NCBI RefSeq assembly: GCF_900117445.1
Contig: NZ_FPEJ01000013.1
Coordinates: 620,001 to 684,000 of the forward strand
Direction of reading: 5' to 3'
Source of the DNA: Hyphomicrobium sp. NDB2Meth4
GTDB lineage: Bacteria; Pseudomonadota; Alphaproteobacteria; Rhizobiales; Hyphomicrobiaceae
Length of the DNA: 64,000 bases
Shown: one piece after another, positions 1 through 64,000 of the stretch
Layout of the letters: each line of letters starts with the position of its first letter
Position numbering within the stretch: the stretch's first letter is position 1
The notes under the pieces: model-generated
What the model was told of the DNA's origin: nothing
The model's input: the letters and a program-made list of their open reading frames with translations, nothing else
Database searches by the model: none
Translations under genes and position numbers: made by a program

Positions 1-574
1 CGCTGCTGCCGAACGAACGGCCGCCTTCGCGCCCGGTGCGCGTGGCAGGGTCACGGCAGATCAGCTGCTCGAGATCGGCAAGGTCGATGAACTGGTCTGC
101 TTGGCGACGCAACTCATCGGCGACCATGGGCGGTTGGGTCTGTAGCGTCGAGACGACCGAGACGCGCTTTCCTGTCTGCTGAAGTGCAGCGACTAGGCTG
201 CGGAAATCGCCGTCGCCAGAGAACAGCACGATGTGATCGAGGTTTGCGGCAAGACGCATGGCATCGACCGTAAGCTCGATATCCATGTTGCCTTTGATCT
301 TCCGGCGACCCGAAGCGTCCGTGAACTCCTTCGTCGGCTTCGTGACCATAGTGAAGCCGTTGTAGTCGAGCCAGTCGATGAGCGGACGGATCGAGGAATA
401 CTCCTGATCCTCGGCAAGAGCCGTGTAGTAGAGCGCCCGGACAAGCTGTCCCTTTTGCCGGAACAGGGCCAGTAGCCGCTTGTAATCGATGTCGAAGCCT
501 AGTGATTTCGCCGTGGCGTAGAGATTAGCGCCATCGATGAAAAGGGCTATACGTTCGTTCTGATAGAAATGCAT
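1..574 (-). CDS. NYN-domain (LabA/DUF88-like) putative nuclease, C-terminus cut by window edge
   Basis: The minus frame from ATG 574 stays open to the left edge, giving at least 191 residues. It reads as an NYN (PIN-like) domain of the LabA/DUF88 group. An FIDGANLY motif at residues 12-19 supplies the first acidic residue (D14), KGNMD at 94-98 supplies a second, and SGDGDF at 119-124 supplies two more, the expected metal-binding set for a PIN-like RNase. AGGG lies about 7 nt upstream of the ATG. A gene of this type near rpoZ is common in Hyphomicrobiales. Family assignment is confident; nuclease activity and RNA substrate are inferred from the fold. Confidence 0.85.
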   Translation of the reverse strand, partial: MHFYQNERIALFIDGANLYATAKSLGFDIDYKRLLALFRQKGQLVRALYYTALAEDQEYSSIRPLIDWLDYNGFTMVTKPTKEFTDASGRRKIKGNMDIELTVDAMRLAANLDHIVLFSGDGDFRSLVAALQQTGKRVSVVSTLQTQPPMVADELRRQADQFIDLADLEQLICRDPATRTGREGGRSFGSS

Positions 575-1027
575 TCGTTCACCCTAGGGCCACGCGTGTC
601 GGCAAAAATAGGCCGCCACAGTATTCAAGATTGGAGGGGCACGCCGCGCGATAGCGTCCGGCTGTTCGATGTGACTCTATCCAATTTCACTGCCATGCAA
701 ACCATTAGATCTGCTCAATTTTTAGCGACAATGTGAAGCACACCAAAGTATAGCCGCGGTCCCGTTACCCTCAATTAACACAACGCAGCAACTTGCGCTC
801 AAGTTCGGATGGCAGCAGATGGGCCGCCTGGAGCGCAAGCATTGTCGGCTATCAGCAGGCTGATTAAGGCACATCCGAGGGCGATTGGCACGCGAACAAT
901 TGAGTGCTCCGCTTGCTTCCCGCGGGTTTTCATGTAACTAGAGACAGCCGGTGCCGTCGGCCGCATTGTCACGGCCCTAGCCTGATTCCCGAATTGATCC
1001 GTCCTTTCCCAAAGGGGTGTCGCTCTC
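575..1027. other. Intergenic region without a supported gene
   Basis: About 450 bases separate the divergent NYN and rpoZ genes. The part between about 650 and 790 is clearly more AT-rich than its surroundings and should hold the promoters for both directions, but no convincing -35/-10 pair stands out. A 44-codon minus-strand frame (799-933) with one hydrophobic stretch exists but lacks a Shine-Dalgarno sequence and is not called. Confidence 0.5.
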
Positions 1028-1471
1028 ATGGCACGCGTGACTGTCGAAGATTGCGTAGACAAGGTCCCGAACCGCTTCGAGCTGGTTCTCCTTGCGGCGC
1101 ACCGCGCCCGCTCCATCGCCGATGGCAGCTCTGTCACTGTGCCGGTGAATGCCGATAAGAATCCGGTCATTGCCCTGCGCGAGATCGCCGAGCGGACCAT
1201 TCCGCCGGAGGACATGCGCGAGTCGCTGATCCACTCCATTCAGAAGAACGTCGAGGTCGACGAGCCGGAAGCTGTCGCAGCTCCGCTCCTTCCGCCCGAG
1301 CGCCGCGCCCCTGTTCTTGGCCGCGACGACCAGTCGAGCGACAGCGTGGTCGACGTGATGACCGAGGAGCAGCTTCTGCGCGGCCTCGAGAGCATGACGC
1401 CGACCGAGCCGTCCGCCAACGGCGGTCCCAATGGTGGTCCCCGCGAGCGTGACCGCGACCGCGGCCGTTGA
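1028..1471 (+). CDS. rpoZ: RNA polymerase omega subunit
   Basis: This 147-residue protein is the omega subunit, which helps assemble and stabilise the beta-prime subunit of RNA polymerase. The N-terminal ~60 residues carry the family signature, including an MARVTVEDC start, [14 protein letters not shown] and the conserved NPVIALREI segment. The C-terminal half is a low-complexity acidic, proline- and arginine-rich tail ending in an RERDRDRGR-like run, as usual in alphaproteobacteria. AAAGGGG precedes the ATG by about 9 nt. It lies just upstream of the (p)ppGpp synthetase gene. Omega forms part of a ppGpp site on polymerase in other proteobacteria, so the pairing makes functional sense. Confidence 0.96.
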
Positions 1472-1479
1472 GCTCGAGG

Positions 1480-1497
1480 CGCCGCCGGACGGCGGCG
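1480..1497 (+). terminator. GC-rich hairpin after rpoZ (weak terminator candidate)
   Basis: A CGCCGCC/GGCGGCG hairpin with a very short loop lies just after the rpoZ stop. Only TCTTC follows it rather than a T-run, so it may attenuate rather than end transcription into the next gene. Confidence 0.35.
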
Positions 1498-1544
1498 TCT
1501 TCGGCAGACTTCCCAGGAAGCGGCCGGCCTAGGAGCGGCGGGCC

Positions 1545-3782
1545 ATGATGCGGCAATACGAGCTCGTTGAACGGGTTCTACGCTACGATCCCAAAGCGGA
1601 CGAGGCGCTGCTCAACCGCGCCTACGTCTACGCCATGAAGGCGCACGGCAACCAGAAGCGCGCCTCGGGTGATCCTTACTTTTCCCACCCGCTCGAAGTC
1701 GCTGCCATCCTCACCGACCTCAAGCTCGATGACGCCACGATCGTCACGGCGTTGCTGCACGATGTGATCGAGGACACCCCCGTCACGCGCGCCGAGATCG
1801 ACCAGCTCTTCGGCCCCGAGATCGGCAAGCTCGTCGACGGCCTCACCAAGATCCGCCGCCTCGACCTCGTGTCGAAGAAGGCCGAGCAGGCCGAGAATTT
1901 CCGCAAGCTGCTGGTCGCTATCTCTAGTGACATCCGCGTTCTTCTGGTGAAGCTCGCGGACCGGCTGCACAACATGCGCACGCTCGAGCATATGAAGCCC
2001 GAGTCACGTAAGCGCATTTCCGAGGAAACGCTCGACATCTATGCTCCGCTCGCAGCGCGCATGGGCATGGAGAAGCTGCGCGAGGAGCTCGAGGATCACG
2101 CCTTCCACTGGCTGCATCCCGAAGCCTACAAGGCGGTGACCGCCAAGCTCGCCGAGCTGCGCAAGTCCAACGAAGGCCTAGTCGAGGAAATTCGCGCTGC
2201 GCTCGCCGCAAAGCTGGCCGAGGTCGGCATCGATGCCGAGGTGCAGGGGCGCGAGAAAAAACCCTACGCGATCTGGCGTAAGATGGCCAACAAGCAGATC
2301 AGCCTCGAGCAACTGTCGGACATCTACGCTTTCCGCGTCGTCACCAAGTCGATTGATGATTGCTATCGCGTGCTTGGCGTCGCGCATACCACGTGGCGCA
2401 CTGTGCCGGGGCGCTTCAAGGACTACATCTCGACGCCGAAGCAGAACAATTATCAATCGATCCACACTACCATTGTCGGTCCGCGCCACCAGCGCGTCGA
2501 GCTGCAGATCAGAACCCGCATCATGCACGACGTCGCCGAATACGGCGTCGCCGCCCATGCGCTCTACAAGGAAAGCAACCTCAACGGCCACGCCTCGACC
2601 AACTCGCCCGATACCTACGAGAAGGAAAGCGGGCCCTACGTTTGGCTGCGTCGCCTCGTCGAAACGCTCCTGGAAGGCTCGAACTCGGAAGAGTTCCTCG
2701 AGCACACGAAACTCGAGCTGTTCCAGGATCAGGTATTCTGCTTCACGCCCAAAGGACGCCTGATCGCGCTCCCGCACGGCGCAACACCGCTCGATTTCGC
2801 ATATGCCGTGCACACCGATATCGGCAACGCAGCGGTCGGCGCTTTCGTCAACGGCCGTCATGTCCCCATCGACACCAAGCTGCGCAACGGCGACGAGGTA
2901 GAGATCGAGACGGCGAAAAATCATACCCCGCCCGCCGCCTGGGAGAATCTCGTCGTCACCGGTCGCGCGCGCTCGGCCATCCGCCGCGCCGCTCGCGACG
3001 CCGTGCGCCGTCAGTACACCACCTTGGGCCGGCGCATCATCGCGTCCTACTTCGAGCGCTTCGGCGAGGAGCTCGACGACGAGAAGCTGAAGAAGGCCCT
3101 GCCGCGTGTCGGCTATAAATCTCTGGAGGACGCTCTCGCCGCCGTCGGCCGCAACGAGCTGTCGATCGAGAATGTGCTCAAGGCCACCATTCCCGAAGCG
3201 CTCGACCAGGCGCCGAAGCAGCCGGCTTACCGGCGCACACGCGGGTTTGGCCGCGCCCGGGGCCAGGACGGCTGGTTCAACCTTGACCGGGTGATGAGCA
3301 TCAAGTTCCGCGGTGCAGAGGCCGAGGGGGTCAAGGCCGCCGGGCTGCCGATCCGCGGCATCAACAGTGACCTGCCGGTCAGCTTCGAGCCGGGTGGAGC
3401 GGTCCCGGGCGATCGCATTGTCGGCGTGATGATCCCGGGCGAGGGCATCCGCATCTTCCAGATACACTCACCGCGCCTGCGCGAATACGAGCACGAAGGC
3501 TGGATCGACGTCACCTGGGACGTCGATCCGGATAATCCTCAGCGTTTTCCGGCCCGTATCAGCGTCACCGCCCTGAACGAGCCTGGAACTTTGGCGCAGA
3601 TCGCCAAAGTGATAGGAGAGAGTGGCGGTAACATCGACAACGTCCGCATGGTGCGGCGGGCCTCCGATTTTACCGAAATGCGCATCGAATTGGAGGTGCT
3701 CGACCTGGTGCATTTGAACCACATCATCGCGGGCCTTCGCGAGAAAGCAGTGGTCAATAAGGTTGAGCGAGTATTCGATTGA
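1545..3782 (+). CDS. rsh: Bifunctional (p)ppGpp synthetase/hydrolase (Rel/SpoT homologue)
   Basis: This 745-residue protein has the full long-RSH layout. An HD hydrolase domain includes H48 and the H72-D73 pair followed by VIEDT, so ppGpp hydrolase activity is expected. A synthetase domain at roughly 240-360 includes the YQSIHTT segment. A TGS domain lies near 395-460, and an ACT domain near 670-745 includes LNEPGTLAQIAKVIGESGG. Alphaproteobacteria usually have one such bifunctional enzyme controlling the stringent response. It makes pppGpp/ppGpp from GTP/GDP and ATP and also degrades them. The start ATG ATG at 1545 gives the usual family N-terminus. It follows rpoZ in the same direction. Confidence 0.96.
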   Translation: MMRQYELVERVLRYDPKADEALLNRAYVYAMKAHGNQKRASGDPYFSHPLEVAAILTDLKLDDATIVTALLHDVIEDTPVTRAEIDQLFGPEIGKLVDGLTKIRRLDLVSKKAEQAENFRKLLVAISSDIRVLLVKLADRLHNMRTLEHMKPESRKRISEETLDIYAPLAARMGMEKLREELEDHAFHWLHPEAYKAVTAKLAELRKSNEGLVEEIRAALAAKLAEVGIDAEVQGREKKPYAIWRKMANKQISLEQLSDIYAFRVVTKSIDDCYRVLGVAHTTWRTVPGRFKDYISTPKQNNYQSIHTTIVGPRHQRVELQIRTRIMHDVAEYGVAAHALYKESNLNGHASTNSPDTYEKESGPYVWLRRLVETLLEGSNSEEFLEHTKLELFQDQVFCFTPKGRLIALPHGATPLDFAYAVHTDIGNAAVGAFVNGRHVPIDTKLRNGDEVEIETAKNHTPPAAWENLVVTGRARSAIRRAARDAVRRQYTTLGRRIIASYFERFGEELDDEKLKKALPRVGYKSLEDALAAVGRNELSIENVLKATIPEALDQAPKQPAYRRTRGFGRARGQDGWFNLDRVMSIKFRGAEAEGVKAAGLPIRGINSDLPVSFEPGGAVPGDRIVGVMIPGEGIRIFQIHSPRLREYEHEGWIDVTWDVDPDNPQRFPARISVTALNEPGTLAQIAKVIGESGGNIDNVRMVRRASDFTEMRIELEVLDLVHLNHIIAGLREKAVVNKVERVFD

Positions 3783-3844
3783 TAGGAGAATCTGTCACGC
3801 GGGGGAGCGAACAGGCACGGTGGGAATTTGGAGTTCTCTAGGGT

Positions 3845-4441
3845 ATGTTGCTCGACCCTCGTAGGCAGTCCCAGTGCAGCTCAGTTGTCGGGAGTAGCTC
3901 GGCGAAGAAGCTGGCGCCACGCCTTGCCGGGTGGATGCCGGGGCTGCGTGCTGCTGGCCGCCGCCTGGTTGACCTGCGCGCAACCCCTCACGACATTGCC
4001 CTTGGCTGCGCCCTCGGCGCCTTCGTCTCGATCACCCCGCTGCTTGGGGTACAGACGCTCCTAGCCATCATCCTGGCTCTGATGCTCCGCGCCAGCGTCC
4101 CTGCGGCCATCGTCGGCACCTTTGTCGGCAACCCGATAAGCTGGCCGTTCATCTGGGTATCGACCTACTTCATGGGCCTGCAGATGGTCGGCCTCGAAGG
4201 CTCGTTCGACCCAGCGGCCGTCGAGCGCAACATCAACCTGCTATGGTCGGCGCTGCTCAGCCCTTCGCCCCAGCTCCTCGACGCCACCGTGTCGCTGTTC
4301 TGGCCGCTGCTATGGCCCATGCTCGCCGGCAGCATCCCGATCGGACTGCTCACGGCGGCGATCGTCTACTATATTTCTAGGAATCTCGTTCGCGGCTGGC
4401 GCTCGCGGGTTATGGACCGGACGCCGACGGCAGCGGAATAA
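3845..4441 (+). CDS. DUF2062 membrane protein
   Basis: The 198-residue product matches the DUF2062 family. After a basic N-terminal segment, residues about 50-100 hold two hydrophobic segments with the family-type TPLLGVQTLLA and GNPISWPFIWVSTY motifs, and a last membrane segment lies near 155-180. Function is unknown; members are small inner-membrane proteins. Genes of this family are often found between rsh and pdxJ in Hyphomicrobiales. The ATG at 3845 sits only one base after an AGGGT, so a slightly later start is possible. Family call is good, start moderate. Confidence 0.8.
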   Translation: MLLDPRRQSQCSSVVGSSSAKKLAPRLAGWMPGLRAAGRRLVDLRATPHDIALGCALGAFVSITPLLGVQTLLAIILALMLRASVPAAIVGTFVGNPISWPFIWVSTYFMGLQMVGLEGSFDPAAVERNINLLWSALLSPSPQLLDATVSLFWPLLWPMLAGSIPIGLLTAAIVYYISRNLVRGWRSRVMDRTPTAAE

Positions 4442-4463
4442 CCCGCCCCTCGCTTGAGTTCAT

Positions 4464-5261
4464 TTGGCTACCGCGATGCAGAACCCTGCCTACCTACGTC
4501 TGGGCGTCAACATTGACCACGTTGCCACCATCCGCAACGCGCGCGGTGGACGCCACCCCGACCCCTTGCGCGCAGCTCACATCGCTGTGGAAGCAGGCGC
4601 GGACGGGATTACCGCCCACCTGCGCGAAGATCGCCGCCACATATCCGATGACGACATTGCGCGCCTCAAGAGCGAGCTGACGCGCCCCCTCAATCTCGAA
4701 ATGGCCGCAACCGACGAGATGCTCACCATCGCGCTGCGCCATGTACCCAATGCCTGCTGCCTCGTCCCCGAGCGCCGCGAAGAGCGCACCACCGAAGGTG
4801 GACTCAACGTCGTCGGCGGGGGTGAGCGGCTGCAACGCATCGTTGGCAGCCTCAAGGACGCGGGCATACGCGTATCGCTGTTTGTCGAGCCCGATCCCGC
4901 GGTCATCGAAGCATCGCATCGCGTCGGCGCCGACATCGTCGAACTGCACACGGGCGCCTATTGCGAGCGCGCGCTTGAAGGCAACGCAGCGGGCATCGCG
5001 CGCGAGCTGGAGCGCATTACTGTCGCCGCCAGTCTCGCCGACGCCGCCGGGCTCGAGGTTCACGCCGGCCACGGCCTGACCTTCAACACCGTCGGCGCGG
5101 TTGCACGCCTGCCCCAGGTCGTCGAGCTCAACATCGGGCATTTCCTTATCGGCGAAGCGATCTTCGGCGGCCTCGCTCGCGCCATCGAACGCATGCGCGC
5201 GCTGATGGACGAAGCGCGTCGCGAGGCAGCCACCGAGCCGCGGCAGGCGAGGTCGGCGTGA
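4464..5261 (+). CDS. pdxJ: Pyridoxine 5'-phosphate synthase
   Basis: PdxJ condenses 1-deoxyxylulose-5-phosphate with 3-amino-2-oxopropyl phosphate to give pyridoxine 5'-phosphate, the last ring-forming step of vitamin B6 synthesis. The family signature [19 protein letters not shown] lies near the N-terminus. [19 protein letters not shown] with the catalytic glutamate, ELHTGAY and HAGHGLTF follow in order. Length (261-265 residues) is slightly above the usual ~245. The start is either TTG 4464 or ATG 4476; neither has a strong ribosome site. The stop overlaps the next gene's start by 4 bases (GTGA), so acpS is translationally coupled. Confidence 0.95.
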
Positions 5262-5671
5262 TCCTCGGAGTCGGCAACGACCTGATCGATATCCGCCGCA
5301 TCGAGAAGACGCTCGAGCGCTTCGGCGAGCGCTTCATTGCCCGAGTGTTCACCGACGTTGAACGTCGCAAATCTGACGCCCGCGCCCAGCGTGCCGCCTC
5401 CTATGCCAAGCGCTTCGCCGCCAAGGAAGCCTGCGCCAAGGCGCTGGGTACAGGCCTGCGGCATGGCGTCTTCTGGCGTGACATGGGCGTCGTCAACCTG
5501 CCTTCTGGTCGCCCAACCTTGCGGCTAACGGGTGGGGCGGCGAGGGTTCTCGCCGAGCTCACCCCCGAGGGTTTTGAAGCCCGCATCGACCTGACTTTGA
5601 CCGACGATTTCCCGCTGGCCGCGGCAATCGTCATTATCTCCGGGCTGCCCGAAAAAGGTGACAGGCGCTGA
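5258..5671 (+). CDS. acpS: Holo-[acyl-carrier-protein] synthase
   Basis: AcpS moves 4'-phosphopantetheine from coenzyme A to a serine of acyl carrier protein. The 137-residue product has the N-terminal GVGNDLIDI motif with the Mg-binding aspartate and the central [14 protein letters not shown] motif with the conserved glutamate. It starts with GTG overlapping the pdxJ stop, which is the clearest evidence for the start. The pdxJ-acpS-lepB-rnc-era order is a known alphaproteobacterial cluster. Confidence 0.96.
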
Positions 5672-5796
5672 CGGGCGGCGGCATTTGCGCACTGCAGCGC
5701 AACGGCGCTGATACAACGGCGCGAATTGCGCCCAGACGGCAAAATGGCTATAGCGGCCCGGGCGTACAGCGAGGGCTGACGCAACGGGAGTGACGC

Positions 5797-6555
5797 ATGG
5801 CCGTATCGGCAAATACAAAAAAGGGCGGCTGGGGTGAGACATTCCTCATCGTCATTGAGGCGCTCGCCATTGCCATGGTCGTGCGCACATTCCTCTATCA
5901 GCCCTTCAACATTCCTTCCGGCTCGATGAAGGAGACGCTTCTGATCGGCGATTACCTTTTCGTCTCGAAGCTCTCCTACGGCTACAGCCGCTACTCCTTC
6001 TACAATATCGTCCCGTTCGAAGGCCGCATCTTCGGCGCCGAGCCCAAGCGCGGTGACGTCGCCGTCTTCAAGCTTCCGCGCGATAATTCCACCGACTACA
6101 TCAAGCGCGTGATCGGCCTTCCCGGCGACCAGATCGACGTCCGCGGCGGCGTTGTGTTCATCAACGGCAAGGAAGTGCCGCGTAAGCGCATCGGTGACTT
6201 CGTCACGCAGGAGGACGGCGGCCCGCCGCGCCCCATCCCTGCCTACGAGGAGACGCTTCCTAACGGCGTTAAGTACACTGTGCTTGATGCCGAGCAGAAC
6301 GGTCCTTTCGACAACGTCGGCCCCTATAAGGTGCCCGCCGGCCATTACTTCATGATGGGCGATAACCGCGACAATTCCACCGACAGCCGTGCCTCCTGGG
6401 GCGTCGGCTACGTACCCTTCGATAACTTCATCGGTCGCGCCGAGATTATTTTCTTCTCCGCCGCCGTCGATGAGCCAGACGCGTTCCGCTGGTGGGCTCC
6501 CTGGACCTGGCCTTTTGACATCCGCTGGAACCGTTTCTTCAAGCTGGTCCGCTAG
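5797..6555 (+). CDS. lepB: Signal peptidase I
   Basis: LepB cleaves signal peptides from exported proteins on the outer face of the inner membrane. In this 252-residue protein one N-terminal membrane segment (about 13-32) is followed by box B IPSGSM with catalytic Ser43, box D YIKRVIGLPGD with the general-base Lys103, and box E GDNRDNSTDSR. The C-terminal WPFDIRWNRFF segment is typical of alphaproteobacterial LepB. It lies 125 bases after acpS and 69 bases before rnc. Confidence 0.96.
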   Translation: MAVSANTKKGGWGETFLIVIEALAIAMVVRTFLYQPFNIPSGSMKETLLIGDYLFVSKLSYGYSRYSFYNIVPFEGRIFGAEPKRGDVAVFKLPRDNSTDYIKRVIGLPGDQIDVRGGVVFINGKEVPRKRIGDFVTQEDGGPPRPIPAYEETLPNGVKYTVLDAEQNGPFDNVGPYKVPAGHYFMMGDNRDNSTDSRASWGVGYVPFDNFIGRAEIIFFSAAVDEPDAFRWWAPWTWPFDIRWNRFFKLVR

Positions 6556-6624
6556 TTTTGGCCAACCCGTCAACGCAGACGCCAACACCGTTCGGCGTCT
6601 GCAACCGCATTTGAAAATCAGCTC

Positions 6625-7341
6625 GTGATCCTGCGACCGCGAAAATACAAAGAGCTTGAGAAGGCGCTGGGTCACCGTTTCAAGGACCAGCAGCTCATCG
6701 AGGTCGCGCTGACTCACGCCAGCATGCGCGGTGGCAAGACCGAGCGCGCCGACAACGAGCGCCTGGAGTTCATCGGCGACCGCGTACTGGGGCTGGTCAT
6801 CGCCCAGGTGCTGATCGAGCGCTTCCCCTCGGCAAACGAGGGCGAACTGGCCCGCCGTTTCAATCGTCTCGTCCGCGGCGAGGCCTGCGCCCGGGTCGCC
6901 CGCGCCCTAGGCATTGGCTCCCACCTGATCTTGTCGGAAAGCGAAGCCGGCAGCGGCGGCCGGGCCAAGGGCACGATCCTCGCCGACGCCATGGAGGCGA
7001 TCCTCGGCGCCGTCTTCCTCGATGGCGGATTCGAAGCCGCCCGCGCAGTTGTGCGCAATCTCTGGACCAGCCAGTACGACGATCAGCATTCGACCAGCGC
7101 CGGCCCCGATGCCAAGTCGGCGCTGCAGGAATGGGCCCAGGGTAACGGGCTCGCTCTGCCCGAATATGTCGAGGTCAGCCGCAAGGGCCCCGATCATGCA
7201 CCGCGTTTCACCTCGGAGGTGCGCATCAGCGGTTGCGCCCCGGCCCGCGGCGAGGGATCGTCCAAGCGCGCCGCCGAGCAGGCCGCCGCCCGTACCCTGC
7301 TTGAACGCGAAGGCGTTGCCGGAGCCGAAGTCCATGAATGA
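6625..7341 (+). CDS. rnc: Ribonuclease III
   Basis: RNase III cuts double-stranded RNA during rRNA and mRNA processing. The 238-residue protein has the signature ERLEFIGDRVLGL at 45-57 with acidic residues E45, E48 and D52, and a second catalytic glutamate in DAMEAILGAVFLDGG. A C-terminal dsRNA-binding domain runs from about residue 160 (DAKSALQEWAQG) to 230. It starts with GTG at 6625. Its last 8 bases overlap the era start, so the two are translated as a pair, as in many bacteria. Confidence 0.96.
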   Translation: MILRPRKYKELEKALGHRFKDQQLIEVALTHASMRGGKTERADNERLEFIGDRVLGLVIAQVLIERFPSANEGELARRFNRLVRGEACARVARALGIGSHLILSESEAGSGGRAKGTILADAMEAILGAVFLDGGFEAARAVVRNLWTSQYDDQHSTSAGPDAKSALQEWAQGNGLALPEYVEVSRKGPDHAPRFTSEVRISGCAPARGEGSSKRAAEQAAARTLLEREGVAGAEVHE

Positions 7342-8272
7342 TCCTCACCAGGAGAGTGCCCTGAGCGACCCCGAGCGCCAGCGCTGCGGCTTCATCGCCG
7401 TGATCGGCGCGCCGAATGCGGGCAAGTCGACCCTCGTCAACGCGCTCGTCGGCGCCAAGGTCTCCATCGTCTCGCACAAGGTGCAGACGACGCGCGTGCC
7501 CGTGCGCGGCATTCTCAACGTCGGTGACAGCCAGCTCGTCTTCATCGATACGCCCGGCCTCTTCGCGCCCAAGAAGCGTCTCGACACGGCGATGGTCGAA
7601 GCCGCATGGGGCGGCGCGCGTGATGCCGATATCGTCCTGCTCGTCATCGACGCCGTGCGCGGCATCGACGAGGAAGTCGGCCGCATCCTCGACAAGCTGA
7701 AAGACATCAAGCTGCCGCGCATCGCCGTGCTGAACAAGGTCGACAAGCTCGACGACAAGGCCAAGCTTCTGGCGCTCGTCGGCGATCTGCAGGCGCGCGT
7801 TGATTTCGAAAGCATCTTCATGGTGTCGGCCACCGAGGGCGATGGTCTCGATGCGCTGAAGCAGGATCTCGCCGCCCGCGTCCCGCACGGTCCTTGGCAC
7901 TACCCCGCCGATGATCTGACCGACGCTCCGATGCGTCTGCTCGCCTCCGAAATCACGCGCGAGAAGATCTTCCATCGCCTGCACGATGAGGTGCCGTACT
8001 CGTCCACCGTCGAGACGACGATGTGGACGGAGCGCAAGGACGGCTCAGTGCGCATCGAGCAGACCATCTTCGTCGCCCGCGAAGGCCAGAAGGCGATCAT
8101 GCTCGGCAAGGGCGGCGCCACCATCAAGCAGGTGTCGATGGATAGCCGCCGCGAGCTGACCGAGATACTCGAGCGCCCGGTGCACCTGTTCCTGTTCGTC
8201 AAGGTGCGCCAAAATTGGCAGGACGACCCCGAGCGCTACCGCGAAATGGGCCTCGAACTCCCGAAGAAATAG
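7334..8272 (+). CDS. era: GTPase Era
   Basis: Era is a GTPase that binds the 3' end of 16S rRNA and helps 30S assembly. The 312-residue protein has G1 GAPNAGKST, the switch region ending in QTTR, G3 DTPG, G4 NKVD, and a C-terminal KH domain carrying KGGATIKQV. I place the start at ATG 7334 inside the end of rnc. A longer frame reaching back to 7022 only reads antisense-like residues through rnc. In many Hyphomicrobiales recO follows era; here an extragenic repeat and thrS follow instead. Confidence 0.96.
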   Translation: MNDPHQESALSDPERQRCGFIAVIGAPNAGKSTLVNALVGAKVSIVSHKVQTTRVPVRGILNVGDSQLVFIDTPGLFAPKKRLDTAMVEAAWGGARDADIVLLVIDAVRGIDEEVGRILDKLKDIKLPRIAVLNKVDKLDDKAKLLALVGDLQARVDFESIFMVSATEGDGLDALKQDLAARVPHGPWHYPADDLTDAPMRLLASEITREKIFHRLHDEVPYSSTVETTMWTERKDGSVRIEQTIFVAREGQKAIMLGKGGATIKQVSMDSRRELTEILERPVHLFLFVKVRQNWQDDPERYREMGLELPKK

Positions 8273-8280
8273 CGCGCAGG

Positions 8281-8432
8281 CTGTCATCCCGGGCGAAGCG
8301 CGCGAAGCAAGCGAGACCCGGGACCCAGCATAATGACCGGCCATCGGCTCACGCTCTAACATGGTGTCTTCGACGCGCTTTGCGCCCGATCCCGGATAGC
8401 GGCTCGCGGTGCTCCCGCTTCAGGGATGACAG
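8281..8432. repeat. Extragenic palindromic repeat element (CTGTCATCCCGG family)
   Basis: The element begins with CTGTCATCCC at 8281-8290 and ends with its exact complement GGGATGACAG at 8423-8432. Inside, TCCCGGG (8287-8293) pairs with CCCGGGA (8317-8323), giving a nested hairpin. Similar sequences recur after thrS and between pdhA and pdhB. This is the form of dispersed REP-like intergenic elements; it may also end era transcription. Confidence 0.7.
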
Positions 8433-8464
8433 ATTGGCGAGGATCGCCGGGTTAACCTCTCCGC

Positions 8465-8493
8465 TTGACATCGGTGCTGCCGCGCCGCACATA
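8465..8493 (+). promoter_or_regulatory. Possible thrS promoter
   Basis: A perfect TTGACA lies at 8465-8470, with a poor -10 candidate (CACATA) 17 bases downstream at 8488-8493. It is about 50 bases before the thrS start. Only the -35 is convincing. Confidence 0.3.
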
Positions 8494-8543
8494 GCCTCCG
8501 CATCTTACCTGCTTGGTATGCAGCGATTGAGAGGAGAGAGGTC

Positions 8544-10559
8544 ATGGCCGACACGGCACACGATTCTGCGCCCAATTCATCTGCGGCGCCCCAGATCACC
8601 CTGACATTCCCAGACGGTGCAACGCGCAAGGTTGAGCGCGGCACGTCCGGCATGAGCGTCGCCAAGGCGATTTCGCCTTCGCTTGCGAAACGCACTGTCG
8701 CCGTGAGCCTCAACGGCACGCTGGCCGACCTCGCCGACCCCATCACCGAAGACGCGACGATCAAGTTCGTCTCGCGCACCGACCCCGAAGCCCTGGAGCT
8801 GATCCGGCACGATTCCGCGCACGTGATGGCCGAAGCCGTGCAGGCGTTGTGGCCAGGCACGCAGGTCACGATCGGCCCGGTGATCGAGAACGGCTTCTAT
8901 TACGACTTCGCCAAGCAGGAGCCGTTCCACCCCGACGATCTCGCCAAGATCGAAAAGAAGATGGGCGAGATCATCGCCAAGAACGCGCCCTTCACGAAGG
9001 AAGTGTGGAGCCGCGACAAGGCCAAGGCGTTCTTCCGCGACAAGGGCGAGAACTTCAAGGTCGAGCTGGTCGACGCCATCCCCGAGGATCAGGACGTCAA
9101 GATCTACAAGCAGGGCGAATGGCTCGACCTCTGCCGCGGCCCGCACATGGCCTCCACGGGGCAGGTCGGCAAAGCGTTCAAGCTGCAGAAGATCGCCGGC
9201 GCCTACTGGCGCGGTGACGCCAACCGTCCGATGCTTCAGCGTATCTACGGCACGGCCTGGGCCACCGAGGACGAGCTGAAGGCGTACCTGACGCGCCTGG
9301 AAGAAGCCGAGAAGCGCGACCACCGCAAGCTCGGCCGCGAGATGGACCTGTTCCACTTCCAGGAGGAAGCGCCGGGCTCCGTCTTCTGGCACCCGAAGGG
9401 CTGGACGCTGTTCCAGACGCTCATCGCCTACATGCGCCGCCGTCTCGACGCTGCCGGTTATCAGGAAGTGAACTCTCCCGACATGATGGAGAAGCACTTC
9501 TGGGAGTTGTCCGGCCACTGGGAGAACTACGGCGAGAACATGTTTACGACGACGCTCCCCGACGAGCGCGTGTTCTGCTGCAAGCCGATGAACTGCCCGG
9601 GGCACGTGCAGATCTTCAAGCATGGCCTCAAGAGCTATCGCGATCTGCCGCTGAAGATCGCTGAGTTCGGCAAGGTGCACCGCTACGAGCCATCCGGCGC
9701 GCTGCACGGCATGCTGCGCGTGCGCCACTTCACGCAGGACGACGCGCACATCTTCATCACCGAAGATCAGATCATGGAGGAATGCCTCAAGATCAACGAT
9801 CTGATGCTGTCGATCTACAAGGACTTCGGCTTCGAGGACATCTTCATCAAGCTCTCGACGCGCCCCGAAAAGCGCGTCGGCGCCGATGAGCTGTGGGACA
9901 AGGCCGAGAAGGCGTTGCAGGATGTGCTCGACGAGGTGACGAAGCGCTCCAACGGCCGCGTGAAGACGGCGCTGCAGCCGGGCGAGGGCGCGTTCTACGG
10001 GCCGAAGCTGGAGTACGTGCTGAAGGATGCTATCGGGCGCGAGTGGCAGTGCGGCACGACGCAGGTGGACTTCAACCTGGCCGGCCGTCTCGGCGCGTTC
10101 TACATCGACGAGAACTCCGAGAAGAAAGTGCCGGTAATGATCCACCGCGCCATGTTCGGCTCGCTCGAACGCTTCACCGGCATCCTGATCGAAAACTTTG
10201 CCGGGCACTTCCCGCTGTGGCTGTCGCCGCTGCAGGTCGTCGTCGCGACCATCGTTTCGGACGCGGATGATTACGCGCTACAGGTCGCCGAGCAGCTTCG
10301 CGCCGCGGGCATCAAGGTCGACGTCGATCTTCGCAACGAGAAGATCAACTACAAGGTGCGCGAGCACTCGCTGGCCAAGGTTCCGGTGATGCTCGTCGTA
10401 GGCAAGCGTGAAGCGGAAGAGGGCAAGGTGTCGATGCGACGCCTCGGCTCGCAGGACCAGAAGGTCATGCCGCTCACTGAGGCCATCGCGGCACTGCGCG
10501 CCGAAGCCACCCCGCCGGACCAGCAGCGTTTGCTGGAGGCTGGGGTGAAGGCAGCCTGA
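8544..10559 (+). CDS. thrS: Threonyl-tRNA synthetase
   Basis: ThrRS charges tRNA-Thr with threonine. The 671-residue protein has the full bacterial layout: an N-terminal TGS domain, an editing domain with [11 protein letters not shown], a class II catalytic core and a C-terminal anticodon-binding domain with [18 protein letters not shown]. The zinc ligands are visible in MNCPGH, in the histidine of [11 protein letters not shown] and in [12 protein letters not shown] strong GAGGAGAGAGG ribosome site precedes ATG 8544. It stands alone between two palindromic repeats. The antisense long frame is a shadow. Confidence 0.97.
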
Positions 10560-10565
10560 CTGTCA

Positions 10566-10586
10566 TCCCGGGGCTCGTCCCCGGGA
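10566..10586 (+). terminator. thrS hairpin, same family as the extragenic repeats
   Basis: TCCCGGGG (10566-10573) pairs with CCCCGGGA (10579-10586) around a 5-base loop. It is preceded by TGTCA, so it begins just like the element at 8281. A TACATTC follows rather than a T-run. It probably serves as the thrS transcription end and is also a short copy of the repeat. Confidence 0.55.
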
Positions 10587-10631
10587 TACATTCACGCAAT
10601 CGCTGGCTCCGCAGCGCTCTAAAGCGCAGCA

Positions 10632-11030
10632 TTAATTCGTCGACAGATACAGCATCGCCATGATCATGCAGATCAGCGCGAACTGTGTGGCGACGCGCGC
10701 CCGCATGAAGCGTTCGCTGTCATCCTCGGTGTGTCCGGCGACGACATTCCAGACGCCGAGCGCCAGGCCGCCGATGATAGTGCCGCCGAGCAGGATCGCC
10801 GCATAGGGCGCGAGTCTTTGCAGGATATCCAGAGGATGTCTGGCAAAAGCTGCCGACAACCGCGCACTCAACGTGTCGAAGCCGGAATAGATCGCAATCG
10901 CTGCAAATGCCGCGATCACGCCAGTCATGCTCAGCGCCAGCACGTAGCGGACGTTGTGGCCGGTGACGCCGCTGCGCACGTCGTCCGCGGAGATGACGAG
11001 ATGGTGCGCTTCATCATAGTGGGCAGCCAT
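10632..11030 (-). CDS. Small three-segment membrane protein, possibly HIG1-like
   Basis: This 132-residue protein starts at ATG 11030, preceded by AAAGGAG at 9 nt. Upstream TTG and ATG codons in other contexts are less likely. It has hydrophobic segments at about 32-55, 80-100 and 115-130. The last part, with LALGVWNVVAGH, then FMRARVATQFALI, resembles the two-helix HIG1 (hypoxia-induced gene 1) domain of alphaproteobacterial respiratory supercomplex proteins. That likeness is by eye only. If correct, it would act at the inner membrane near cytochrome oxidase. Confidence 0.6.
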   Translation of the reverse strand: MAAHYDEAHHLVISADDVRSGVTGHNVRYVLALSMTGVIAAFAAIAIYSGFDTLSARLSAAFARHPLDILQRLAPYAAILLGGTIIGGLALGVWNVVAGHTEDDSERFMRARVATQFALICMIMAMLYLSTN

Positions 11031-11167
11031 GACTTGGGCTCCTTTCAAAAGGCCCAACCATCAGGCGCGGATCGGCATAGGGTCGAGATTGCCGACCCGG
11101 TCGAGCCGAGACGATCCCGGCTTCATCGTCATATGGGAACGCCGAGGGCCCGCGGTTAGCCCCGAGG

Positions 11168-11695
11168 CTAACGCGCTGCAGCAGCAAAGCTGATGCCGGC
11201 GGCGATCTCGTCGAGCGGATGCGACGCAGAGAACAAGTTCCTTCCGTCACAGCCAGCGTTCAGGGACTGCACCAGATAGGCGGACCCGCCGTACTTAACG
11301 CAGGTCACCACACCAATAGGCGTGGCATTGCGGCAGCCAGTATGAGCTTCGAACCGTTCACCCGCGACGCCGCCAACGGTCACAGGCGCGCGCGAGATGT
11401 TGTCGGTCTCGTATACGCCGAGCGAAAACGCTGCCAGCGCCAGCGCGTGGCAGCTCTCGCCATCGTCTAGAACCCGCATTGCAACAGGGTCTGCGTGCCG
11501 CATTGCATCGCCGATGGGTTCGAACTCGATCCGCTGAGGTCGCGTCACCGCGTGCCAGCGCGTTCCGTCATAAGTGACGCGCGCATCGCCCAGCTCGGCA
11601 ATCGCTTCTTCGGCCGCGGCCCATAACAACGAGGCGCAGAGCAGGGCGACGGCGACTGCGCACCCGATACGCGTCCGCGCAAAGTTATTGCCCAC
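11168..11695 (-). CDS. Secreted hypothetical protein
   Basis: The 175-residue product begins with a basic stretch and a hydrophobic run (about 11-27) ending near AAAEEAIA, a plausible Sec signal peptide, so it is probably periplasmic. The mature part has cysteines at CHALALAAF, GCRNATP, TCVKYGG and GCDGRN; two disulfides are possible. I recognise no family. Its start overlaps the end of the upstream DUF1810 gene by 11 bases, so the two are co-transcribed. Confidence 0.65.
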   Translation of the reverse strand: MGNNFARTRIGCAVAVALLCASLLWAAAEEAIAELGDARVTYDGTRWHAVTRPQRIEFEPIGDAMRHADPVAMRVLDDGESCHALALAAFSLGVYETDNISRAPVTVGGVAGERFEAHTGCRNATPIGVVTCVKYGGSAYLVQSLNAGCDGRNLFSASHPLDEIAAGISFAAAAR

Positions 11696-12134
11696 GCGCA
11701 GCGATCTCCTGCAAGCGATCGAACGTTCCCGCGTCCGGATAGCCGAAGTATTTCGCCAAGGCTTCGGAGAACTCTGCCGCCTCGGGCGCGACGATGGAGA
11801 ACAGCGTCATCGACGAATGAAACTTCATGTCGTCCGGCGCGCCAAAAATATCCTCGATCCGGCGCCCCTCGACGGCGTTCACGATGCGCGTGCATTCGCG
11901 CAGCCGCGTACCAAGAACGGGATGCATGAGATAGACGTGCGCCTCGTCGATCGAACCGATCGAATAGCGCTGCGCCATCGCGCTGGAGCCCAAGCCGGAT
12001 ATCTGCGGAAAGATGAACCACATCCAATGGCTTTGCTTCCGCCCGGCGCGCAATTCGCCCACGACGCGATCAAAAACCGGATCCTGCGCCGCCAAAAAGC
12101 GCTGAAGATCGAACCGGTCGTCACCAGATTGCAC
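11685..12134 (-). CDS. DUF1810 family protein
   Basis: The 149-residue protein matches DUF1810: DLQRFLAAQDPVFDRV near the N-terminus, then ELRAGRKQSHWMWFIFPQ, the strongest family signature, then HPVLGTRLRECT and GAPDDMKFHSSMTLF. Function is unknown; the family is cytosolic, alpha-helical and widespread in proteobacteria. The gene lies 10 bases downstream of the methyltransferase gene and overlaps the secreted-protein gene, forming a three-gene minus-strand unit. Confidence 0.85.
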   Translation of the reverse strand: MQSGDDRFDLQRFLAAQDPVFDRVVGELRAGRKQSHWMWFIFPQISGLGSSAMAQRYSIGSIDEAHVYLMHPVLGTRLRECTRIVNAVEGRRIEDIFGAPDDMKFHSSMTLFSIVAPEAAEFSEALAKYFGYPDAGTFDRLQEIAARGQ

Positions 12135-12144
12135 TGCGACCTCG

Positions 12145-12861
12145 CTACCAGATCCAGGGGACTAGCCGGAAACGGACCCGCTCGGTGTAATCGGAATATC
12201 CCTCCAGCTCTTCCTTCAGAGTCTCTTCCTCCCAAACGGCCCGCACTGCAAAGATCAAAACGATCACCGCCGCGATGCCTACGGCCCACCAGGAGCCGAG
12301 CAGAAATGCGATGCCGAAGAAGTAGAAGGCGACGCCGGAATACATCGGGTGACGCACGTAGGCGTATGGCCCCGTCGAAATAACTTTGTGGCCGCGCTCG
12401 CCCTGAATACGTACCACCGTTGACGCGTAGGCATTCGTCGCCATGACGACGTGGAACATGTAGAGGCCGAAAGCGACGCCCAATGCGCCGAGCGCCTCCA
12501 GCCAGACCGGCATTTGCGAAAAGCCTATGCGCTTGGCATCGATACCGGCCGCGATCGGCAATGCCGTGCATACGACGATGATGGCCACGAGCAGCACCTT
12601 GTCCCAGGGCTTCTGCTCTTTCTGGATCGGGCCGCGCATGCGCTCGCGCAGGAGGCTCGGGTTATCGCGCGCGATGATGAGGCCGGACGCGACGCCAAGC
12701 ACGCCGCTCAAGGCCAAAAACGCCCAGGCCTGTGGCCAGTCGACGGTACCTGCTGACACGAACAGCACGGTCGCGAGCGCCAGGGTCCAGACAAGTGTCT
12801 GCTTCAAGAACCGCCAGACGAGCGCAGGATCAAGCCGCGCAACACCCGATGGCAATGACAT
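12145..12861 (-). CDS. Isoprenylcysteine carboxyl methyltransferase-family membrane protein
   Basis: The 238-residue protein has about five hydrophobic segments (roughly 17-35, 43-63, 90-110, 125-145, 185-205). It carries the family motif STGPYAYVRHPMYSG at about 165-179, followed by WEEETLKEELEGYSDY near the C-terminus. Both are hallmarks of the ICMT/PEMT-like SAM-dependent methyltransferases. Bacterial members are inner-membrane enzymes, mostly of unknown substrate; lipids or quinone-like molecules are possible. The start MSLPSG lies 15 bases beyond the upstream transpeptidase gene end. Confidence 0.82.
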   Translation of the reverse strand: MSLPSGVARLDPALVWRFLKQTLVWTLALATVLFVSAGTVDWPQAWAFLALSGVLGVASGLIIARDNPSLLRERMRGPIQKEQKPWDKVLLVAIIVVCTALPIAAGIDAKRIGFSQMPVWLEALGALGVAFGLYMFHVVMATNAYASTVVRIQGERGHKVISTGPYAYVRHPMYSGVAFYFFGIAFLLGSWWAVGIAAVIVLIFAVRAVWEEETLKEELEGYSDYTERVRFRLVPWIW

Positions 12862-12876
12862 CGATCATCCTCACAC

Positions 12877-14463
12877 TCAGAACCCGCCGCCCAGCGCGTT
12901 GCCGACCATATCGATGATCGTCGATGGCTGCTTCGGACGCTTCTGCTGACGCGCAACCGGAGCCGGGTTGAAGTTGCTCGGATCGTCCGCGCCCGAGCCG
13001 GCGACAGGCGCCAGATGATTGCGCCCGATGTCGATCTTGTCCCACTCACCGGCAAGCGCCTGCGTGATCCGCTTCTCGTGCCCGTAGATGTCGTTGAACG
13101 TCTGCAGCTTGCCCTTCTCGTCGACCCAAGCCGTGAAGTAGACGAGGTGCATCGGGATCTTCTTCTCGAGCACGATCTCGTTGTTGCGCGGCCCCGTCTC
13201 CATGGTCGCGTCGACCTTGGCTGCATCCCAGCCCCTGTCTTCCTGCAGGACCAGTTCGGCCATCTTCATCGGATTGCGCAAGCGCAGGCAGCCGTGGCTC
13301 AGAGTGCGCACCTTCTGCCCGAACATCCACTTGTCGATCGTGTCGTGCATGAAGATCGTGTGCTGGCTCGGGAACGTGAACTTGACGACTCCCATCACGT
13401 TCTTGCGCCCCGGCGGCTGCACCACTTCGTAATCCAGGATGTTCGCCCGGTTCCAATCGATGCTGCGGTAATCGAGCGGCTGTCCGTCCTTCGTCTGCAA
13501 TTCCAGATCGTATTGCCGGAACATGCTTCCGCCGCGGCGCAGGTTCGGGCCCAGCTCGTGCGCCTTGATCGAATCCGGCACGCGCCACATCGGCTTGAAC
13601 ACGACGGTCTTCAGATTGCGCGTGAAGATCGTGGTCTGCTTGCCGGTCTCGCCCACGACGATGCGCTCCGAGTGGATCGGCACGCCATCTTTGTAGAGGT
13701 AGACGAGATATTCCGGCACGTTGGCGAGGATGTGGACCTGCCCCATATCGTCGGGCATCCAGCGCCATTCTTCCATGTTGGCCTGGATCTTCTTGCCGAG
13801 CGGTTTGTCTTTGTTGGCCAGGTACACCTGACGCAGTTTCTCGAATTGCGGCTGCTGCGGATGCAGCGATCGCAGGTAACCGGCAGGATCGGATGAACCG
13901 ACAGCCTCGCGGAACACCACCTCGGGGTCGCGCAACTGCGGCTTGCGGTCGAGGTTGGAGTTGAGCAGGATCGCCGGATCGGTAATGCGCCCGCCGCGCG
14001 CATAGCGCGCATACTTCAGAAGCGCGAGCGAGATCTCGACATCGGCTTTGCCGATCTTCTCACTGGAGAGCTGCGCGGCAGGCGGGATGATCGGCAGATC
14101 GAAGTCCTTCGGATCGAGCCCCCAATCGGCAGCATTTAGAATCTCTGCGCCAAGCGCCGCGCCGCGTTCAGTAAGGCCACCCTCGCTCAGCCAGATCGGC
14201 GCATCGCGCCGCGCGGCGTAGAAATCGGAGAGCACCGCGCGCTCTTTGATCTCTTGTGCCGAGCCCTCGGCTGGCAGGCTGTTCAGCTTCGTGCGAACCG
14301 CGCTCGCAACCGGATTGGTGTCGACCGGGGCCGCCAATGGCGGCGCGAGGGCTGGATCGCTGGCCATAGGTGGACTGGCGACCGGCGGTGCGGCGGCGTC
14401 GGCAGCCCGGGCGCTGAGGAGCGACAGGACCGCGGCAAGCGTCAATATCGTTGAGCGAATCAT
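12877..14463 (-). CDS. Periplasmic L,D-transpeptidase (YkuD domain, YcbB-like)
   Basis: The 528-residue protein starts at ATG 14463 behind GGAGGGGG and has a clear signal peptide (IRSTILTLAAVLSLLSARAADA). A long N-terminal region with a peptidoglycan-binding-like part precedes the YkuD catalytic domain. Its core is IFMHDT followed by the catalytic SHGCLRL motif with Cys near residue 392. Such enzymes make 3-3 cross-links in peptidoglycan or attach proteins to it, via tetrapeptide donor stems. Large YcbB-type members are common in Hyphomicrobiales, whose walls are rich in 3-3 links. The C-terminus is proline- and lysine-rich. Confidence 0.92.
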   Translation of the reverse strand: MIRSTILTLAAVLSLLSARAADAAAPPVASPPMASDPALAPPLAAPVDTNPVASAVRTKLNSLPAEGSAQEIKERAVLSDFYAARRDAPIWLSEGGLTERGAALGAEILNAADWGLDPKDFDLPIIPPAAQLSSEKIGKADVEISLALLKYARYARGGRITDPAILLNSNLDRKPQLRDPEVVFREAVGSSDPAGYLRSLHPQQPQFEKLRQVYLANKDKPLGKKIQANMEEWRWMPDDMGQVHILANVPEYLVYLYKDGVPIHSERIVVGETGKQTTIFTRNLKTVVFKPMWRVPDSIKAHELGPNLRRGGSMFRQYDLELQTKDGQPLDYRSIDWNRANILDYEVVQPPGRKNVMGVVKFTFPSQHTIFMHDTIDKWMFGQKVRTLSHGCLRLRNPMKMAELVLQEDRGWDAAKVDATMETGPRNNEIVLEKKIPMHLVYFTAWVDEKGKLQTFNDIYGHEKRITQALAGEWDKIDIGRNHLAPVAGSGADDPSNFNPAPVARQQKRPKQPSTIIDMVGNALGGGF

Positions 14464-14629
14464 TCCCCCTCCGAAGGCCGGCACGCTAACCGAGACACGC
14501 CTTTCTGGCCAGCGTACGGCATGGCGCCGATTAGGGCGCGGGCCGGCCCTTTCCAAGGGCATTTTCTTTTCACACAGTTGTCCGAAAGCCCCGTCAATCT
14601 GGGCCCCGGCCCCTCACGGACTATGTGCC

Positions 14630-15472
14630 TTGCAATTTCCCGAGCTTTCCTACGCCAATCCCGACGATCCCCCTCTGAAGCGGGGCCTGATCCGCACTCT
14701 TGAGCGAGTCGCCGGCCGCGACTACTTCGCTCCGATCTATCAGCGCTGGCGCACCGAAACACTCTCCCAGACCGGCAGCCAGGTGATCCGCCCGATGCTG
14801 GATATGCTGGGCATCGATCTCCGGATCATCGCGCGGCAATGGCCCATCGAAGTCGACCCGACCCACCCCTTGGTGATCGTCGCCAATCACCCGTTCGGCA
14901 TCGTCGATGGGTTGGCGGCCCTGGCGCTGGCGGAAGACCTTCGCCGCCCGTTCAAGGTGCTGATCAACCGCGAGCTGCTGAAGGTGCCCGAGCTCGAGCC
15001 CTATTCGCTCCCCATCGACTTCCGCGAGACCGAGGAAGCGATCGCCCGGAACCTCGCAACGCGCCGCGAGGCTATCCGGCTGCTGGGGGAGGGGACCACG
15101 ATCGTCGTATTCCCGGCCGGCGGCGTTGCGACCGCAGCGCGCCCCTTCGGACGGGCCGAGGAGTTGCCATGGAAGCTCTTCACCGCGCGCCTGGTGCAAG
15201 GCGCCCGCGCCGCGGTGCTTCCGGTTTACTTCGAGGGGCAGTGCAGTCCGCTATTCCACCTCGCATCGCGCATCTCGATGACGCTGCGGCTATCGCTGCT
15301 GATACGGGAGTTTCGCCGCGCCGTCGGCACGCGCCTTACCGCCCACGTCGGCGATGTCGTGCCATTCGATGAGCTGGAACATCGCAGCGATCGGCGCGCC
15401 CTGATCGCGGAGCTTTACCAGCGCGTGCACGCACTAGCGCTTCCGGAAAAGTGGGAACCGGTTTTCCGATAA
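14630..15472 (+). CDS. Lysophospholipid acyltransferase family protein
   Basis: The 280-residue product has a PlsC-type acyltransferase core: ANHPFGIVDGLA (the HX4D-type motif) at about 86-97, INRELLKVPEL, then VVFPAGGVATAARPFG and LPVYFEGQCSPLFHLAS. This matches the proteobacterial group of lysophospholipid or ornithine-lipid acyltransferases (1-acylglycerol-phosphate type). I choose TTG 14630 with ACGGA 9 nt upstream. An open frame reaches back to 14246, but that part is antisense to the transpeptidase. The gene runs divergently from the transpeptidase. Confidence 0.82.
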   Translation: MQFPELSYANPDDPPLKRGLIRTLERVAGRDYFAPIYQRWRTETLSQTGSQVIRPMLDMLGIDLRIIARQWPIEVDPTHPLVIVANHPFGIVDGLAALALAEDLRRPFKVLINRELLKVPELEPYSLPIDFRETEEAIARNLATRREAIRLLGEGTTIVVFPAGGVATAARPFGRAEELPWKLFTARLVQGARAAVLPVYFEGQCSPLFHLASRISMTLRLSLLIREFRRAVGTRLTAHVGDVVPFDELEHRSDRRALIAELYQRVHALALPEKWEPVFR

Positions 15473-15506
15473 GAAGTGCGACCAAACAATGCCCGACGCT
15501 GCCTGC

Positions 15507-15968
15507 TTAGCCGCGCCCGCGATAAGGAGGCACGCCCTGATCGGGAACCCAAAGCCCGGCCGGAACGGGGCCCGTCTGCCAGAACACGTCGATCGGCATG
15601 CCGCCGCGCGGATACCAGTAGCCACCGATGCGCAGCCAATGCGGATCGAGCAGGCTGACCAGTCGCTTGGCGATGGCGATGGTGCAGTCCTCGTGGAAGG
15701 CGCCATGATTGCGGAACGAGCCGAGGTACAGCTTCAGCGACTTCGACTCCACCAGCCACTCCCGCGGCACATAGTCGATCACGAGCTGTGCAAAGTCCGG
15801 CTGCCCCGTCACCGGGCACAGCGAGGTGAACTCGGGAGCGGTGAAGCGGGCGAGATACTGTGCGTCCGGATGCGGATTCGGCACACGCTCCAGCACCGCC
15901 TCTTCCGGGCTCTGCGGCAGCTTCGTGGCCTGACCGAGAATGGTGACGCTGGTGTCTTTCTGGCCCAT
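15507..15968 (-). CDS. queF: NADPH-dependent 7-cyano-7-deazaguanine reductase
   Basis: QueF reduces preQ0 (nitrile) to preQ1 (amine) in queuosine synthesis. The 153-residue protein is the short, unimodular form. It has the [14 protein letters not shown] motif with the catalytic cysteine that forms a thioimide with preQ0, then [21 protein letters not shown], the NADPH/QueF motif. Start is MGQKDTSV at 15968; the frame continues upstream only into queD in another frame. It lies 4 bases after queD. Confidence 0.96.
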
Positions 15969-15972
15969 TCGA

Positions 15973-16356
15973 TTACTCCGCCGCCAGCCGGGATGGCGCC
16001 GGGCCGAAATAGATGGCCCCTTCACGGCAGCTATCGCGTGAAATCTCGATCTGCGCCAAGCCGGGGACGCGGTTCTGCAGCCGGTTCCACAGCCAAATGG
16101 CGATGCGCTCCAGCGTCGGTGCTTCAAGCCCCTCGATCTCGTTCAGCAGCCGATGATCGAGCGCGTCCTGGGCATCGGCCATCATCTCGGCCAGCTGGTC
16201 GAAGTGGAACACATAGCCAGTGTCGTCGCCCGGCACGCCGTCGATGAAAACGCGCGCACGGAACGAATGACCATGCATGCGCGAGTTCGGATGCCCAGGA
16301 GGGGCACTCGGCAAGTAGTGGGCGGCCTCGAATAGAAACTCTTTGTATATGCGCAT
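15973..16356 (-). CDS. queD: 6-carboxytetrahydropterin synthase-like protein
   Basis: QueD converts dihydroneopterin triphosphate to 6-carboxy-tetrahydropterin, the second step to preQ0. The 127-residue protein has zinc histidines in FEAAHYL and MHGHSF, DHRLLNE, and the [11 protein letters not shown] segment. Oddly, the usual CxxxHGH motif reads N-S-R-M-H-G-H, so asparagine replaces the catalytic cysteine. A different residue may do its job, or this may be a known alphaproteobacterial variant. Position between queE and queF supports the queuosine role. Confidence 0.88.
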
Positions 16357-16397
16357 GCGGGCTCTCTAAGGGATTTTCCGCTGCAATTCCAGAGGCC

Positions 16398-17024
16398 TTA
16401 AGGAATGCCCAGCAGCTTGTGCGTCTGTAGCGACAAACGCCAGGCTGGATGGGCGCGGCAATAGCTTATGGCTGCCTTCGTGTTTACCACCACGTCCGGC
16501 CCGTCCATCGGCTGGAGGAAGCGGTGCGTGAAGGCTAGACCCGAGAAGTCGTCCGGATCGAGCCCTGCCTGCGGAAAGACGAGCTTCAATTCGTCGCCTG
16601 AGCATTGTTTGAGGTCAGCCCCGGCCTTGGGACTGACGCAGATCCAGTCGATCGAACGTGGCACCGGCAGGGTGCCGTTGGTCTCTATGGCGATGGTAAA
16701 GCCCTTCTCGTGCAGGGCATCGATGAGGTCATCGTCGACCTGCAGCATCGGCTCGCCGCCTGTCAGCACCACGAAGTCGCAGCCCGAGCCATCGGCCGCT
16801 ACAACACAGGCGGCCGCAAGATCGGCCCCGGTGGCAAAGCGCCCGCCCCCTTCGCCATCCACGCCGACAAAATCGGTATCGCAGAACTGACAGGTGGCCT
16901 TGGCGCGGTCCACCTCACGGCCCGACCACAGATTACAGCCGGCAAAGCGGCAGAATACGGCCGGGCGCCCGGCGTGGGCGCCTTCCCCTTGCAGCGTGTA
17001 GAACATCTCTTTGACCGCATACAT
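16398..17024 (-). CDS. queE: 7-carboxy-7-deazaguanine synthase (radical SAM)
   Basis: QueE rearranges 6-carboxy-tetrahydropterin to 7-carboxy-7-deazaguanine using a 4Fe-4S cluster and SAM. The cluster motif is the extended QueE form, with the first cysteine in CNLWSG separated by about 14 residues from the C-x2-C of CQFCDTDF. LTGGEPMLQ and IETNGT are SAM-site segments. The YTLQGEG motif near the N-terminus is typical. I choose ATG 17024 (MYAVKEMF) over an upstream TTG at 17060; ACGGA sits 7 nt before it. 208 residues. Confidence 0.95.
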   Translation of the reverse strand: MYAVKEMFYTLQGEGAHAGRPAVFCRFAGCNLWSGREVDRAKATCQFCDTDFVGVDGEGGGRFATGADLAAACVVAADGSGCDFVVLTGGEPMLQVDDDLIDALHEKGFTIAIETNGTLPVPRSIDWICVSPKAGADLKQCSGDELKLVFPQAGLDPDDFSGLAFTHRFLQPMDGPDVVVNTKAAISYCRAHPAWRLSLQTHKLLGIP

Positions 17025-17087
17025 GCGGGCATCCGTAATCGCCCCCGCCCGCCCATTCAAGCGGGGGCACAGTGGCCAGCCAACCGG

Positions 17088-18113
17088 TCAGGAGGGCAGG
17101 GTGGGCCCCGACCCGGCGCCGGTCTTCTCGATGGTCGCCGCGATTTCCTTGAGGTCAGCCTGGGTCAGATCGAGCCGGGCAGCATCGATCCAGCCATCGA
17201 CCTGCTCCGGTGAGCGGGCGCCCACGATCGCTCCGCTCACGCCTGGCCAGGCGAGCGTCCAGGCAATCGCCGCAGACGCTGCGTCGCTCCCATGCCTCTC
17301 GCCCACAGCCTTCATGGTGGCGGCAAGGGCGAGGTTCGCCTTCAGCTTGTCGCCCGTGAACTCGGCATTTCGCGAGCGCCAGTCGTTGGCCGGAAGCTTC
17401 TTCGCCCGCTCTTCGGTGAAGGCACCCGTCAGCAGCCCCGATTGCATCGGGCTGTAGACGATGACACCGGTGTCATGCGCGACGCACCATGGCAGCTCAT
17501 TGGCGGCAAACTCACGCCGGATCGCTGAGAACGGCGGTTGCAGCGTATCGACGTGGCCGATCTTCTCCGCCGCTTCGAGCTGCCCGACATTGTGATTGGA
17601 AAGACCGACCGCGCGCACCTTGCCTTGCCTTTTTAGGTCGAGCAGCGCGCCCCAATAGTCCGCAATCGGCGTACCGTCCTTCGCGGGCCAGTGCATCTGA
17701 TAAAGGTCGATGCGATCGACGCCGAGCCGCTTTAGCGAAGCTTCGCATTCGGCGCGGATGCTCTCGGGCTTGCCGACATTTTGCGGCGGCGCCATGTGGT
17801 TGTTCTCGTCCCAGCGCAAGCCACACTTCGTGAAGATCAGCGGCCTCTCGCTGTGCGGTATGTCCTTCAGCGCCGCGCGCACCACCTCTTCGGAATGGCC
17901 GAGGCCATAGATCGCTGCGGTGTCGATCCAGTTGATCCCGCGTTCGACCGCATGGCGAATGGCCGCGATTGATTTGCTGTCGTCCTGATCACCCCAGCCG
18001 ACCGCCCAGTCGCCGCCACCGATAGCCCACGCCCCCAGCCCGACCGGCGTGATCGACATATCGGTGCGCCCGAGGCGACGCTTGGGAAGATCGGATTTTT
18101 TCACTTCGCTCAT
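17088..18113 (-). CDS. Aldo/keto reductase
   Basis: The 341-residue protein is a (beta/alpha)8 aldo/keto reductase using NADPH. The catalytic tetrad is visible: Asp in WIDTAAIYG, Tyr in the same motif, Lys in IFTKCGL and His in YQMHWP. The N-terminal LPKRRLGRTDMSITPVGLG and the C-terminal PGVSGAIVGARSPEQV segment fit the potassium-channel-beta/YajO-like branch. Substrate cannot be told. It lies between queE and dps on the same strand but with gaps, so operon membership is unclear. Confidence 0.9.
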   Translation of the reverse strand: MSEVKKSDLPKRRLGRTDMSITPVGLGAWAIGGGDWAVGWGDQDDSKSIAAIRHAVERGINWIDTAAIYGLGHSEEVVRAALKDIPHSERPLIFTKCGLRWDENNHMAPPQNVGKPESIRAECEASLKRLGVDRIDLYQMHWPAKDGTPIADYWGALLDLKRQGKVRAVGLSNHNVGQLEAAEKIGHVDTLQPPFSAIRREFAANELPWCVAHDTGVIVYSPMQSGLLTGAFTEERAKKLPANDWRSRNAEFTGDKLKANLALAATMKAVGERHGSDAASAAIAWTLAWPGVSGAIVGARSPEQVDGWIDAARLDLTQADLKEIAATIEKTGAGSGPTLPS

Positions 18114-18210
18114 CGCCCAGCTCCCGGTTGCGGTTTAAGCCGTGAGACCATCCATAAATGCGTCGAGGCGGCAGAAATTTCCGCCGCCTCTCTCAACCCT
18201 TTTCAATGCA

Positions 18211-18738
18211 TCAGAGCGCGTGCTTCTCACGCGTTGATTCATAGAGGAACCATACGCGGCGTTCCGCCTCGTCCATCCAGACTTCCAAAAGGCTGGCGGT
18301 CGCGACGTCGCCCTTCTCGTCGCACAAATCGTGCGTTTCCTTCATCCGCCCGACGAGGTCTTTATTGTCGTCGCGCAGTTCGGCAAGCATGTCCTGCGGC
18401 GTGACGAACGGAGCATCGTTGTCCTCGACGCGCTGCAGGCGCGAAATCTCTCCAATGGAATGCAGCGTCGTCCCGCCGATCTTGCGTACGCGCTCAGCCA
18501 GTGGATCAGTCATGGCGAAAATCTGGTCTGCGTGCTCGTCGAGCAGCAGGTGGTAATCGCGGAAGTGTGGTCCGCTCATGTGCCAGTGGAAGTTCTTTGT
18601 CTTCAGGTACAACGCAAACGTGTCGGCCAGCAGGGCGTTGAGCGCGCCCGACAAATCGCGAATTGCATTGCTGTCATAGATGCTTGGGGTCTGCAGCGGC
18701 GCCTTGCGACGCTCCGCTGCTTTGGTCATGGTGCTCAT
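18211..18738 (-). CDS. dps: Dps/DNA starvation ferritin-like protein
   Basis: Dps forms a 12-mer that oxidises and stores iron and protects DNA. The 175-residue protein starts at ATG 18738 with GAGGAGAA at 6 nt. The ferroxidase ligands appear in KTKNFHWHMSGPHF and DYHLLLDEHADQIF, in the expected spacing. The N-terminal extension holds several lysines and arginines (MTKAAERRKAPLQ), which in family members can bind DNA. Expression is probably stress-controlled, but no OxyR-type site was recognised. Confidence 0.93.
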   Translation of the reverse strand: MSTMTKAAERRKAPLQTPSIYDSNAIRDLSGALNALLADTFALYLKTKNFHWHMSGPHFRDYHLLLDEHADQIFAMTDPLAERVRKIGGTTLHSIGEISRLQRVEDNDAPFVTPQDMLAELRDDNKDLVGRMKETHDLCDEKGDVATASLLEVWMDEAERRVWFLYESTREKHAL

Positions 18739-18919
18739 CAGGGGTTCTCCTCGGTCGTCGTATGACGAGAGTATATGCGCCCCTACATATGCGAACGCAT
18801 ACACAAGGTTGCGACCCCCACTAATGACAGGTTGATGCGGCGTTTAACGCGCATTTGCCAAAAGAACTTTTCAGATACTTGAAACTATCGGCTGGCCAGT
18901 CCCTGTCCGCAGCAACTGT

Positions 18920-18943
18920 GGTGGCTGCAGCGAAGCAGCCACC
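18920..18943. terminator. Hairpin beyond the carbonic anhydrase stop
   Basis: GGTGGCTGC (18920-18928) pairs with GCAGCCACC (18935-18943) across AGCGAA. It lies 14 bases past the stop of the minus-strand carbonic anhydrase gene. The T-run is on the plus strand, so its direction as a terminator is not clear. Confidence 0.4.
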
Positions 18944-18957
18944 AGGACTGTTTTACG

Positions 18958-19707
18958 TCAGCGGCCGAACACGATTGTGCGCTTATTCAGCGCCTGAACA
19001 GGTCGGCTGTTGTCCGGATAGAGCTTGGCGAACGCCTCGAGCTGTTCCTTGGAGACCGTGATCGGCTCTGCGAACACCACCCACTGGACGATCTCGCTGC
19101 ACGGCGGCGTCGTAAGCGATCCGGCGTAGCGATAGAATTTCGACGTGCTGGGCACCAGCTTCGCGAAATCGACGTCCGCCTTAGACGGCTTCTCACCCGG
19201 CTGCTGCGGCGCAACCTCCCACAGTTTGGCAATTTCCGCGTTGGCTTGGCCTTCCTCGATCATCACGCCGAGCACCAGCAACTTGCCGTCGGCACCCTTA
19301 TGAACGAAGTGGGCCTCCATCGGTGCGTGCTTGCCGTCGATGGTGTGCTCGCTTGGATGATGGAAGTGCACCTGCTGAAAGGCATAGGGCTTGCCGTCGA
19401 ACGACGTGACATTCCCCTTCGCAGCAGCTGCCTGGATCGTATGCCCGTTGTTCATCACCACCGGCGCAAACGGCTTCCACTCCAGAGCCAGGGCTTCGTT
19501 TTGGCCCGAATGCGCGTCGGTAAGGTTCACCGGCGACTGCTGTATTCCCTTGCTGCAGACCGCAAAGTCGCTGTTGAGCGAGCCCCAGTTCGCCGGACCA
19601 TCAGGCCCCTCGTAGGCCCAATGAGCATGAGAATGCTCCTCAGCGAAGGCTGGAATAGCGAGGGCGGCAAGCGCCAGGCCGATGGCTGCGCGGCAGATGT
19701 GATTCAT
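18958..19707 (-). CDS. Periplasmic alpha-class carbonic anhydrase
   Basis: The 249-residue protein has a signal peptide (about 1-22, ending ALAIPAFA) and then an alpha-carbonic anhydrase domain. WAYEGPDGPANWGSL and QQSPVNL are the N-terminal signature. The zinc histidines lie in VHFHHPSEH and EAHFVHK. SLTTPPCSEIVQWVV and NSRPVQALNKR complete the fold. It interconverts CO2 and bicarbonate in the periplasm, aiding CO2 supply or pH control. Start ATG 19707 was chosen because it places the signal peptide at the N-terminus. Confidence 0.95.
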   Translation of the reverse strand: MNHICRAAIGLALAALAIPAFAEEHSHAHWAYEGPDGPANWGSLNSDFAVCSKGIQQSPVNLTDAHSGQNEALALEWKPFAPVVMNNGHTIQAAAAKGNVTSFDGKPYAFQQVHFHHPSEHTIDGKHAPMEAHFVHKGADGKLLVLGVMIEEGQANAEIAKLWEVAPQQPGEKPSKADVDFAKLVPSTSKFYRYAGSLTTPPCSEIVQWVVFAEPITVSKEQLEAFAKLYPDNSRPVQALNKRTIVFGR

Positions 19708-19751
19708 GGGTTGGGACCGATCAATAAAAGGTGACTGAAAATGCTGCCTCG

Positions 19752-20462
19752 TCAGGCGAGGCCAGTTTCGCGCTTCCAGATTTCCCAACCCTTACGTCTG
19801 AGGTCACAAGCCGGACAATGTCCGCAGCCATAGCCCCAATCATGCCGGCGTGAGCGGATGCCCAAATAGCAGGTGTGGCTTTCCTCGACGATGAGGTCGA
19901 CCAGCCTGTCGCCTCCGAGCCTGTCGGCCAGCGCCCAAGTTGCCGCCTTGTCGATCCACATCAACGGCGTCTCGATGATGAAGCTCGCGTCGGTTCCGAG
20001 CGAAATCGCTTTGGCTAGTGTCTGCAACGTATCGTTGCGGCAATCGGGATAGCCCGAGAAGTCAGTCTCGCACATGCCGCCCACCAGCGTGCGTATCCCA
20101 CGCCGGTACGCGAGCGCAGCGGCATAAACGAAGAACAGCAGGTTGCGCCCCGGAACGAACGTGGAGGGGAGCCCCGCTTCGCTGATCTCAATTTCAGCAT
20201 CGCGCGTCAGCGCCGTATCGCTGAGGCGCCCCAGCTCCGGAAGCTCGAGCATGTGGTCCGGTCCAAGCCGTTCGTCCCATGCGGGCCTCAGCTCACGCAA
20301 ACTGGCGCGTAGCTTGTCACGCTGTGCAAGTTCGGCCGAATGTCGCTGCCCATAGTTGAAGCCGACGGTCTCGACGCGCGCATACCGGTCGAGTGCCCAG
20401 GCGAGGCACACCGTCGAATCCTGCCCACCCGAGAACAGAATCAGCGCCGCTGCATCCTCCAT
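19752..20462 (-). CDS. queC: 7-cyano-7-deazaguanine (preQ0) synthase
   Basis: QueC converts 7-carboxy-7-deazaguanine to preQ0 using ATP and ammonia. The 236-residue protein has the PP-loop [14 protein letters not shown] near its N-terminus, [21 protein letters not shown], and near the C-terminus a cysteine cluster in the [10 protein letters not shown] region that binds zinc. ATG 20462 has GAGGGA 8 nt upstream; a GTG at 20477 is the alternative. With queD, queE and queF nearby only folE is missing locally from the preQ1 route. Confidence 0.96.
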
Positions 20463-20473
20463 CTTCGCGTCCC

Positions 20474-20833
20474 TCACAGGCTGGCCCCATCGAACTTGCG
20501 AACGTTGAGCGTATCAAGGTCGACCCCGTCGAGGCACCGCACGTTGACCGCCACCATCTCCGCACCGTCGGGCTGGCGCCCGCGCGCAAACGACCCGACG
20601 CCGCATGTCGCGCAGAACAGGTGGTGGATCACCTTGTGATTGAAGAGATAGTCTGTGAGACGATCCTCACCGCTTCTCAGGGTAAACTTTTCCGCAGGTG
20701 CGAAGGCGAGCAGTGCCCCCCGCTTGCGGCAGATCGAGCAGTTACACGAGATCACGCCATCAAGGCTCATCTCGACCTCGTAGCGCACAGCGCCACAGTG
20801 GCATCCGCCCGTATATGTCGCACTCTCGCTCAT
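20474..20833 (-). CDS. GFA-family (Mss4-like) zinc protein
   Basis: The 119-residue protein is a member of the glutathione-dependent formaldehyde-activating (GFA) family. Zinc cysteines appear in [20 protein letters not shown] and CATCGVGSF, in the expected order. Most members of this size are of unknown activity despite the family name. ATG 20833 follows the expected pattern; it ends 12 bases before the queC start and may be co-transcribed with it. Confidence 0.88.
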
Positions 20834-20968
20834 GCTCGTGTCCTCGTGCTTTGGGGTGGGGCAGTTTCCCCTTCCGGGCGGGCTGATTTTCGGCCCTTTG
20901 CGCATCCTTAAAGAGCGGCTAAAAGGCGCCGGACCCTCCCACGCCGGTTCGCGGCTCGCAACTCATAA

Positions 20969-22267
<1,299 letters not shown>

Positions 22268-22296
22268 CGTCACGCGCCCTGTTTGCTGCACGACGC

Positions 22297-22328
22297 AAAC
22301 ATCCCGGAGCCTCGCTCCGGGATGTTTT
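22297..22328 (+). terminator. Strong intrinsic terminator of eno
   Basis: A 14-base perfect stem, AAACATCCCGGAGC (22297-22310) with GCTCCGGGATGTTT (22314-22327), closes a 3-base loop and ends in TTTT. It lies 29 bases after the eno stop. Confidence 0.9.
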
Positions 22329-22423
22329 CATTTGCGCCGCCGGCGCACACCGCTTTACCCGCCGTTAAGCACCACGTGGGATAACAACGTGGTCCAACAG
22401 ATTTGTGCAGCGTAACCCACAAA

Positions 22424-22744
22424 GTGCTGCGTCAGCCAAAAACACATGATCGACGTTCGAGGCCAAGGCAGGCGACGGTGTTGCTTCTCTGCCTGGGTTT
22501 GACGGCCTACTTCGTTCATCATGCAATCAATGGCAGGCACGGCTTCGAGGCGCGATCCAAGCTGATCGAGAGATCAGCTCTGTTAGAGTTCGAGATCAAA
22601 AGCCTCGAGGCCGTGCGCGCCAAGCTTGAGCGCGACGTCGCTCTTCTCTCTTCCCCAAAGCCAGATCCCGATCTCGTCGAAGAAATTGCCCGCGAGGTGC
22701 TTGGCTTCGTGCGCCCCGACGATCAGGTTGTCACACAGCCTTAG
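22424..22744 (+). CDS. ftsB: FtsB/DivIC-like septum formation initiator
   Basis: The ~106-residue protein has one N-terminal membrane segment (VLLLCLGLTAYFVHHAI) followed by a coiled-coil (about 45-80) and a DPDLVEEIAREVLGFVRPDDQVV end. That is the typical FtsB/DivIC layout. Such proteins bridge FtsL and FtsQ in the divisome. The start is unclear: GTG 22424 is used here, TTG 22403 is possible, and neither has a ribosome site. A gene of this kind between eno and pdhA is standard in Hyphomicrobiales. Confidence 0.82.
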   Translation: MLRQPKTHDRRSRPRQATVLLLCLGLTAYFVHHAINGRHGFEARSKLIERSALLEFEIKSLEAVRAKLERDVALLSSPKPDPDLVEEIAREVLGFVRPDDQVVTQP

Positions 22745-22911
22745 CTCAGGTGACCTCTCCAGTTGCCGTCAGTCATTTGCGGCACGCATGCGCAGATGCA
22801 AAATCTGCATGCTTGGAATGATGAGGACGAAGCTCGCGCTTCTGGCCTTCGTGAGCAGGCTCTAGTAGTCTGCGGGCCGACGCATCACACCCCGCGCAGC
22901 AGGGCTCCCCG

Positions 22912-23946
22912 ATGGCATCTGAAAAACCGTCTCGCGCCGCATCGACTGCCAAGCGCGCCACTGGCAATGGTCACAAGCAGCCCACTGCCGGCATGACGCG
23001 CGCCGAGCGTCTCGACGCCTATACGCGCATGCTGCTGATCCGCCGCTTCGAGGAAAAGGCCGGCCAGCTTTACGGCATGGGCCACATCGGCGGTTTCTGC
23101 CATCTCTACATTGGCCAGGAGGCGGTTGTCGTCGGGATGCAGATGGCGCTGCAGCCTGGCGATCAGGTCATCACTGCCTATCGTGATCACGGACACACGC
23201 TGGCTACCGGTATGGACGCCAAGAGCGTCATGGCCGAGCTGACGGGCCGGCGCGATGGCTGCTCCAAAGGTAAGGGCGGCTCGATGCACATGTTCGCGCC
23301 AGACAAAGGCTTTTACGGCGGGCACGGCATCGTCGGCGCAACGGTGCCGCTCGGTGCCGGTCTCGCTTTCGCCAACAAGTATCGCGGCGACGATCGCGTC
23401 TGCCTCACATACTTCGGCGACGGCGCTGCCAATCAGGGGCAGGTCTACGAAGCGTTCAACATGGCGGAGCTTTGGAAGCTCCCGGTGATCTTCATCATCG
23501 AGAACAACAAGTACGCGATGGGCACCTCGATCGAGCGAGCGTCATCGACGACGAACCTTTCGCAGCGCGGCTTGTCGTTCAACATACCCGGCGAGCACGT
23601 CGACGGCATGGACGTCGAAGCCGTCCGCGCCGCGGGCGAGCGCGCCATAGCATTCGCGCGTTCCGGCAAAGGCCCCATGATCCTCGAGATGATGACCTAC
23701 CGGTACCGCGGCCACTCGATGTCCGACCCCGCCAAATATCGCACGCGCGAGGAAGTGCAGCAGGTGCGCGAAACGCATGATGCCATCGAGCACGTGCGCA
23801 AGCTGCTGATCAGCGATGGCGTCACCGAGGACGAGCTGAAGGCCATCGACAAGCAGGTGCGCGATGAGGTGAACGCCGCTGCCGAATTTGCACTTTCAGA
23901 TCCCGAGCCCGCCCCGTCCGAGCTCACCACCGATGTAATGGTCTAG
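22912..23946 (+). CDS. pdhA: Pyruvate dehydrogenase E1 component, alpha subunit
   Basis: The alpha chain of the heterotetrameric E1 binds thiamine diphosphate and decarboxylates pyruvate. The 344-residue protein has the TPP motif [17 protein letters not shown] with a downstream [12 protein letters not shown], the HGHTLATG segment, and the [14 protein letters not shown] phosphorylation-loop-like segment. An alanine-lysine-rich N-terminal ~25 residues precede the domain. It is the first gene of pdhA-pdhB-orf-pdhC. Confidence 0.97.
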
Positions 23947-23960
23947 AATTCAATCCTCAT

Positions 23961-23977
23961 CCCGGCGCTTGGCCGGG
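23961..23977. repeat. Short extragenic palindrome between pdhA and pdhB
   Basis: CCCGGC (23961-23966) pairs with GCCGGG (23972-23977), preceded by CTCAT. It is a short relative of the CTGTCATCCCGG repeats at 8281 and 10561. It sits inside the operon, where it could affect mRNA stability between the two E1 genes. Confidence 0.5.
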
Positions 23978-23999
23978 AGCCAAGATGTTACGAGGCCAC

Positions 24000-25394
24000 A
24001 TGCCTGAAGTCCTCATGCCTGCGCTGTCGCCCACGATGGAAGAGGGCACACTGTCGAAATGGCTCGTCAAAGAGGGCCAGGAGGTCAAATCGGGCGACGT
24101 CATCGCCGAGATCGAGACCGACAAGGCAACGATGGAAGTCGAGGCCGTCGACGAAGGAACGCTGTCAAAAATCCTCATCCCCGCCGGCACCGAGAACGTC
24201 AAGGTCAACACGCCAATCGCAATCATTGCGGGCGAGGGGGAAAGCGTCCCCGCGCCGAGCGCCCAGAAGGCGCCGGAGCCCGCAACATCAGCGGCGCCTC
24301 CCCAGCATGCATCTGCTGCGCCGACAGTCCCTGCAGCCGCCGCCACTCCCGAAACTTCAATCGGCTACGAACCGCCATCCGCCGAGCCGGAGATCGCTCC
24401 CGGCACCGAGATGGTCAACCAGACCATGCGCGAAGCGCTGCGCGATGCCATGGCCGAGGAGATGCGCCGCGATCCCGACGTGTTCCTGATGGGCGAGGAG
24501 GTCGCGCAGTACCAGGGCGCCTACAAGGTCAGTCAGGGGCTGCTGGAAGAGTTTGGCGACAAGCGCGTCATCGACACCCCCATCACTGAACAGGGCTTCA
24601 CCGGCGTTGGCGTCGGCGCCGCATTCGCGGGCTTGAAGCCAATCGTCGAGTTCATGACCTGGAATTTCGCGATGCAGGCCATCGACCAGATCGTCAACTC
24701 GGCCGGCAAGACGCACTACATGTCGGGTGGCACTGTGCATGTGCCGATCGTTTTCCGTGGCCCCAACGGCGCGGCTGCCCGCGTCGCCGCTCAGCACAGC
24801 CAGTGCTATTCGTCCTGGTATGCGCACGTCCCGGGCCTGAAGGTGATCGCGCCATCGACGCCGGCGGATGCCAAGGGCCTTTTGAAGTCGGCGATCCGCG
24901 ACCCCAACCCGGTCGTGGTTCTTGAGAACGAAATTCTCTACGGCGCGCACGGCGACGTGCCCAAGAGCGACGACTTCCTCATCCCCATTGGCAAGGCGCG
25001 CATCGCCCGTGCTGGCAAGGATGCAACTGTCGTCTCATTCGCACGCGGGATGGTCTATGCGCTCGAAGCCGCCGAGCGCCTGGCCAAGGAAGGCATCGAC
25101 GTCGAGGTCATCGACTTGCGCACATTGCGCCCGCTCGACATGCCGACCGTGCTCGCCTCGGTCAAGAAAACGAACCGCCTCGTTACGGTCGAGGAAGCCT
25201 GGCCGGTGTGCTCCATAGGCTCGGAAATCTGCGCCCAAGTCGCCATGCAGGCTTTCGACGACCTCGACGCTCCGCCCGTGAAAGTATCGGGCGCCGATGT
25301 CCCCATGCCCTACGCGGCCAATCTCGAAAAACTCGCGCTCCCTTCCGTCGATCAGGTCGTCGCGGCGGTGAAGCAGGTCATGTACGTGTCTTAA
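24000..25394 (+). CDS. pdhB: Pyruvate dehydrogenase E1 component, beta subunit, with N-terminal lipoyl domain
   Basis: The 464-residue protein is a fusion of a lipoyl domain (about 1-78) and the E1 beta domain (about 135-464). The lipoyl domain has [17 protein letters not shown] and the lipoylated Lys42 in [13 protein letters not shown] proline/alanine-rich linker (about 80-130) follows. The E1 beta domain has [34 protein letters not shown], and [17 protein letters not shown]. This fusion is known in alphaproteobacteria. ATG 24000 has GAGG 6 nt upstream; ATG 23985 is the other choice. Here it seems to hold the only lipoyl domain encoded in the cluster. Confidence 0.97.
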
Positions 25395-25408
25395 TCGAAC
25401 GGGATCAG

Positions 25409-25870
25409 ATGACCGACGTATCGATGACGCAAGCGGAGCTGCTAAACGGCCTTTTCGGCTCGCTGCAGGCCATTCTCACCATCGTGTCGCTGTTCTTCGC
25501 CATCGTGTCCGGCTACATCGCAGCGCTGTTCTTTTTTCTGGGCCGCGCCGGTCTGTTCCTGCGGCTCCTGGCCTTCGGCCTGCTCACCATCGGTTTGAGC
25601 TTCCTCGGCGGGACGGCTGCCGTCGTCCAATCGATGCAGGAGGGGTTGTTGCAAGCATGGGGGCGCCTGCCGCAGCCAGTTGTTGCCGTCGATAGCCTGC
25701 GCAATCCAATGCCGGTATCGAGCGGCCTGCCCCTATCACAGCAGGAACTGGGGGTAGTGACTGGCTGGATCATCGGCATCGGTGTCTATTGCGCACTCGC
25801 CTACCTGACATTCCTGCACGACTGGTCGAAGGAAGCTGCCACGCAGCACGCTTCGGGAGGTACAGCATGA
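25409..25870 (+). CDS. Membrane protein of unknown function inside the pdh operon
   Basis: The 153-residue protein has three hydrophobic segments: about 18-43, 47-70 and 110-131. It has no recognised domain. Its ATG 25409 lies 14 bases after the pdhB stop, and its stop overlaps the pdhC start by 4 bases (ATGA). It should therefore be made in step with the E2 subunit. A soluble complex does not normally need such a protein, so a membrane tether is one possible role. That is inference. Confidence 0.75.
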   Translation: MTDVSMTQAELLNGLFGSLQAILTIVSLFFAIVSGYIAALFFFLGRAGLFLRLLAFGLLTIGLSFLGGTAAVVQSMQEGLLQAWGRLPQPVVAVDSLRNPMPVSSGLPLSQQELGVVTGWIIGIGVYCALAYLTFLHDWSKEAATQHASGGTA

Positions 25871-26832
25871 GCGCCAACGTGGCAGCAGCCGAGCGCATTC
25901 GCATCTCGCCCCTCGCGCGACGCCTCGCGCACGAAGCGGGTTTGGCGCTCGAAGCACTTTCCGGCACAGGACCGCACGGACGCATCATCAAGCGTGACAT
26001 CGAAGCTGCCATCGCAAATGGCGGTGCCAATCGCGCCGCGGCACCTCAGGCTTCGCACCGTGAGGTCGCAACCGCGCCACCGCCGCCCGCCGCCGCGCTT
26101 TCCGACGACAAGATCCTCGCCCTCTACGACAAGGGCAGCTACGAGCTCGTCCCGCACGACAAGATGCGCCGCATCATCGCCGAGCGCCTCACCGTCGCCA
26201 AGCAGACGATCCCCCACTACTACCTGTCGATGGACTGCCGTATCGACGAGTTGCTGCGCGCCCGCGGGCGCATGAACGCGGCCTCGCCCGCAGAAGGGCC
26301 GCGCGCCTACAAGCTCTCCGTCAATGACTTCATCATCAAGGCGATGGCGCTCGCCCTGCAGGAGGTGCCGGCGGCCAATGCAACTTGGACCGAGGCCGGC
26401 ATGCTGCAGCACAAGTATTCGGACGTCGGTGTGGCCGTCGCTATTGACGGTGGCTTGTTCACGCCGGTCATCCACCACGCCGAGATGAAATCGCTGTCGG
26501 AAATCTCCAACGAGATGCGCGATCTCGCCGACCGGGCCCGCAAGCGCCGCCTCGCCCCGCACGAGTATCAAGGCGGCACGACATCGATCTCCAACCTCGG
26601 CATGTACGGAATCAAATCGTTCGACGCCGTGATCAATCCACCGCACGCGACGATCCTCGCCGTGGGCGCGGCCGAGAAGCGGCCGGTGGTCGTGGGCGAG
26701 ACGCTGGAAGCGGCCACCGTGATGAGTGTGACACTTTCTTGCGATCACCGTGTGGTCGACGGGGCAACCGGAGCTGCGCTGCTCGGTGCATTCAGGGCCT
26801 TCATTGAAGACCCCGTGCGTATGCTCGTCTGA
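25867..26832 (+). CDS. pdhC: Dihydrolipoamide acetyltransferase (PDH E2) lacking a lipoyl domain
   Basis: The 321-residue protein starts directly with a peripheral-subunit-binding domain (12-47: ISPLARRLAHEAG, then GPHGRIIKRDI). An alanine/proline linker and the catalytic acetyltransferase domain (about 100-321) follow, ending in SCDHRVVDGATGA with catalytic His near 294. E2 proteins normally begin with one or more lipoyl domains (ETDKA-type motif); none is present here or in the sequence just upstream. ATG 25867 overlaps the previous stop. Acetyl transfer would have to use the lipoyl arm of PdhB. Confidence 0.93.
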   Translation: MSANVAAAERIRISPLARRLAHEAGLALEALSGTGPHGRIIKRDIEAAIANGGANRAAAPQASHREVATAPPPPAAALSDDKILALYDKGSYELVPHDKMRRIIAERLTVAKQTIPHYYLSMDCRIDELLRARGRMNAASPAEGPRAYKLSVNDFIIKAMALALQEVPAANATWTEAGMLQHKYSDVGVAVAIDGGLFTPVIHHAEMKSLSEISNEMRDLADRARKRRLAPHEYQGGTTSISNLGMYGIKSFDAVINPPHATILAVGAAEKRPVVVGETLEAATVMSVTLSCDHRVVDGATGAALLGAFRAFIEDPVRMLV

Positions 26833-27066
26833 CCAGAACGTCGCCAAAACTATAGCGAATCGGCTTTGGCCAAAAACGCGTTTACCAAGCCGTTGCGCTG
26901 TGGCGCAGCGGGCACGCATTGCGACCTTTCCCCAACTAAGCACCTCCCAAACGGCGCTGGAACGCATAAGAATAGGGCACTTGCTTGCCGTTGGCCCAGG
27001 GCGAGACTAGAAGCGGGACACATGCGTGGGCGTACCTGATCTCTCTAGCTCTTGGAGTGAATCCCA

Positions 27067-27582
27067 ATGACGGCGCGCTCAAACGCCATAATCGCAACAG
27101 CCGCTTTTGGTTGTCTGCTGCTTGCAGGCTGCGCGGAAGGCAGCCTCGGTTCCACATTCAATACGGGCTCCATCGACCCGCAGAAGCAGGCCGCAGCCGA
27201 GCAGGCTGAGAAGTCCAAGCAGGCGCTTTGCGCCACGCTGGTGTCACAGATCGAAGCGCTGAACAACGAAGGCGTCTCCGATAAGGTGGCCAAGGCTGCC
27301 GCGAAGAAATACAAGCTGAAGTCCGGCGACCTCGCCAAGGCGGACGAGCTCAACAAGGCGAACACCGAATTCCAGAGCAAGTGCTCGAGCTATCCGCCGC
27401 GCATCGCCGCCACCGCTCCCGTCGATCCCGTGACGACGGGCTCGGTTGCCGCAACAGGCACCACGAAGACGGCCAGCAAGGCTAAGCCGCCCGTCCCGAC
27501 TCAAAAGCCGGTCGCCGCTGCCATGGCGCCGCAGGAGACGACGGCGAGTGCGACAACCACGCCGGCCATCCCGAACCCATAA
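27067..27582 (+). CDS. Small lipoprotein, paralogue of the next gene
   Basis: The 171-residue product has a signal peptide with lipobox LLLAGC, cysteine at residue 22. The mature part has an ALCATLVSQIEALNNEGV segment, a lysine-rich helix, and a second cysteine in FQSKCSSYPP. The last ~60 residues are a low-complexity proline/threonine/alanine tail. The same two-cysteine core is seen in the following gene, so the two are related. Function is unknown. It lies 234 bases after pdhC. Confidence 0.75.
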   Translation: MTARSNAIIATAAFGCLLLAGCAEGSLGSTFNTGSIDPQKQAAAEQAEKSKQALCATLVSQIEALNNEGVSDKVAKAAAKKYKLKSGDLAKADELNKANTEFQSKCSSYPPRIAATAPVDPVTTGSVAATGTTKTASKAKPPVPTQKPVAAAMAPQETTASATTTPAIPNP

Positions 27583-27735
27583 GCGGGTTTGCGTCCGCTC
27601 ATCTTTCAGGCGTCGCTGTGTCATCCAGATGCGGCGGCGCCTGAGTGATTTCTGCACATCCCCGCAAGAAGGGTTGCGCCAGGGCAAAGCGTGTGGTGAA
27701 AAACGCCCTGGCTTCCAATGCGAGTGGAGGGCACG

Positions 27736-28041
27736 GTGACAGGTAGCGGTCGGGGCGCACGCGTTTCGGGCGGAGCATTGGCGATCACTCTGGCGGTGAT
27801 GCTGGCAGGCTGTGCCGGTAACACCGGCAACGGTAGCGGCGATCCCGGTCCTCAGGCGCTGAGCGCCGGTGAGACCTGCCAGGGCATCCGTAGCAACCTC
27901 AACAAGCTCGACAAAGAGGGTGTGCCCTCTCTCGTCGAACGGCAGAACTCTGGCCAAAAGCTGCCTGCAGCTCAAAAGGCCAAAGCCGACCTCTACAACC
28001 AATTGCTCGATAAGTACCTGGGTGCGCGCTGCCACGTGTAG
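27736..28041 (+). CDS. Small lipoprotein, paralogue of the previous gene
   Basis: The 101-residue product starts at GTG 27736 with GGAGG 7 nt upstream (an ATG at 27718 is the alternative). It has a lipobox VMLAGC and a short glycine/asparagine linker. Then come ETCQGIRSNLNKLDKEGV and, near the C-terminus, LLDKYLGARCHV. The C-x6/7-L-N-x-EGV pattern and the spacing to a second C-terminal cysteine match the preceding lipoprotein. It may be a periplasm-facing lipoprotein with one disulfide. Function unknown. Confidence 0.72.
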   Translation: MTGSGRGARVSGGALAITLAVMLAGCAGNTGNGSGDPGPQALSAGETCQGIRSNLNKLDKEGVPSLVERQNSGQKLPAAQKAKADLYNQLLDKYLGARCHV

Positions 28042-28129
28042 TGGCGGGCGTCGCACCGGTAATCGAACTTGCTAGCAGAGGCCTCGGCGTCGGGTGACAC
28101 CGGGGCCTCTTCGCACGGGAGAGCAGAAG

Positions 28130-29593
28130 ATGGGCGCCAGCGACTACGATGTCATCGTCATCGGTGCTGGACCTGGCGGTTACGTGGCCGCCATTCGCGC
28201 CGCCCAGCTCGGCTTCCGCACCGCCGTGGTCGAGCGCGCGCATCTCGGGGGCATCTGCCTCAACTGGGGATGCATCCCGACCAAAGCGCTACTGCGCTCC
28301 GCCGAAATCGTGCATCTCGTAGGCGAGGGCGAAAGCTTCGGCGTGCGCGCGGGCAAGCCTGAGATCGACGTCGCCGCAATGGTGGCCCGTTCGCGCGCCG
28401 TGTCGCGCGAACTGAACGCCGGCGTCGGGTTCCTGCTGAAGAAGAACGGCGTCGACGTGATCTGGGGCGAGGCAAAGCTGCGCGGCCGCGGTGAGATCGA
28501 CGTCGCCGCCCCGCGCGACACCGGCCGCCCCAATCCCGAGCCACCCAAAGACGCCCGCGGCCCGGGGCGCTACACCGCTTCGCACATCATCATCGCGACG
28601 GGCGCGCGTCCGCGTGCACTGCCGGGACTTGAGCCCGACGGCGAACGCATCTGGACCTACTTCGAAGCCATGTTGCCGCCGTCCCTGCCGCGTTCGCTGC
28701 TGATCGCGGGTTCGGGCGCCATCGGCATCGAGTTCGCATCCTTCTATCGCGCGCTCGGCTGCGAGGTGACCGTCGTCGAACTGCTGGAGCAGATCCTGCC
28801 CGTCGAGGACGCAGAGATCGCCGCTCTCGCCCGCAAGGCCTTCGAGAAGGAAGACATCCGCATCATCACCGGCGCCAAGGTTGCAAGCGTTGAGCGCGGC
28901 AAGGATTCCATCACGGCTGACGTCGTCACCTCGGATGGCAAGAGCGAGAAGATCGCGGCCGAGCGCATGATTTCGGCTGTTGGTGTCGTCGGCAATACCG
29001 ATGGGCTCGGCCTCGATGCGCTGGGTGTCAAACTCGACCGAGGTCTCATCGTCACCGACGGGCTAGGTCGCACTTCGGTCGCGGGCATTTACGCCATTGG
29101 CGACGTGGCCGGCGCGCCGATGCTGGCCCACAAGGCCGAGCACGAGGGCGTTGCCTGTGTCGAGGCCATCAAGGGCCTCGACGTTCACGCCCTCGACAAG
29201 CTTCGCATCCCCGGCTGCACCTATTCGCGCCCGCAGATCGCATCGGTGGGCCTCACCGAGCAGCGTGCAAAAGAAGCCGGCCGCGAGATCCGCGTCGGGC
29301 GGTTTCCCTTTCGCGCCAATGGCAAAGCGCTGGCCCTCGGCGAGCGCGACGGTCTTGTTAAAACAATCTTCGACGCAAAGACCGGCGAGTTGATCGGCGC
29401 GCACATGATCGGCGCCGAGGTCACGGAACTGATTCAGGGCTTTGTCATCGCCATGCAGCTCGAGGCGACCGAGGAGGACCTGATGCGCACCGTCTTCCCA
29501 CATCCGACCCTTTCGGAGATGATGGGAGAGAGCGCCTTGTCAGCTTGGGGCCTTGCCATTCACATTCCGCCAGCCGGGAAGGCCAGCGGCTGA
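28130..29593 (+). CDS. lpd: Dihydrolipoamide dehydrogenase (E3)
   Basis: E3 reoxidises dihydrolipoyl groups and passes electrons to NAD. The 487-residue protein has the FAD motif VIGAGPGGYVAAI, redox cysteines in GGICLNWGCIPTKAL, the NAD motif IAGSGAIGIEFASFY, and C-terminal HPTLSEMMGES with the catalytic histidine. A slightly long loop (about residues 125-145, rich in proline) precedes the IATGARPR segment. The start ATG 28130 follows GGGAGAGC. It serves PDH and other 2-oxoacid complexes. Confidence 0.96.
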   Translation: MGASDYDVIVIGAGPGGYVAAIRAAQLGFRTAVVERAHLGGICLNWGCIPTKALLRSAEIVHLVGEGESFGVRAGKPEIDVAAMVARSRAVSRELNAGVGFLLKKNGVDVIWGEAKLRGRGEIDVAAPRDTGRPNPEPPKDARGPGRYTASHIIIATGARPRALPGLEPDGERIWTYFEAMLPPSLPRSLLIAGSGAIGIEFASFYRALGCEVTVVELLEQILPVEDAEIAALARKAFEKEDIRIITGAKVASVERGKDSITADVVTSDGKSEKIAAERMISAVGVVGNTDGLGLDALGVKLDRGLIVTDGLGRTSVAGIYAIGDVAGAPMLAHKAEHEGVACVEAIKGLDVHALDKLRIPGCTYSRPQIASVGLTEQRAKEAGREIRVGRFPFRANGKALALGERDGLVKTIFDAKTGELIGAHMIGAEVTELIQGFVIAMQLEATEEDLMRTVFPHPTLSEMMGESALSAWGLAIHIPPAGKASG

Positions 29594-29615
29594 TAGGCCG
29601 CAGAGGAGATCGCTT

Positions 29616-29873
29616 ATGAACGTGGAAACCCGTGCTCTCGTCGTCTTTGCGGTCATCGGCATTCTCGCCGGCTTCCTTGCCTCTATCCTCATCGGCGGCG
29701 GTGGCGGAATCCTGCGCTACCTCATCACCGGCATCGTCGGTGCATTTGTTGGCGGCTATCTGTTCGAAGCCCTGAAGATCGATCTCGGCATCGGCAACAA
29801 GTTTCTATCCGAAGTAGTGACGGCAACTGTCGGTGCCGTCATTGTCGTCATATTGGCGCGTATCATCGCATAA
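29616..29873 (+). CDS. GlsB/YeaQ/YmgE-family small membrane protein
   Basis: The 85-residue protein has three hydrophobic glycine-rich helices (about 8-26, 32-52, 65-83), with GGGGGILRYLITGIVGAFVGGYLF as the core. That is the transglycosylase-associated (GlsB/YeaQ) pattern. Function is unknown; such proteins are often linked to stress. GAGGAGAT precedes ATG 29616. A second, related gene follows after 33 bases. Confidence 0.85.
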   Translation: MNVETRALVVFAVIGILAGFLASILIGGGGGILRYLITGIVGAFVGGYLFEALKIDLGIGNKFLSEVVTATVGAVIVVILARIIA

Positions 29874-29906
29874 GCGCCCAAGGGATTTCTCAGGGGGAAA
29901 CAGTCA

Positions 29907-30179
29907 ATGGAAAACTACTCGACCTACTTGCCGTGGATTGTCATGGCGGTGAACGGCTTGGTAGCCGGCTGGATTGCCTCCATGGTGCTGGGCGGGCGTG
30001 GCGGGTTTATTCGCGACATCTTCATCGGCATCATCGGCGCCTTCGTCGGCGGCGCTCTTGTCCAGGCCGGACTATTGAAGCTCCCCTTCCTTTATGACTG
30101 GCCCTGGTTGCACCTCATCGCCGTATCGACCATCGGCGCATTGATCATCATCGTTATCGGCCGCATTGTCGGCCGCTAG
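29907..30179 (+). CDS. GlsB/YeaQ/YmgE-family small membrane protein, second copy
   Basis: The 90-residue protein also has three hydrophobic helices with the GGRGGFIRDIFIGIIGAFVGG core seen in its neighbour. Sequence identity to the first copy is only partial, and the loop before the last helix (KLPFLYDWPWLH) differs. The pair is probably an old tandem duplication. It precedes lipA by 45 bases in the same direction. Confidence 0.85.
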   Translation: MENYSTYLPWIVMAVNGLVAGWIASMVLGGRGGFIRDIFIGIIGAFVGGALVQAGLLKLPFLYDWPWLHLIAVSTIGALIIIVIGRIVGR

Positions 30180-30224
30180 GCCCGCTGAGCGCTCGGATTT
30201 GCATGGGGCTAGCGGTGTTCTAGA

Positions 30225-31190
30225 ATGCACCGCCCTACCTCACGCAGGATTGTACCCTTGGATACCTCGCCGCCCACCGAACTGACCCCACACCAGCCTG
30301 ACGCTGCCTTGCGCCCGGCCAAGCCGTCGTGGATCAGAGTGCGGGCGCCGAGCGGTCCCGGTCTCGCCGAGACGGTGCGCGTCGTCCGCAAGAGTGGCGT
30401 TCACACGGTCTGTGAGGAGGCCGGCTGCCCCAACATCGGCGAATGCTGGTCGAAGCACCACGCCACTTTCATGATCATGGGCGACACCTGCACGCGCGCC
30501 TGCGCCTTCTGCAACGTGCGCACCGGCATGCCGCGCCCGCTCGATCCGACGGAGCCCGCCCGCGTCGCCAAGGCTGCTAGCGAGCTGGGCCTCACGCACA
30601 TCGTCGTCACCTCGGTCGACCGTGATGACCTGGCCGACGGTGGCGCCGACCATTTCGCGCGCGTGATCTACGCGCTCCGCGAGCAGTCTCCCGGGACGAC
30701 CGTCGAAGTCCTGACGCCGGACTTCATGCGCCGTCCCGACGCGCTCCCGACTGTGCTGGCCGCGCGGCCCGACGTCTTCAATCACAACCTTGAAACTGTC
30801 CCGCGCCTCTATCTGTCGATCCGACCCGGGGCGCGCTACTTCCATTCGCTGCGCCTGCTCCAACGCGCCAAGGAGATCGACCCCAACGTCTTCACCAAGT
30901 CGGGCATCATGGTCGGACTGGGCGAAGAGCGCGCCGAGATCATGCAGGTGATGGACGACATGCGCTCCGCCGGGGTCGACTTCCTCACCATCGGCCAATA
31001 CCTGCAGCCGAGCCCGAAGCACGCACCCGTCAAGCGCTTCATGCCGCCGGCAGAGTTCGAACAGTTGCGCCAGATCGCTGTCGCCAAAGGGTTCGCGCTC
31101 GTCGCCTCGAGCCCCTTCACGCGCTCGTCCTACCACGCAGGAGAGGACTTCGCGAAGCTCCAGGCCCAGCGCCGCGCGCGCAACGCTTGA
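30225..31190 (+). CDS. lipA: Lipoyl synthase
   Basis: LipA inserts two sulfur atoms into octanoyl groups on lipoyl domains using two 4Fe-4S clusters and SAM. The 321-residue protein has the auxiliary-cluster cysteines C63, C68, C74 ([12 protein letters not shown]), the SAM-cluster cysteines C89, C93, C96 (CTRACAFC), and the C-terminal RSSYHAGE segment whose serine ligates the auxiliary cluster. ATG 30225 is used; TTG 30258 with AGGA upstream is possible. Its place near pdh genes fits, since it modifies PdhB. Confidence 0.96.
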
Positions 31191-31209
31191 GGCAGGACGG
31201 AGCACGCAC

Positions 31210-31680
31210 TTGCCCACCTTCGAGACGTCGCGCCGCGTGCCATTCACCGCCGACCAAATGTTCGCCGTGGTTGCCGACGTCGAGCGCTATCCGGAATTCG
31301 TGCCCCTTTGCGAGGCGCTTTCCGTCAAGTCACGCGAGGATGGTTCGACGCACCAGGTACTCATCGCGACCATGAGTGTCGGCTACCACGCCATCCGCGA
31401 AAAATTCACCAGCCGCGTTACCTTGCGCCCCCAGCGTCACGAGATCGACGTCGAGAAAATCGACGGTCCGTTCGCGCGCCTCACCAACCGCTGGCGCTTC
31501 CGCGACGTGCCCGGCGGGTGCGAAGTGCAATTCCACATCGACTATGCGTTCGCATCCCGAATGCTCTCGATGCTGATGGGGGCCGTGTTCGACAAGGCCG
31601 TGCGCAAATACACAGACGCCTTCGAAGCCCGCGCGCGTTCGATCTACGGCAACACACAGACCAGCACACCGGCAAGCTGA
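31210..31680 (+). CDS. Coq10/RatA-type START-domain protein (ubiquinone-binding)
   Basis: The 156-residue protein has the family pattern: SRRVPFTADQMFAVVADVERYPEFVPLCEA at the N-terminus, GPFARLTNRWRFRDV in the middle, and FHIDYAFASRMLSMLMGAVFDKA near the end. Coq10 homologues bind ubiquinone and help respiration; RatA in E. coli was described as a translation inhibitor, so function is not certain. TTG 31210 has AGGACGGAG about 8 nt upstream. It follows lipA by 19 bases. Confidence 0.88.
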   Translation: MPTFETSRRVPFTADQMFAVVADVERYPEFVPLCEALSVKSREDGSTHQVLIATMSVGYHAIREKFTSRVTLRPQRHEIDVEKIDGPFARLTNRWRFRDVPGGCEVQFHIDYAFASRMLSMLMGAVFDKAVRKYTDAFEARARSIYGNTQTSTPAS

Positions 31681-31702
31681 ATAGACATCCGTCAATTCGC
31701 GT

Positions 31703-32500
31703 TTAGCGGATTGCTTTGTCGACGTTCCGTGCGCTGTCGAGGCCCAGCGCCGTTTCAAGCCCGCGCGCACCCGTTAGCACCGCACCGTCGAGGTCCGCCT
31801 CAGCAAGGTCGACGCCCGTCAGATCCGCACCCGTTAGGTCGGCACGCGACAAGTCCGTCTTGCGCAGTACCGCACCCGAAAGGTTGGCGCCGCGCAGATT
31901 GGCGAACGACAAGAGCGCGTACGTGAGGTTGGCCCGGCTGAGATTGGCGCCAGACAGGTCCGCACCCGACAGCTCCGTGCGCCAGATGTGTTCGATGAAG
32001 CCGGTGCGATTGAATGGCGCCAGCGTTGCACCGGAAAGATCGGCTCCCCGGAAGCTTGCACGATTGAATCGCCCAAAAAGGCGCGCACGAGTGAGCTTGG
32101 TGCCGACGAAGCTCGCCGCCTCGTTGCTCGGTGCCGCCAGAGTAGAAAACGTCGACGGACGCAGAAAGCTCGCATCCGAGAGATCGGCGCCATCGAACCG
32201 CGACCCGATGATCGTCACGCGATCGAGCCGCGAGCCCTTCAGTTGTGCGTTCGACAAATCTGCGCCGGTGAGGTCCGCACCGAACAGATTGCTGCTGCTC
32301 AAGTTGGCCGCTTTGAAATCAAGGCCGCTCAAATCCATCTCGCGCAGGTCATGCCCGGCAAGCTGCGGTGGCCGGCTGCGGTCGGCGTTGTAAAGCTGGC
32401 TCGTGAGGTCGCGCACGCTGATGTCGCCTGCCGATGCAGCCGTGATCGCCAGCACCAGGCAGGTGGCGATCGCCGACACCTTTGCAAGCGGACTAGTCAT
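31703..32500 (-). CDS. Secreted pentapeptide-repeat protein
   Basis: The 265-residue protein has a signal peptide (to about residue 24, AITAASAG) and then many A(D/N)LxX pentapeptides from about residue 48 to 240, forming a right-handed quadrilateral helix. The repeat run is interrupted at about 110-160 by a non-repeat insert rich in serine and phenylalanine. Its location in the periplasm argues against a gyrase-inhibitor role. Function is unknown. The start overlaps the end of pncC by 8 bases. Confidence 0.88.
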   Translation of the reverse strand: MTSPLAKVSAIATCLVLAITAASAGDISVRDLTSQLYNADRSRPPQLAGHDLREMDLSGLDFKAANLSSSNLFGADLTGADLSNAQLKGSRLDRVTIIGSRFDGADLSDASFLRPSTFSTLAAPSNEAASFVGTKLTRARLFGRFNRASFRGADLSGATLAPFNRTGFIEHIWRTELSGADLSGANLSRANLTYALLSFANLRGANLSGAVLRKTDLSRADLTGADLTGVDLAEADLDGAVLTGARGLETALGLDSARNVDKAIR

Positions 32501-33011
32501 GCGGCATGCCCGGTGTGATCGCGCCTGCCATCAACGCGATGCCTTCGCGGACGCTGGAGAGGCGAATCTCCCGCCGCCCGATATCTCCGAAGCGGCACTC
32601 TATCACCCGCGTGGGCGCGCCACGTGCGGCAACACCGAGATAAACCAGCCCCACTGGCTTCGCCGCAGTGCCGCCGTCGGGACCGGCAATCCCGGTGACC
32701 GATAGGGCAATGTGTGCGGGCGAGCGAGCGAGCGCGCCATCAGCCATTGCGCGCGCCACCTCCTCACTGACCGCGCCGTGGCGCTCGATCATTTCGGGGG
32801 GGACGCCGAGCAGATCGCTCTTGGCGGCGTTGGAGTAGGTGACGAACCCGCGCTCCACCATGCCCGATGAACCGGGCACCTCCGTAAGTAGTCCCGAGAC
32901 GAGCCCGCCAGTGCAGCTCTCAGCCGTGACAACCAACAGCGAATGGCGCTGCAACTCGGCGAGCAGCGCCTTAGCGGCATCGTATAGGTCCTGCGGGAAC
33001 AGCGTGCTCAT
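32493..33011 (-). CDS. pncC: Nicotinamide-nucleotide amidohydrolase (CinA C-terminal domain)
   Basis: PncC removes the amide from nicotinamide mononucleotide, recycling NAD. The 172-residue protein is the stand-alone CinA C-terminal domain. VVTAESCTGGLVSGLLTEVPGSS holds the catalytic serine area, then FVTYSNAAKSDLLGV and SVTGIAGPDGGTAAKPVGLV follow in family order. The N-terminal MoaB-like half of CinA is absent, as usual for this type. It shares an 8-base overlap with the pentapeptide gene downstream. Confidence 0.93.
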   Translation of the reverse strand: MSTLFPQDLYDAAKALLAELQRHSLLVVTAESCTGGLVSGLLTEVPGSSGMVERGFVTYSNAAKSDLLGVPPEMIERHGAVSEEVARAMADGALARSPAHIALSVTGIAGPDGGTAAKPVGLVYLGVAARGAPTRVIECRFGDIGRREIRLSSVREGIALMAGAITPGMPHD

Positions 33012-33117
33012 GCGCCTCGCACGGGGATATCAACGGACAAGCGAAAGGGGGCGCATAAGCACCCCCTTCAGTATAGTCCCTTGAGCGCCCGCAAGGTCAA
33101 ACGCCTCGAAAGGCGCT

Positions 33118-33633
33118 TCAGGCCGGCGCAAGCTTCTCGGCTTGATGCAGCAGGTGATCCAGCGTGCTGAGGCTCTCAGCACCCATGACCGTAAATGCCC
33201 GCTTCTGCGCATCCTGCCAGATCGGGAACGCATCCTTGAGGATGGCCTGACCCTTCGGCGTCAGATGCAGTCCGCGGCCACGACGGCCGGCCGGCGGATC
33301 CATGTTGATGTGCCCGAGCGCCAGCAGACGCTTCAGGTTGCGCGACAGCGTCGACTTCTCGATGTCGAGTTCGTGGCCGATCTCGACCGCAGTGATCGCA
33401 TCGCGCTGCGCGAGCTGTGCCAATAGCGTGTACTGGCTTGCGGTAATGCCAAGCGGGCGCATGGCGTCGTCGTAAACGCGCGTAATGATGCGCGAAAGCT
33501 GACGCACTCGCGTTGCAAGGCATGCGCTGGCGGTGGTTTCGGCGATATCAGAAATGCTAGCCGTTTCGACCGGCTTGCGCTCCAGCGTGTTGGTCATCAG
33601 GTTCATGTCGGCCCCCCGAAGGCTCGTGGTCAT
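33118..33633 (-). CDS. MarR-family transcriptional regulator
   Basis: The 171-residue protein has a winged-helix domain: RIITRVYDDAMRPLGITASQYTLLAQL, then ITAVEIGHELDIEKSTLSRNLKRL (recognition helix), then DPPAGRRGRGLHLTPKG, the wing. It binds DNA as a dimer, and ligands often release it. ATG 33633 (AAGGTGG at 4 nt) and ATG 33606 are both possible starts. Neighbours pncC and ispDF do not reveal its targets. Confidence 0.92.
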   Translation of the reverse strand: MTTSLRGADMNLMTNTLERKPVETASISDIAETTASACLATRVRQLSRIITRVYDDAMRPLGITASQYTLLAQLAQRDAITAVEIGHELDIEKSTLSRNLKRLLALGHINMDPPAGRRGRGLHLTPKGQAILKDAFPIWQDAQKRAFTVMGAESLSTLDHLLHQAEKLAPA

Positions 33634-33701
33634 ACAACCACCTTGAATCTTGATGCCGCGATTCTGTCGCAGGGGTCAAATGTACTTACGCCGCGCAGGC
33701 G

Positions 33702-34907
33702 CTAGGCGAGGCCGAGTGGCAGCAGCACCGTTGCGCTCGCCATCGCCGCAATGCCTTCGCCGCGGCCGATAAAGCCCAACTTCTCCATCGTGGTCGCTTT
33801 GATACCTATGCGCGATACGTCGATGCCGAGGATACCGGCCACCGCTGCACGCATGGCATCGCGATGCGGCCCGATCTTCGGTGCCTCGCAAAGGAACGTC
33901 ACGTCGACGTTGCTGACCCGACCGCCGAGTTTGCGCACGCGCTCGGCGGCGTCGGTGAGGAAAATATGCGAGGCCGCGCCGCGCCAGCGCTCATCGCTCG
34001 GCGGAAAGTGCTGGCCGATGTCGCCATCGCCGATAGCCCCGAGCAGCGCGTCGGTAAGTGCATGCAACCCGACGTCGGCGTCGGAATGTCCCTCGAGCTT
34101 CTGCGTATGTGGGATCTTGACGCCGCACAGCCACACGTGGTCACCGGGCGCAAAGCGGTGAACGTCGAAGCCGGTGCCGTTGCGCGGCTCGAAGGAATTC
34201 GGTGGCGCCATCAGTCGTTCTGCCAGCGCAATGTCGGCCGCGGTTGTAAGCTTCATATTGAGTGCTCCGCTGGCGATGAGCTTCACGGGCAGCCCCGCCC
34301 ATTCGGCAAGCCCCGCATCGTCGGTGAAATCGTGGCGGCCCTCGGCTGCTGCGCGCCGGTGCGCCTCTAAGATCGCTTCGAAGCGGAATGCCTGAGGGGT
34401 CTGGGCCCGCCACAGCCCCGCGCGATCCACCGTGCGGGTGATCACCGCGTCGGCGCCCGCCTGCTTCAGTGTGTCGCTGACCGGTTCGGCGGCAATCGCG
34501 GCGGGGTGCTCGGATAGAGCGGCAAGCAGCCGGCTGACAAGATCGCCGGTTAGGAATGGCCGCGCCGCGTCATGGATCAGGACATAGTCGGGCGGCGCAT
34601 CCGCGAAGGCTTCCAGTCCGGCAAGCACCGACTGCTGCCGCGTTGCCCCGCCAGCCACCGGAGGAAGCAACGCAGACTTAAAGGATGCCGCCGCTTTATC
34701 ATAAAGTTGAGCATCTTCCGGATTGTAGACGACCACGCTGCGAGCCACTTCGGGGTGCCCCTCAAATAGGCGCAGGGAGTGCGTCAGCACCGGGAGCCTA
34801 GCCAACGGGAGATATTGCTTGGGTGACTCCCCCACACCGCGCGCACGCGTCCCGCGGCCTGCCGCCACGATCACTGCCGCCGCTGTCGCCATTGTCGCAC
34901 CTGCCAT
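33702..34907 (-). CDS. ispDF: Bifunctional IspD/IspF
   Basis: This fused enzyme of the MEP isoprenoid pathway carries IspD (about 1-230; VIVAAGRGTRARGVGESPKQY, AARPFL, TPQAFR) and IspF (about 240-401; GTGFDVHRF, GHSDADVGLHALTDALLGA, DIGQHFPPSD, and the KATTMEKLGFIGRGEGIAA end). IspD makes CDP-methylerythritol, IspF the cyclodiphosphate. The fusion is typical of alphaproteobacteria. The start MAGATMATAAAV was chosen as first ATG. It runs divergently from dusB. Confidence 0.97.
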   Translation of the reverse strand: MAGATMATAAAVIVAAGRGTRARGVGESPKQYLPLARLPVLTHSLRLFEGHPEVARSVVVYNPEDAQLYDKAAASFKSALLPPVAGGATRQQSVLAGLEAFADAPPDYVLIHDAARPFLTGDLVSRLLAALSEHPAAIAAEPVSDTLKQAGADAVITRTVDRAGLWRAQTPQAFRFEAILEAHRRAAAEGRHDFTDDAGLAEWAGLPVKLIASGALNMKLTTAADIALAERLMAPPNSFEPRNGTGFDVHRFAPGDHVWLCGVKIPHTQKLEGHSDADVGLHALTDALLGAIGDGDIGQHFPPSDERWRGAASHIFLTDAAERVRKLGGRVSNVDVTFLCEAPKIGPHRDAMRAAVAGILGIDVSRIGIKATTMEKLGFIGRGEGIAAMASATVLLPLGLA

Positions 34908-34971
34908 AAATGCCCCGGCCTGCTTAGCCAGAACGGGACTTCAGGGCAATTGTGGATGGGCTTGTTCGCGC

Positions 34972-35000
34972 TTGCGAAATAGAAACTCAGACCCTATTGT
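34972..35000 (+). promoter_or_regulatory. Candidate promoter for the dusB-ntr operon
   Basis: TTGCGA (34972-34977) and TATTGT (34995-35000) are 17 bases apart, each matching four of six consensus positions. It lies about 50 bases before the dusB start in the intergenic gap shared with ispDF. Confidence 0.4.
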
Positions 35001-35050
35001 GCACAAATGAAGGGCACACATCACCACTGCCTAAATCCTGAGCATCCGGC

Positions 35051-36058
35051 ATGACGTCGATCAGCGGCGGCCTCGAAATTGGTCGCCACACCGTGCCGAA
35101 CCGGGTCCTCCTCGCCCCAATGACGGGCGTCACGGACCTGCCGTTCCGGCGCCTCGCTCATTCTCTAGGCGCTGGCCTGGTCGTCTCCGAGATGGTCGCC
35201 AGCGAAGAATTTGTGCGTGGTCGCGCCGATGTTCTGCGCCGTGCCGAAGGCCGCGAGCTCGCCCCGTTTGCTATCCAACTCGTGGGACGCGAGGCCAGCT
35301 GGATGGCGGAGGGCGCCCGCATCGCCGAGGACCTCGGTGCCGATATCATTGACATTAACATGGGCTGCCCTGCGCGCGAAGTGACGGGCAAGCTGTCCGG
35401 CAGCGCCCTGATGCGCGATCTCGACCACGCCCTGGCGCTGATCGAAGCCGTGGTCGCCGCTGTCCGGGTACCTGTCACGCTGAAGATGCGCCTCGGCTGG
35501 GACGACAAGAGCCGCAACGCGCCCGAGCTGGCCCGCCGCGCCGAGGCTGCCGGCATCAAGATGCTAACTGTGCACGGACGCACCCGCTGCCAGTTCTTCA
35601 AGGGCAGCGCCGATTGGAGCGCCGTACGCAGCGTCACCAGCGCGGTTTCGATCCCCGTCATCGTCAACGGTGACATCGCCTCCGCGGAGGATGCCGACGC
35701 AGCTCTGCAAGCCTCAGGCGCCGCCGGCGTCATGATCGGCAGAGGCGCCTATGGTGCGCCCTGGCTGCCCGGCCGTGTCGCTGCACACCTTTCCGGCGCG
35801 CCCGTTTCCGCTCCGTCCTTGCCCGAGCAGGCGGATATCGCCCGTTCGCACATCGAGGACATGCTCTCCCACTATGGCGCCGAGCACGGGCTGCGCATCG
35901 CCCGTAAGCACATCGGCTGGTATCTGGAGAAGAGCGGCCGCGCCATCGACATCGTGAAGTCGTGGCGCCGCGTGCTGTGCACCGAACGCGATCCTTCGCG
36001 TGTCATGCGCGGCCTCGCCGCCTTCTACGCCGACGAACCGCTGGAGGCTGCCGCGTGA
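35051..36058 (+). CDS. dusB: tRNA-dihydrouridine synthase B (NifR3)
   Basis: DusB reduces uridine in the tRNA D-loop using FMN and NADPH. The 335-residue protein has [35 protein letters not shown] with the catalytic cysteine, [33 protein letters not shown], and the [14 protein letters not shown] motif. NifR3 first got its name from this exact place upstream of ntrBC in Rhodobacter. It overlaps ntrB by 4 bases. Confidence 0.96.
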
Positions 36059-37203
36059 CGAGAAGTGCCGCCGCTACCCGTCCGCAACTGCCGAACCGCA
36101 AGCCAGTGGAGCACGATCTGCTCCTTGCTGCCGTGCCGCATCCGATCATCGTTCTCGGCGATGATAATCGCATCGTCTACGCCAACTCGGCGGCCGAAGC
36201 CTTCCTGTCCAGCGGCATCGCGCTCCTGAAGCGCATCAAGCTCGACGAGGTCGTGGCGTTCGGCTGCCCGCTGCTCGCGCTCGTCGATCAGGTGCGGCTC
36301 TCCGGCGCCACGGTCAACGAATACGGGGTCGAGGTTTCCGGCCCGAAATTTCAGAGCCCCAAGCTCGTCGATGTCTACGGCGGCCCGATGCCCGAGCATC
36401 CGACCGACGTCGTCCTGATGCTGCAACAGCGGAACATGGCGCAGATGATCGAACGCCAACTCACCCATCGTGCAGCCGCCCGGTCAGTCTCCGGACTGGC
36501 GTCTGTTCTGGCTCACGAGATCAAAAATCCGTTGTCGGGTATCCGCGGTGCGGCCCAGCTGCTCGAGCAGAACCTCTCCGATGCCGACCGCGCGCTGACG
36601 CAGCTCATCTGCTCCGAGACAGATCGCATCCGCAATCTTGTCGACCGCATGGAAGTGTTCGGCGACGAGCGCCCGCTGCAGAAAGAGCCCGTCAACATCC
36701 ATGACGTGCTCGACCACGTCCGCCGCCTGTGCGAGTCCGGCTTCGGCCGCGGCATCCGCTTCATCGAGGACTACGATCCCTCGCTGCCGCCCGTCGCCGG
36801 CAACCGCGACAAGCTGGTTCAGGCGATCCTCAACCTCGTCAAGAACGCAGTCGAGGCCATCGGCGATAACAAGGCGCAGGGGCGCATCGTCATTCAGACC
36901 TCGTTTCGTCCCGGCGTGCGCCTCTCGGTGCAGGGATCCGATTCCCGCATCAGCCTGCCGCTGATGATCCAGATCGAGGACAATGGCTCGGGCGTCCCTG
37001 AGCACCTTAAAGAGCACTTGTTCGATCCGTTCGTCACAACCAAGCCGTACGGCACTGGCCTCGGGCTCGCGCTCGTCGCCAAGATAATCAACGACCACGG
37101 GGGGATCATCGAGCTCGATAGCGAGCCCAAGCGCACCGTCTTCCGGGTCCTGCTCCCGATGCAGGAACCTTCCACTCCGAACTCCCGCTCGAGCCCGAGG
37201 TAG
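36055..37203 (+). CDS. ntrB: Nitrogen regulation sensor histidine kinase NtrB
   Basis: NtrB is a cytosolic kinase that, under nitrogen shortage and PII control, phosphorylates NtrC. The 382-residue protein starts at GTG 36055, overlapping dusB. It has a PAS domain (about 20-115), the H-box [19 protein letters not shown], the N-box [10 protein letters not shown], and G boxes in IEDNGSGVP and GTGLGLALV. No membrane segments are seen. NtrC follows after 3 bases. Confidence 0.95.
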
Positions 37204-37206
37204 GCC

Positions 37207-38655
<1,449 letters not shown>

Positions 38656-38840
38656 TCGCGGCCCATTGTCCCCTTGAAATTCCAAAGCATTACCCGCACG
38701 CCCTTGCGCGCGGTCCGGCCCGGCGTTACCAATTCGCCACGTCGCGAAAATGTCACAGTCTGTTGCTGTGATCCCGGCCGCCGCAACTGGCGGCAGTTCC
38801 GTAACCGGCCTCCCCCGGGCCCAAGACTGAAAGCGACCCG

Positions 38841-41141
38841 ATGCCGGCAGTGCTCATCGCACCGCAGCGAGGCCATAACTTGGAAGAAGGGGCCTCCGCC
38901 CTCAATCCGAGCGACCGCGCCTTTTGGATCGGACTGGTGCTGGTCCTGCTGTCGCTCGTCTCGGCGTTCGCGACCTATCTCATCCTGACCGGTCTGACGC
39001 CGATCCCGCCGCGAAACGAGGTGGTGCTGGGCGTGCTCGCCCTGAACATCGTCCTCATCGTCACGATGATCGCGCTCCTCACCTGGCAGGTGCTGGGGCT
39101 CGCCAGGGCATGGCGCAAACGCACGCCGGGCGCCCGGCTGCACATCCGCATCGTCGGTCTGTTCTCGATCATTGCTGCGCTGCCGACCATCCTGCTCGCG
39201 GTCGGCGCCACGGTCACCTTCGCCCGCTCGCTGGACGGCTGGTTCGCCACGTCTACGCGCGCCATCGTGCTGTCATCGCGCGATGTCGCCAACGCCTACC
39301 TCGACGAGCACGGTCAGGTGATCCGCACCGACATCGTCAACATGGCGCGTGACCTCGACATGGCCGCCGGCTCCATAGCTGGCGACCCCATGCGGCTTCA
39401 GCGCTTGGTGATGGTCCAGGCAGGTCTGCGCGATCTGCCCGCGGCCTACATCGTCAATAGCGAGGGCCAGCCAGTCGTCGAAACCAGTGCCGACGATCGC
39501 CTGCCCTACATCAGCCCAACGCGAAGTGCTTTGGAGCAGGCCGCTTCCGGGCAAGTGGCCCTGATGATGCCCAACGCGCACAATTACCGCGTCGGCGCCG
39601 TCACCAAGCTGGAGCGTTACCCCGGCATGTATCTCTACGTCGCCCGTGGTGTCAGCCCGCAGGTGACGGAGCATCTCCGCCTTACCGCCCAGAACGTCGA
39701 CGAGTTCAACCGCCTGCGCAAAGCGCGCGGCGGGCTCAAGGTGGCGCACGGGCTCATGTACTTGATGATCTCGATGACGGCCGTGCTCGCCGCCATCTGG
39801 GTCGGTCTATGGTTCGCCGGACGCTTCGTTGCTCCGATCCGTCGCCTCATCGGTGCGGCTCAGGAGGTCTCGACAGGCAATCTCGATATCGAGCTGCCCG
39901 AGAAGCGCGGCGAGGGCGATCTGCGGCGCCTGTCGCAGACCTTCAACACCATGACGCGGGAGTTGAAGAACCAGCACGACGCGCTCGTCACTGCCAACGA
40001 GCAGCTAATGGAGCGCCGCCACTTCATGGAGGCCGTGCTGTCGGGCGTGTCGGCCGGTGTCATCGGTCTCGACAGCCAGGATCGCATCACGCTCGTCAGC
40101 CGCGCCGCCACCAAGCTGCTCGGCATCGAGGATGCCGACCTCGTGGGCAAGAAGTTGCGCGAGGCAATCCCCGCCTTCAGCGGCGTCCTCGACCATGCTG
40201 GCGAGCACACGCTAAAGCAGCGCTCGCAGGAAGAGATCACGCTCGATGTCGGCGGCGAGGAGCGCACGTTCGCTGTGATGGTCACGCGCGAGCGCGCCAG
40301 TGGCGGCGATGTCGGCTCGGTCGTCACCTTCGACGACGTGACCGATCTTGTTTCGGCCCAGCGCACGGCGGCCTGGGCGGACGTTGCCCGTCGCATCGCC
40401 CATGAGATCAAGAACCCGCTGACGCCGATCCAGCTTTCAGCCGAGCGTCTGCGTCGCAAGTACGCCAAGAGCATCACGCACGATCGCGAAACCTTCGACC
40501 GCCTCACTATGACGATCGAACGTCAGGTGACCGACCTCAAGACCATGGTCGACGAGTTCGCCGAGTTCGCGCGCATGCCCAAGCCAGAGATGGCGTCGAG
40601 CGACCTGCGCCATGCCGTGCAGGAGCCCGTCGTCCTGTTCCGCGAAGGCCATCCCGAAATCAGCTACGACCTGCGCATACCCGAAAAGCCGCTGCTGATG
40701 TCGATCGATCGGCGCCTCATCACCCGCGCCATCACGAACCTCGTCAAGAACGCCAGCGAGGCCGTGGAAGCCGCGCGCGAAACCGCCCAGCAGGAAGACC
40801 CGGAGTGGAAGGGCTGGATCGAAACCATCATCACGCCGCAGTCCGACCGCGTTACCATCGAAGTCATCGACAACGGCATCGGCTTGCCCAAGCAGAACCG
40901 CGCTCGCCTGCTTGAGCCTTATGTCACCACCAAAGGCCACAAGGGCACCGGGCTTGGCCTTGCCATGGTGCAGAAGATCACCGAGCAGCACGGCGGCACA
41001 CTCGCGCTTGAAGACGCCCCCGTGGTTCCCGGCCGCCCGCACGGCGCACTCGTCCGCATCACGCTGCCGCTGGTCTTTGGACATGGACCAGCGCGCCCCG
41101 CCACTCCCCCATCCTCAACAGAACAAGCTGCGGCCCACTAG
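38841..41141 (+). CDS. ntrY: Nitrogen regulation sensor histidine kinase NtrY
   Basis: NtrY is the membrane sensor partner of NtrX, which in alphaproteobacteria affects nitrogen use, cell envelope and redox response. The 766-residue protein has membrane segments near 30-55, 70-90, 105-130 and 300-325 with a periplasmic loop in between. A HAMP domain, a PAS domain (about 395-500), the H-box [20 protein letters not shown], and ATP-binding boxes in LVKNASEAVE, EVIDNGIGLP and KGTGLGLAMV follow. It lies 185 bases after ntrC. Confidence 0.95.
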   Translation: MPAVLIAPQRGHNLEEGASALNPSDRAFWIGLVLVLLSLVSAFATYLILTGLTPIPPRNEVVLGVLALNIVLIVTMIALLTWQVLGLARAWRKRTPGARLHIRIVGLFSIIAALPTILLAVGATVTFARSLDGWFATSTRAIVLSSRDVANAYLDEHGQVIRTDIVNMARDLDMAAGSIAGDPMRLQRLVMVQAGLRDLPAAYIVNSEGQPVVETSADDRLPYISPTRSALEQAASGQVALMMPNAHNYRVGAVTKLERYPGMYLYVARGVSPQVTEHLRLTAQNVDEFNRLRKARGGLKVAHGLMYLMISMTAVLAAIWVGLWFAGRFVAPIRRLIGAAQEVSTGNLDIELPEKRGEGDLRRLSQTFNTMTRELKNQHDALVTANEQLMERRHFMEAVLSGVSAGVIGLDSQDRITLVSRAATKLLGIEDADLVGKKLREAIPAFSGVLDHAGEHTLKQRSQEEITLDVGGEERTFAVMVTRERASGGDVGSVVTFDDVTDLVSAQRTAAWADVARRIAHEIKNPLTPIQLSAERLRRKYAKSITHDRETFDRLTMTIERQVTDLKTMVDEFAEFARMPKPEMASSDLRHAVQEPVVLFREGHPEISYDLRIPEKPLLMSIDRRLITRAITNLVKNASEAVEAARETAQQEDPEWKGWIETIITPQSDRVTIEVIDNGIGLPKQNRARLLEPYVTTKGHKGTGLGLAMVQKITEQHGGTLALEDAPVVPGRPHGALVRITLPLVFGHGPARPATPPSSTEQAAAH

Positions 41142-41173
41142 GCCCGCGACATCGACCGAAGGAGTTTTGAAAG

Positions 41174-42574
<1,401 letters not shown>

Positions 42575-42678
42575 TGGCCTGACGTGGGTGAAGTCGTAAG
42601 CCTGCAAAGCCGGACGATGGCGACCCGAACGATCGACGAGCTTGCAACTTCACGATTTCACGCACTGACGGACATCCA

Positions 42679-43542
42679 ATGACCCGCATTGTCTACGTGA
42701 ACGGCCGTTACGTGCCGTATGCCGACGCCGCCGTTCACGTGGAAGACCGCGGCTTCCAATTCGCCGACGCCATCTACGAGGTTTGCGAGGTGAGGGACGG
42801 GAGCCTCATCGACGAAGCGCGCCACATGGCCCGCCTCGAGAGATCGCTGGCCGAGCTGCAGATCCGCCGCCCCATGACCGCCGCGGCGCTGGGCCACGTC
42901 ATGCGCCAGGTCATCCGCCGCAACCGCGTGCGCGATGGCCTCGTCTACCTCCAGGTTAGCCGTGGTGCCGCCCCCAGAGACTTCTCCTTCCCTGGTCCCG
43001 ACGTCCCTCCGACCGTCGTCTGCCTGGCACAATCGATTTCGGCCGCTCACCGCGATCTGAAGGCCCTGTCGGGAATAGCCGTCAAATCGATGCCCGATAT
43101 CCGTTGGCAGCGGCGCGACATCAAGACGGTGATGCTGCTGCCTGCCTGCCTCGCCAAGGAAGCCGCCCGCAAAGACGGGGCCCGCGAGGCCTGGTTCGTG
43201 GACGCCGAGGGCTTCGTCACCGAGGGGGCCTCCAGCAACGCCTGGATCATCGACCAGGGCGGGGCCGTCATCACACGGCAATTGGGGCTTGATATCCTCC
43301 CCGGCGTCACTCGCGCGACCTTGCTTGATGTCCTTGCCGAGGAGAAGATGCAACTCATCGAGCGACCGTTCCTGCTCTCGGAAGCCTACGCCGCCCGCGA
43401 GGCCTTCATCACCTCTGCGACCCAGACGGTGATGCCGGTCGTTCGCATCGATGGGCGTCCTGTGGGCGACGGCAGACCCGGGCCGGTGGCGGCGAAACTA
43501 CGCCAGAAATTTCACCATTTTGCCGCCATTTCGAGCGCTTGA
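42679..43542 (+). CDS. D-amino acid aminotransferase-like PLP fold IV enzyme
   Basis: The 287-residue protein is a class IV aminotransferase. VYVNGRYVPYADAAVHVEDRGFQFADAIYEV is the N-terminal family pattern, the PLP lysine is in RRDIKTVMLLPACLAKEAA, and VTEGASSNAWII and the GVTRATLLDV segments follow. The opening matches bacterial D-alanine aminotransferases (Dat), which make D-Glu and D-Ala, but branched-chain or 4-amino-4-deoxychorismate enzymes share the fold. A dat gene between ntrX and hfq is the usual order in Hyphomicrobiales. Confidence 0.9.
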   Translation: MTRIVYVNGRYVPYADAAVHVEDRGFQFADAIYEVCEVRDGSLIDEARHMARLERSLAELQIRRPMTAAALGHVMRQVIRRNRVRDGLVYLQVSRGAAPRDFSFPGPDVPPTVVCLAQSISAAHRDLKALSGIAVKSMPDIRWQRRDIKTVMLLPACLAKEAARKDGAREAWFVDAEGFVTEGASSNAWIIDQGGAVITRQLGLDILPGVTRATLLDVLAEEKMQLIERPFLLSEAYAAREAFITSATQTVMPVVRIDGRPVGDGRPGPVAAKLRQKFHHFAAISSA

Positions 43543-43683
43543 GACAGCTTCTCTTTGATGACGAACTTGGTATACCTTTTAGTGTGCAGTGCGGCATAAT
43601 GTTATTATATCACAGCCACTGCGCGCCGCTCACCGGAGCGGCCTCACTACCCCAGCAGACCTAAGAACAGGCGGACAACAAAA

Positions 43684-43929
43684 ATGGGCGCAGATCGAGT
43701 TCAGAATCTTCAGGACACGTTCCTGAACCACGTGCGCAAGAACAAGACGCCTCTGACGATTTTTCTCATCAATGGCGTCAAGCTCCAAGGGATCGTGAGC
43801 TGGTTCGACAATTTCTGCGTGCTTCTGCGACGGGACGGTCACTCGCAGCTCGTGTATAAGCATGCGATATCGACCATCATGCCCGGCCAACCGGTCCACC
43901 TCATGGAGACCGAAACGACCGAGGCCTAA
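43684..43929 (+). CDS. hfq: RNA chaperone Hfq
   Basis: Hfq is a hexameric ring that pairs small RNAs with mRNAs. The 81-residue protein has Sm1 ([27 protein letters not shown]), with the proximal-face Gln and Phe residues, and Sm2 with the diagnostic [11 protein letters not shown] short acidic tail follows, as usual in alphaproteobacteria. The upstream 140 bases include an AT-rich patch (43565-43612) that likely holds the promoter. hflX follows 86 bases downstream. Confidence 0.97.
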
Positions 43930-44015
43930 AATCTCGGACGACGGCAATCGACGAACGCGTAGACATTGCAGAGCAGATCGAAGGCGAGGCGCGCGCGATA
44001 GGTGCGCGCACTCTC

Positions 44016-45344
44016 GTGCTTGTGCCGGATTTCAAACGCGCCACCCGCCCCCCGCGCGTTGAAGCAGGTGCGCCGAGCCGCACCGCACCGCTGCATTCCC
44101 CCCATGACCGGCTTCAGGAAGCCATCGGGCTTTCCGAGGCGATCGACCTCGACGTCCGCGACAGCATGCTCGTACCGGTGGCGACGCCGCGGCCCGCTAC
44201 GCTGTTCGGCACCGGCAAGGTGGAAAGCCTCAAGGCGATGATCGCCGCGCATGAGATCGCGCTGGTCATCATCGACCATCCGGTCTCGCCGATTCAGCAG
44301 CGCAACCTGGAACGCGCCTGGAACACCAAGGTGCTCGACCGCACCGGGCTCATCCTCGAAATCTTCGGCCGCCGTGCGCGCACCAGGGAAGGACGCCTGC
44401 AGGTCGAGCTTGCGCACCTCTCCTACCAGAAGAGCCGCCTGGTCCGCACTTGGACTCACTTGGAGCGCCAGCGCGGCGGCTACGGCTTCCTGGGCGGCCC
44501 GGGCGAAGCACAGATCGAGCTCGACCGCCGCATGATCGACGAACGCATCATGGCCATCCGCAAGGAGCTCGAGGTCGTAGTGCGCACGCGCGAGCTGCAT
44601 CGGCAGGGACGCCGCCGCGTGCCTTATCCAGTCGTCGCCATCGTCGGATACACCAACGCCGGCAAGTCGACTCTGTTCAACCGCATCACCGGCGCCGACG
44701 TTTTCGCCAAGCACCAGCTGTTCGCCACGCTCGACCCTACGATGCGCGAGGTTCGCCTCAAGAGCGGCCGCCGCATCATCCTGTCCGACACCGTCGGTTT
44801 CATCTCCGATCTTCCTACGATGCTGGTGGCCGCCTTCCGCGCAACGCTCGAAGAGGTGATCGAGGCCGACCTCATCCTGCACGTGCGCGATATCTCCCAC
44901 GAGGAGACCGACAGCCAGGCGCACGACGTCGAGCAAGTCCTCGCGGACCTCGGCATCGACACGCTGGCAGCCGACGCGCCGATCCTCGAAGTGTGGAACA
45001 AGGTCGACCTTCTCTCCGCCATAACCCGCGAAGAGGCGATTAGCGCCGCCCGCTTTGCCGAGCGCCGTCCCGTGCTCGTATCCGCTGTGTCTGGCGAGGG
45101 CATCGACCGGCTGCTCGACGAGATCGACAAGCGTCTCGGGCGCAGCGACAGCGTCGTCGAGATGCTGATCCCCGCGCACGGCGGCCGCCTCGTCAACTGG
45201 CTCTACGAGGAAGCCGACGTCATCGAGCGCGAGCCGCTCGACAGTGGCGAGACGCGCGCCCGGGTTAGGGTCGCGGCTGAGAAGAAGGAGCGTCTGCTGG
45301 CCCAGGCGCGCCAGGCTGGCGCCATCATCGAAGCTTCCACCTGA
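44016..45344 (+). CDS. hflX: Ribosome-associated GTPase HflX
   Basis: HflX is a GTPase that splits and rescues stalled ribosomes. The 442-residue protein has the HflX domain (about 40-190: GTGKVESLKAMI, DHPVSPIQQRNLERAW, EGRLQVELAHLSYQKSRL, GGPGEAQIELDRR) and a G domain with GYTNAGKST, FATLDPTMR, DTVGFISDLP and NKVD. The first ATG/GTG/TTG is GTG 44016, yet the frame is open for a further ~150 bases upstream and reads plausibly, so the start is uncertain. hfq-hflX is the classical pair. Confidence 0.94.
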   Translation: MLVPDFKRATRPPRVEAGAPSRTAPLHSPHDRLQEAIGLSEAIDLDVRDSMLVPVATPRPATLFGTGKVESLKAMIAAHEIALVIIDHPVSPIQQRNLERAWNTKVLDRTGLILEIFGRRARTREGRLQVELAHLSYQKSRLVRTWTHLERQRGGYGFLGGPGEAQIELDRRMIDERIMAIRKELEVVVRTRELHRQGRRRVPYPVVAIVGYTNAGKSTLFNRITGADVFAKHQLFATLDPTMREVRLKSGRRIILSDTVGFISDLPTMLVAAFRATLEEVIEADLILHVRDISHEETDSQAHDVEQVLADLGIDTLAADAPILEVWNKVDLLSAITREEAISAARFAERRPVLVSAVSGEGIDRLLDEIDKRLGRSDSVVEMLIPAHGGRLVNWLYEEADVIEREPLDSGETRARVRVAAEKKERLLAQARQAGAIIEAST

Positions 45345-45485
45345 TCCCCAGGCTAGCCCCCAATCCCAATGTGACGCTGCGCGAAACCGGAGGGAAGCCA
45401 TAGGCGGCACAAAAGCGCCCGCTTGCTAGGGGACATTGATCCCAACTGCTTACCGTGCGGTCTGTAACCGCCGCGGGAGGCACCA

Positions 45486-46004
45486 ATGTCTGGAAGTGAT
45501 CGCAACCTCATCACACCCAAGGATCCGATGACGCCGCAGGATCAGGATTTCATGCGCCTCGCTCTGCAGCACATGCGCGAGGCGGGCGTCGTGACGAAGT
45601 CCGGAGGCCCGTTTGGCGCCGTCATTGTGCTCGATGGCAAGGTCCTCGCCGTCGCCGGCAACAGCGTCATGAGCGACAGCGATCCCACCGCGCATGCCGA
45701 GGTCAACGCGATCCGCGAAGCCTGCCGCAAGATCGGCAACCCGCACATCGACGGGGCCGTCATGTATTCGAGCTGCGAGCCGTGCCCGATGTGCTACGCA
45801 ACCGCCTATTGGGCGCGCGTCTCCAAGATCTTCTATGCAGCCGGGTATCCTGACTACGCCGACCTCTTCGATGACGCCAATATTGCCGGAGATCTCCTGC
45901 TCCCTTACGGTCAGCGGCAGGTCGTGATGCAGCAGATCATGCAGCCCGAAGCGCAGAAGGTTTGGGCGGAATTCCGCACGGTCCCCGATGGCGCTCGCTA
46001 CTAG
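45486..46004 (+). CDS. Nucleoside/guanine deaminase (CDA-fold)
   Basis: The 172-residue protein has the zinc deaminase core: HAEVNAI with His70 and Glu72, and SCEPCPMC with Cys100 and Cys103. The SGGPFGAVIV and YPDYADLFDD segments and a C-terminal ending fit guanine deaminase (GuaD-type) more than tRNA adenosine deaminase. It would turn guanine into xanthine. A second in-frame ATG at residue 15 is a possible start. It stands between hflX and the convergent ligase gene, 12 bases from the latter's stop. Confidence 0.85.
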   Translation: MSGSDRNLITPKDPMTPQDQDFMRLALQHMREAGVVTKSGGPFGAVIVLDGKVLAVAGNSVMSDSDPTAHAEVNAIREACRKIGNPHIDGAVMYSSCEPCPMCYATAYWARVSKIFYAAGYPDYADLFDDANIAGDLLLPYGQRQVVMQQIMQPEAQKVWAEFRTVPDGARY

Positions 46005-46016
46005 CGCCGGCGCCGG

Positions 46017-47663
46017 TTAACGCGATGCGGCAGCAACGCCGGCCGCATCGCCCGCACTATCCGTTGGCGCCACCACCAGCTTCTGCACTGTCTCCAGCGT
46101 GTCGGCTTCATCGGCGGGTTTGTCCCAGCGGATACGATGCACGCGCGGAAAGCGCATGGCGAGGCCGGACTTGTGCCGCGTCGACGGAAACACGGCGTCG
46201 AAGGCGATCTCCAGCACCATGGTTTGCTCCACCGCGCGCACCGGGCCGAACTGTTCGGTCGTGTGCGTGCGGATAAAGCGATCGAGCCGCAGCAGCTCTT
46301 CGTCCGTGAAGCCGGAATAGGCTTTGCCCACCGGCACGAGTTCGCGCACGATCTGCCCGTCATCGCCGGCCGTCTCGCGCCAGACACCGAACGTATAGTC
46401 GGAGTAGTACGACGAACGCTTGCCCGAGCCGCGCTGCGCGTACATCAGCACGCAATCGATTGTGAGCGCGGCACGCTTCCACTTCCACCAATGCCCTTTC
46501 GGGCGGCCTGAAAGGTACGGGCTCTCGCGCCGTTTCAGCATCAAGCCTTCGATGCCCGCCTCGCGCGCCCCGTTCCACAAGGCATCGAGCTCAGCGAAGC
46601 TCTCGAACCGCACGATCGCACTGACATCGCTGGCGCGCGGATGATGCCGCGCGTGCCACGCTTCGAGACGTTCGCGCCTGGCATCGAATGAAAGCGCACG
46701 CACGTCCTCACCATCATCGATGAGAATATCATAGAGGCGCACGAACGCGGGATACTCGCGCAGCATTTTCGCCGTCACGGTCTTGCGATTGAGACGCTGC
46801 TGCAAGTCGTTGAACGGCGCGACGATGCCATCGCGCGCCACCAGCAGCTCGCCGTCGACGACGGTGTCGTAGGGCTGAAAGGCCGCCACCACCTCGGGGA
46901 AGCTGCCGGAGATGTCATCGCCCGAGCGCGAGAAGATGCGCACGTCCCCGCCGCCCGCCGCGATCTGCACGCGAACGCCGTCCCACTTCCACTCGGCGAC
47001 GATGTCGCTCGGAGACAGGTTCGCCCAGTCGCCTTCCTCGATCGGATGGGCAAGCATGAGCGGACGGAAAATCGGCTTTCCGGAAACGTCGGGCCGCAGC
47101 GCGCGATGCTCGAGCCACGCGAACAGCTCCGCATATGGGGGCTTCAGCGCATGCCATATCTCTTCGATCTCGGAAAGATCATGTCCACTCATCTGCGCCA
47201 GCGCAGTGCGCGCCAGCCGCGCCGAAACGCCGACGCGCGGCGCCCCGCCAATCAGTTTCAGCAGCGCCCAGCGCCCACGCACATCGAGCCGGTCGAGAAA
47301 GTCGCCCAGAACCGGCGCAACGGCATTGCCCGGAACCATCTCCAACGCAGCGACCACTTCGGCGAGGGTAGGGGAGGGCCGCGTCGCGCGCTTGTCCGGC
47401 CAGAGCAGCGACACCGTTTCAGCCGTATCGCCGACGTAGTCGCGCGACATCTGATACAGCACCGGATCGATGCGGCCCGTCATCAGCTCGGAAATCGCAC
47501 GCCGCAACGGCAGACGCGGAAATAGCCCGTCCGTCAATGCCGCCAGTGCGTATCCTCTGTCGGGATCGGGCGCGCTGCGAAAATACTCGACCAGCAGCGC
47601 CAGCTTGCCGTTACGCGAGGGCGTCGTCGTCAGGCAATCGAGAAGGTTGGCGAACCGCTGCAC
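46017..47663 (-). CDS. ATP-dependent DNA ligase of the ligase/exonuclease DNA-damage module
   Basis: The 548-residue protein has an N-terminal helical DNA-binding domain (to about 200). The nucleotidyltransferase core carries the adenylated Lys226 in EWKWDGVRVQI, with VVDGELLV and EGLMLKRRESPY (motifs III, IV), WKWKRAALTIDCV (motif V), and a C-terminal OB domain. Bacteria also use NAD-dependent LigA; this type acts in repair and is known beside an MBL exonuclease. Start is GTG 47663, directly after the exonuclease stop, so the pair is coupled. Confidence 0.93.
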   Translation of the reverse strand: MQRFANLLDCLTTTPSRNGKLALLVEYFRSAPDPDRGYALAALTDGLFPRLPLRRAISELMTGRIDPVLYQMSRDYVGDTAETVSLLWPDKRATRPSPTLAEVVAALEMVPGNAVAPVLGDFLDRLDVRGRWALLKLIGGAPRVGVSARLARTALAQMSGHDLSEIEEIWHALKPPYAELFAWLEHRALRPDVSGKPIFRPLMLAHPIEEGDWANLSPSDIVAEWKWDGVRVQIAAGGGDVRIFSRSGDDISGSFPEVVAAFQPYDTVVDGELLVARDGIVAPFNDLQQRLNRKTVTAKMLREYPAFVRLYDILIDDGEDVRALSFDARRERLEAWHARHHPRASDVSAIVRFESFAELDALWNGAREAGIEGLMLKRRESPYLSGRPKGHWWKWKRAALTIDCVLMYAQRGSGKRSSYYSDYTFGVWRETAGDDGQIVRELVPVGKAYSGFTDEELLRLDRFIRTHTTEQFGPVRAVEQTMVLEIAFDAVFPSTRHKSGLAMRFPRVHRIRWDKPADEADTLETVQKLVVAPTDSAGDAAGVAAASR

Positions 47664-47665
47664 GG

Positions 47666-48679
47666 CTATTCGTCCTCGTCCTCGAAGCCGACCAGCGACA
47701 GCGCGCGCGCTTTGCGGCCCATAAGGCCGAGCTGATAGACGAGTGCGTCGTCGCGCCCGTGCGTCACCCACACATCCTCAGCGCCCGTCTCGACGATCGT
47801 ATCGAGCAGTTCCGGCCAGTCGGCATGATCCGAAATGACGAGCGGCAACTCGACACCCGATTGGCGAATGCGCCCCTTGATGCGCATCCAGCCAGACGCG
47901 AAGGCGGTCACCGGATCGGGAAAACGGCGCGACCAGCGGTCATCGACCGCCGACGGCGGACACAAAACAAGGGCGCCCTCGAAATCACCGCTCTTCTCCG
48001 TCGTCGCCGGGCGAAGCTCTCCGAGGTTGACCCCGAGCCGCTGATAGAGCGCACACAACTCCACCAGGGCGCCATGCAGGTAAATCGGCGCATCGTAACC
48101 CGCCTCACGTGCAAGCTTGATCACGCGCTGCGTCTTGCCGAGGCCATACGCGCCGACGAGGTGCGCACGCTCCGGCTGTCGCTTCATTGACGCGAGCAGG
48201 CGCGCAACTTCTTGCTCCGCCGGCTCGTGGCGAAACACCGGCAGCGCGAATGTCGCTTCGGTGACGAACACATCGCATGGCACCACCTCGAACGTCGGAC
48301 ACGTCGGATCGCGTGCGCGCTTGTAGTCGCCGGAAATCACCGCACGCTGTCCGTTCCATTCGAGCACCACCTGCGCAGCCCCCAGAATGTGCCCCGCGGG
48401 CATGAGCTTGATGCCGACGCCGTTGAGGCTGCGCTTCTCGCCCAGCGCTTGCGATTCCAGAGTGCCCGCGCACTCCGGTCCCATGCGCACTTTCATGATC
48501 TCGATCGTCTCGCGCGTCGCCAGCACGGCGCCGTGGCCTGACCGGGCATGATCGCTATGCCCATGCGTGATGATTGCGCGGTCCACCGCACGCGATGGAT
48601 CGATGAAGAAGCCGCCGGGCTCGCAATAAAGCCCGCGATCGGTCGGGTAGAGCCACTTGTCGACGCCTGCTGCGCCCAT
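47666..48679 (-). CDS. Ligase-associated metallo-beta-lactamase-fold DNA exonuclease
   Basis: The 337-residue protein has the MBL motif HGHSDHAR (H39, H41, D43, H44) and a beta-CASP-like extension, including a GDYKRARDPTCPTFE segment with a metal ligand. Homologues act as DNA exonucleases in repair of cross-links with the partner ligase. In many bacteria the module also has a Lhr-type helicase and a PdeM endonuclease; neither is next to the pair here. The ligase gene starts 2 bases after this stop. Confidence 0.92.
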   Translation of the reverse strand: MGAAGVDKWLYPTDRGLYCEPGGFFIDPSRAVDRAIITHGHSDHARSGHGAVLATRETIEIMKVRMGPECAGTLESQALGEKRSLNGVGIKLMPAGHILGAAQVVLEWNGQRAVISGDYKRARDPTCPTFEVVPCDVFVTEATFALPVFRHEPAEQEVARLLASMKRQPERAHLVGAYGLGKTQRVIKLAREAGYDAPIYLHGALVELCALYQRLGVNLGELRPATTEKSGDFEGALVLCPPSAVDDRWSRRFPDPVTAFASGWMRIKGRIRQSGVELPLVISDHADWPELLDTIVETGAEDVWVTHGRDDALVYQLGLMGRKARALSLVGFEDEDE

Positions 48680-48947
48680 TCCACGCCTCTCTAGGGACGC
48701 TTTAATGTGGGAGCGCGAACACCATTTGACCAGTCGCTGCCCCGCGCGCTACCCGCCGTGGCCCGCCGCCGCAATCACGGCCGCTTCGCTCACAATGAAG
48801 GCGCGTCCATTTCTGGCGTCGAGCCAGTCGCCTCCCTCATCGAATAAAGTTCAGCCCTTAACCATCTGGTCACGAGGCCGCCAAATTGGTGCGTAATGTG
48901 TCTGCCTGAGGGCACTGGTTTTCGTACCGCATCCAGGAGACTGCGTC

Positions 48948-49301
48948 GTGAACGCATGCAACAGGGCGTTGTCGGCCTTTACGCCGGCGCACGCTTCGAG
49001 ACCCTCTGCGTCTGACCTCGCCATGCCGCTGCAGGTCTACATCATCGAGACCATCGAACGTGAAGCCCGCACGAGGGTCTTCAGACAGATGGCGCTCGTT
49101 GCCTCGCTCGTCCTCGGCATTTTCGTCTGTCAGTCGCCCGTTGGCTTCAGCTCGGCCATCGCCGTGCCGACGCTGCCGGTCAGCGCACAATCCGTCGGTG
49201 CGCGCATTGCGATCCCCGACCGGTCCGCTATTCCCGAAAACATCGGCGTCGAGCGCATGGTGTTCGCGCCCATGCTCCAGCAGCACATCGCCGCGCGCTG
49301 A
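48948..49301 (+). CDS. Hypothetical protein with one membrane segment
   Basis: A 117-residue frame starts at GTG 48948. It has one hydrophobic stretch (about 46-62, MALVASLVLGIFVCQSP), then a stretch rich in proline, valine and isoleucine. No family is recognised. The 268 bases before it hold no other gene. A start at ATG in the PLQVYII segment (residue 26) is also possible. I regard it as a moderately likely gene only. Confidence 0.45.
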   Translation: MNACNRALSAFTPAHASRPSASDLAMPLQVYIIETIEREARTRVFRQMALVASLVLGIFVCQSPVGFSSAIAVPTLPVSAQSVGARIAIPDRSAIPENIGVERMVFAPMLQQHIAAR

Positions 49302-49335
49302 GGCGCCAGTTTCGTAGTCGACCGGTCGCTCGCCG

Positions 49336-49911
49336 TCACGATGCCGACGGCGGCCGGCCTGGCGATCGCGCACGCACGCGGCGGAACACCCACCAGCCGA
49401 CCAGGAAACCTGCCAGACCCAGGGCAGCTAGCAGGCCGATATAGAGCGGCCTGCCGGGGCTAGCCGCCGGCTCTCCTGCTGTAATGCAGGACAAATAGAT
49501 CGTCGATCCGCCGAATGCGCCCCAAAGGATCACCGCCTCGCGCGCGGCATCGCGCACGATCCACACGCGTTCGGTTTCGATGCTGCCCGGCTTCTGCTGC
49601 ACGGAATAGCCGGCCTTCTCATATCCTTCCCGTGTTTTGTCCATGATGACGGGCGGACCGCCGTTGCCGATGCCCCAGCCTAGAAACGCAAACTTGTCCG
49701 TGCAGGTTTTGCCTTGGGCCTTCGCGGTTTGCTCTATGAGCTGCTTCTTGTTGGCGACGTTGTCGCTCATCCAGGTCATGGCACCCGGTGCAACGGCGGC
49801 GCCCGTGCGCCAGTCCGTGTCAGTGGGACGCTCCTCCGCACGCGCAGACGCGGCCCCCAGCATCGCAATCGCGATGAGACCAAGCAAAAAGCGCTGCGCC
49901 AAGCTGCCCAT
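49336..49911 (-). CDS. Secreted or membrane-anchored hypothetical protein
   Basis: The 191-residue protein, starting at ATG 49911 with GGGAAAG upstream, has a signal peptide (about 1-25, IAIAMLGAASARA). An extracytoplasmic part with cysteines (KTCTDKF, YLSCITAG) is followed by a C-terminal membrane segment (about 157-178) and a short basic tail (RRVRARSPGR). This is a type I membrane layout. No family is recognised. Its neighbour is a secreted VWA protein with the same orientation. Confidence 0.65.
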   Translation of the reverse strand: MGSLAQRFLLGLIAIAMLGAASARAEERPTDTDWRTGAAVAPGAMTWMSDNVANKKQLIEQTAKAQGKTCTDKFAFLGWGIGNGGPPVIMDKTREGYEKAGYSVQQKPGSIETERVWIVRDAAREAVILWGAFGGSTIYLSCITAGEPAASPGRPLYIGLLAALGLAGFLVGWWVFRRVRARSPGRPPSAS

Positions 49912-50025
49912 GTGGCTTTCCCATAGAACTGGCCCAAAATGCGGATCGACACCGTGTGTCGCCGCTAGTATCGGCAGGGTTTTGAACGAAAGCCCGATGC
50001 AGCGCCACCACAAACCGGCTTACGG

Positions 50026-50736
50026 TTAGCGGCCGGTATGGCCCGGGGATGCATCCGACACCGCCGGACACCCGAGCGTCTTTTGCAGGGCTTCGACGAG
50101 CTGCTCGCTGGTCTCCACGGAGATATAGAGCCCGCCGGTGCTGTCCGTCATGCAGCGCGATTGCACGTACCCATTGGTCGTTGCCAGCTCGCGCATGCGG
50201 TAGCCGATGACGTGAATGGTGAGGTTATCCCCCTCGGCGCGCAGGGCCTTGGCCATCGCGCACGGGTCGCCTCCGCAAGTTTCTTCGCCGTCCGTCAGCA
50301 ACACCACGACACCGGGCTTCTCAGGGAACCGCAACACCCGCGCAGCCTCGCGTACGGCGGCCGTCAGCGGCGTGCGGCCTGCCGGATTGAGCTTGCCCAG
50401 GGCCGCCATGATGCGATCGGCTGACCGCGGCGCCGGCTGCAACAGCAACTCGATGTTGTCGCAGCGGTTGGAGGGGCCGGGGCCGTAATCGATCAGGCCC
50501 AGATTGCGCATCGCAGCGATCTGCGGAAGCACCTTGCCGAGTGCCTGCCGCACCTTGTCGATGCGCGGGGTTGGCGGCGTGTTGAAGTCGGTGCCGGACA
50601 TCGAACCCGACGCATCGAACACGATCATCGCATCGTCGCGGCAGGAGGGCGGTGGCGTCGATTGCGCCGCCGCACCGCTCGCGGTGAGCGCGAGCGGCAA
50701 CATGATGGCGGATCGCAACAAAAACCGAGGGCGCAT
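50026..50736 (-). CDS. Secreted von Willebrand factor A domain protein
   Basis: The 236-residue protein starts at ATG 50736 with a signal peptide ending near SGAAAQS. The VWA domain has an intact metal-ion site: DASGSMSG (D41, S43, S45), the threonine in AGRTPLTAAV, and LTDGEETCGGDPC. Four or more cysteines suggest disulfides. Such domains bind partner proteins through the Mg ion. Function is unknown. It lies 114 bases upstream of the type I membrane protein gene and 46 bases after the reductase gene. Confidence 0.85.
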   Translation of the reverse strand: MRPRFLLRSAIMLPLALTASGAAAQSTPPPSCRDDAMIVFDASGSMSGTDFNTPPTPRIDKVRQALGKVLPQIAAMRNLGLIDYGPGPSNRCDNIELLLQPAPRSADRIMAALGKLNPAGRTPLTAAVREAARVLRFPEKPGVVVLLTDGEETCGGDPCAMAKALRAEGDNLTIHVIGYRMRELATTNGYVQSRCMTDSTGGLYISVETSEQLVEALQKTLGCPAVSDASPGHTGR

Positions 50737-50782
50737 GTACCGGCCTCCCGGCCACACCACATGCGCAGCCTCGCGCTCGAAG

Positions 50783-51640
50783 CTACGCGAGAGCACTCAA
50801 CTCCGCAAACTCCTCATCGGATAGCTCGATGTCGACCGCGGCGACATTCTCCTCCAGGTGCTTCGCCTTTCCCGTGCCGGGAATGGGAAGCATCACCGGG
50901 CTCCGCTTCAGCAGCCATGCGAGCGCAATTTGGCTCGGGCTGGCCTTATGACGGTGCGCGATTGCGTCGAGAGGCGATCCCGGCTTGGCCAGGCTTCCGG
51001 AGGCGAGCGGGAACCAGGGAATGAAACCGATGCCGTTCGCTTCGCAGTGGACGAGAACAGGCTCGCTCGAGCGATTGGTGAGATTATAGAGGTTCTGCAC
51101 GCTCGCCACCTTGAAGTGTTTCTGCGCCGCGGTGATGTCGTCAACGCCGACTTCGCTCAGCCCCACGTGACGGATCAGCCCTTCCTTTTGCATCGTGGCG
51201 ATGGCATCGAACTGCTCTTCGCGCGGCACCTTGGGATCGACGCGGTGGAGCTGCCACAGATCGATGCGCTCAACGCCGAGGCGCCGCAGGCTGACGAACA
51301 CCTGTTGGCGCAGGTAATCGGGATTGCCGCACGGGACCCATTTGTCCGGGCCCGGGCGCAACAAACCGCCCTTCGTTGCGATGACGAGCCCCTCGTATGG
51401 GTACAGCGCCTCTCGGATCAGCCGCTCGCTGACCTCCGGGCCATAGCTGTCCGCGGTGTCGATCAGGTTTATCCCGAGTTCGGGCACGCGCTTCAGCGTG
51501 CGCAGAGCTTCATCCCGATCTTCAGGGTCTCCCCATACGCCCTTTCCGACGACGCGCATGGCGCCGAATCCGAGGCGGTGAACGGCAAGGTCGCCGCCGA
51601 TCTTGAATGTTCCAGATTTCGCAGCGTTGGGCGTCGACAT
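50783..51640 (-). CDS. Aldo/keto reductase
   Basis: The 285-residue protein is a second aldo/keto reductase, not closely similar to the one at 17088. Catalytic Asp and Tyr lie in [15 protein letters not shown], Lys in VIATKGG and His in DLWQLHRVD. The end ([20 protein letters not shown]) fits the YdbC/oxidoreductase branch. Substrate unknown. The start [10 protein letters not shown] gives the normal family length. Confidence 0.9.
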
Positions 51641-51716
51641 CGCGTGGGCTCCGCGTTTGAGAAGAAAAGTGCCGGCCGTGAGATAAGGCGAGGCGGCAGT
51701 TATTGCGACACTTAGA

Positions 51717-51737
51717 GGTCAGCGCGACATGCTGACC
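51717..51737. promoter_or_regulatory. Operator-like inverted repeat GGTCAGC-N7-GCTGACC
   Basis: GGTCAGC (51717-51723) and its complement GCTGACC (51731-51737) are 7 bases apart. The site lies between the divergent reductase and His-rich protein genes. The half-site is also found in the palindrome at 53705, so a shared regulator is possible. Confidence 0.4.
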
Positions 51738-51815
51738 CAGTATTTGCAAGTTTAGTCCATTGGGAACTTTCTACGCACCGCAACGTTCAACCCCACATAA
51801 AAGGAGGACAGAACA

Positions 51816-52067
51816 ATGCGTATGACAGCCATGCTTGTTGCCGCCGGAATTGGTGCCGCTGCGATGTTTGCCGCGCCGCAAAGCGCGAGCGCACTGCCGC
51901 AGGTGAGCGATGCCAAGCAAGTGACGACGAGCAATGTCGAGAAGGCGGGTTACCGCCATCACCGCCGCCATTGGCGCCACCGCCATTACTATCGCGGTCA
52001 CCGTTACCACCGCCACCACCGCCACTACTATCGTCGCCCTGGGTTCGGCATCTATCTCGGACTCTAA
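51816..52067 (+). CDS. Small secreted His/Arg/Tyr-rich protein
   Basis: The 83-residue protein has a signal peptide (to about residue 26, APQSASA) and a short spacer. From residue 46 it is almost wholly histidine, arginine and tyrosine, in repeats of the HRRHWRH / HYYRGHRYHRHH kind, ending GFGIYLGL. AAAGGAGG precedes the ATG by 10 nt, and a strong terminator follows, so it is a real gene. Metal or nucleic acid binding outside the cell is plausible. Proteins of this type exist in Hyphomicrobiales without known function. Confidence 0.78.
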   Translation: MRMTAMLVAAGIGAAAMFAAPQSASALPQVSDAKQVTTSNVEKAGYRHHRRHWRHRHYYRGHRYHRHHRHYYRRPGFGIYLGL

Positions 52068-52083
52068 TCCGCGCGATGGATTT

Positions 52084-52128
52084 GATGCCGAGCGGCGAGC
52101 ATTCGTCTCGCCGCTCGGCATCATTTTT
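52084..52128 (+). terminator. Strong intrinsic terminator
   Basis: GATGCCGAGCGGCGAG (52084-52099) pairs perfectly with CTCGCCGCTCGGCATC (52107-52122) around a 7-base loop, followed by ATTTTTT. It ends the His-rich protein transcript. Confidence 0.92.
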
Positions 52129-52487
52129 TGCCGCGTAGCTTCCAGAGACGGCGATGCGCCGATGTCCAATTGCAAACGCCAGTCGTACCAACGCGCTTAA
52201 AATTGTCCCCGCTTCTCCAGGCAAAACAGCCGCTCGCCATGAAACGGCGCGCCCGCTGTCGCCGATTGCCTCTTAAATGAGCGCGCCGTCTTAACGCTGC
52301 GCTCTCGCCGAGATTGCGCGCAACCTCGAGCCGCTTTCGGATCGCAAGATTGTTCGAGCAGGCGCAAAGGCCTTGGTGGCAATCAGCCGATGATCGAACG
52401 TCCACGTGCTCGTATCTTGCCTGACGACAGAGCCCGCGCCGCATCCCGGCACGACGCTTTCTGACCCGCAGCGAAGGAGATCGCGCA
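52129..52487. other. Intergenic region, nothing supported
   Basis: About 360 bases lie between the terminator and the hydrolase gene. The frames present on both strands lack coding character or ribosome sites. The last bases, GAAGGAGA, are the ribosome site of the next gene. No repeat or RNA gene was seen. Confidence 0.5.
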
Positions 52488-53339
52488 ATGCCGATGTTCA
52501 CCACTCGAGATGGCACCGACATCTACTACAAGGATTGGGGCACCGGACAGCCGGTAGTGTTCAGCCACGGTTGGCCGCTCTCATCCGATGCCTTCGAAGA
52601 CCAGATGTTGTTCCTCGCATCGAAGGGCTACCGCTGCGTCGCTCATGATCGGCGCGGCCACGGGCGCTCAGGCCAGCCCTTCACCGGCAACGACATGAAT
52701 ACCTACGCCGACGATCTTGCCGAGCTCGTCGAGAAGCTGAACCTCAAAGACGCGGTCCACGTCGGCCATTCGACCGGCGGCGGCGAGGTCGCCCGGTACA
52801 TCGCGCGCCACGGCACGAAGCGCGTCGCCAAGGCGGTACTGATTTCAGCAGTCCCACCGTTGATGCTCAAGACTGCTGCCAATCCGCAAGGCACGCCGAT
52901 CAAAGTCTTCGATGACATCCGCGCTGGCGTAAAAGCCGACCGCTCGCAGTTCTTCAAAGATCTCAGCACGGCGTTCTACGGATACAATCGCCCGGGCGCC
53001 AAAGTGTCGGATGGCGTGCGCCAGTCGTTCTGGCTGCAGGGGATGCTTGCCGGTCTGCCCGCTGCGTACGAGTGCATCAAGGCATTCTCCGAAACAGACC
53101 AGTTCGAGGATCTCACGAAGTTCGATATTCCCACGCTGATCATCCAGGGCGACGACGACCAGATCGTGCCGATCGCCGCCGCCGCGATGCAGCAGGCAAA
53201 GCTGATCAAGGGAGCTGAACTGAAAGTCTACAAGGGCGCCCCGCACGGCCTGTGCACCACGTTGAAGGACGACATCAACGCAGATCTGCTCGCCTTCATC
53301 AAAGGAGAGCGCGTCAGCGCCGCCAGCAAAGCGGCTTGA
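52488..53339 (+). CDS. Alpha/beta hydrolase, cofactor-free chloroperoxidase-like
   Basis: The 283-residue protein has the alpha/beta hydrolase core. [16 protein letters not shown] is the oxyanion segment, HDRRGHGRS follows, the nucleophile Ser95 lies in GHSTGGGE, an aspartate in GDDDQIVP, and the histidine in APHGL. The opening and these motifs match the non-heme chloroperoxidase/arylesterase group. Natural substrate unknown; such enzymes often act as esterases. GAAGGAGA precedes the ATG. It ends with a hairpin at 53362. Confidence 0.9.
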
Positions 53340-53361
53340 CCTGATGCGGCGTTAGAAAAAA

Positions 53362-53386
53362 GCCGGGGCGCTTTGGGCGTCCCGGC
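53362..53386 (+). terminator. Intrinsic terminator after the hydrolase gene
   Basis: GCCGGG (53362-53367) pairs with CCCGGC (53381-53386), with further pairing of CGC and GCG inside. A-rich sequence precedes and CTATTT follows, so it may act for both convergent genes. Confidence 0.65.
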
Positions 53387-53415
53387 CTATTTCAAATGTG
53401 GCAACTGAGCTTGCT

Positions 53416-53655
53416 TCAGCCGGCAGCGAGTGCAGCGGCGATGGCGTCTTTGATCTGCAGGCGGCGCTTGCGAAGGTTTTCCTCTGTGAACTGGTCCATC
53501 GGCTTCACGTTCGTCTCTGCCAAGTGAACCTGATCGTTCACCTCGTCGTACTCCTGCAGGAGCTTCGCGAAGTGCGCGCTGCTGACCTTGAGCTTATGGA
53601 TTGCATCCTCCTGGCCAGGAAACTCTTCGGCCAGCGTATGGGGGGTATTCGACAT
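53416..53655 (-). CDS. DUF465 (YdcH-like) small protein
   Basis: The 79-residue protein matches DUF465: HTLAEEFPGQEDAIHKLKVSSAHFAKLLQEYDEVNDQVHLAE, then a helix with a KRRLQIKDAIAAAL end. It forms a helical hairpin and is cytosolic. Function unknown. ATG 53655 has AAGGAAA upstream; a GTG at 53679 is less likely. It runs convergently with the hydrolase gene. Confidence 0.88.
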   Translation of the reverse strand: MSNTPHTLAEEFPGQEDAIHKLKVSSAHFAKLLQEYDEVNDQVHLAETNVKPMDQFTEENLRKRRLQIKDAIAAALAAG

Positions 53656-53704
53656 CGCGTTTCCTTCGATTTTTCGCACGGCGAGACTTGGAGCTTGCTT
53701 TGCT

Positions 53705-53722
53705 AAGGTCAGCGCTGACCTT
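53705..53722. promoter_or_regulatory. 18-base perfect palindrome, operator-like
   Basis: AAGGTCAGCGCTGACCTT is fully self-complementary. It lies about 50 bases upstream of the DUF465 start and about 180 upstream of the methyltransferase gene. It contains the GGTCAGC half-site seen at 51717. Confidence 0.5.
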
Positions 53723-53861
53723 TGTCACGCCCACATGGCCCCATCATTGAGCCGGAACAACCCCTGACAATTCTCGCCGATGACATGGGGCCGGGTAGCT
53801 CGATAAACCCATCGGCAAATGCTGAGGGTCATTTCGGGTTTACGGGCCGAAGTATCTCGGT

Positions 53862-53884
53862 TACTGAATGTTTTTTTTTCAGTA
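53862..53884. promoter_or_regulatory. Inverted repeat around a long T-tract
   Basis: TACTGAA (53862-53868) and TTCAGTA (53878-53884) flank a loop made almost only of T; the run of nine T at 53871-53879 extends into the right arm. It ends 16 bases before the FkbM gene start. It could be a terminator of the upstream direction, a leader hairpin, or a slip-prone tract. Confidence 0.4.
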
Positions 53885-53900
53885 GTTGCGTGAGCCGACG

Positions 53901-54608
53901 ATGATATGGAAGAGGACTGCCCAGTTTCACCTCAATCGCTGGCGTAAAGAGGCACGGGTCGATAACATCCGCCTCCCGCTCTCAAACCGCATCATCTCGC
54001 CCGGCATGGAATGGACCCTGGCGAAGGGCCGTTACGAATGGGGCGAGGCACGCATGAGCGCCCGCGTCCTGAAACCGGGAGAATCCGTCCTGGAACTCGG
54101 CGCAGGGCTCGGTTTTGTGTCCAGCTATATCCGGCTCAACACCGACGCCGGCCAGATCACGTGCATCGAGGCCAATCCCGATCTCGTGCCCTACATCGAG
54201 GGCGTTCATCGATTGAATGGCATCAGCAATGCGGCCGTCGTCAACGGCGTGGCCCAAGTCGCCGACTATCCGGCCAGCATCCCATTTTATTGTCGAAAGG
54301 ACTTCTGGGCCAGTTCTATGGAGCCGGCGGTCGATTACGAGCGCGCCGTCGAGGTTCCGGTCCTCAACTTCACAAACCTATTGGCCACCGCGCGACCCGA
54401 CGTCCTGGTCATGGATATCGAAGGTGCCGAACTCGATCTGCTCGAGGCTGATGCACTACCGCACGTGCGCGCTATCGTGCTCGAGGTCCATAAGGATGTT
54501 TATGGGCGGCGCGGCCTGGAACGGCTTTTTGAGCGCGCCAAACATTTAGGTTTCCATCGCGACCCGAACGGTACGGTGCGCGAAGTCCACACCTTGGTCC
54601 GCAATTGA
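53901..54608 (+). CDS. FkbM-family methyltransferase
   Basis: The 235-residue protein has a SAM-binding fold with ESVLELGAGLGFVSSYIR (motif I), ITCIEANPDLVPYIE (motif II), and the family-typical VMDIEGAELDLLE near residue 170. FkbM enzymes O-methylate sugars or secondary metabolites. ATG 53901 is used; TTG 53886 is possible. It has no partner genes here. It is the last ordinary gene before the mobile region. Confidence 0.87.
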   Translation: MIWKRTAQFHLNRWRKEARVDNIRLPLSNRIISPGMEWTLAKGRYEWGEARMSARVLKPGESVLELGAGLGFVSSYIRLNTDAGQITCIEANPDLVPYIEGVHRLNGISNAAVVNGVAQVADYPASIPFYCRKDFWASSMEPAVDYERAVEVPVLNFTNLLATARPDVLVMDIEGAELDLLEADALPHVRAIVLEVHKDVYGRRGLERLFERAKHLGFHRDPNGTVREVHTLVRN

Positions 54609-54830
54609 TCCCACGCACGACGCCTTCGCCGCTCGATCGACCTGAAGCCTGCTCCGCGGACGTTGGCGGAAGGGGTGTCATCCAAGTGCCATTGAAAACG
54701 CGTGGCATTTTTCGATCTTGGAGATCCTGCCCATGTTCTTGCCCACGACGCCCGGTCTCCAGCAGAGAACTAGCGTTCGACCCGTCGCCCTCGTCGGCGG
54801 CAGGCCAAATAGGCCCGCCGCTCGAGCCAG

Positions 54831-55526
54831 CTAGATTGCGCTAGAACCGCTGGGCCACGAGGGTTCGCCAGCGCGGTGCAGGACGCCGAGGCCGCCGCCG
54901 GGTGGCGGATCAAGCAGCGCAATCGCCTCATCGAGATCTGAAATCAAACCGGCGATCTGGCGAGACCGCGTTTCGGCCCCCATTCGCTCAGAGCCGGTTA
55001 GAGCGCCAATCCGGTCCAACGCATCGCAATGTTGATCGTCGGCAAGGTCGCGCTGCTCGCGAAGGTGGGCGAGGATGACGGACAGCGATGCGAGCATGTC
55101 GTCGTCGCCCCTGTCGGCGGCGCGACGAGTCGATGGATCGGAAGCAAAGCCCAGCAGGCCGAGATCGACGCCACCGAGTTGGGCAAGTGTGTAATCCCTC
55201 AGCGCCATCGCCCCGCGTGCAAGTTCGCCGGCAGATGGCGGCGAAGCCGGGTCGTCGGGTGGGTTCAAGTGATTTAACTCTGCGACCCGAGCGTGGTCAG
55301 CGTGCACCGTGGCAACGATGGCATAGTCGACAGGGCTGGTGGGCCGGAAGTGCATCATCACGCACTCCAGAGCGCGTATGCGAGCGATCAGTCCGTCGGC
55401 GGCGCCCAAGTGACCGCCCGACGTGTAGAAATCCGCCTCTAGGGCGGACAGAGTGCCCCGGTCCTCGCGAACGTAGGCACTCCACAAGTGCCTGAGGTGG
55501 TTTGCAATCAACTGAATTGTGCTCAT
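54831..55526 (-). CDS. Hypothetical protein next to the integrase
   Basis: The 231-residue protein starts at ATG 55526 with GGAG 9 nt upstream. It is mainly alpha-helical by eye, with no membrane segment, and rich in leucine and aspartate: ADFYTSGGHLGAADGLIARIRAL, DDDMLASLSVILAHLREQRDL, and LISDLDEAIALL. No family is recognised. It lies downstream of int in the same direction, probably cargo of the element. About 220 bases between it and the FkbM gene hold nothing recognised. Confidence 0.6.
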   Translation of the reverse strand: MSTIQLIANHLRHLWSAYVREDRGTLSALEADFYTSGGHLGAADGLIARIRALECVMMHFRPTSPVDYAIVATVHADHARVAELNHLNPPDDPASPPSAGELARGAMALRDYTLAQLGGVDLGLLGFASDPSTRRAADRGDDDMLASLSVILAHLREQRDLADDQHCDALDRIGALTGSERMGAETRSRQIAGLISDLDEAIALLDPPPGGGLGVLHRAGEPSWPSGSSAI

Positions 55527-55635
55527 GTCGCTACTCCCACTCGGATACAAAGGGCTGGCAGTACGTTTGCGTGCCATGCGCCAGCGATCACGGCACGTTG
55601 AAGCGGCCCAGCGCGTGCTCTACGAGCAGTGCCGG

Positions 55636-56592
55636 TCAGAAAACGTTGCTCAGCAGGCGCACCCCCTGACCTGCGAGGTCGTTCAGATTGTCGATGTAAC
55701 GCGTCGTCGTGCTCGGGTTGGCGTGCCCGGCGAAGGCCTGCGCCATCGCGACATTGCCATTGCTGCGCTGGATGAGTTCGGTGATGGCGCCATGCCGCAG
55801 ACCATGCGGACGAATATGAGCGCCGATCTGGCGGCCACGTGCGGCCAGCATACGGTACACAGAGTCCCCGGTCATAGCGGCGCCACGCTTGCGGTTGGTG
55901 GCAACGACGAATAATGCGCAGACGCCGGGTGCCGCCAACTCTTGGCGTACGGATAGCCAGGCGCTCAGCGCAACGACAGTAGATGAGCAGATGGCAAGCC
56001 AATCGGCTTCGTCTGCGCCCTTTCTGTGGACACGAATGCGTGCGCCGGCCAGATCAATGTCGCCGATAGATAGGCGGGCGACCTCAGCTCGGCGCAGGCC
56101 ACGTTGAGCTAAGAGCAGCACAATCGCGCGGTCGCGCTGGGCTGTCGGCCCCCGGCTGATTTCGATCGCGTGGAGCAGTCTTGAAGTCTTCGCCAGACCT
56201 GGACCTTTCGTGTCGCGGTAGGCCCGCACTTTCAGCGACTTCACCGGTAGAACACCTGGGCCGACCTCGGCCTTCGCAGCTTCCTTCAACGCGGCGTTGA
56301 TAGCCGAAATAGCTCGGTTGATCGTCGCGGGTGCCCGCCCTTGTTCCTTAAGGTGCGTCTGGTAGCGCTCCAGCGTGTGCAAGGCGACCGAGCGGGACAT
56401 GGTGAGAAGCAGCGTCAACGCGCTGCCTAGGCTCTTCTCCCCCAACCAGGACGCAAACCGGCCCAGGTCCCCTGCATAGGCGGCCCCGGTGTTCGGCCGG
56501 GCATGCGCGAGCCAATAGGCAATGCGCTCTTGAACGGTCGGCACGGCTTGGACGAGGACGGCTGAAGTGTTGGCCACAAGCAGCTGTGACAT
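55636..56592 (-). CDS. int: Tyrosine recombinase/integrase
   Basis: The 318-residue protein has an N-terminal SAM-like DNA-binding domain and a C-terminal catalytic domain with the complete active site: Arg167 in QRGLRRAEVARL, His263 and Arg266 in RPHGLRHGAIT, His290 in GHANPSTTTRYI and Tyr299. The segments fit the XerC/D-like integrases. It should integrate and excise the element, but no att repeats were found around it. It starts 5 bases after the small RHH-like gene and is likely co-transcribed. Confidence 0.93.
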   Translation of the reverse strand: MSQLLVANTSAVLVQAVPTVQERIAYWLAHARPNTGAAYAGDLGRFASWLGEKSLGSALTLLLTMSRSVALHTLERYQTHLKEQGRAPATINRAISAINAALKEAAKAEVGPGVLPVKSLKVRAYRDTKGPGLAKTSRLLHAIEISRGPTAQRDRAIVLLLAQRGLRRAEVARLSIGDIDLAGARIRVHRKGADEADWLAICSSTVVALSAWLSVRQELAAPGVCALFVVATNRKRGAAMTGDSVYRMLAARGRQIGAHIRPHGLRHGAITELIQRSNGNVAMAQAFAGHANPSTTTRYIDNLNDLAGQGVRLLSNVF

Positions 56593-56597
56593 GCACT

Positions 56598-56849
56598 TTA
56601 CTCCTTCGGTTCGCGCTCGCCTTTGCGCTTCATCCGCTTGAGCACCGGCCCCGCATATTCCGTGATGAAAGCGACGATCGCCTCTTGCATCGTCGTGCCG
56701 TTCTCAATGGTGGCAACCTTGAAGGCAGTGCGAACGTCCTCATCAAGATGCACGAGAATCGACACTTTGCCCTCACGGCTCGGCGCCTTGTAACCTGGCT
56801 TCGGCCCCATATCGTCGTACTCCACGCCGCTCAATTCCAGCACGGACAT
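56598..56849 (-). CDS. Small ribbon-helix-helix-like protein in the int operon
   Basis: The 83-residue protein has the KVSILVHLDEDVRTAFKVATIENGTTMQEAIVAFITEY pattern: one beta strand followed by two helices, as in ParG/CopG-type RHH DNA-binding proteins. A basic, lysine-rich tail follows. GAGGAGG precedes ATG 56849. It is divergent from parA, with the palindrome at 56962 in between, and probably represses one or both promoters. The family call is by pattern. Confidence 0.65.
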   Translation of the reverse strand: MSVLELSGVEYDDMGPKPGYKAPSREGKVSILVHLDEDVRTAFKVATIENGTTMQEAIVAFITEYAGPVLKRMKRKGEREPKE

Positions 56850-56880
56850 GGTTCTAGGCCTCCTCTGCTAGCACTACAAG

Positions 56881-56909
56881 TTGACGATCCTTGCTAAGTA
56901 AGCTAGCAT
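56881..56909 (+). promoter_or_regulatory. Candidate promoter toward parA
   Basis: TTGACG (56881-56886) and TAGCAT (56904-56909) are 17 bases apart. Imperfect TGCTAAGTA/TACTAAGCA repeats overlap the -10 area. Confidence 0.35.
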
Positions 56910-56961
56910 ACTAAGCATGTCAAGCCTATGCAGTCGATGTCTATGCCTGTGCCCATACTGC

Positions 56962-56992
56962 ACGCCTAGGCATCCTGCATATGCCTAGGCGT
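56962..56992. promoter_or_regulatory. 12-base-arm inverted repeat, operator or partition site
   Basis: ACGCCTAGGCAT (56962-56973) and its exact complement ATGCCTAGGCGT (56981-56992) are 7 bases apart. The site lies 57 bases before parA in the divergent region. Its size is typical of a dimer-of-dimers RHH operator or a centromere-like site. Confidence 0.65.
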
Positions 56993-57049
56993 CTGACGGT
57001 GACTAGGCGGGGCAGCGAGTCGGGCCCATAAAGCCGGAGAGGTGAACCA

Positions 57050-57691
57050 ATGATCGTCATTGGAATTCTGAATTCGAAGGGAGGTGTCGGGAAAACGACG
57101 CTCACGGCCGCGTGCGCCGTGCAGGCGGCAGCGTCCAACTCAGTGTGCGTTGTCGACCTCGACAGTCAAGGCAGCTACTCGGACTGGTATACGCGGCGTG
57201 GTTCGCCCGACAACCCAGCGCTTTTGGTAGGCGAGGACCGCGCCAGCGAGGCTGTCGAAGCGCTGGGGCTCACGAGCCCATATGAGTATGTGTTTCTCGA
57301 TGGTCCGCCCGGGTCGCTCATAGTGACCGAGGACGCGGTGCGGTCGTCGACGCTGGTCGTGATCCCCGTGCGTGCGAGCGGACTCGACCTGATGGCATCC
57401 CAGGACTGCATTTCGCTTTGTCAGGAAGCCGGAACGCCCTGTGTCGCGGTCATCAACGGCAAGACGCAACATGACGGTAAGCTCGTGGAGCAGGCGCGCG
57501 AGGTGCTCGCCTCGTGGCGTGTGCCGGTCGCCGAGACAGTAGTCGCGCACCGCATTCAGTACATCAATGCGGTAACGAGCGGCAAAACTGGCCCCGAGAA
57601 GGACCGCAAGGCGGCCGAGGAAATCGGCGCTCTTTGGCGTGAAATTGAGGCGGCGGCTCGGAAGGCGGCGAAGGCGAGGGCCATAGCATGA
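57050..57691 (+). CDS. parA: ParA-family ATPase
   Basis: The 213-residue protein has the deviant Walker A KGGVGKTT at 10-17, DLDSQGSYSDW (A-prime), and FLDGPPGS (Walker B area), the short ParA/MinD-like P-loop ATPase typical of type Ib plasmid partition. It would move DNA or a protein cargo using ATP-driven gradients. GGAGAGGTGA precedes ATG 57050. Its stop overlaps the next gene's start by 4 bases. The short ParA plus a small DNA-binding partner fits a ParF/ParG-like pair. Confidence 0.9.
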   Translation: MIVIGILNSKGGVGKTTLTAACAVQAAASNSVCVVDLDSQGSYSDWYTRRGSPDNPALLVGEDRASEAVEALGLTSPYEYVFLDGPPGSLIVTEDAVRSSTLVVIPVRASGLDLMASQDCISLCQEAGTPCVAVINGKTQHDGKLVEQAREVLASWRVPVAETVVAHRIQYINAVTSGKTGPEKDRKAAEEIGALWREIEAAARKAAKARAIA

Positions 57692-58008
57692 GCGATGAGT
57701 CGAACAGCGTCGACCGCTTCATGGAGATGTTCGCCACGCTACCGGCTGAGCGCAGCGCTTTGAGGAAGCAGCGCGCCAAGGCCGAGCGACGTTCGCAGTT
57801 GACTGCTGCCCAGCGCCAGCGGCAGCAGGCGAAGCGCACCTCGCAAATCAACTTCAGATGTTCTCCGGAGTTCTTCGCCGACGCGCACCACATTAAGGGC
57901 TATCTCGCCGAGCAGCGCGGACATCCAGTCAGCGTTGCTGACGTGCTTGAAGAGGCCCTGGTGCTGCTGAAGCGGCGCCACGACTACAAAGGGACTCGCA
58001 CCGCATGA
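57688..58008 (+). CDS. Small DNA-binding-like partner of ParA
   Basis: The 106-residue protein has a basic N-terminal helix (ALRKQRAKAERRSQLTAAQRQRQQAKR) and then SQINFRCSPEFFADAHHIKGYLAEQRGHPVSVADVLEEALVLLKR. That reads as a ribbon-helix-helix domain at the C-terminal half. This layout matches ParG-type centromere-binding proteins, whose basic tail stimulates ParA ATPase. It overlaps parA by 4 bases and the next gene by 4 bases. The family call is by pattern. Confidence 0.7.
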   Translation: MSDESNSVDRFMEMFATLPAERSALRKQRAKAERRSQLTAAQRQRQQAKRTSQINFRCSPEFFADAHHIKGYLAEQRGHPVSVADVLEEALVLLKRRHDYKGTRTA

Positions 58009-59210
58009 ATCGGCTCGCTCACCCCGCCGCTGCTGCAGTCGGCATCGGCATACTCGCCTGCGTTACGCATGCCGCGATCGTTGCGACGGGCGGATATTCA
58101 ATGCCCACTGCGCCGCTCCTCATCGCACTCGCTTGCGGCCTCGCCACCGGCGCTGCCGTAACAGGTATCGCGTGGGGGCAACAGCGTCGCACGCTCGCCA
58201 TTCTGCTGGTCTTCGCGCTGGGTGCGGGCGAGGCATATGCGCTGCTGATGACGGCCGAGCGCACGCTCGCACATCGCGAAAGTCAGCAGGCGCCGCTACG
58301 TGAGGCGGCGGCAAAGCATGAGGCAGCCTTGGCGCGCGTGAATCGAGCGCGGGACAGCGCATCCCAGTCGACGGTACCATCGCCCCGTCTTCTCGCAGCA
58401 GAGGCCTCTAGACGGGCCGCTGAGGAGGCGGTGCGCTCCGAGGCGAGCAAGCCGGGATGCCGCGAGAACTGCCGGCTTCTCCTGCAGCAGGCGGTTGACG
58501 CCGCTGCTCTTGAGGTCCGCTCCGCGCGAGCCGAGATCGCCGCGCACGAAGCGAAAGAGGCGGCGGCGATCGATGCTGAAAGGCGTGCGGCGCAAGCCGA
58601 GCTCGACGCCAATCCTGCACCGCCCAGCGCGACACCGCTCGCCGACCGCCTTGGCGTTGAGGCGTGGCGGATTGACTTGCTTGCGGCGGCCCTCGCGTCC
58701 ATTGCAGCCAACGGGCTTGCTGCGATCCTCATCGCATTTGCGTCCCATAGCCGACGCCCAGAACCTCATGCACACCTGCCGACTTATGCTGAGCCGGTTG
58801 CACTGCTCGAAAGCGGGTCATCGTCGGCCGACACGTCCGATCATGGAGCGCCAGCGGAGATCGCGCCGGCGCGGCATAGGCGATCTGCCGACGAGGCGGC
58901 CCGGTTCGCCTGCGATGTGCTTCGTCCTGACGATAGTGGACGCGTTCGGCTGCGCGACATCCTTCCCGCGTATCACAACTGGTGTGCAAGCCGTGGCCTA
59001 GACCCCCTAGCAGTCGACGAAATCGGCGCGGCGCTAGCCGCGCTCATTTCCCGAGCGGGCCTTCGCTACGGCGAGGCCAGCGGCGAGCCGGTGATCGTAG
59101 GCATCGTTTGGGCTGATGCTGGTGCGACTCTAGCGTCACCGCGGGATACCAAGGGCACCACGCCCTCCACTTCGGCATCGTTGGCACAACTAGCAACGAC
59201 GCCGATGTAG
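58005..59210 (+). CDS. Multi-pass coiled-coil membrane protein of the par operon
   Basis: The 401-residue protein has three N-terminal membrane segments (about 8-30, 36-58, 63-85), a long alanine/glutamate-rich coiled-coil (about 85-205) with one CRENC motif, a fourth membrane segment (about 225-248) and a soluble C-terminal domain. This last part (about 295-375, ACDVLRPDDSGRVRLRDILPAYHNWC) looks like a winged-helix of phage primase or replication proteins. Its coupled translation with parA suggests joint action. No family is recognised. Confidence 0.72.
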   Translation: MNRLAHPAAAAVGIGILACVTHAAIVATGGYSMPTAPLLIALACGLATGAAVTGIAWGQQRRTLAILLVFALGAGEAYALLMTAERTLAHRESQQAPLREAAAKHEAALARVNRARDSASQSTVPSPRLLAAEASRRAAEEAVRSEASKPGCRENCRLLLQQAVDAAALEVRSARAEIAAHEAKEAAAIDAERRAAQAELDANPAPPSATPLADRLGVEAWRIDLLAAALASIAANGLAAILIAFASHSRRPEPHAHLPTYAEPVALLESGSSSADTSDHGAPAEIAPARHRRSADEAARFACDVLRPDDSGRVRLRDILPAYHNWCASRGLDPLAVDEIGAALAALISRAGLRYGEASGEPVIVGIVWADAGATLASPRDTKGTTPSTSASLAQLATTPM

Positions 59211-59230
59211 CGAGCGGCCATTAGGCGCTG

Positions 59231-59345
59231 TGCCCAACACCGCCAACGCCGCCAACATCGCCAAGAATCCGCGCGGCGCCATTTGGCGGTCTGCGCCGTT
59301 GGATGACCCATGTACGCCAAGGCCGCCAATACCGCCAAGGCGGTG
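59231..59345. repeat. Two triplets of 9-bp direct repeats (CCGCCAA core) with one inverted copy
   Basis: CGCCAA-core repeats begin at 59240, 59249, 59258 and again at 59314, 59323, 59332, each exactly 9 bases apart. TTGGCGG at 59283-59289 is an inverted copy, and the last repeat forms ACCGCC/GGCGGT. The two triplets are in different frames and not inside a gene, so the repeat is in DNA rather than protein. This is the form of an iteron or centromere-like array. Confidence 0.75.
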
Positions 59346-59456
59346 TGTTGCTCAGAAGGCGGGGGGCGGCGGCATTGTTCGGAGGCGACTTGGATAGCGC
59401 TTCTCCGTGCGAATCGAATCGGCAGGCTTAACCCTCAGCGACAACGGAGGGTAGCG

Positions 59457-60095
59457 ATGACGACAAAGCCAGCAATGAATGGCCTGACGAAGGACTTCCA
59501 CCTGCAGGTGCCGATTACGGACGAGGTGGGCAGCGCTTGGACGAAGATCACTCTTCGCGAGCCGACACTTGCCGACATGATTGCCGTCGAGCGTAAGGTG
59601 ACTGCGCTAGGGAATGCGTTCACAGCAGATATGCTGTCGCTGCTCTCTAATTTGCCGGAGACCGCGGTCCGCAAACTCAAGTTCAGGGATTTGCGTCCCA
59701 TTGAAAGGTGGCTCAACTCGCTCCAGCACACCGTGGCCGATGATGATCCCCTGGAGGCTGTGCCCCAGCGCACGTTCAAACTACTCGTCCCACTGCAGAC
59801 GAACGGCGCGCCTATAACGTCGCTGACAGTTCGGGAGCCGGACCTCGACTGCGGCATCATGGTCGACAAGTTCAAGGGAGCCGCTGAGCAGCAAGCGGCG
59901 ATGATCGCGGCGCTTTCAGATCAGGTTATCCCCGTGATCACCCGGATGGCGATGCGCGACGTACGCCGCATCGATGCGTGGCTCAATTTTTTCTCGTTCG
60001 CTGGCGCCTTCTCGCCCGAGACGGGGGAGGGGATGTCGGCAAATCCAAGCTCCGCGGATGGCGTGACGTCGCCGCAGTTCTCGCAAGCGAGCTGA
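59457..60095 (+). CDS. Phage tail assembly chaperone, two-domain form
   Basis: The 212-residue protein starts at ATG 59457 with GGAGGG 6 nt upstream. It resembles the P2 gpE/Mu gp41 tail assembly chaperone family. The domain occurs twice: residues 13-89 (LREPTLADMIAVERK ... FRDLRPIERWLN) and 106-178 (VREPDLDCGIMVDKF ... MRDVRRIDAWLN). The two copies align end to end. Just after the second copy lies a slippery heptamer (59987-59993). The tape-measure gene follows directly, the standard order. Confidence 0.82.
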   Translation: MTTKPAMNGLTKDFHLQVPITDEVGSAWTKITLREPTLADMIAVERKVTALGNAFTADMLSLLSNLPETAVRKLKFRDLRPIERWLNSLQHTVADDDPLEAVPQRTFKLLVPLQTNGAPITSLTVREPDLDCGIMVDKFKGAAEQQAAMIAALSDQVIPVITRMAMRDVRRIDAWLNFFSFAGAFSPETGEGMSANPSSADGVTSPQFSQAS

Positions 60096-60187
60096 GCACG
60101 GGATTGGACCAGATCCGCAAGCTTCCGCTGACGGAAGCTGCCGAGTGGATGGGGTCCCTGCGGCGCATTAACGAACCGGAAGCTTGA
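59993..60187 (+). CDS. -1 frameshift extension of the tail assembly chaperone
   Basis: A T TTT TTC heptamer at 59987-59993 lets ribosomes slip back one base. Reading then continues at CTC 59993 for 64 codons to the stop at 60187, giving a protein of about 243 residues. The added part has LDQIRKLPLTEAAEWMGSLRRIN, coding-like and typical of gpE'-type tails. It has no good start of its own. Tailed phages widely keep this frameshift between chaperone and tape measure. Confidence 0.65.
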   Translation, partial: LVRWRLLARDGGGDVGKSKLRGWRDVAAVLASELSTGLDQIRKLPLTEAAEWMGSLRRINEPEA

Positions 60188-60191
60188 AGCA

Positions 60192-62276
60192 ATGGCCAAC
60201 CTTACGTCGAGCCTCGTGATCAGCCTGCGGGACCAAGTGTCTGGCCCCGCCGGCGGCGTATCGAAATCGCTCCTGAACATTCAGAGGGCGGCGGAATCGA
60301 TCGCGAGGGTCTCCTCGAAGCTGAACCTCGGCACCAAGAACCTGCTCAACCCATTGAAGGACGTCGGAACCGACAACCTCGACGAAACCTATTACCAGTG
60401 GGATCAGCTGGCTCAGCAGATCGCTGCCATATCCGAGACCGGCGCCGACGGAATGATGCGTCTCAAAGACGCCATCCGACGTGTGTCGACGGAGTCGAGG
60501 ACGCCGCCGCAGGACCTCATGGCGGCGGCAAAGGCCTGGCTCGAGCTGGGCAATAGCCTCGACACGTTTGAGAAGATCGCGGCGATCGCCGCGAAGACGT
60601 CGCGCATCACCGGCGTCTCTCCCGCGCAACAGATGACGGGCGTCAACTCAATTTTGCGCGCCTACGGCAAGGACCCGAACAACATCGAGGATGTTAGCCA
60701 CTTCGAGGAACTCTATCTCGTCGCGTCGAAGGGGATGGTGGGCGGTGCGCACGCCTTCGAGGAGGCGATGAAGACGTTCGCGCCGGTTGCCAAGGCCACG
60801 GGAATGACAGTCGAAGAGGCCGCAGCCCTGGTGCAAACGTTGGGCGGCCAGTTCGAGGCAGGTGAGATCGGCAACGCGCTGAAGACCGGCTTCGTGCGAC
60901 TGCTTCGGCCACGATCGGGAGCCCTTCCGCAGCTGCGCGCGGCCGGCATCGACTACACCAAGTGGTTCAATTTCGACATCGACAAGCTGCAGCGTGAGGG
61001 CGGACTGGATTTCGCGGAGCGACTGCGCGGCATGGGGCGTCGTGTCTCCCCAGAACTAGCGCGGGAGATCAATGAAGCGTTTGAGACGGCAGACCTTTCA
61101 GAGGGCGCTGGGCCGCTGCAGGATAAACTGACGGCGATCCTCACTGACGCTTACGGGCACTCGACCCGGAAAGGAAAGAAGGTCCTCGACGGCCAGACAA
61201 CCAAGGATATTGCAGCCGCCGTCGCCCAGCACGTCCAAGCCTATCGCGACGCGATGAAGGGTTTCAACGTTGCGCAGTTTCTCGATGACCTATCGAAGCA
61301 AGTGAACAATGTGCCTTTGCTCGACTCACTGTTCGGTGTGAACCGTCTGCCCCAGTTCCTCGATCTGCTTCGCCAGGCGGGCCACTTCCGCGATCGCCTC
61401 GAGAAGATCATTCACGACATGCCGGGCGCCATCGATCGCAAGTGGAAGGAATTCTTCGACAAGGCCGATTCCTACTCGAACGCGGTCAATAGGCTCACCA
61501 ACGCATGGGACAATCTTTGGAAGAAGATGGCCGACACGGGCGTCGGGTCCGACATCGCCACGATCATGAACGGTGTCGCACGAGCAGTGGAATGGTTGCA
61601 AAGCCTCGACCCCGTATGGTCCCGCATGTTTTTCTGGATGACCACAATTGGGAGCGCCGCCGCGGCTATTGTTGCGCCGTTGCTGCTCCTTGCGAAGCTG
61701 CGCAAGCTGTTCACCGTAGGCAAAGCCGCGATAGGTGCAGGGGAAGCTGCGGCCGGTGGCGCCGCGGCCGGCGCCGGAACGGCTGGTGTCGCAGTCGGTG
61801 GCGCCGCAGTGGCCAAGCGTTTCGGCCTCAAAGCGCTCGCTCGCATTCTTGGTTGGCCGCTCGCGTTGGCGCTTGCCGGCTATGATGCCTATGAGGGCTA
61901 CCAGAAGGATGGGTGGAAAGGCGCGATCCTCAATCCGCTCACGTTCGGGTTCTATTCGAGTGGCGATGAAGGCGCCGAGCCGAACGCAGCGCAGACCGCT
62001 GTCGCTGGTGGCCGCGCCGTCGCGAGCGGCAAGGATGCCGGGCTCTCGGAAATTCAGACCCAGGCGCAGGCCATTCCAGCCGCGGTCGCCGGTGCAATGG
62101 CGCAGGTCCGCACCATCCTCGCCGGCGTTGATCTGACGGCCGAGGGGCGACGGGCAATGCAAACGTACGCGAACGGGCTAGCTGAAGGTGCCTCGGCCGC
62201 TGCTGCGGCCGCCCGCGCCGCTGGCCACCAAGTGGGAAGCGCTATGAGAGGCGCGTATTCGGACGGAGGACGATGA
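60192..62276 (+). CDS. Phage tail tape-measure protein
   Basis: The 694-residue protein starts MANLTSSLVISLRDQVSGPAGGVSKSL, a common tape-measure opening. It then has the TP901-type segment (ISETGADGMMRLKDAIRRVSTES ... MTGVNSILRAYG ... AFEEAMKTFAPVAKATGMTVEEAAALVQ). Hydrophobic runs lie near 475-500 and 520-550, and an alanine/glycine-rich C-terminal third follows. It sets tail length and helps DNA injection. No further tail genes follow, so the tail module is incomplete. Confidence 0.9.
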   Translation: MANLTSSLVISLRDQVSGPAGGVSKSLLNIQRAAESIARVSSKLNLGTKNLLNPLKDVGTDNLDETYYQWDQLAQQIAAISETGADGMMRLKDAIRRVSTESRTPPQDLMAAAKAWLELGNSLDTFEKIAAIAAKTSRITGVSPAQQMTGVNSILRAYGKDPNNIEDVSHFEELYLVASKGMVGGAHAFEEAMKTFAPVAKATGMTVEEAAALVQTLGGQFEAGEIGNALKTGFVRLLRPRSGALPQLRAAGIDYTKWFNFDIDKLQREGGLDFAERLRGMGRRVSPELAREINEAFETADLSEGAGPLQDKLTAILTDAYGHSTRKGKKVLDGQTTKDIAAAVAQHVQAYRDAMKGFNVAQFLDDLSKQVNNVPLLDSLFGVNRLPQFLDLLRQAGHFRDRLEKIIHDMPGAIDRKWKEFFDKADSYSNAVNRLTNAWDNLWKKMADTGVGSDIATIMNGVARAVEWLQSLDPVWSRMFFWMTTIGSAAAAIVAPLLLLAKLRKLFTVGKAAIGAGEAAAGGAAAGAGTAGVAVGGAAVAKRFGLKALARILGWPLALALAGYDAYEGYQKDGWKGAILNPLTFGFYSSGDEGAEPNAAQTAVAGGRAVASGKDAGLSEIQTQAQAIPAAVAGAMAQVRTILAGVDLTAEGRRAMQTYANGLAEGASAAAAAARAAGHQVGSAMRGAYSDGGR

Positions 62277-62282
62277 CAATGA

Positions 62283-62444
62283 TCGACGAATGAGAAACGC
62301 TGGGGACGCAGCCGCAATATCTTCTACGTTTGCTGCTCGCGAGCGAAGCGCAACCTCGCCGTCATCGATCTGGCGCCCCGCTCAAACGCCAAGGACAAGG
62401 GCGTCGTGGCACTGTTCGGTGCTGAGGCTTGCCACTTCCTGTGA
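62283..62444 (+). pseudogene. 3' fragment of a UvrD-type helicase gene
   Basis: After a stop at 62280-62282 the frame encodes 53 residues with no good start, ending at TGA 62442. The run NIFYVCCSRAKRNLAVIDL matches helicase motif VI of the UvrD/Rep family (YVxxTRA-like). It is what remains of a C-terminus, placed directly after the tape-measure gene. It looks like the far side of a deletion or recombination junction. Confidence 0.55.
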
Positions 62445-62478
62445 GATCGGCGCCCGTTAAGCGGGTCGCGGATCCCGG

Positions 62479-62510
62479 CTAGTCCCGTAAAGTCTCATTA
62501 TCGGGACTAG
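62479..62510. repeat. Inverted repeat CTAGTCCCG-N14-CGGGACTAG
   Basis: CTAGTCCCG (62479-62487) and CGGGACTAG (62502-62510) are exact complements around a 14-base AT-rich loop. It lies beyond the helicase fragment and the convergent hypothetical gene. It may be a terminator, an operator or a recombination-site remnant. Confidence 0.45.
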
Positions 62511-62559
62511 GCCCCCTGCCGAAGTGGCAGCTCGCCGGCATAGCGGCGACGCGTTCCGC

Positions 62560-62826
62560 TCAGAGGCGCGAAGCTGCCTCTGCTCGCGCAATCCTCTCCA
62601 ACGTCTTACGACCCTTGGCCTTGAGCCTCTGAAGTTGCGAGATCAGTTCATCAATGCCCCGCTCGAACTCGTCAGGTGCAATCGCCTCATACGTCAGGCA
62701 GAAGACGCCCGGCTTGTCAGCTAGACTCGCTGGTCTGACCCCATTGGCTACGCCGACCGATATCCCTTTCCAGCCCGAGCCGTACGTCGCGACCTGAACT
62801 TCAAATGCTTCGTCAACTGCGGACAT
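62560..62826 (-). CDS. Hypothetical protein
   Basis: The 88-residue product starts at ATG 62826 with GAGGGAGG 6 nt upstream. It begins MSAVDEAFEVQVATYG, has a GVRPASLADKPGVFCLTYE middle, and ends in a basic helix (RLKAKGRKTLERIARAEAAS). No family is recognised. It is divergent from the RhuM-type gene. The good ribosome site supports it. Confidence 0.55.
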   Translation of the reverse strand: MSAVDEAFEVQVATYGSGWKGISVGVANGVRPASLADKPGVFCLTYEAIAPDEFERGIDELISQLQRLKAKGRKTLERIARAEAASRL

Positions 62827-62981
62827 GACCGCCTCCCTCGTGACAAATGAAGATTGGTCGCCGATTCTCCGGCCCAGCCATACGGTGGCGCCTGCGCTTT
62901 CCACAATCAGTTGCGCTGGGTGTTTGACTGCAACTGTCGATGGCGACTAGCGTCTTCGGAATTCTGGTGGGGTTGAGCAAA

Positions 62982-64000
62982 ATGTCGGAACCCGAAAAGC
63001 AATTGCATATTGTCGAAGACGAGGACACCGGGGACCAGTTTGTCATCTACACCACGACGGCAGGCGTCGAACTTGACGTTCGATTCGAAAACGAGGAGCC
63101 CTGGTTCACGCAGGCACAGTTGGCGAACATCTTCGGCGTCGACGTCCGCACGGTTAACGAGCACATTCAAAAATTTGTGGCCGAGGGCGAACTCGATAAT
63201 TCAACTATCCGGGATTTCCGGATAGTTCGCGAGGAAGGCGGTCGACGTGTAACTCGCCCGATCTCGCACTATGGATTGGACGTAGCTTTTTACGTTGGTT
63301 ACCGGGTCAACTCCGGCCAAGGCAAGCTGTTTCGCCGCTGGGCTACGACGATGCTCGTACAGCTGGCCACCAAAGGCTTCGTGATTAACGCTCGCAAGCT
63401 TAAGAACGAGCCGGATCACTTCGCCGATCTCCGGCGACTCATCCAGGATATTCGAGCCAGCGAGGCGAACCTCTACGCCGAGCTTCGTCGCATCGTCTCG
63501 ATGTGCAACGATTACGACCCCGGTTCTAAGGAGAGCAGGAACTTCTTCGCACTGTTCCAGAATCGGCTGCTCTTCGCCATTACCGGCCACTCAGCAGCGG
63601 GCATCCTCACTTCGCGTGCGGACGCGAGGCAGCCCAACATGGGTCTAAAAGCGTGGAAGGGTAACGAGCCGTTGCAGACCGATGTCTTGACGGCCAAGAA
63701 CTACCTGGGCGACCTCGAGCTTGAGGACCTAAACCGCCTCGTGGGAATGGTATTGGACTTCTTCGAAGATCAGGTGAAGCGAGGATTTCTCGTGTCGATG
63801 GCAGACGCCGAGGCAAAGCTGCAAGAGATCTTCACCGTCAACCGGCGACTGATGATGCCTGGGCTCGGGAAGCCATCCCACAACGCCGCTGAAAAGCATG
63901 TCAAGGAGCAATATAAAATCTTCGACTTAGCACGTCGCGACGAGCGCAAGCGTCTCGCCCTCGATGACTTGAACACCGCCTTTGCCCAGCTAGCTGCGCC
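62982..64000 (+). CDS. RhuM-family protein, cut by window edge
   Basis: From ATG 62982 the frame is open to the right edge (339 codons). It matches the RhuM (COG3943) family: ELDVRFENEEPWFTQAQLANIFGVD holds an HTH-like part, with VNEHIQKFVAEGEL, SHYGLDVAFYVGYRVNS, FRRWATTML and the FFALFQNRLLFAITGHSAAGI segment. RhuM was named from Salmonella pathogenicity island 3; its action is unknown. Such genes are frequent in defence or mobile islands. The C-terminus is not seen. Confidence 0.85.
   Translation, partial: MSEPEKQLHIVEDEDTGDQFVIYTTTAGVELDVRFENEEPWFTQAQLANIFGVDVRTVNEHIQKFVAEGELDNSTIRDFRIVREEGGRRVTRPISHYGLDVAFYVGYRVNSGQGKLFRRWATTMLVQLATKGFVINARKLKNEPDHFADLRRLIQDIRASEANLYAELRRIVSMCNDYDPGSKESRNFFALFQNRLLFAITGHSAAGILTSRADARQPNMGLKAWKGNEPLQTDVLTAKNYLGDLELEDLNRLVGMVLDFFEDQVKRGFLVSMADAEAKLQEIFTVNRRLMMPGLGKPSHNAAEKHVKEQYKIFDLARRDERKRLALDDLNTAFAQLAA

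Follow-up and report, generated by a model that had tools for sequence, protein, structure and literature searches.

What is the function of the short direct repeats that separate a ParA partition operon from phage tail genes in Hyphomicrobium sp. NDB2Meth4? Within the 64,000-nucleotide stretch of DNA that we analysed (the window), the exact hexamer CGCCAA occurs six times, with starts at 59241, 59250, 59259, 59315, 59324 and 59333. These copies form two triplets on the + strand, w1 (59241..59264) and w2 (59315..59338), each of three units with a step of exactly 9 bp, and the step from one triplet to the other is 74 bp, so that the two are in different frames. One inverted copy (59283..59288, - strand) sits inside the 50-bp gap separating the triplets. 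In all of these respects the array is as the original prediction had described it from the letters of the DNA. The closing palindrome that it had reported is also present (ACCGCCAAGGCGGT, 59331..59344, overlapping the last unit) but proved to be interrupted, with 6-bp arms (ACCGCC and GGCGGT) flanking AA. A degenerate additional unit, GCCCAA, lies at 59232. The array was also rightly placed outside genes, as the upstream gene for a 401-aa membrane-like protein (mem401) stops at 59210 and the most likely start of the downstream tail-chaperone gene is 59457, preceded by GGAGG; an ORF open from 59310 overlaps w2, and its Pfam-matched portion begins at 59457. As for function, the original prediction offered two candidates, the centromere-like (parS/parC) site of the small ParA partner and the iterons of a replicative element.

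The array stands out from its surroundings by several measures. CGCCAA is the top hexamer cluster in the last 16 kb of the window, and no hexamer exceeded four copies per 110 bp in 100 shuffles of that region. The spaced triplet pattern occurs in the window twice exactly and five times with up to three mismatches, where shuffles expect 0.25. Across the 4.08-Mb genome there are two exact matches, both of them this array, and four in total at up to one mismatch, three of which fall in the island described below. A motif-free scan for trimers (units 8-10 bp apart that agree in 6 or more of 7 columns) returned three in a 15.2-kb stretch covering the island (59240, 59314 and 68271), all of one motif, and none in 54 kb of host DNA. 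The third trimer, w3, lies past the window end, within the 3' end of the integrase ORF. In viral contigs the two-trimer CGCCAA pattern was also found, at 6 loci. At each of them the first match lies in a low-complexity repeat within a frame open for 222-312 codons, and queries with island proteins had no hit at any of the loci; a reading of the array as coding repeats was dropped. The corresponding pattern of the sister island introduced below had no matches in viral contigs.

The array belongs to an integrated element. A 15-bp left attachment repeat (TTGGCGGAAGGGGTG, 54663..54677) has its second copy at 69673, at a tRNA-Ser outside the window, which defines an island of about 15.0 kb. From the left end, this island encodes a 248-aa protein with no assigned function (54831..55577, - strand), a XerC/D-like tyrosine recombinase of 318 aa (55636..56592, - strand) and an 83-aa ribbon-helix-helix protein, RHH83 (56598..56849, - strand, divergent from parA; its Pfam RHH_10 match is below the cut-off). 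The partition operon follows, and on the far side of the array are, all on the + strand, the tail assembly chaperone (Phage_TAC_7, 59457..60095), a tape measure protein (60192..62276) and a RhuM-family gene (62940..64000, continuing past the window end to 64034). The island also encodes an HTH_17 protein (77 aa), an AAA_25/RepA-like protein (466 aa), two TerS-like proteins (one of them Terminase_2-like) and a P4-type integrase with Arm-DNA-bind/Phage_integrase matches and an arm-binding domain. From the integrase start to the attachment repeat, just beyond the window (L005:19529-19652), the heptamer CATGGGC is present four times, with copies in either orientation, and these copies are likely to be integrase arm sites. 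With those repeats between the integrase and the right attachment site, and the CGCCAA array 4.6 kb from the left one, the array itself was rejected as a set of arm-type sites.

As judged from its gene content, the island resembles a phage satellite. We found no capsid, portal or large terminase among 16 island proteins from the larger ORFs, compared with Pfam (13 also with PHROGs), and no large terminase among the scanned proteins of the sister island either. Each of the two islands encodes two TerS-like proteins (L005:14503-15705 here and L065:1781-3159 in the sister island), three of the four with repeated family matches. An integrase with attachment repeats, an AlpA-type regulator together with a rep gene, and TerS without large terminase or capsid are all features of PICI-type satellites. 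The single transcription direction described for Gram-negative PICIs is not seen; transcription is two-directional, with left arm genes on the + strand and right arm genes on the - strand.

The position of the array directly downstream of the parA operon speaks for a partition site. This operon encodes a ParF-like ParA of 213 aa (57050..57691, + strand), a 106-aa partner (57688..58008, + strand) whose AlphaFold model (mean pLDDT 76) has an RHH-like order of elements, and the 401-aa protein, with membrane-like segments seen by eye (58005..59210, + strand), as a conserved third gene. We searched for ParA in 103 genomes of the family and in viral contigs, and compared 11 loci carrying parA and the membrane gene (L028-L038; nine genomic and two in viral contigs). 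ParA, RHH-like partner and membrane-like protein (57050-59210) form a conserved operon in these loci, and in several of them a tRNA gene or integrase is no more than a few kb away. The 401-aa protein has no convincing family match; the 106-aa partner matched nothing in phage or plasmid records at E 0.01 and nothing in viral contigs. For ParA there was no plasmid match at E 1e-20, and 10 phage records contain distant relatives.

Under the partition reading, the array would be the centromere-like site (parS/parC) bound by ParA together with the 106- or the 83-residue RHH protein. Type Ib centromeres such as TP228 parH, as treated in an excerpt of PMC5016525, likewise combine a ParF-like ParA, an RHH-like partner and short repeats near the operon, and the same excerpt records par sites upstream, downstream or at multiple positions. 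The original prediction held that its proposal would fail if relatives with the same operon lacked the repeats, and this is largely what a motif search across them returned: a trimer of the core CGYCA (Y being C or T) occurs only in L030, one of the 11 par-operon loci. There are none in the other ten, nor in three more loci with the membrane gene (L061-L063), whereas a type Ib site should be conserved with its operon. What recurs instead is a set of different repeats, most of them containing CTAG (TGCCTAGGCA, GCTAGC etc.), within about 130 bp upstream of parA, present in the window and most relatives and the top hexamer cluster, or tied for it, in five of these (L028, L029, L031, L034 and L036). 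In the window they comprise GCCTAGGC (at 56964 and 56983) and CTAGGC (57003), spanning 56964..57008, and they are the better candidate partition operator or parS. In addition, nine aligned partner sequences differ little in the putative DNA-contacting strand, where Q and R are invariant, and the array is absent from relatives whose strand, like that of the window, reads QIN(F/Y)R. We therefore dropped the partition reading, which is very unlikely, given the absence of the array from most operon relatives.

The locus that does have the trimers, L030, is that of the closest relative, G034, the one relative found to carry the whole module: identities are 90% for ParA, 88% for RHH83, 81% for the recombinase, 68% for the partner, 52% for the membrane protein, 40% for the 248-aa protein and 39% for the tail chaperone. 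There is no CGCCAA in this sister island, but GCGTCA occurs five times at the equivalent intergenic place, so that the motif has diverged around a CGYCA core. Within the 18-kb locus a second cluster equals the GCGTCA one, and 2 of 100 whole-locus shuffles matched it as well; when only the intergenic stretch was shuffled, none of 1000 trials did. In its strict form, the GCGTCA triplet pattern is found twice in the 4.3-Mb genome, both times inside the island. The motif-free scan gave three trimers of one motif (220968, 221033 and 231180) and an unlike fourth in the integrase region (235466); a loose CGYCA trimer also lies in the island at L030:15796. Trimers c1 and c2 occupy the site of the window pair, with the membrane gene on one side and the tail chaperone on the other; c3 starts at the stop codon of rep, directly ahead of a TerS-like gene. 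Both islands thus have two trimers in their left arm and a single inverted one in their right arm. RHH83 is 88% identical between the islands although the motif has altered, a further argument against a partition site. The partner strand reads QINFR in the window and QIGFR in G034, so that, against the strand argument above, a changed DNA specificity of that protein is possible.

Similar trimers accompany replication genes in related elements. Searches with the G034 rep of 397 genomes from the order and 103 from the family gave 33 loci with long matches, the query included (the rep634 set); the RepA-like protein of the window was searched in the 103 genomes and nine relatives were fetched (the rep466 set). 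Neither set was chosen for arrays, weaker or partial rep matches were excluded from the counts, and an array was defined, with no motif given, as an exact hexamer present at least three times at 8-10 bp. Arrays were found in 16 of the 33 rep634-type loci, 18 in 140 kb compared with 0-1 per shuffle (n=10). Fifteen of these 18 lie between -150 and +700 bp of the 3' end of the rep match, in 13 of the 33 loci, where random placement within loci predicts 3.5 and never reached 15 in 20,000 trials; without the query the figures are 14 of 17 arrays and 12 of 32 loci. Six of seven arrays of the rep466 set (0.32 under random placement) are likewise near the rep 3' end, in four of nine regions, and in two of these four the trimers come in pairs, 27-29 bp apart. 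Outside rep regions, 620 kb of background (omitting only L005, L030, L036 and the rep regions) contained four arrays, of which L092 has one and L094 three, the latter all within a collagen-like coding stretch. L030 has one CCTCGC array outside the island. Of the fetched rep634-type regions, the eight in which no array was known beforehand yielded two, neither near rep. Trimers of 8-10-bp spacing are thus strongly enriched at the rep 3' end of related elements.

The motif CGTC, close to the CGYCA of the islands, occurs at least twice in 15 of the 18 rep634-type arrays, and CGTCCG is common to the array-bearing elements of one rep clade. In one rep clade the rep-linked arrays fall within the reading frame of rep itself, and protein repeats might account for part of them. 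L155, L165 and L191 have their two sets in inverted orientation, the window island in direct orientation. Extra trimers, with similar or different motifs, were seen elsewhere in some elements, also upstream of the integrase (L157 at 5146, 11439 and 14666; L155 at 14108; L167 at 17410).

This distribution bears on three further readings of the triplets. The first takes them as boxes for an HTH_17/AlpA winged-helix regulator or excisionase of the Vis/Cox type, bound head-to-tail on the 9-bp repeats and switching the neighbouring operons. P2 Cox and P4 Vis have binding boxes, the window island encodes an HTH_17 protein and the G034 island a Phage_AlpA, and the triplets precede the tail operon as well as, in G034, a TerS-like gene. 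Precedents for winged-helix proteins on such sites come from excerpts of two studies, in which each 9-bp direct repeat accommodates one BldC protomer (PMC5859096) and Mesorhizobium RdfS forms BldC-like filaments (PMC11963761). The arrays, however, gather at the rep 3' end, with the AlpA-like gene 1.7-9.5 kb away in the 15 elements where one was found (some of the matches weak), and three elements of the same rep clade that share the CGTCCG motif (L154, L155 and L168) have AlpA-like proteins that look unlike by eye. We consider this reading unlikely. The second, that the triplets are packaging-initiation (pac/cos-like) sites for the TerS-like proteins, would suit islands with two such proteins each and no large terminase among those scanned, and also the location of c3 directly before a TerS-like gene; it is highly unlikely, given that the ORFs after rep and array varied, by eye, in 16 other elements and that the window island has no trimer ahead of TerS. 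The third would have a helper-phage regulator, or one of the island, act at the promoter of the tail-chaperone and tape-measure genes, with the triplets as its operator or activator sites. In both islands the tail-chaperone gene does have the pair upstream of it, but similar trimers are found beside rep in elements without a match to the island tail chaperone, and we regard this as the least probable of the readings weighed here.

The reading towards which we lean, with some reserve, is that the two triplets are iteron-type, Rep-binding sites of the island's own replication system, that of a satellite-like replicon, as the second proposal of the original prediction had it. It draws on direct observations: the array, the island that contains it, the co-location of such arrays with rep genes, and the diverged array at the equivalent place in G034. 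Together with the third trimer 9 kb away, the triplets would most likely be part of the replication origin. The island would first excise; each triplet would then take up initiator copies in head-to-tail order, one for every 8-9 bp, and the bound initiator would load the helicase. We infer that the initiator is most likely the island's RepA-like helicase protein, acting through its C-terminal end, which looks helix-turn-helix-like by eye in an alignment. One-per-9-bp binding by BldC and the RdfS filaments make both this C-terminal domain and the AlpA-type protein possible binders; the arrays resemble the sites of those proteins as 9-bp direct repeats suiting one winged-helix protomer each, and differ from what the two excerpts describe in lying beside rep rather than AlpA, with a binder that we infer. 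The window rep and the G034 rep have only an N-terminal stretch in common, yet their motifs share a core. That stretch was dropped as the iteron binder because most rep634 matches start after it; four regions fetched for it (L186-L189) contained no exact trimer and one loose CGYCM match. Against the iteron reading, the window pair lies 6.4 kb from rep, a placement whose role at an origin is conjectural, and 20 of 33 and 5 of 9 loci have no exact array near rep. The location of w3 in the integrase ORF, the arrays inside a rep reading frame, the limited similarity of the two rep proteins and the direct orientation of the window sets also count against it.

Comparison with known satellites places the array close to, but not within, a described type. 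PICI origins, according to an excerpt of PMC6092414, have two iteron sets immediately 3' of rep with an AT-rich region between them, and some PICIs carry capsid genes or lack terS. Common to PICIs or SaPIs, as portrayed there, and to our island are the two short iteron sets, the integrase, the AlpA-type gene, the rep and the TerS homologue, and in many related elements the sets are at the rep 3' end as in PICIs. The window pair instead lies between the par operon and the tail genes, far from rep, and its gap, at 36% AT compared with 37% for the whole window, lacks the AT-rich melting region of PICI origins. Other differences from the elements portrayed in that excerpt are that the sets are direct, that a third set lies elsewhere and that a ParA operon and a tape measure gene are present. 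Since two sets are present, with a different position, no AT-rich gap and transcription that is not one-directional, we call the array iteron-like rather than classing it as a PICI origin.

A second comparison is with satellite P4, in which the ori and crr iterons lie at two separate places. Repeated sites at two places in one satellite and a P4-type integrase are common to both elements, and differences are the motif and the Rep, which is RepA-like here and not the P4 alpha protein.

The tail genes are a feature of the island in their own right, as only a chaperone and a tape measure gene (59457-62276) were found of a tail. A 69-aa ORF (59978-60187) overlaps the chaperone gene beside a T run near 59987, in what we take to be a resemblance to a frameshift of the P2 E/E' type; this ORF has a relative in G034 (40% identity), which suggests that the chaperone may be functional. 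The chaperone had no match in viral contigs and one weak partial match outside its own genome in the 397 genomes of the order, a set that does not include G034 and G080. A region of G080 (L094, L086; G080:C55) encodes homologues of the chaperone (41%) and of the tape-measure end (41%) plus other shared genes, and is possibly a relative of a helper.

Taken further, these elements might represent a class of Hyphomicrobiales integrated elements that use paired 8-10-bp trimers as Rep-loading sites, with one partition-bearing satellite lineage that has its own tail chaperone and tape measure and iterons split, ori/crr-like, between two distant loci. We put this forward as a speculative and rather doubtful extension; if it were true, the same trimer sites could link replication to the expression of the tail genes. 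Among the best matches of our literature searches, read as titles and the starts of abstracts, there were no phage satellites of this kind from Hyphomicrobium or Rhizobiales, and the best matches on satellite iterons or origins and on satellites with a tape measure included no such elements in this order. On the iteron reading, an unexplained repeat becomes, for this group of bacteria, a candidate origin of a satellite-like element, and 8-10-bp trimers at the rep 3' end offer a simple signature for finding such elements. The island also suggests that some satellites may bring tail-length genes and a ParA system of their own.
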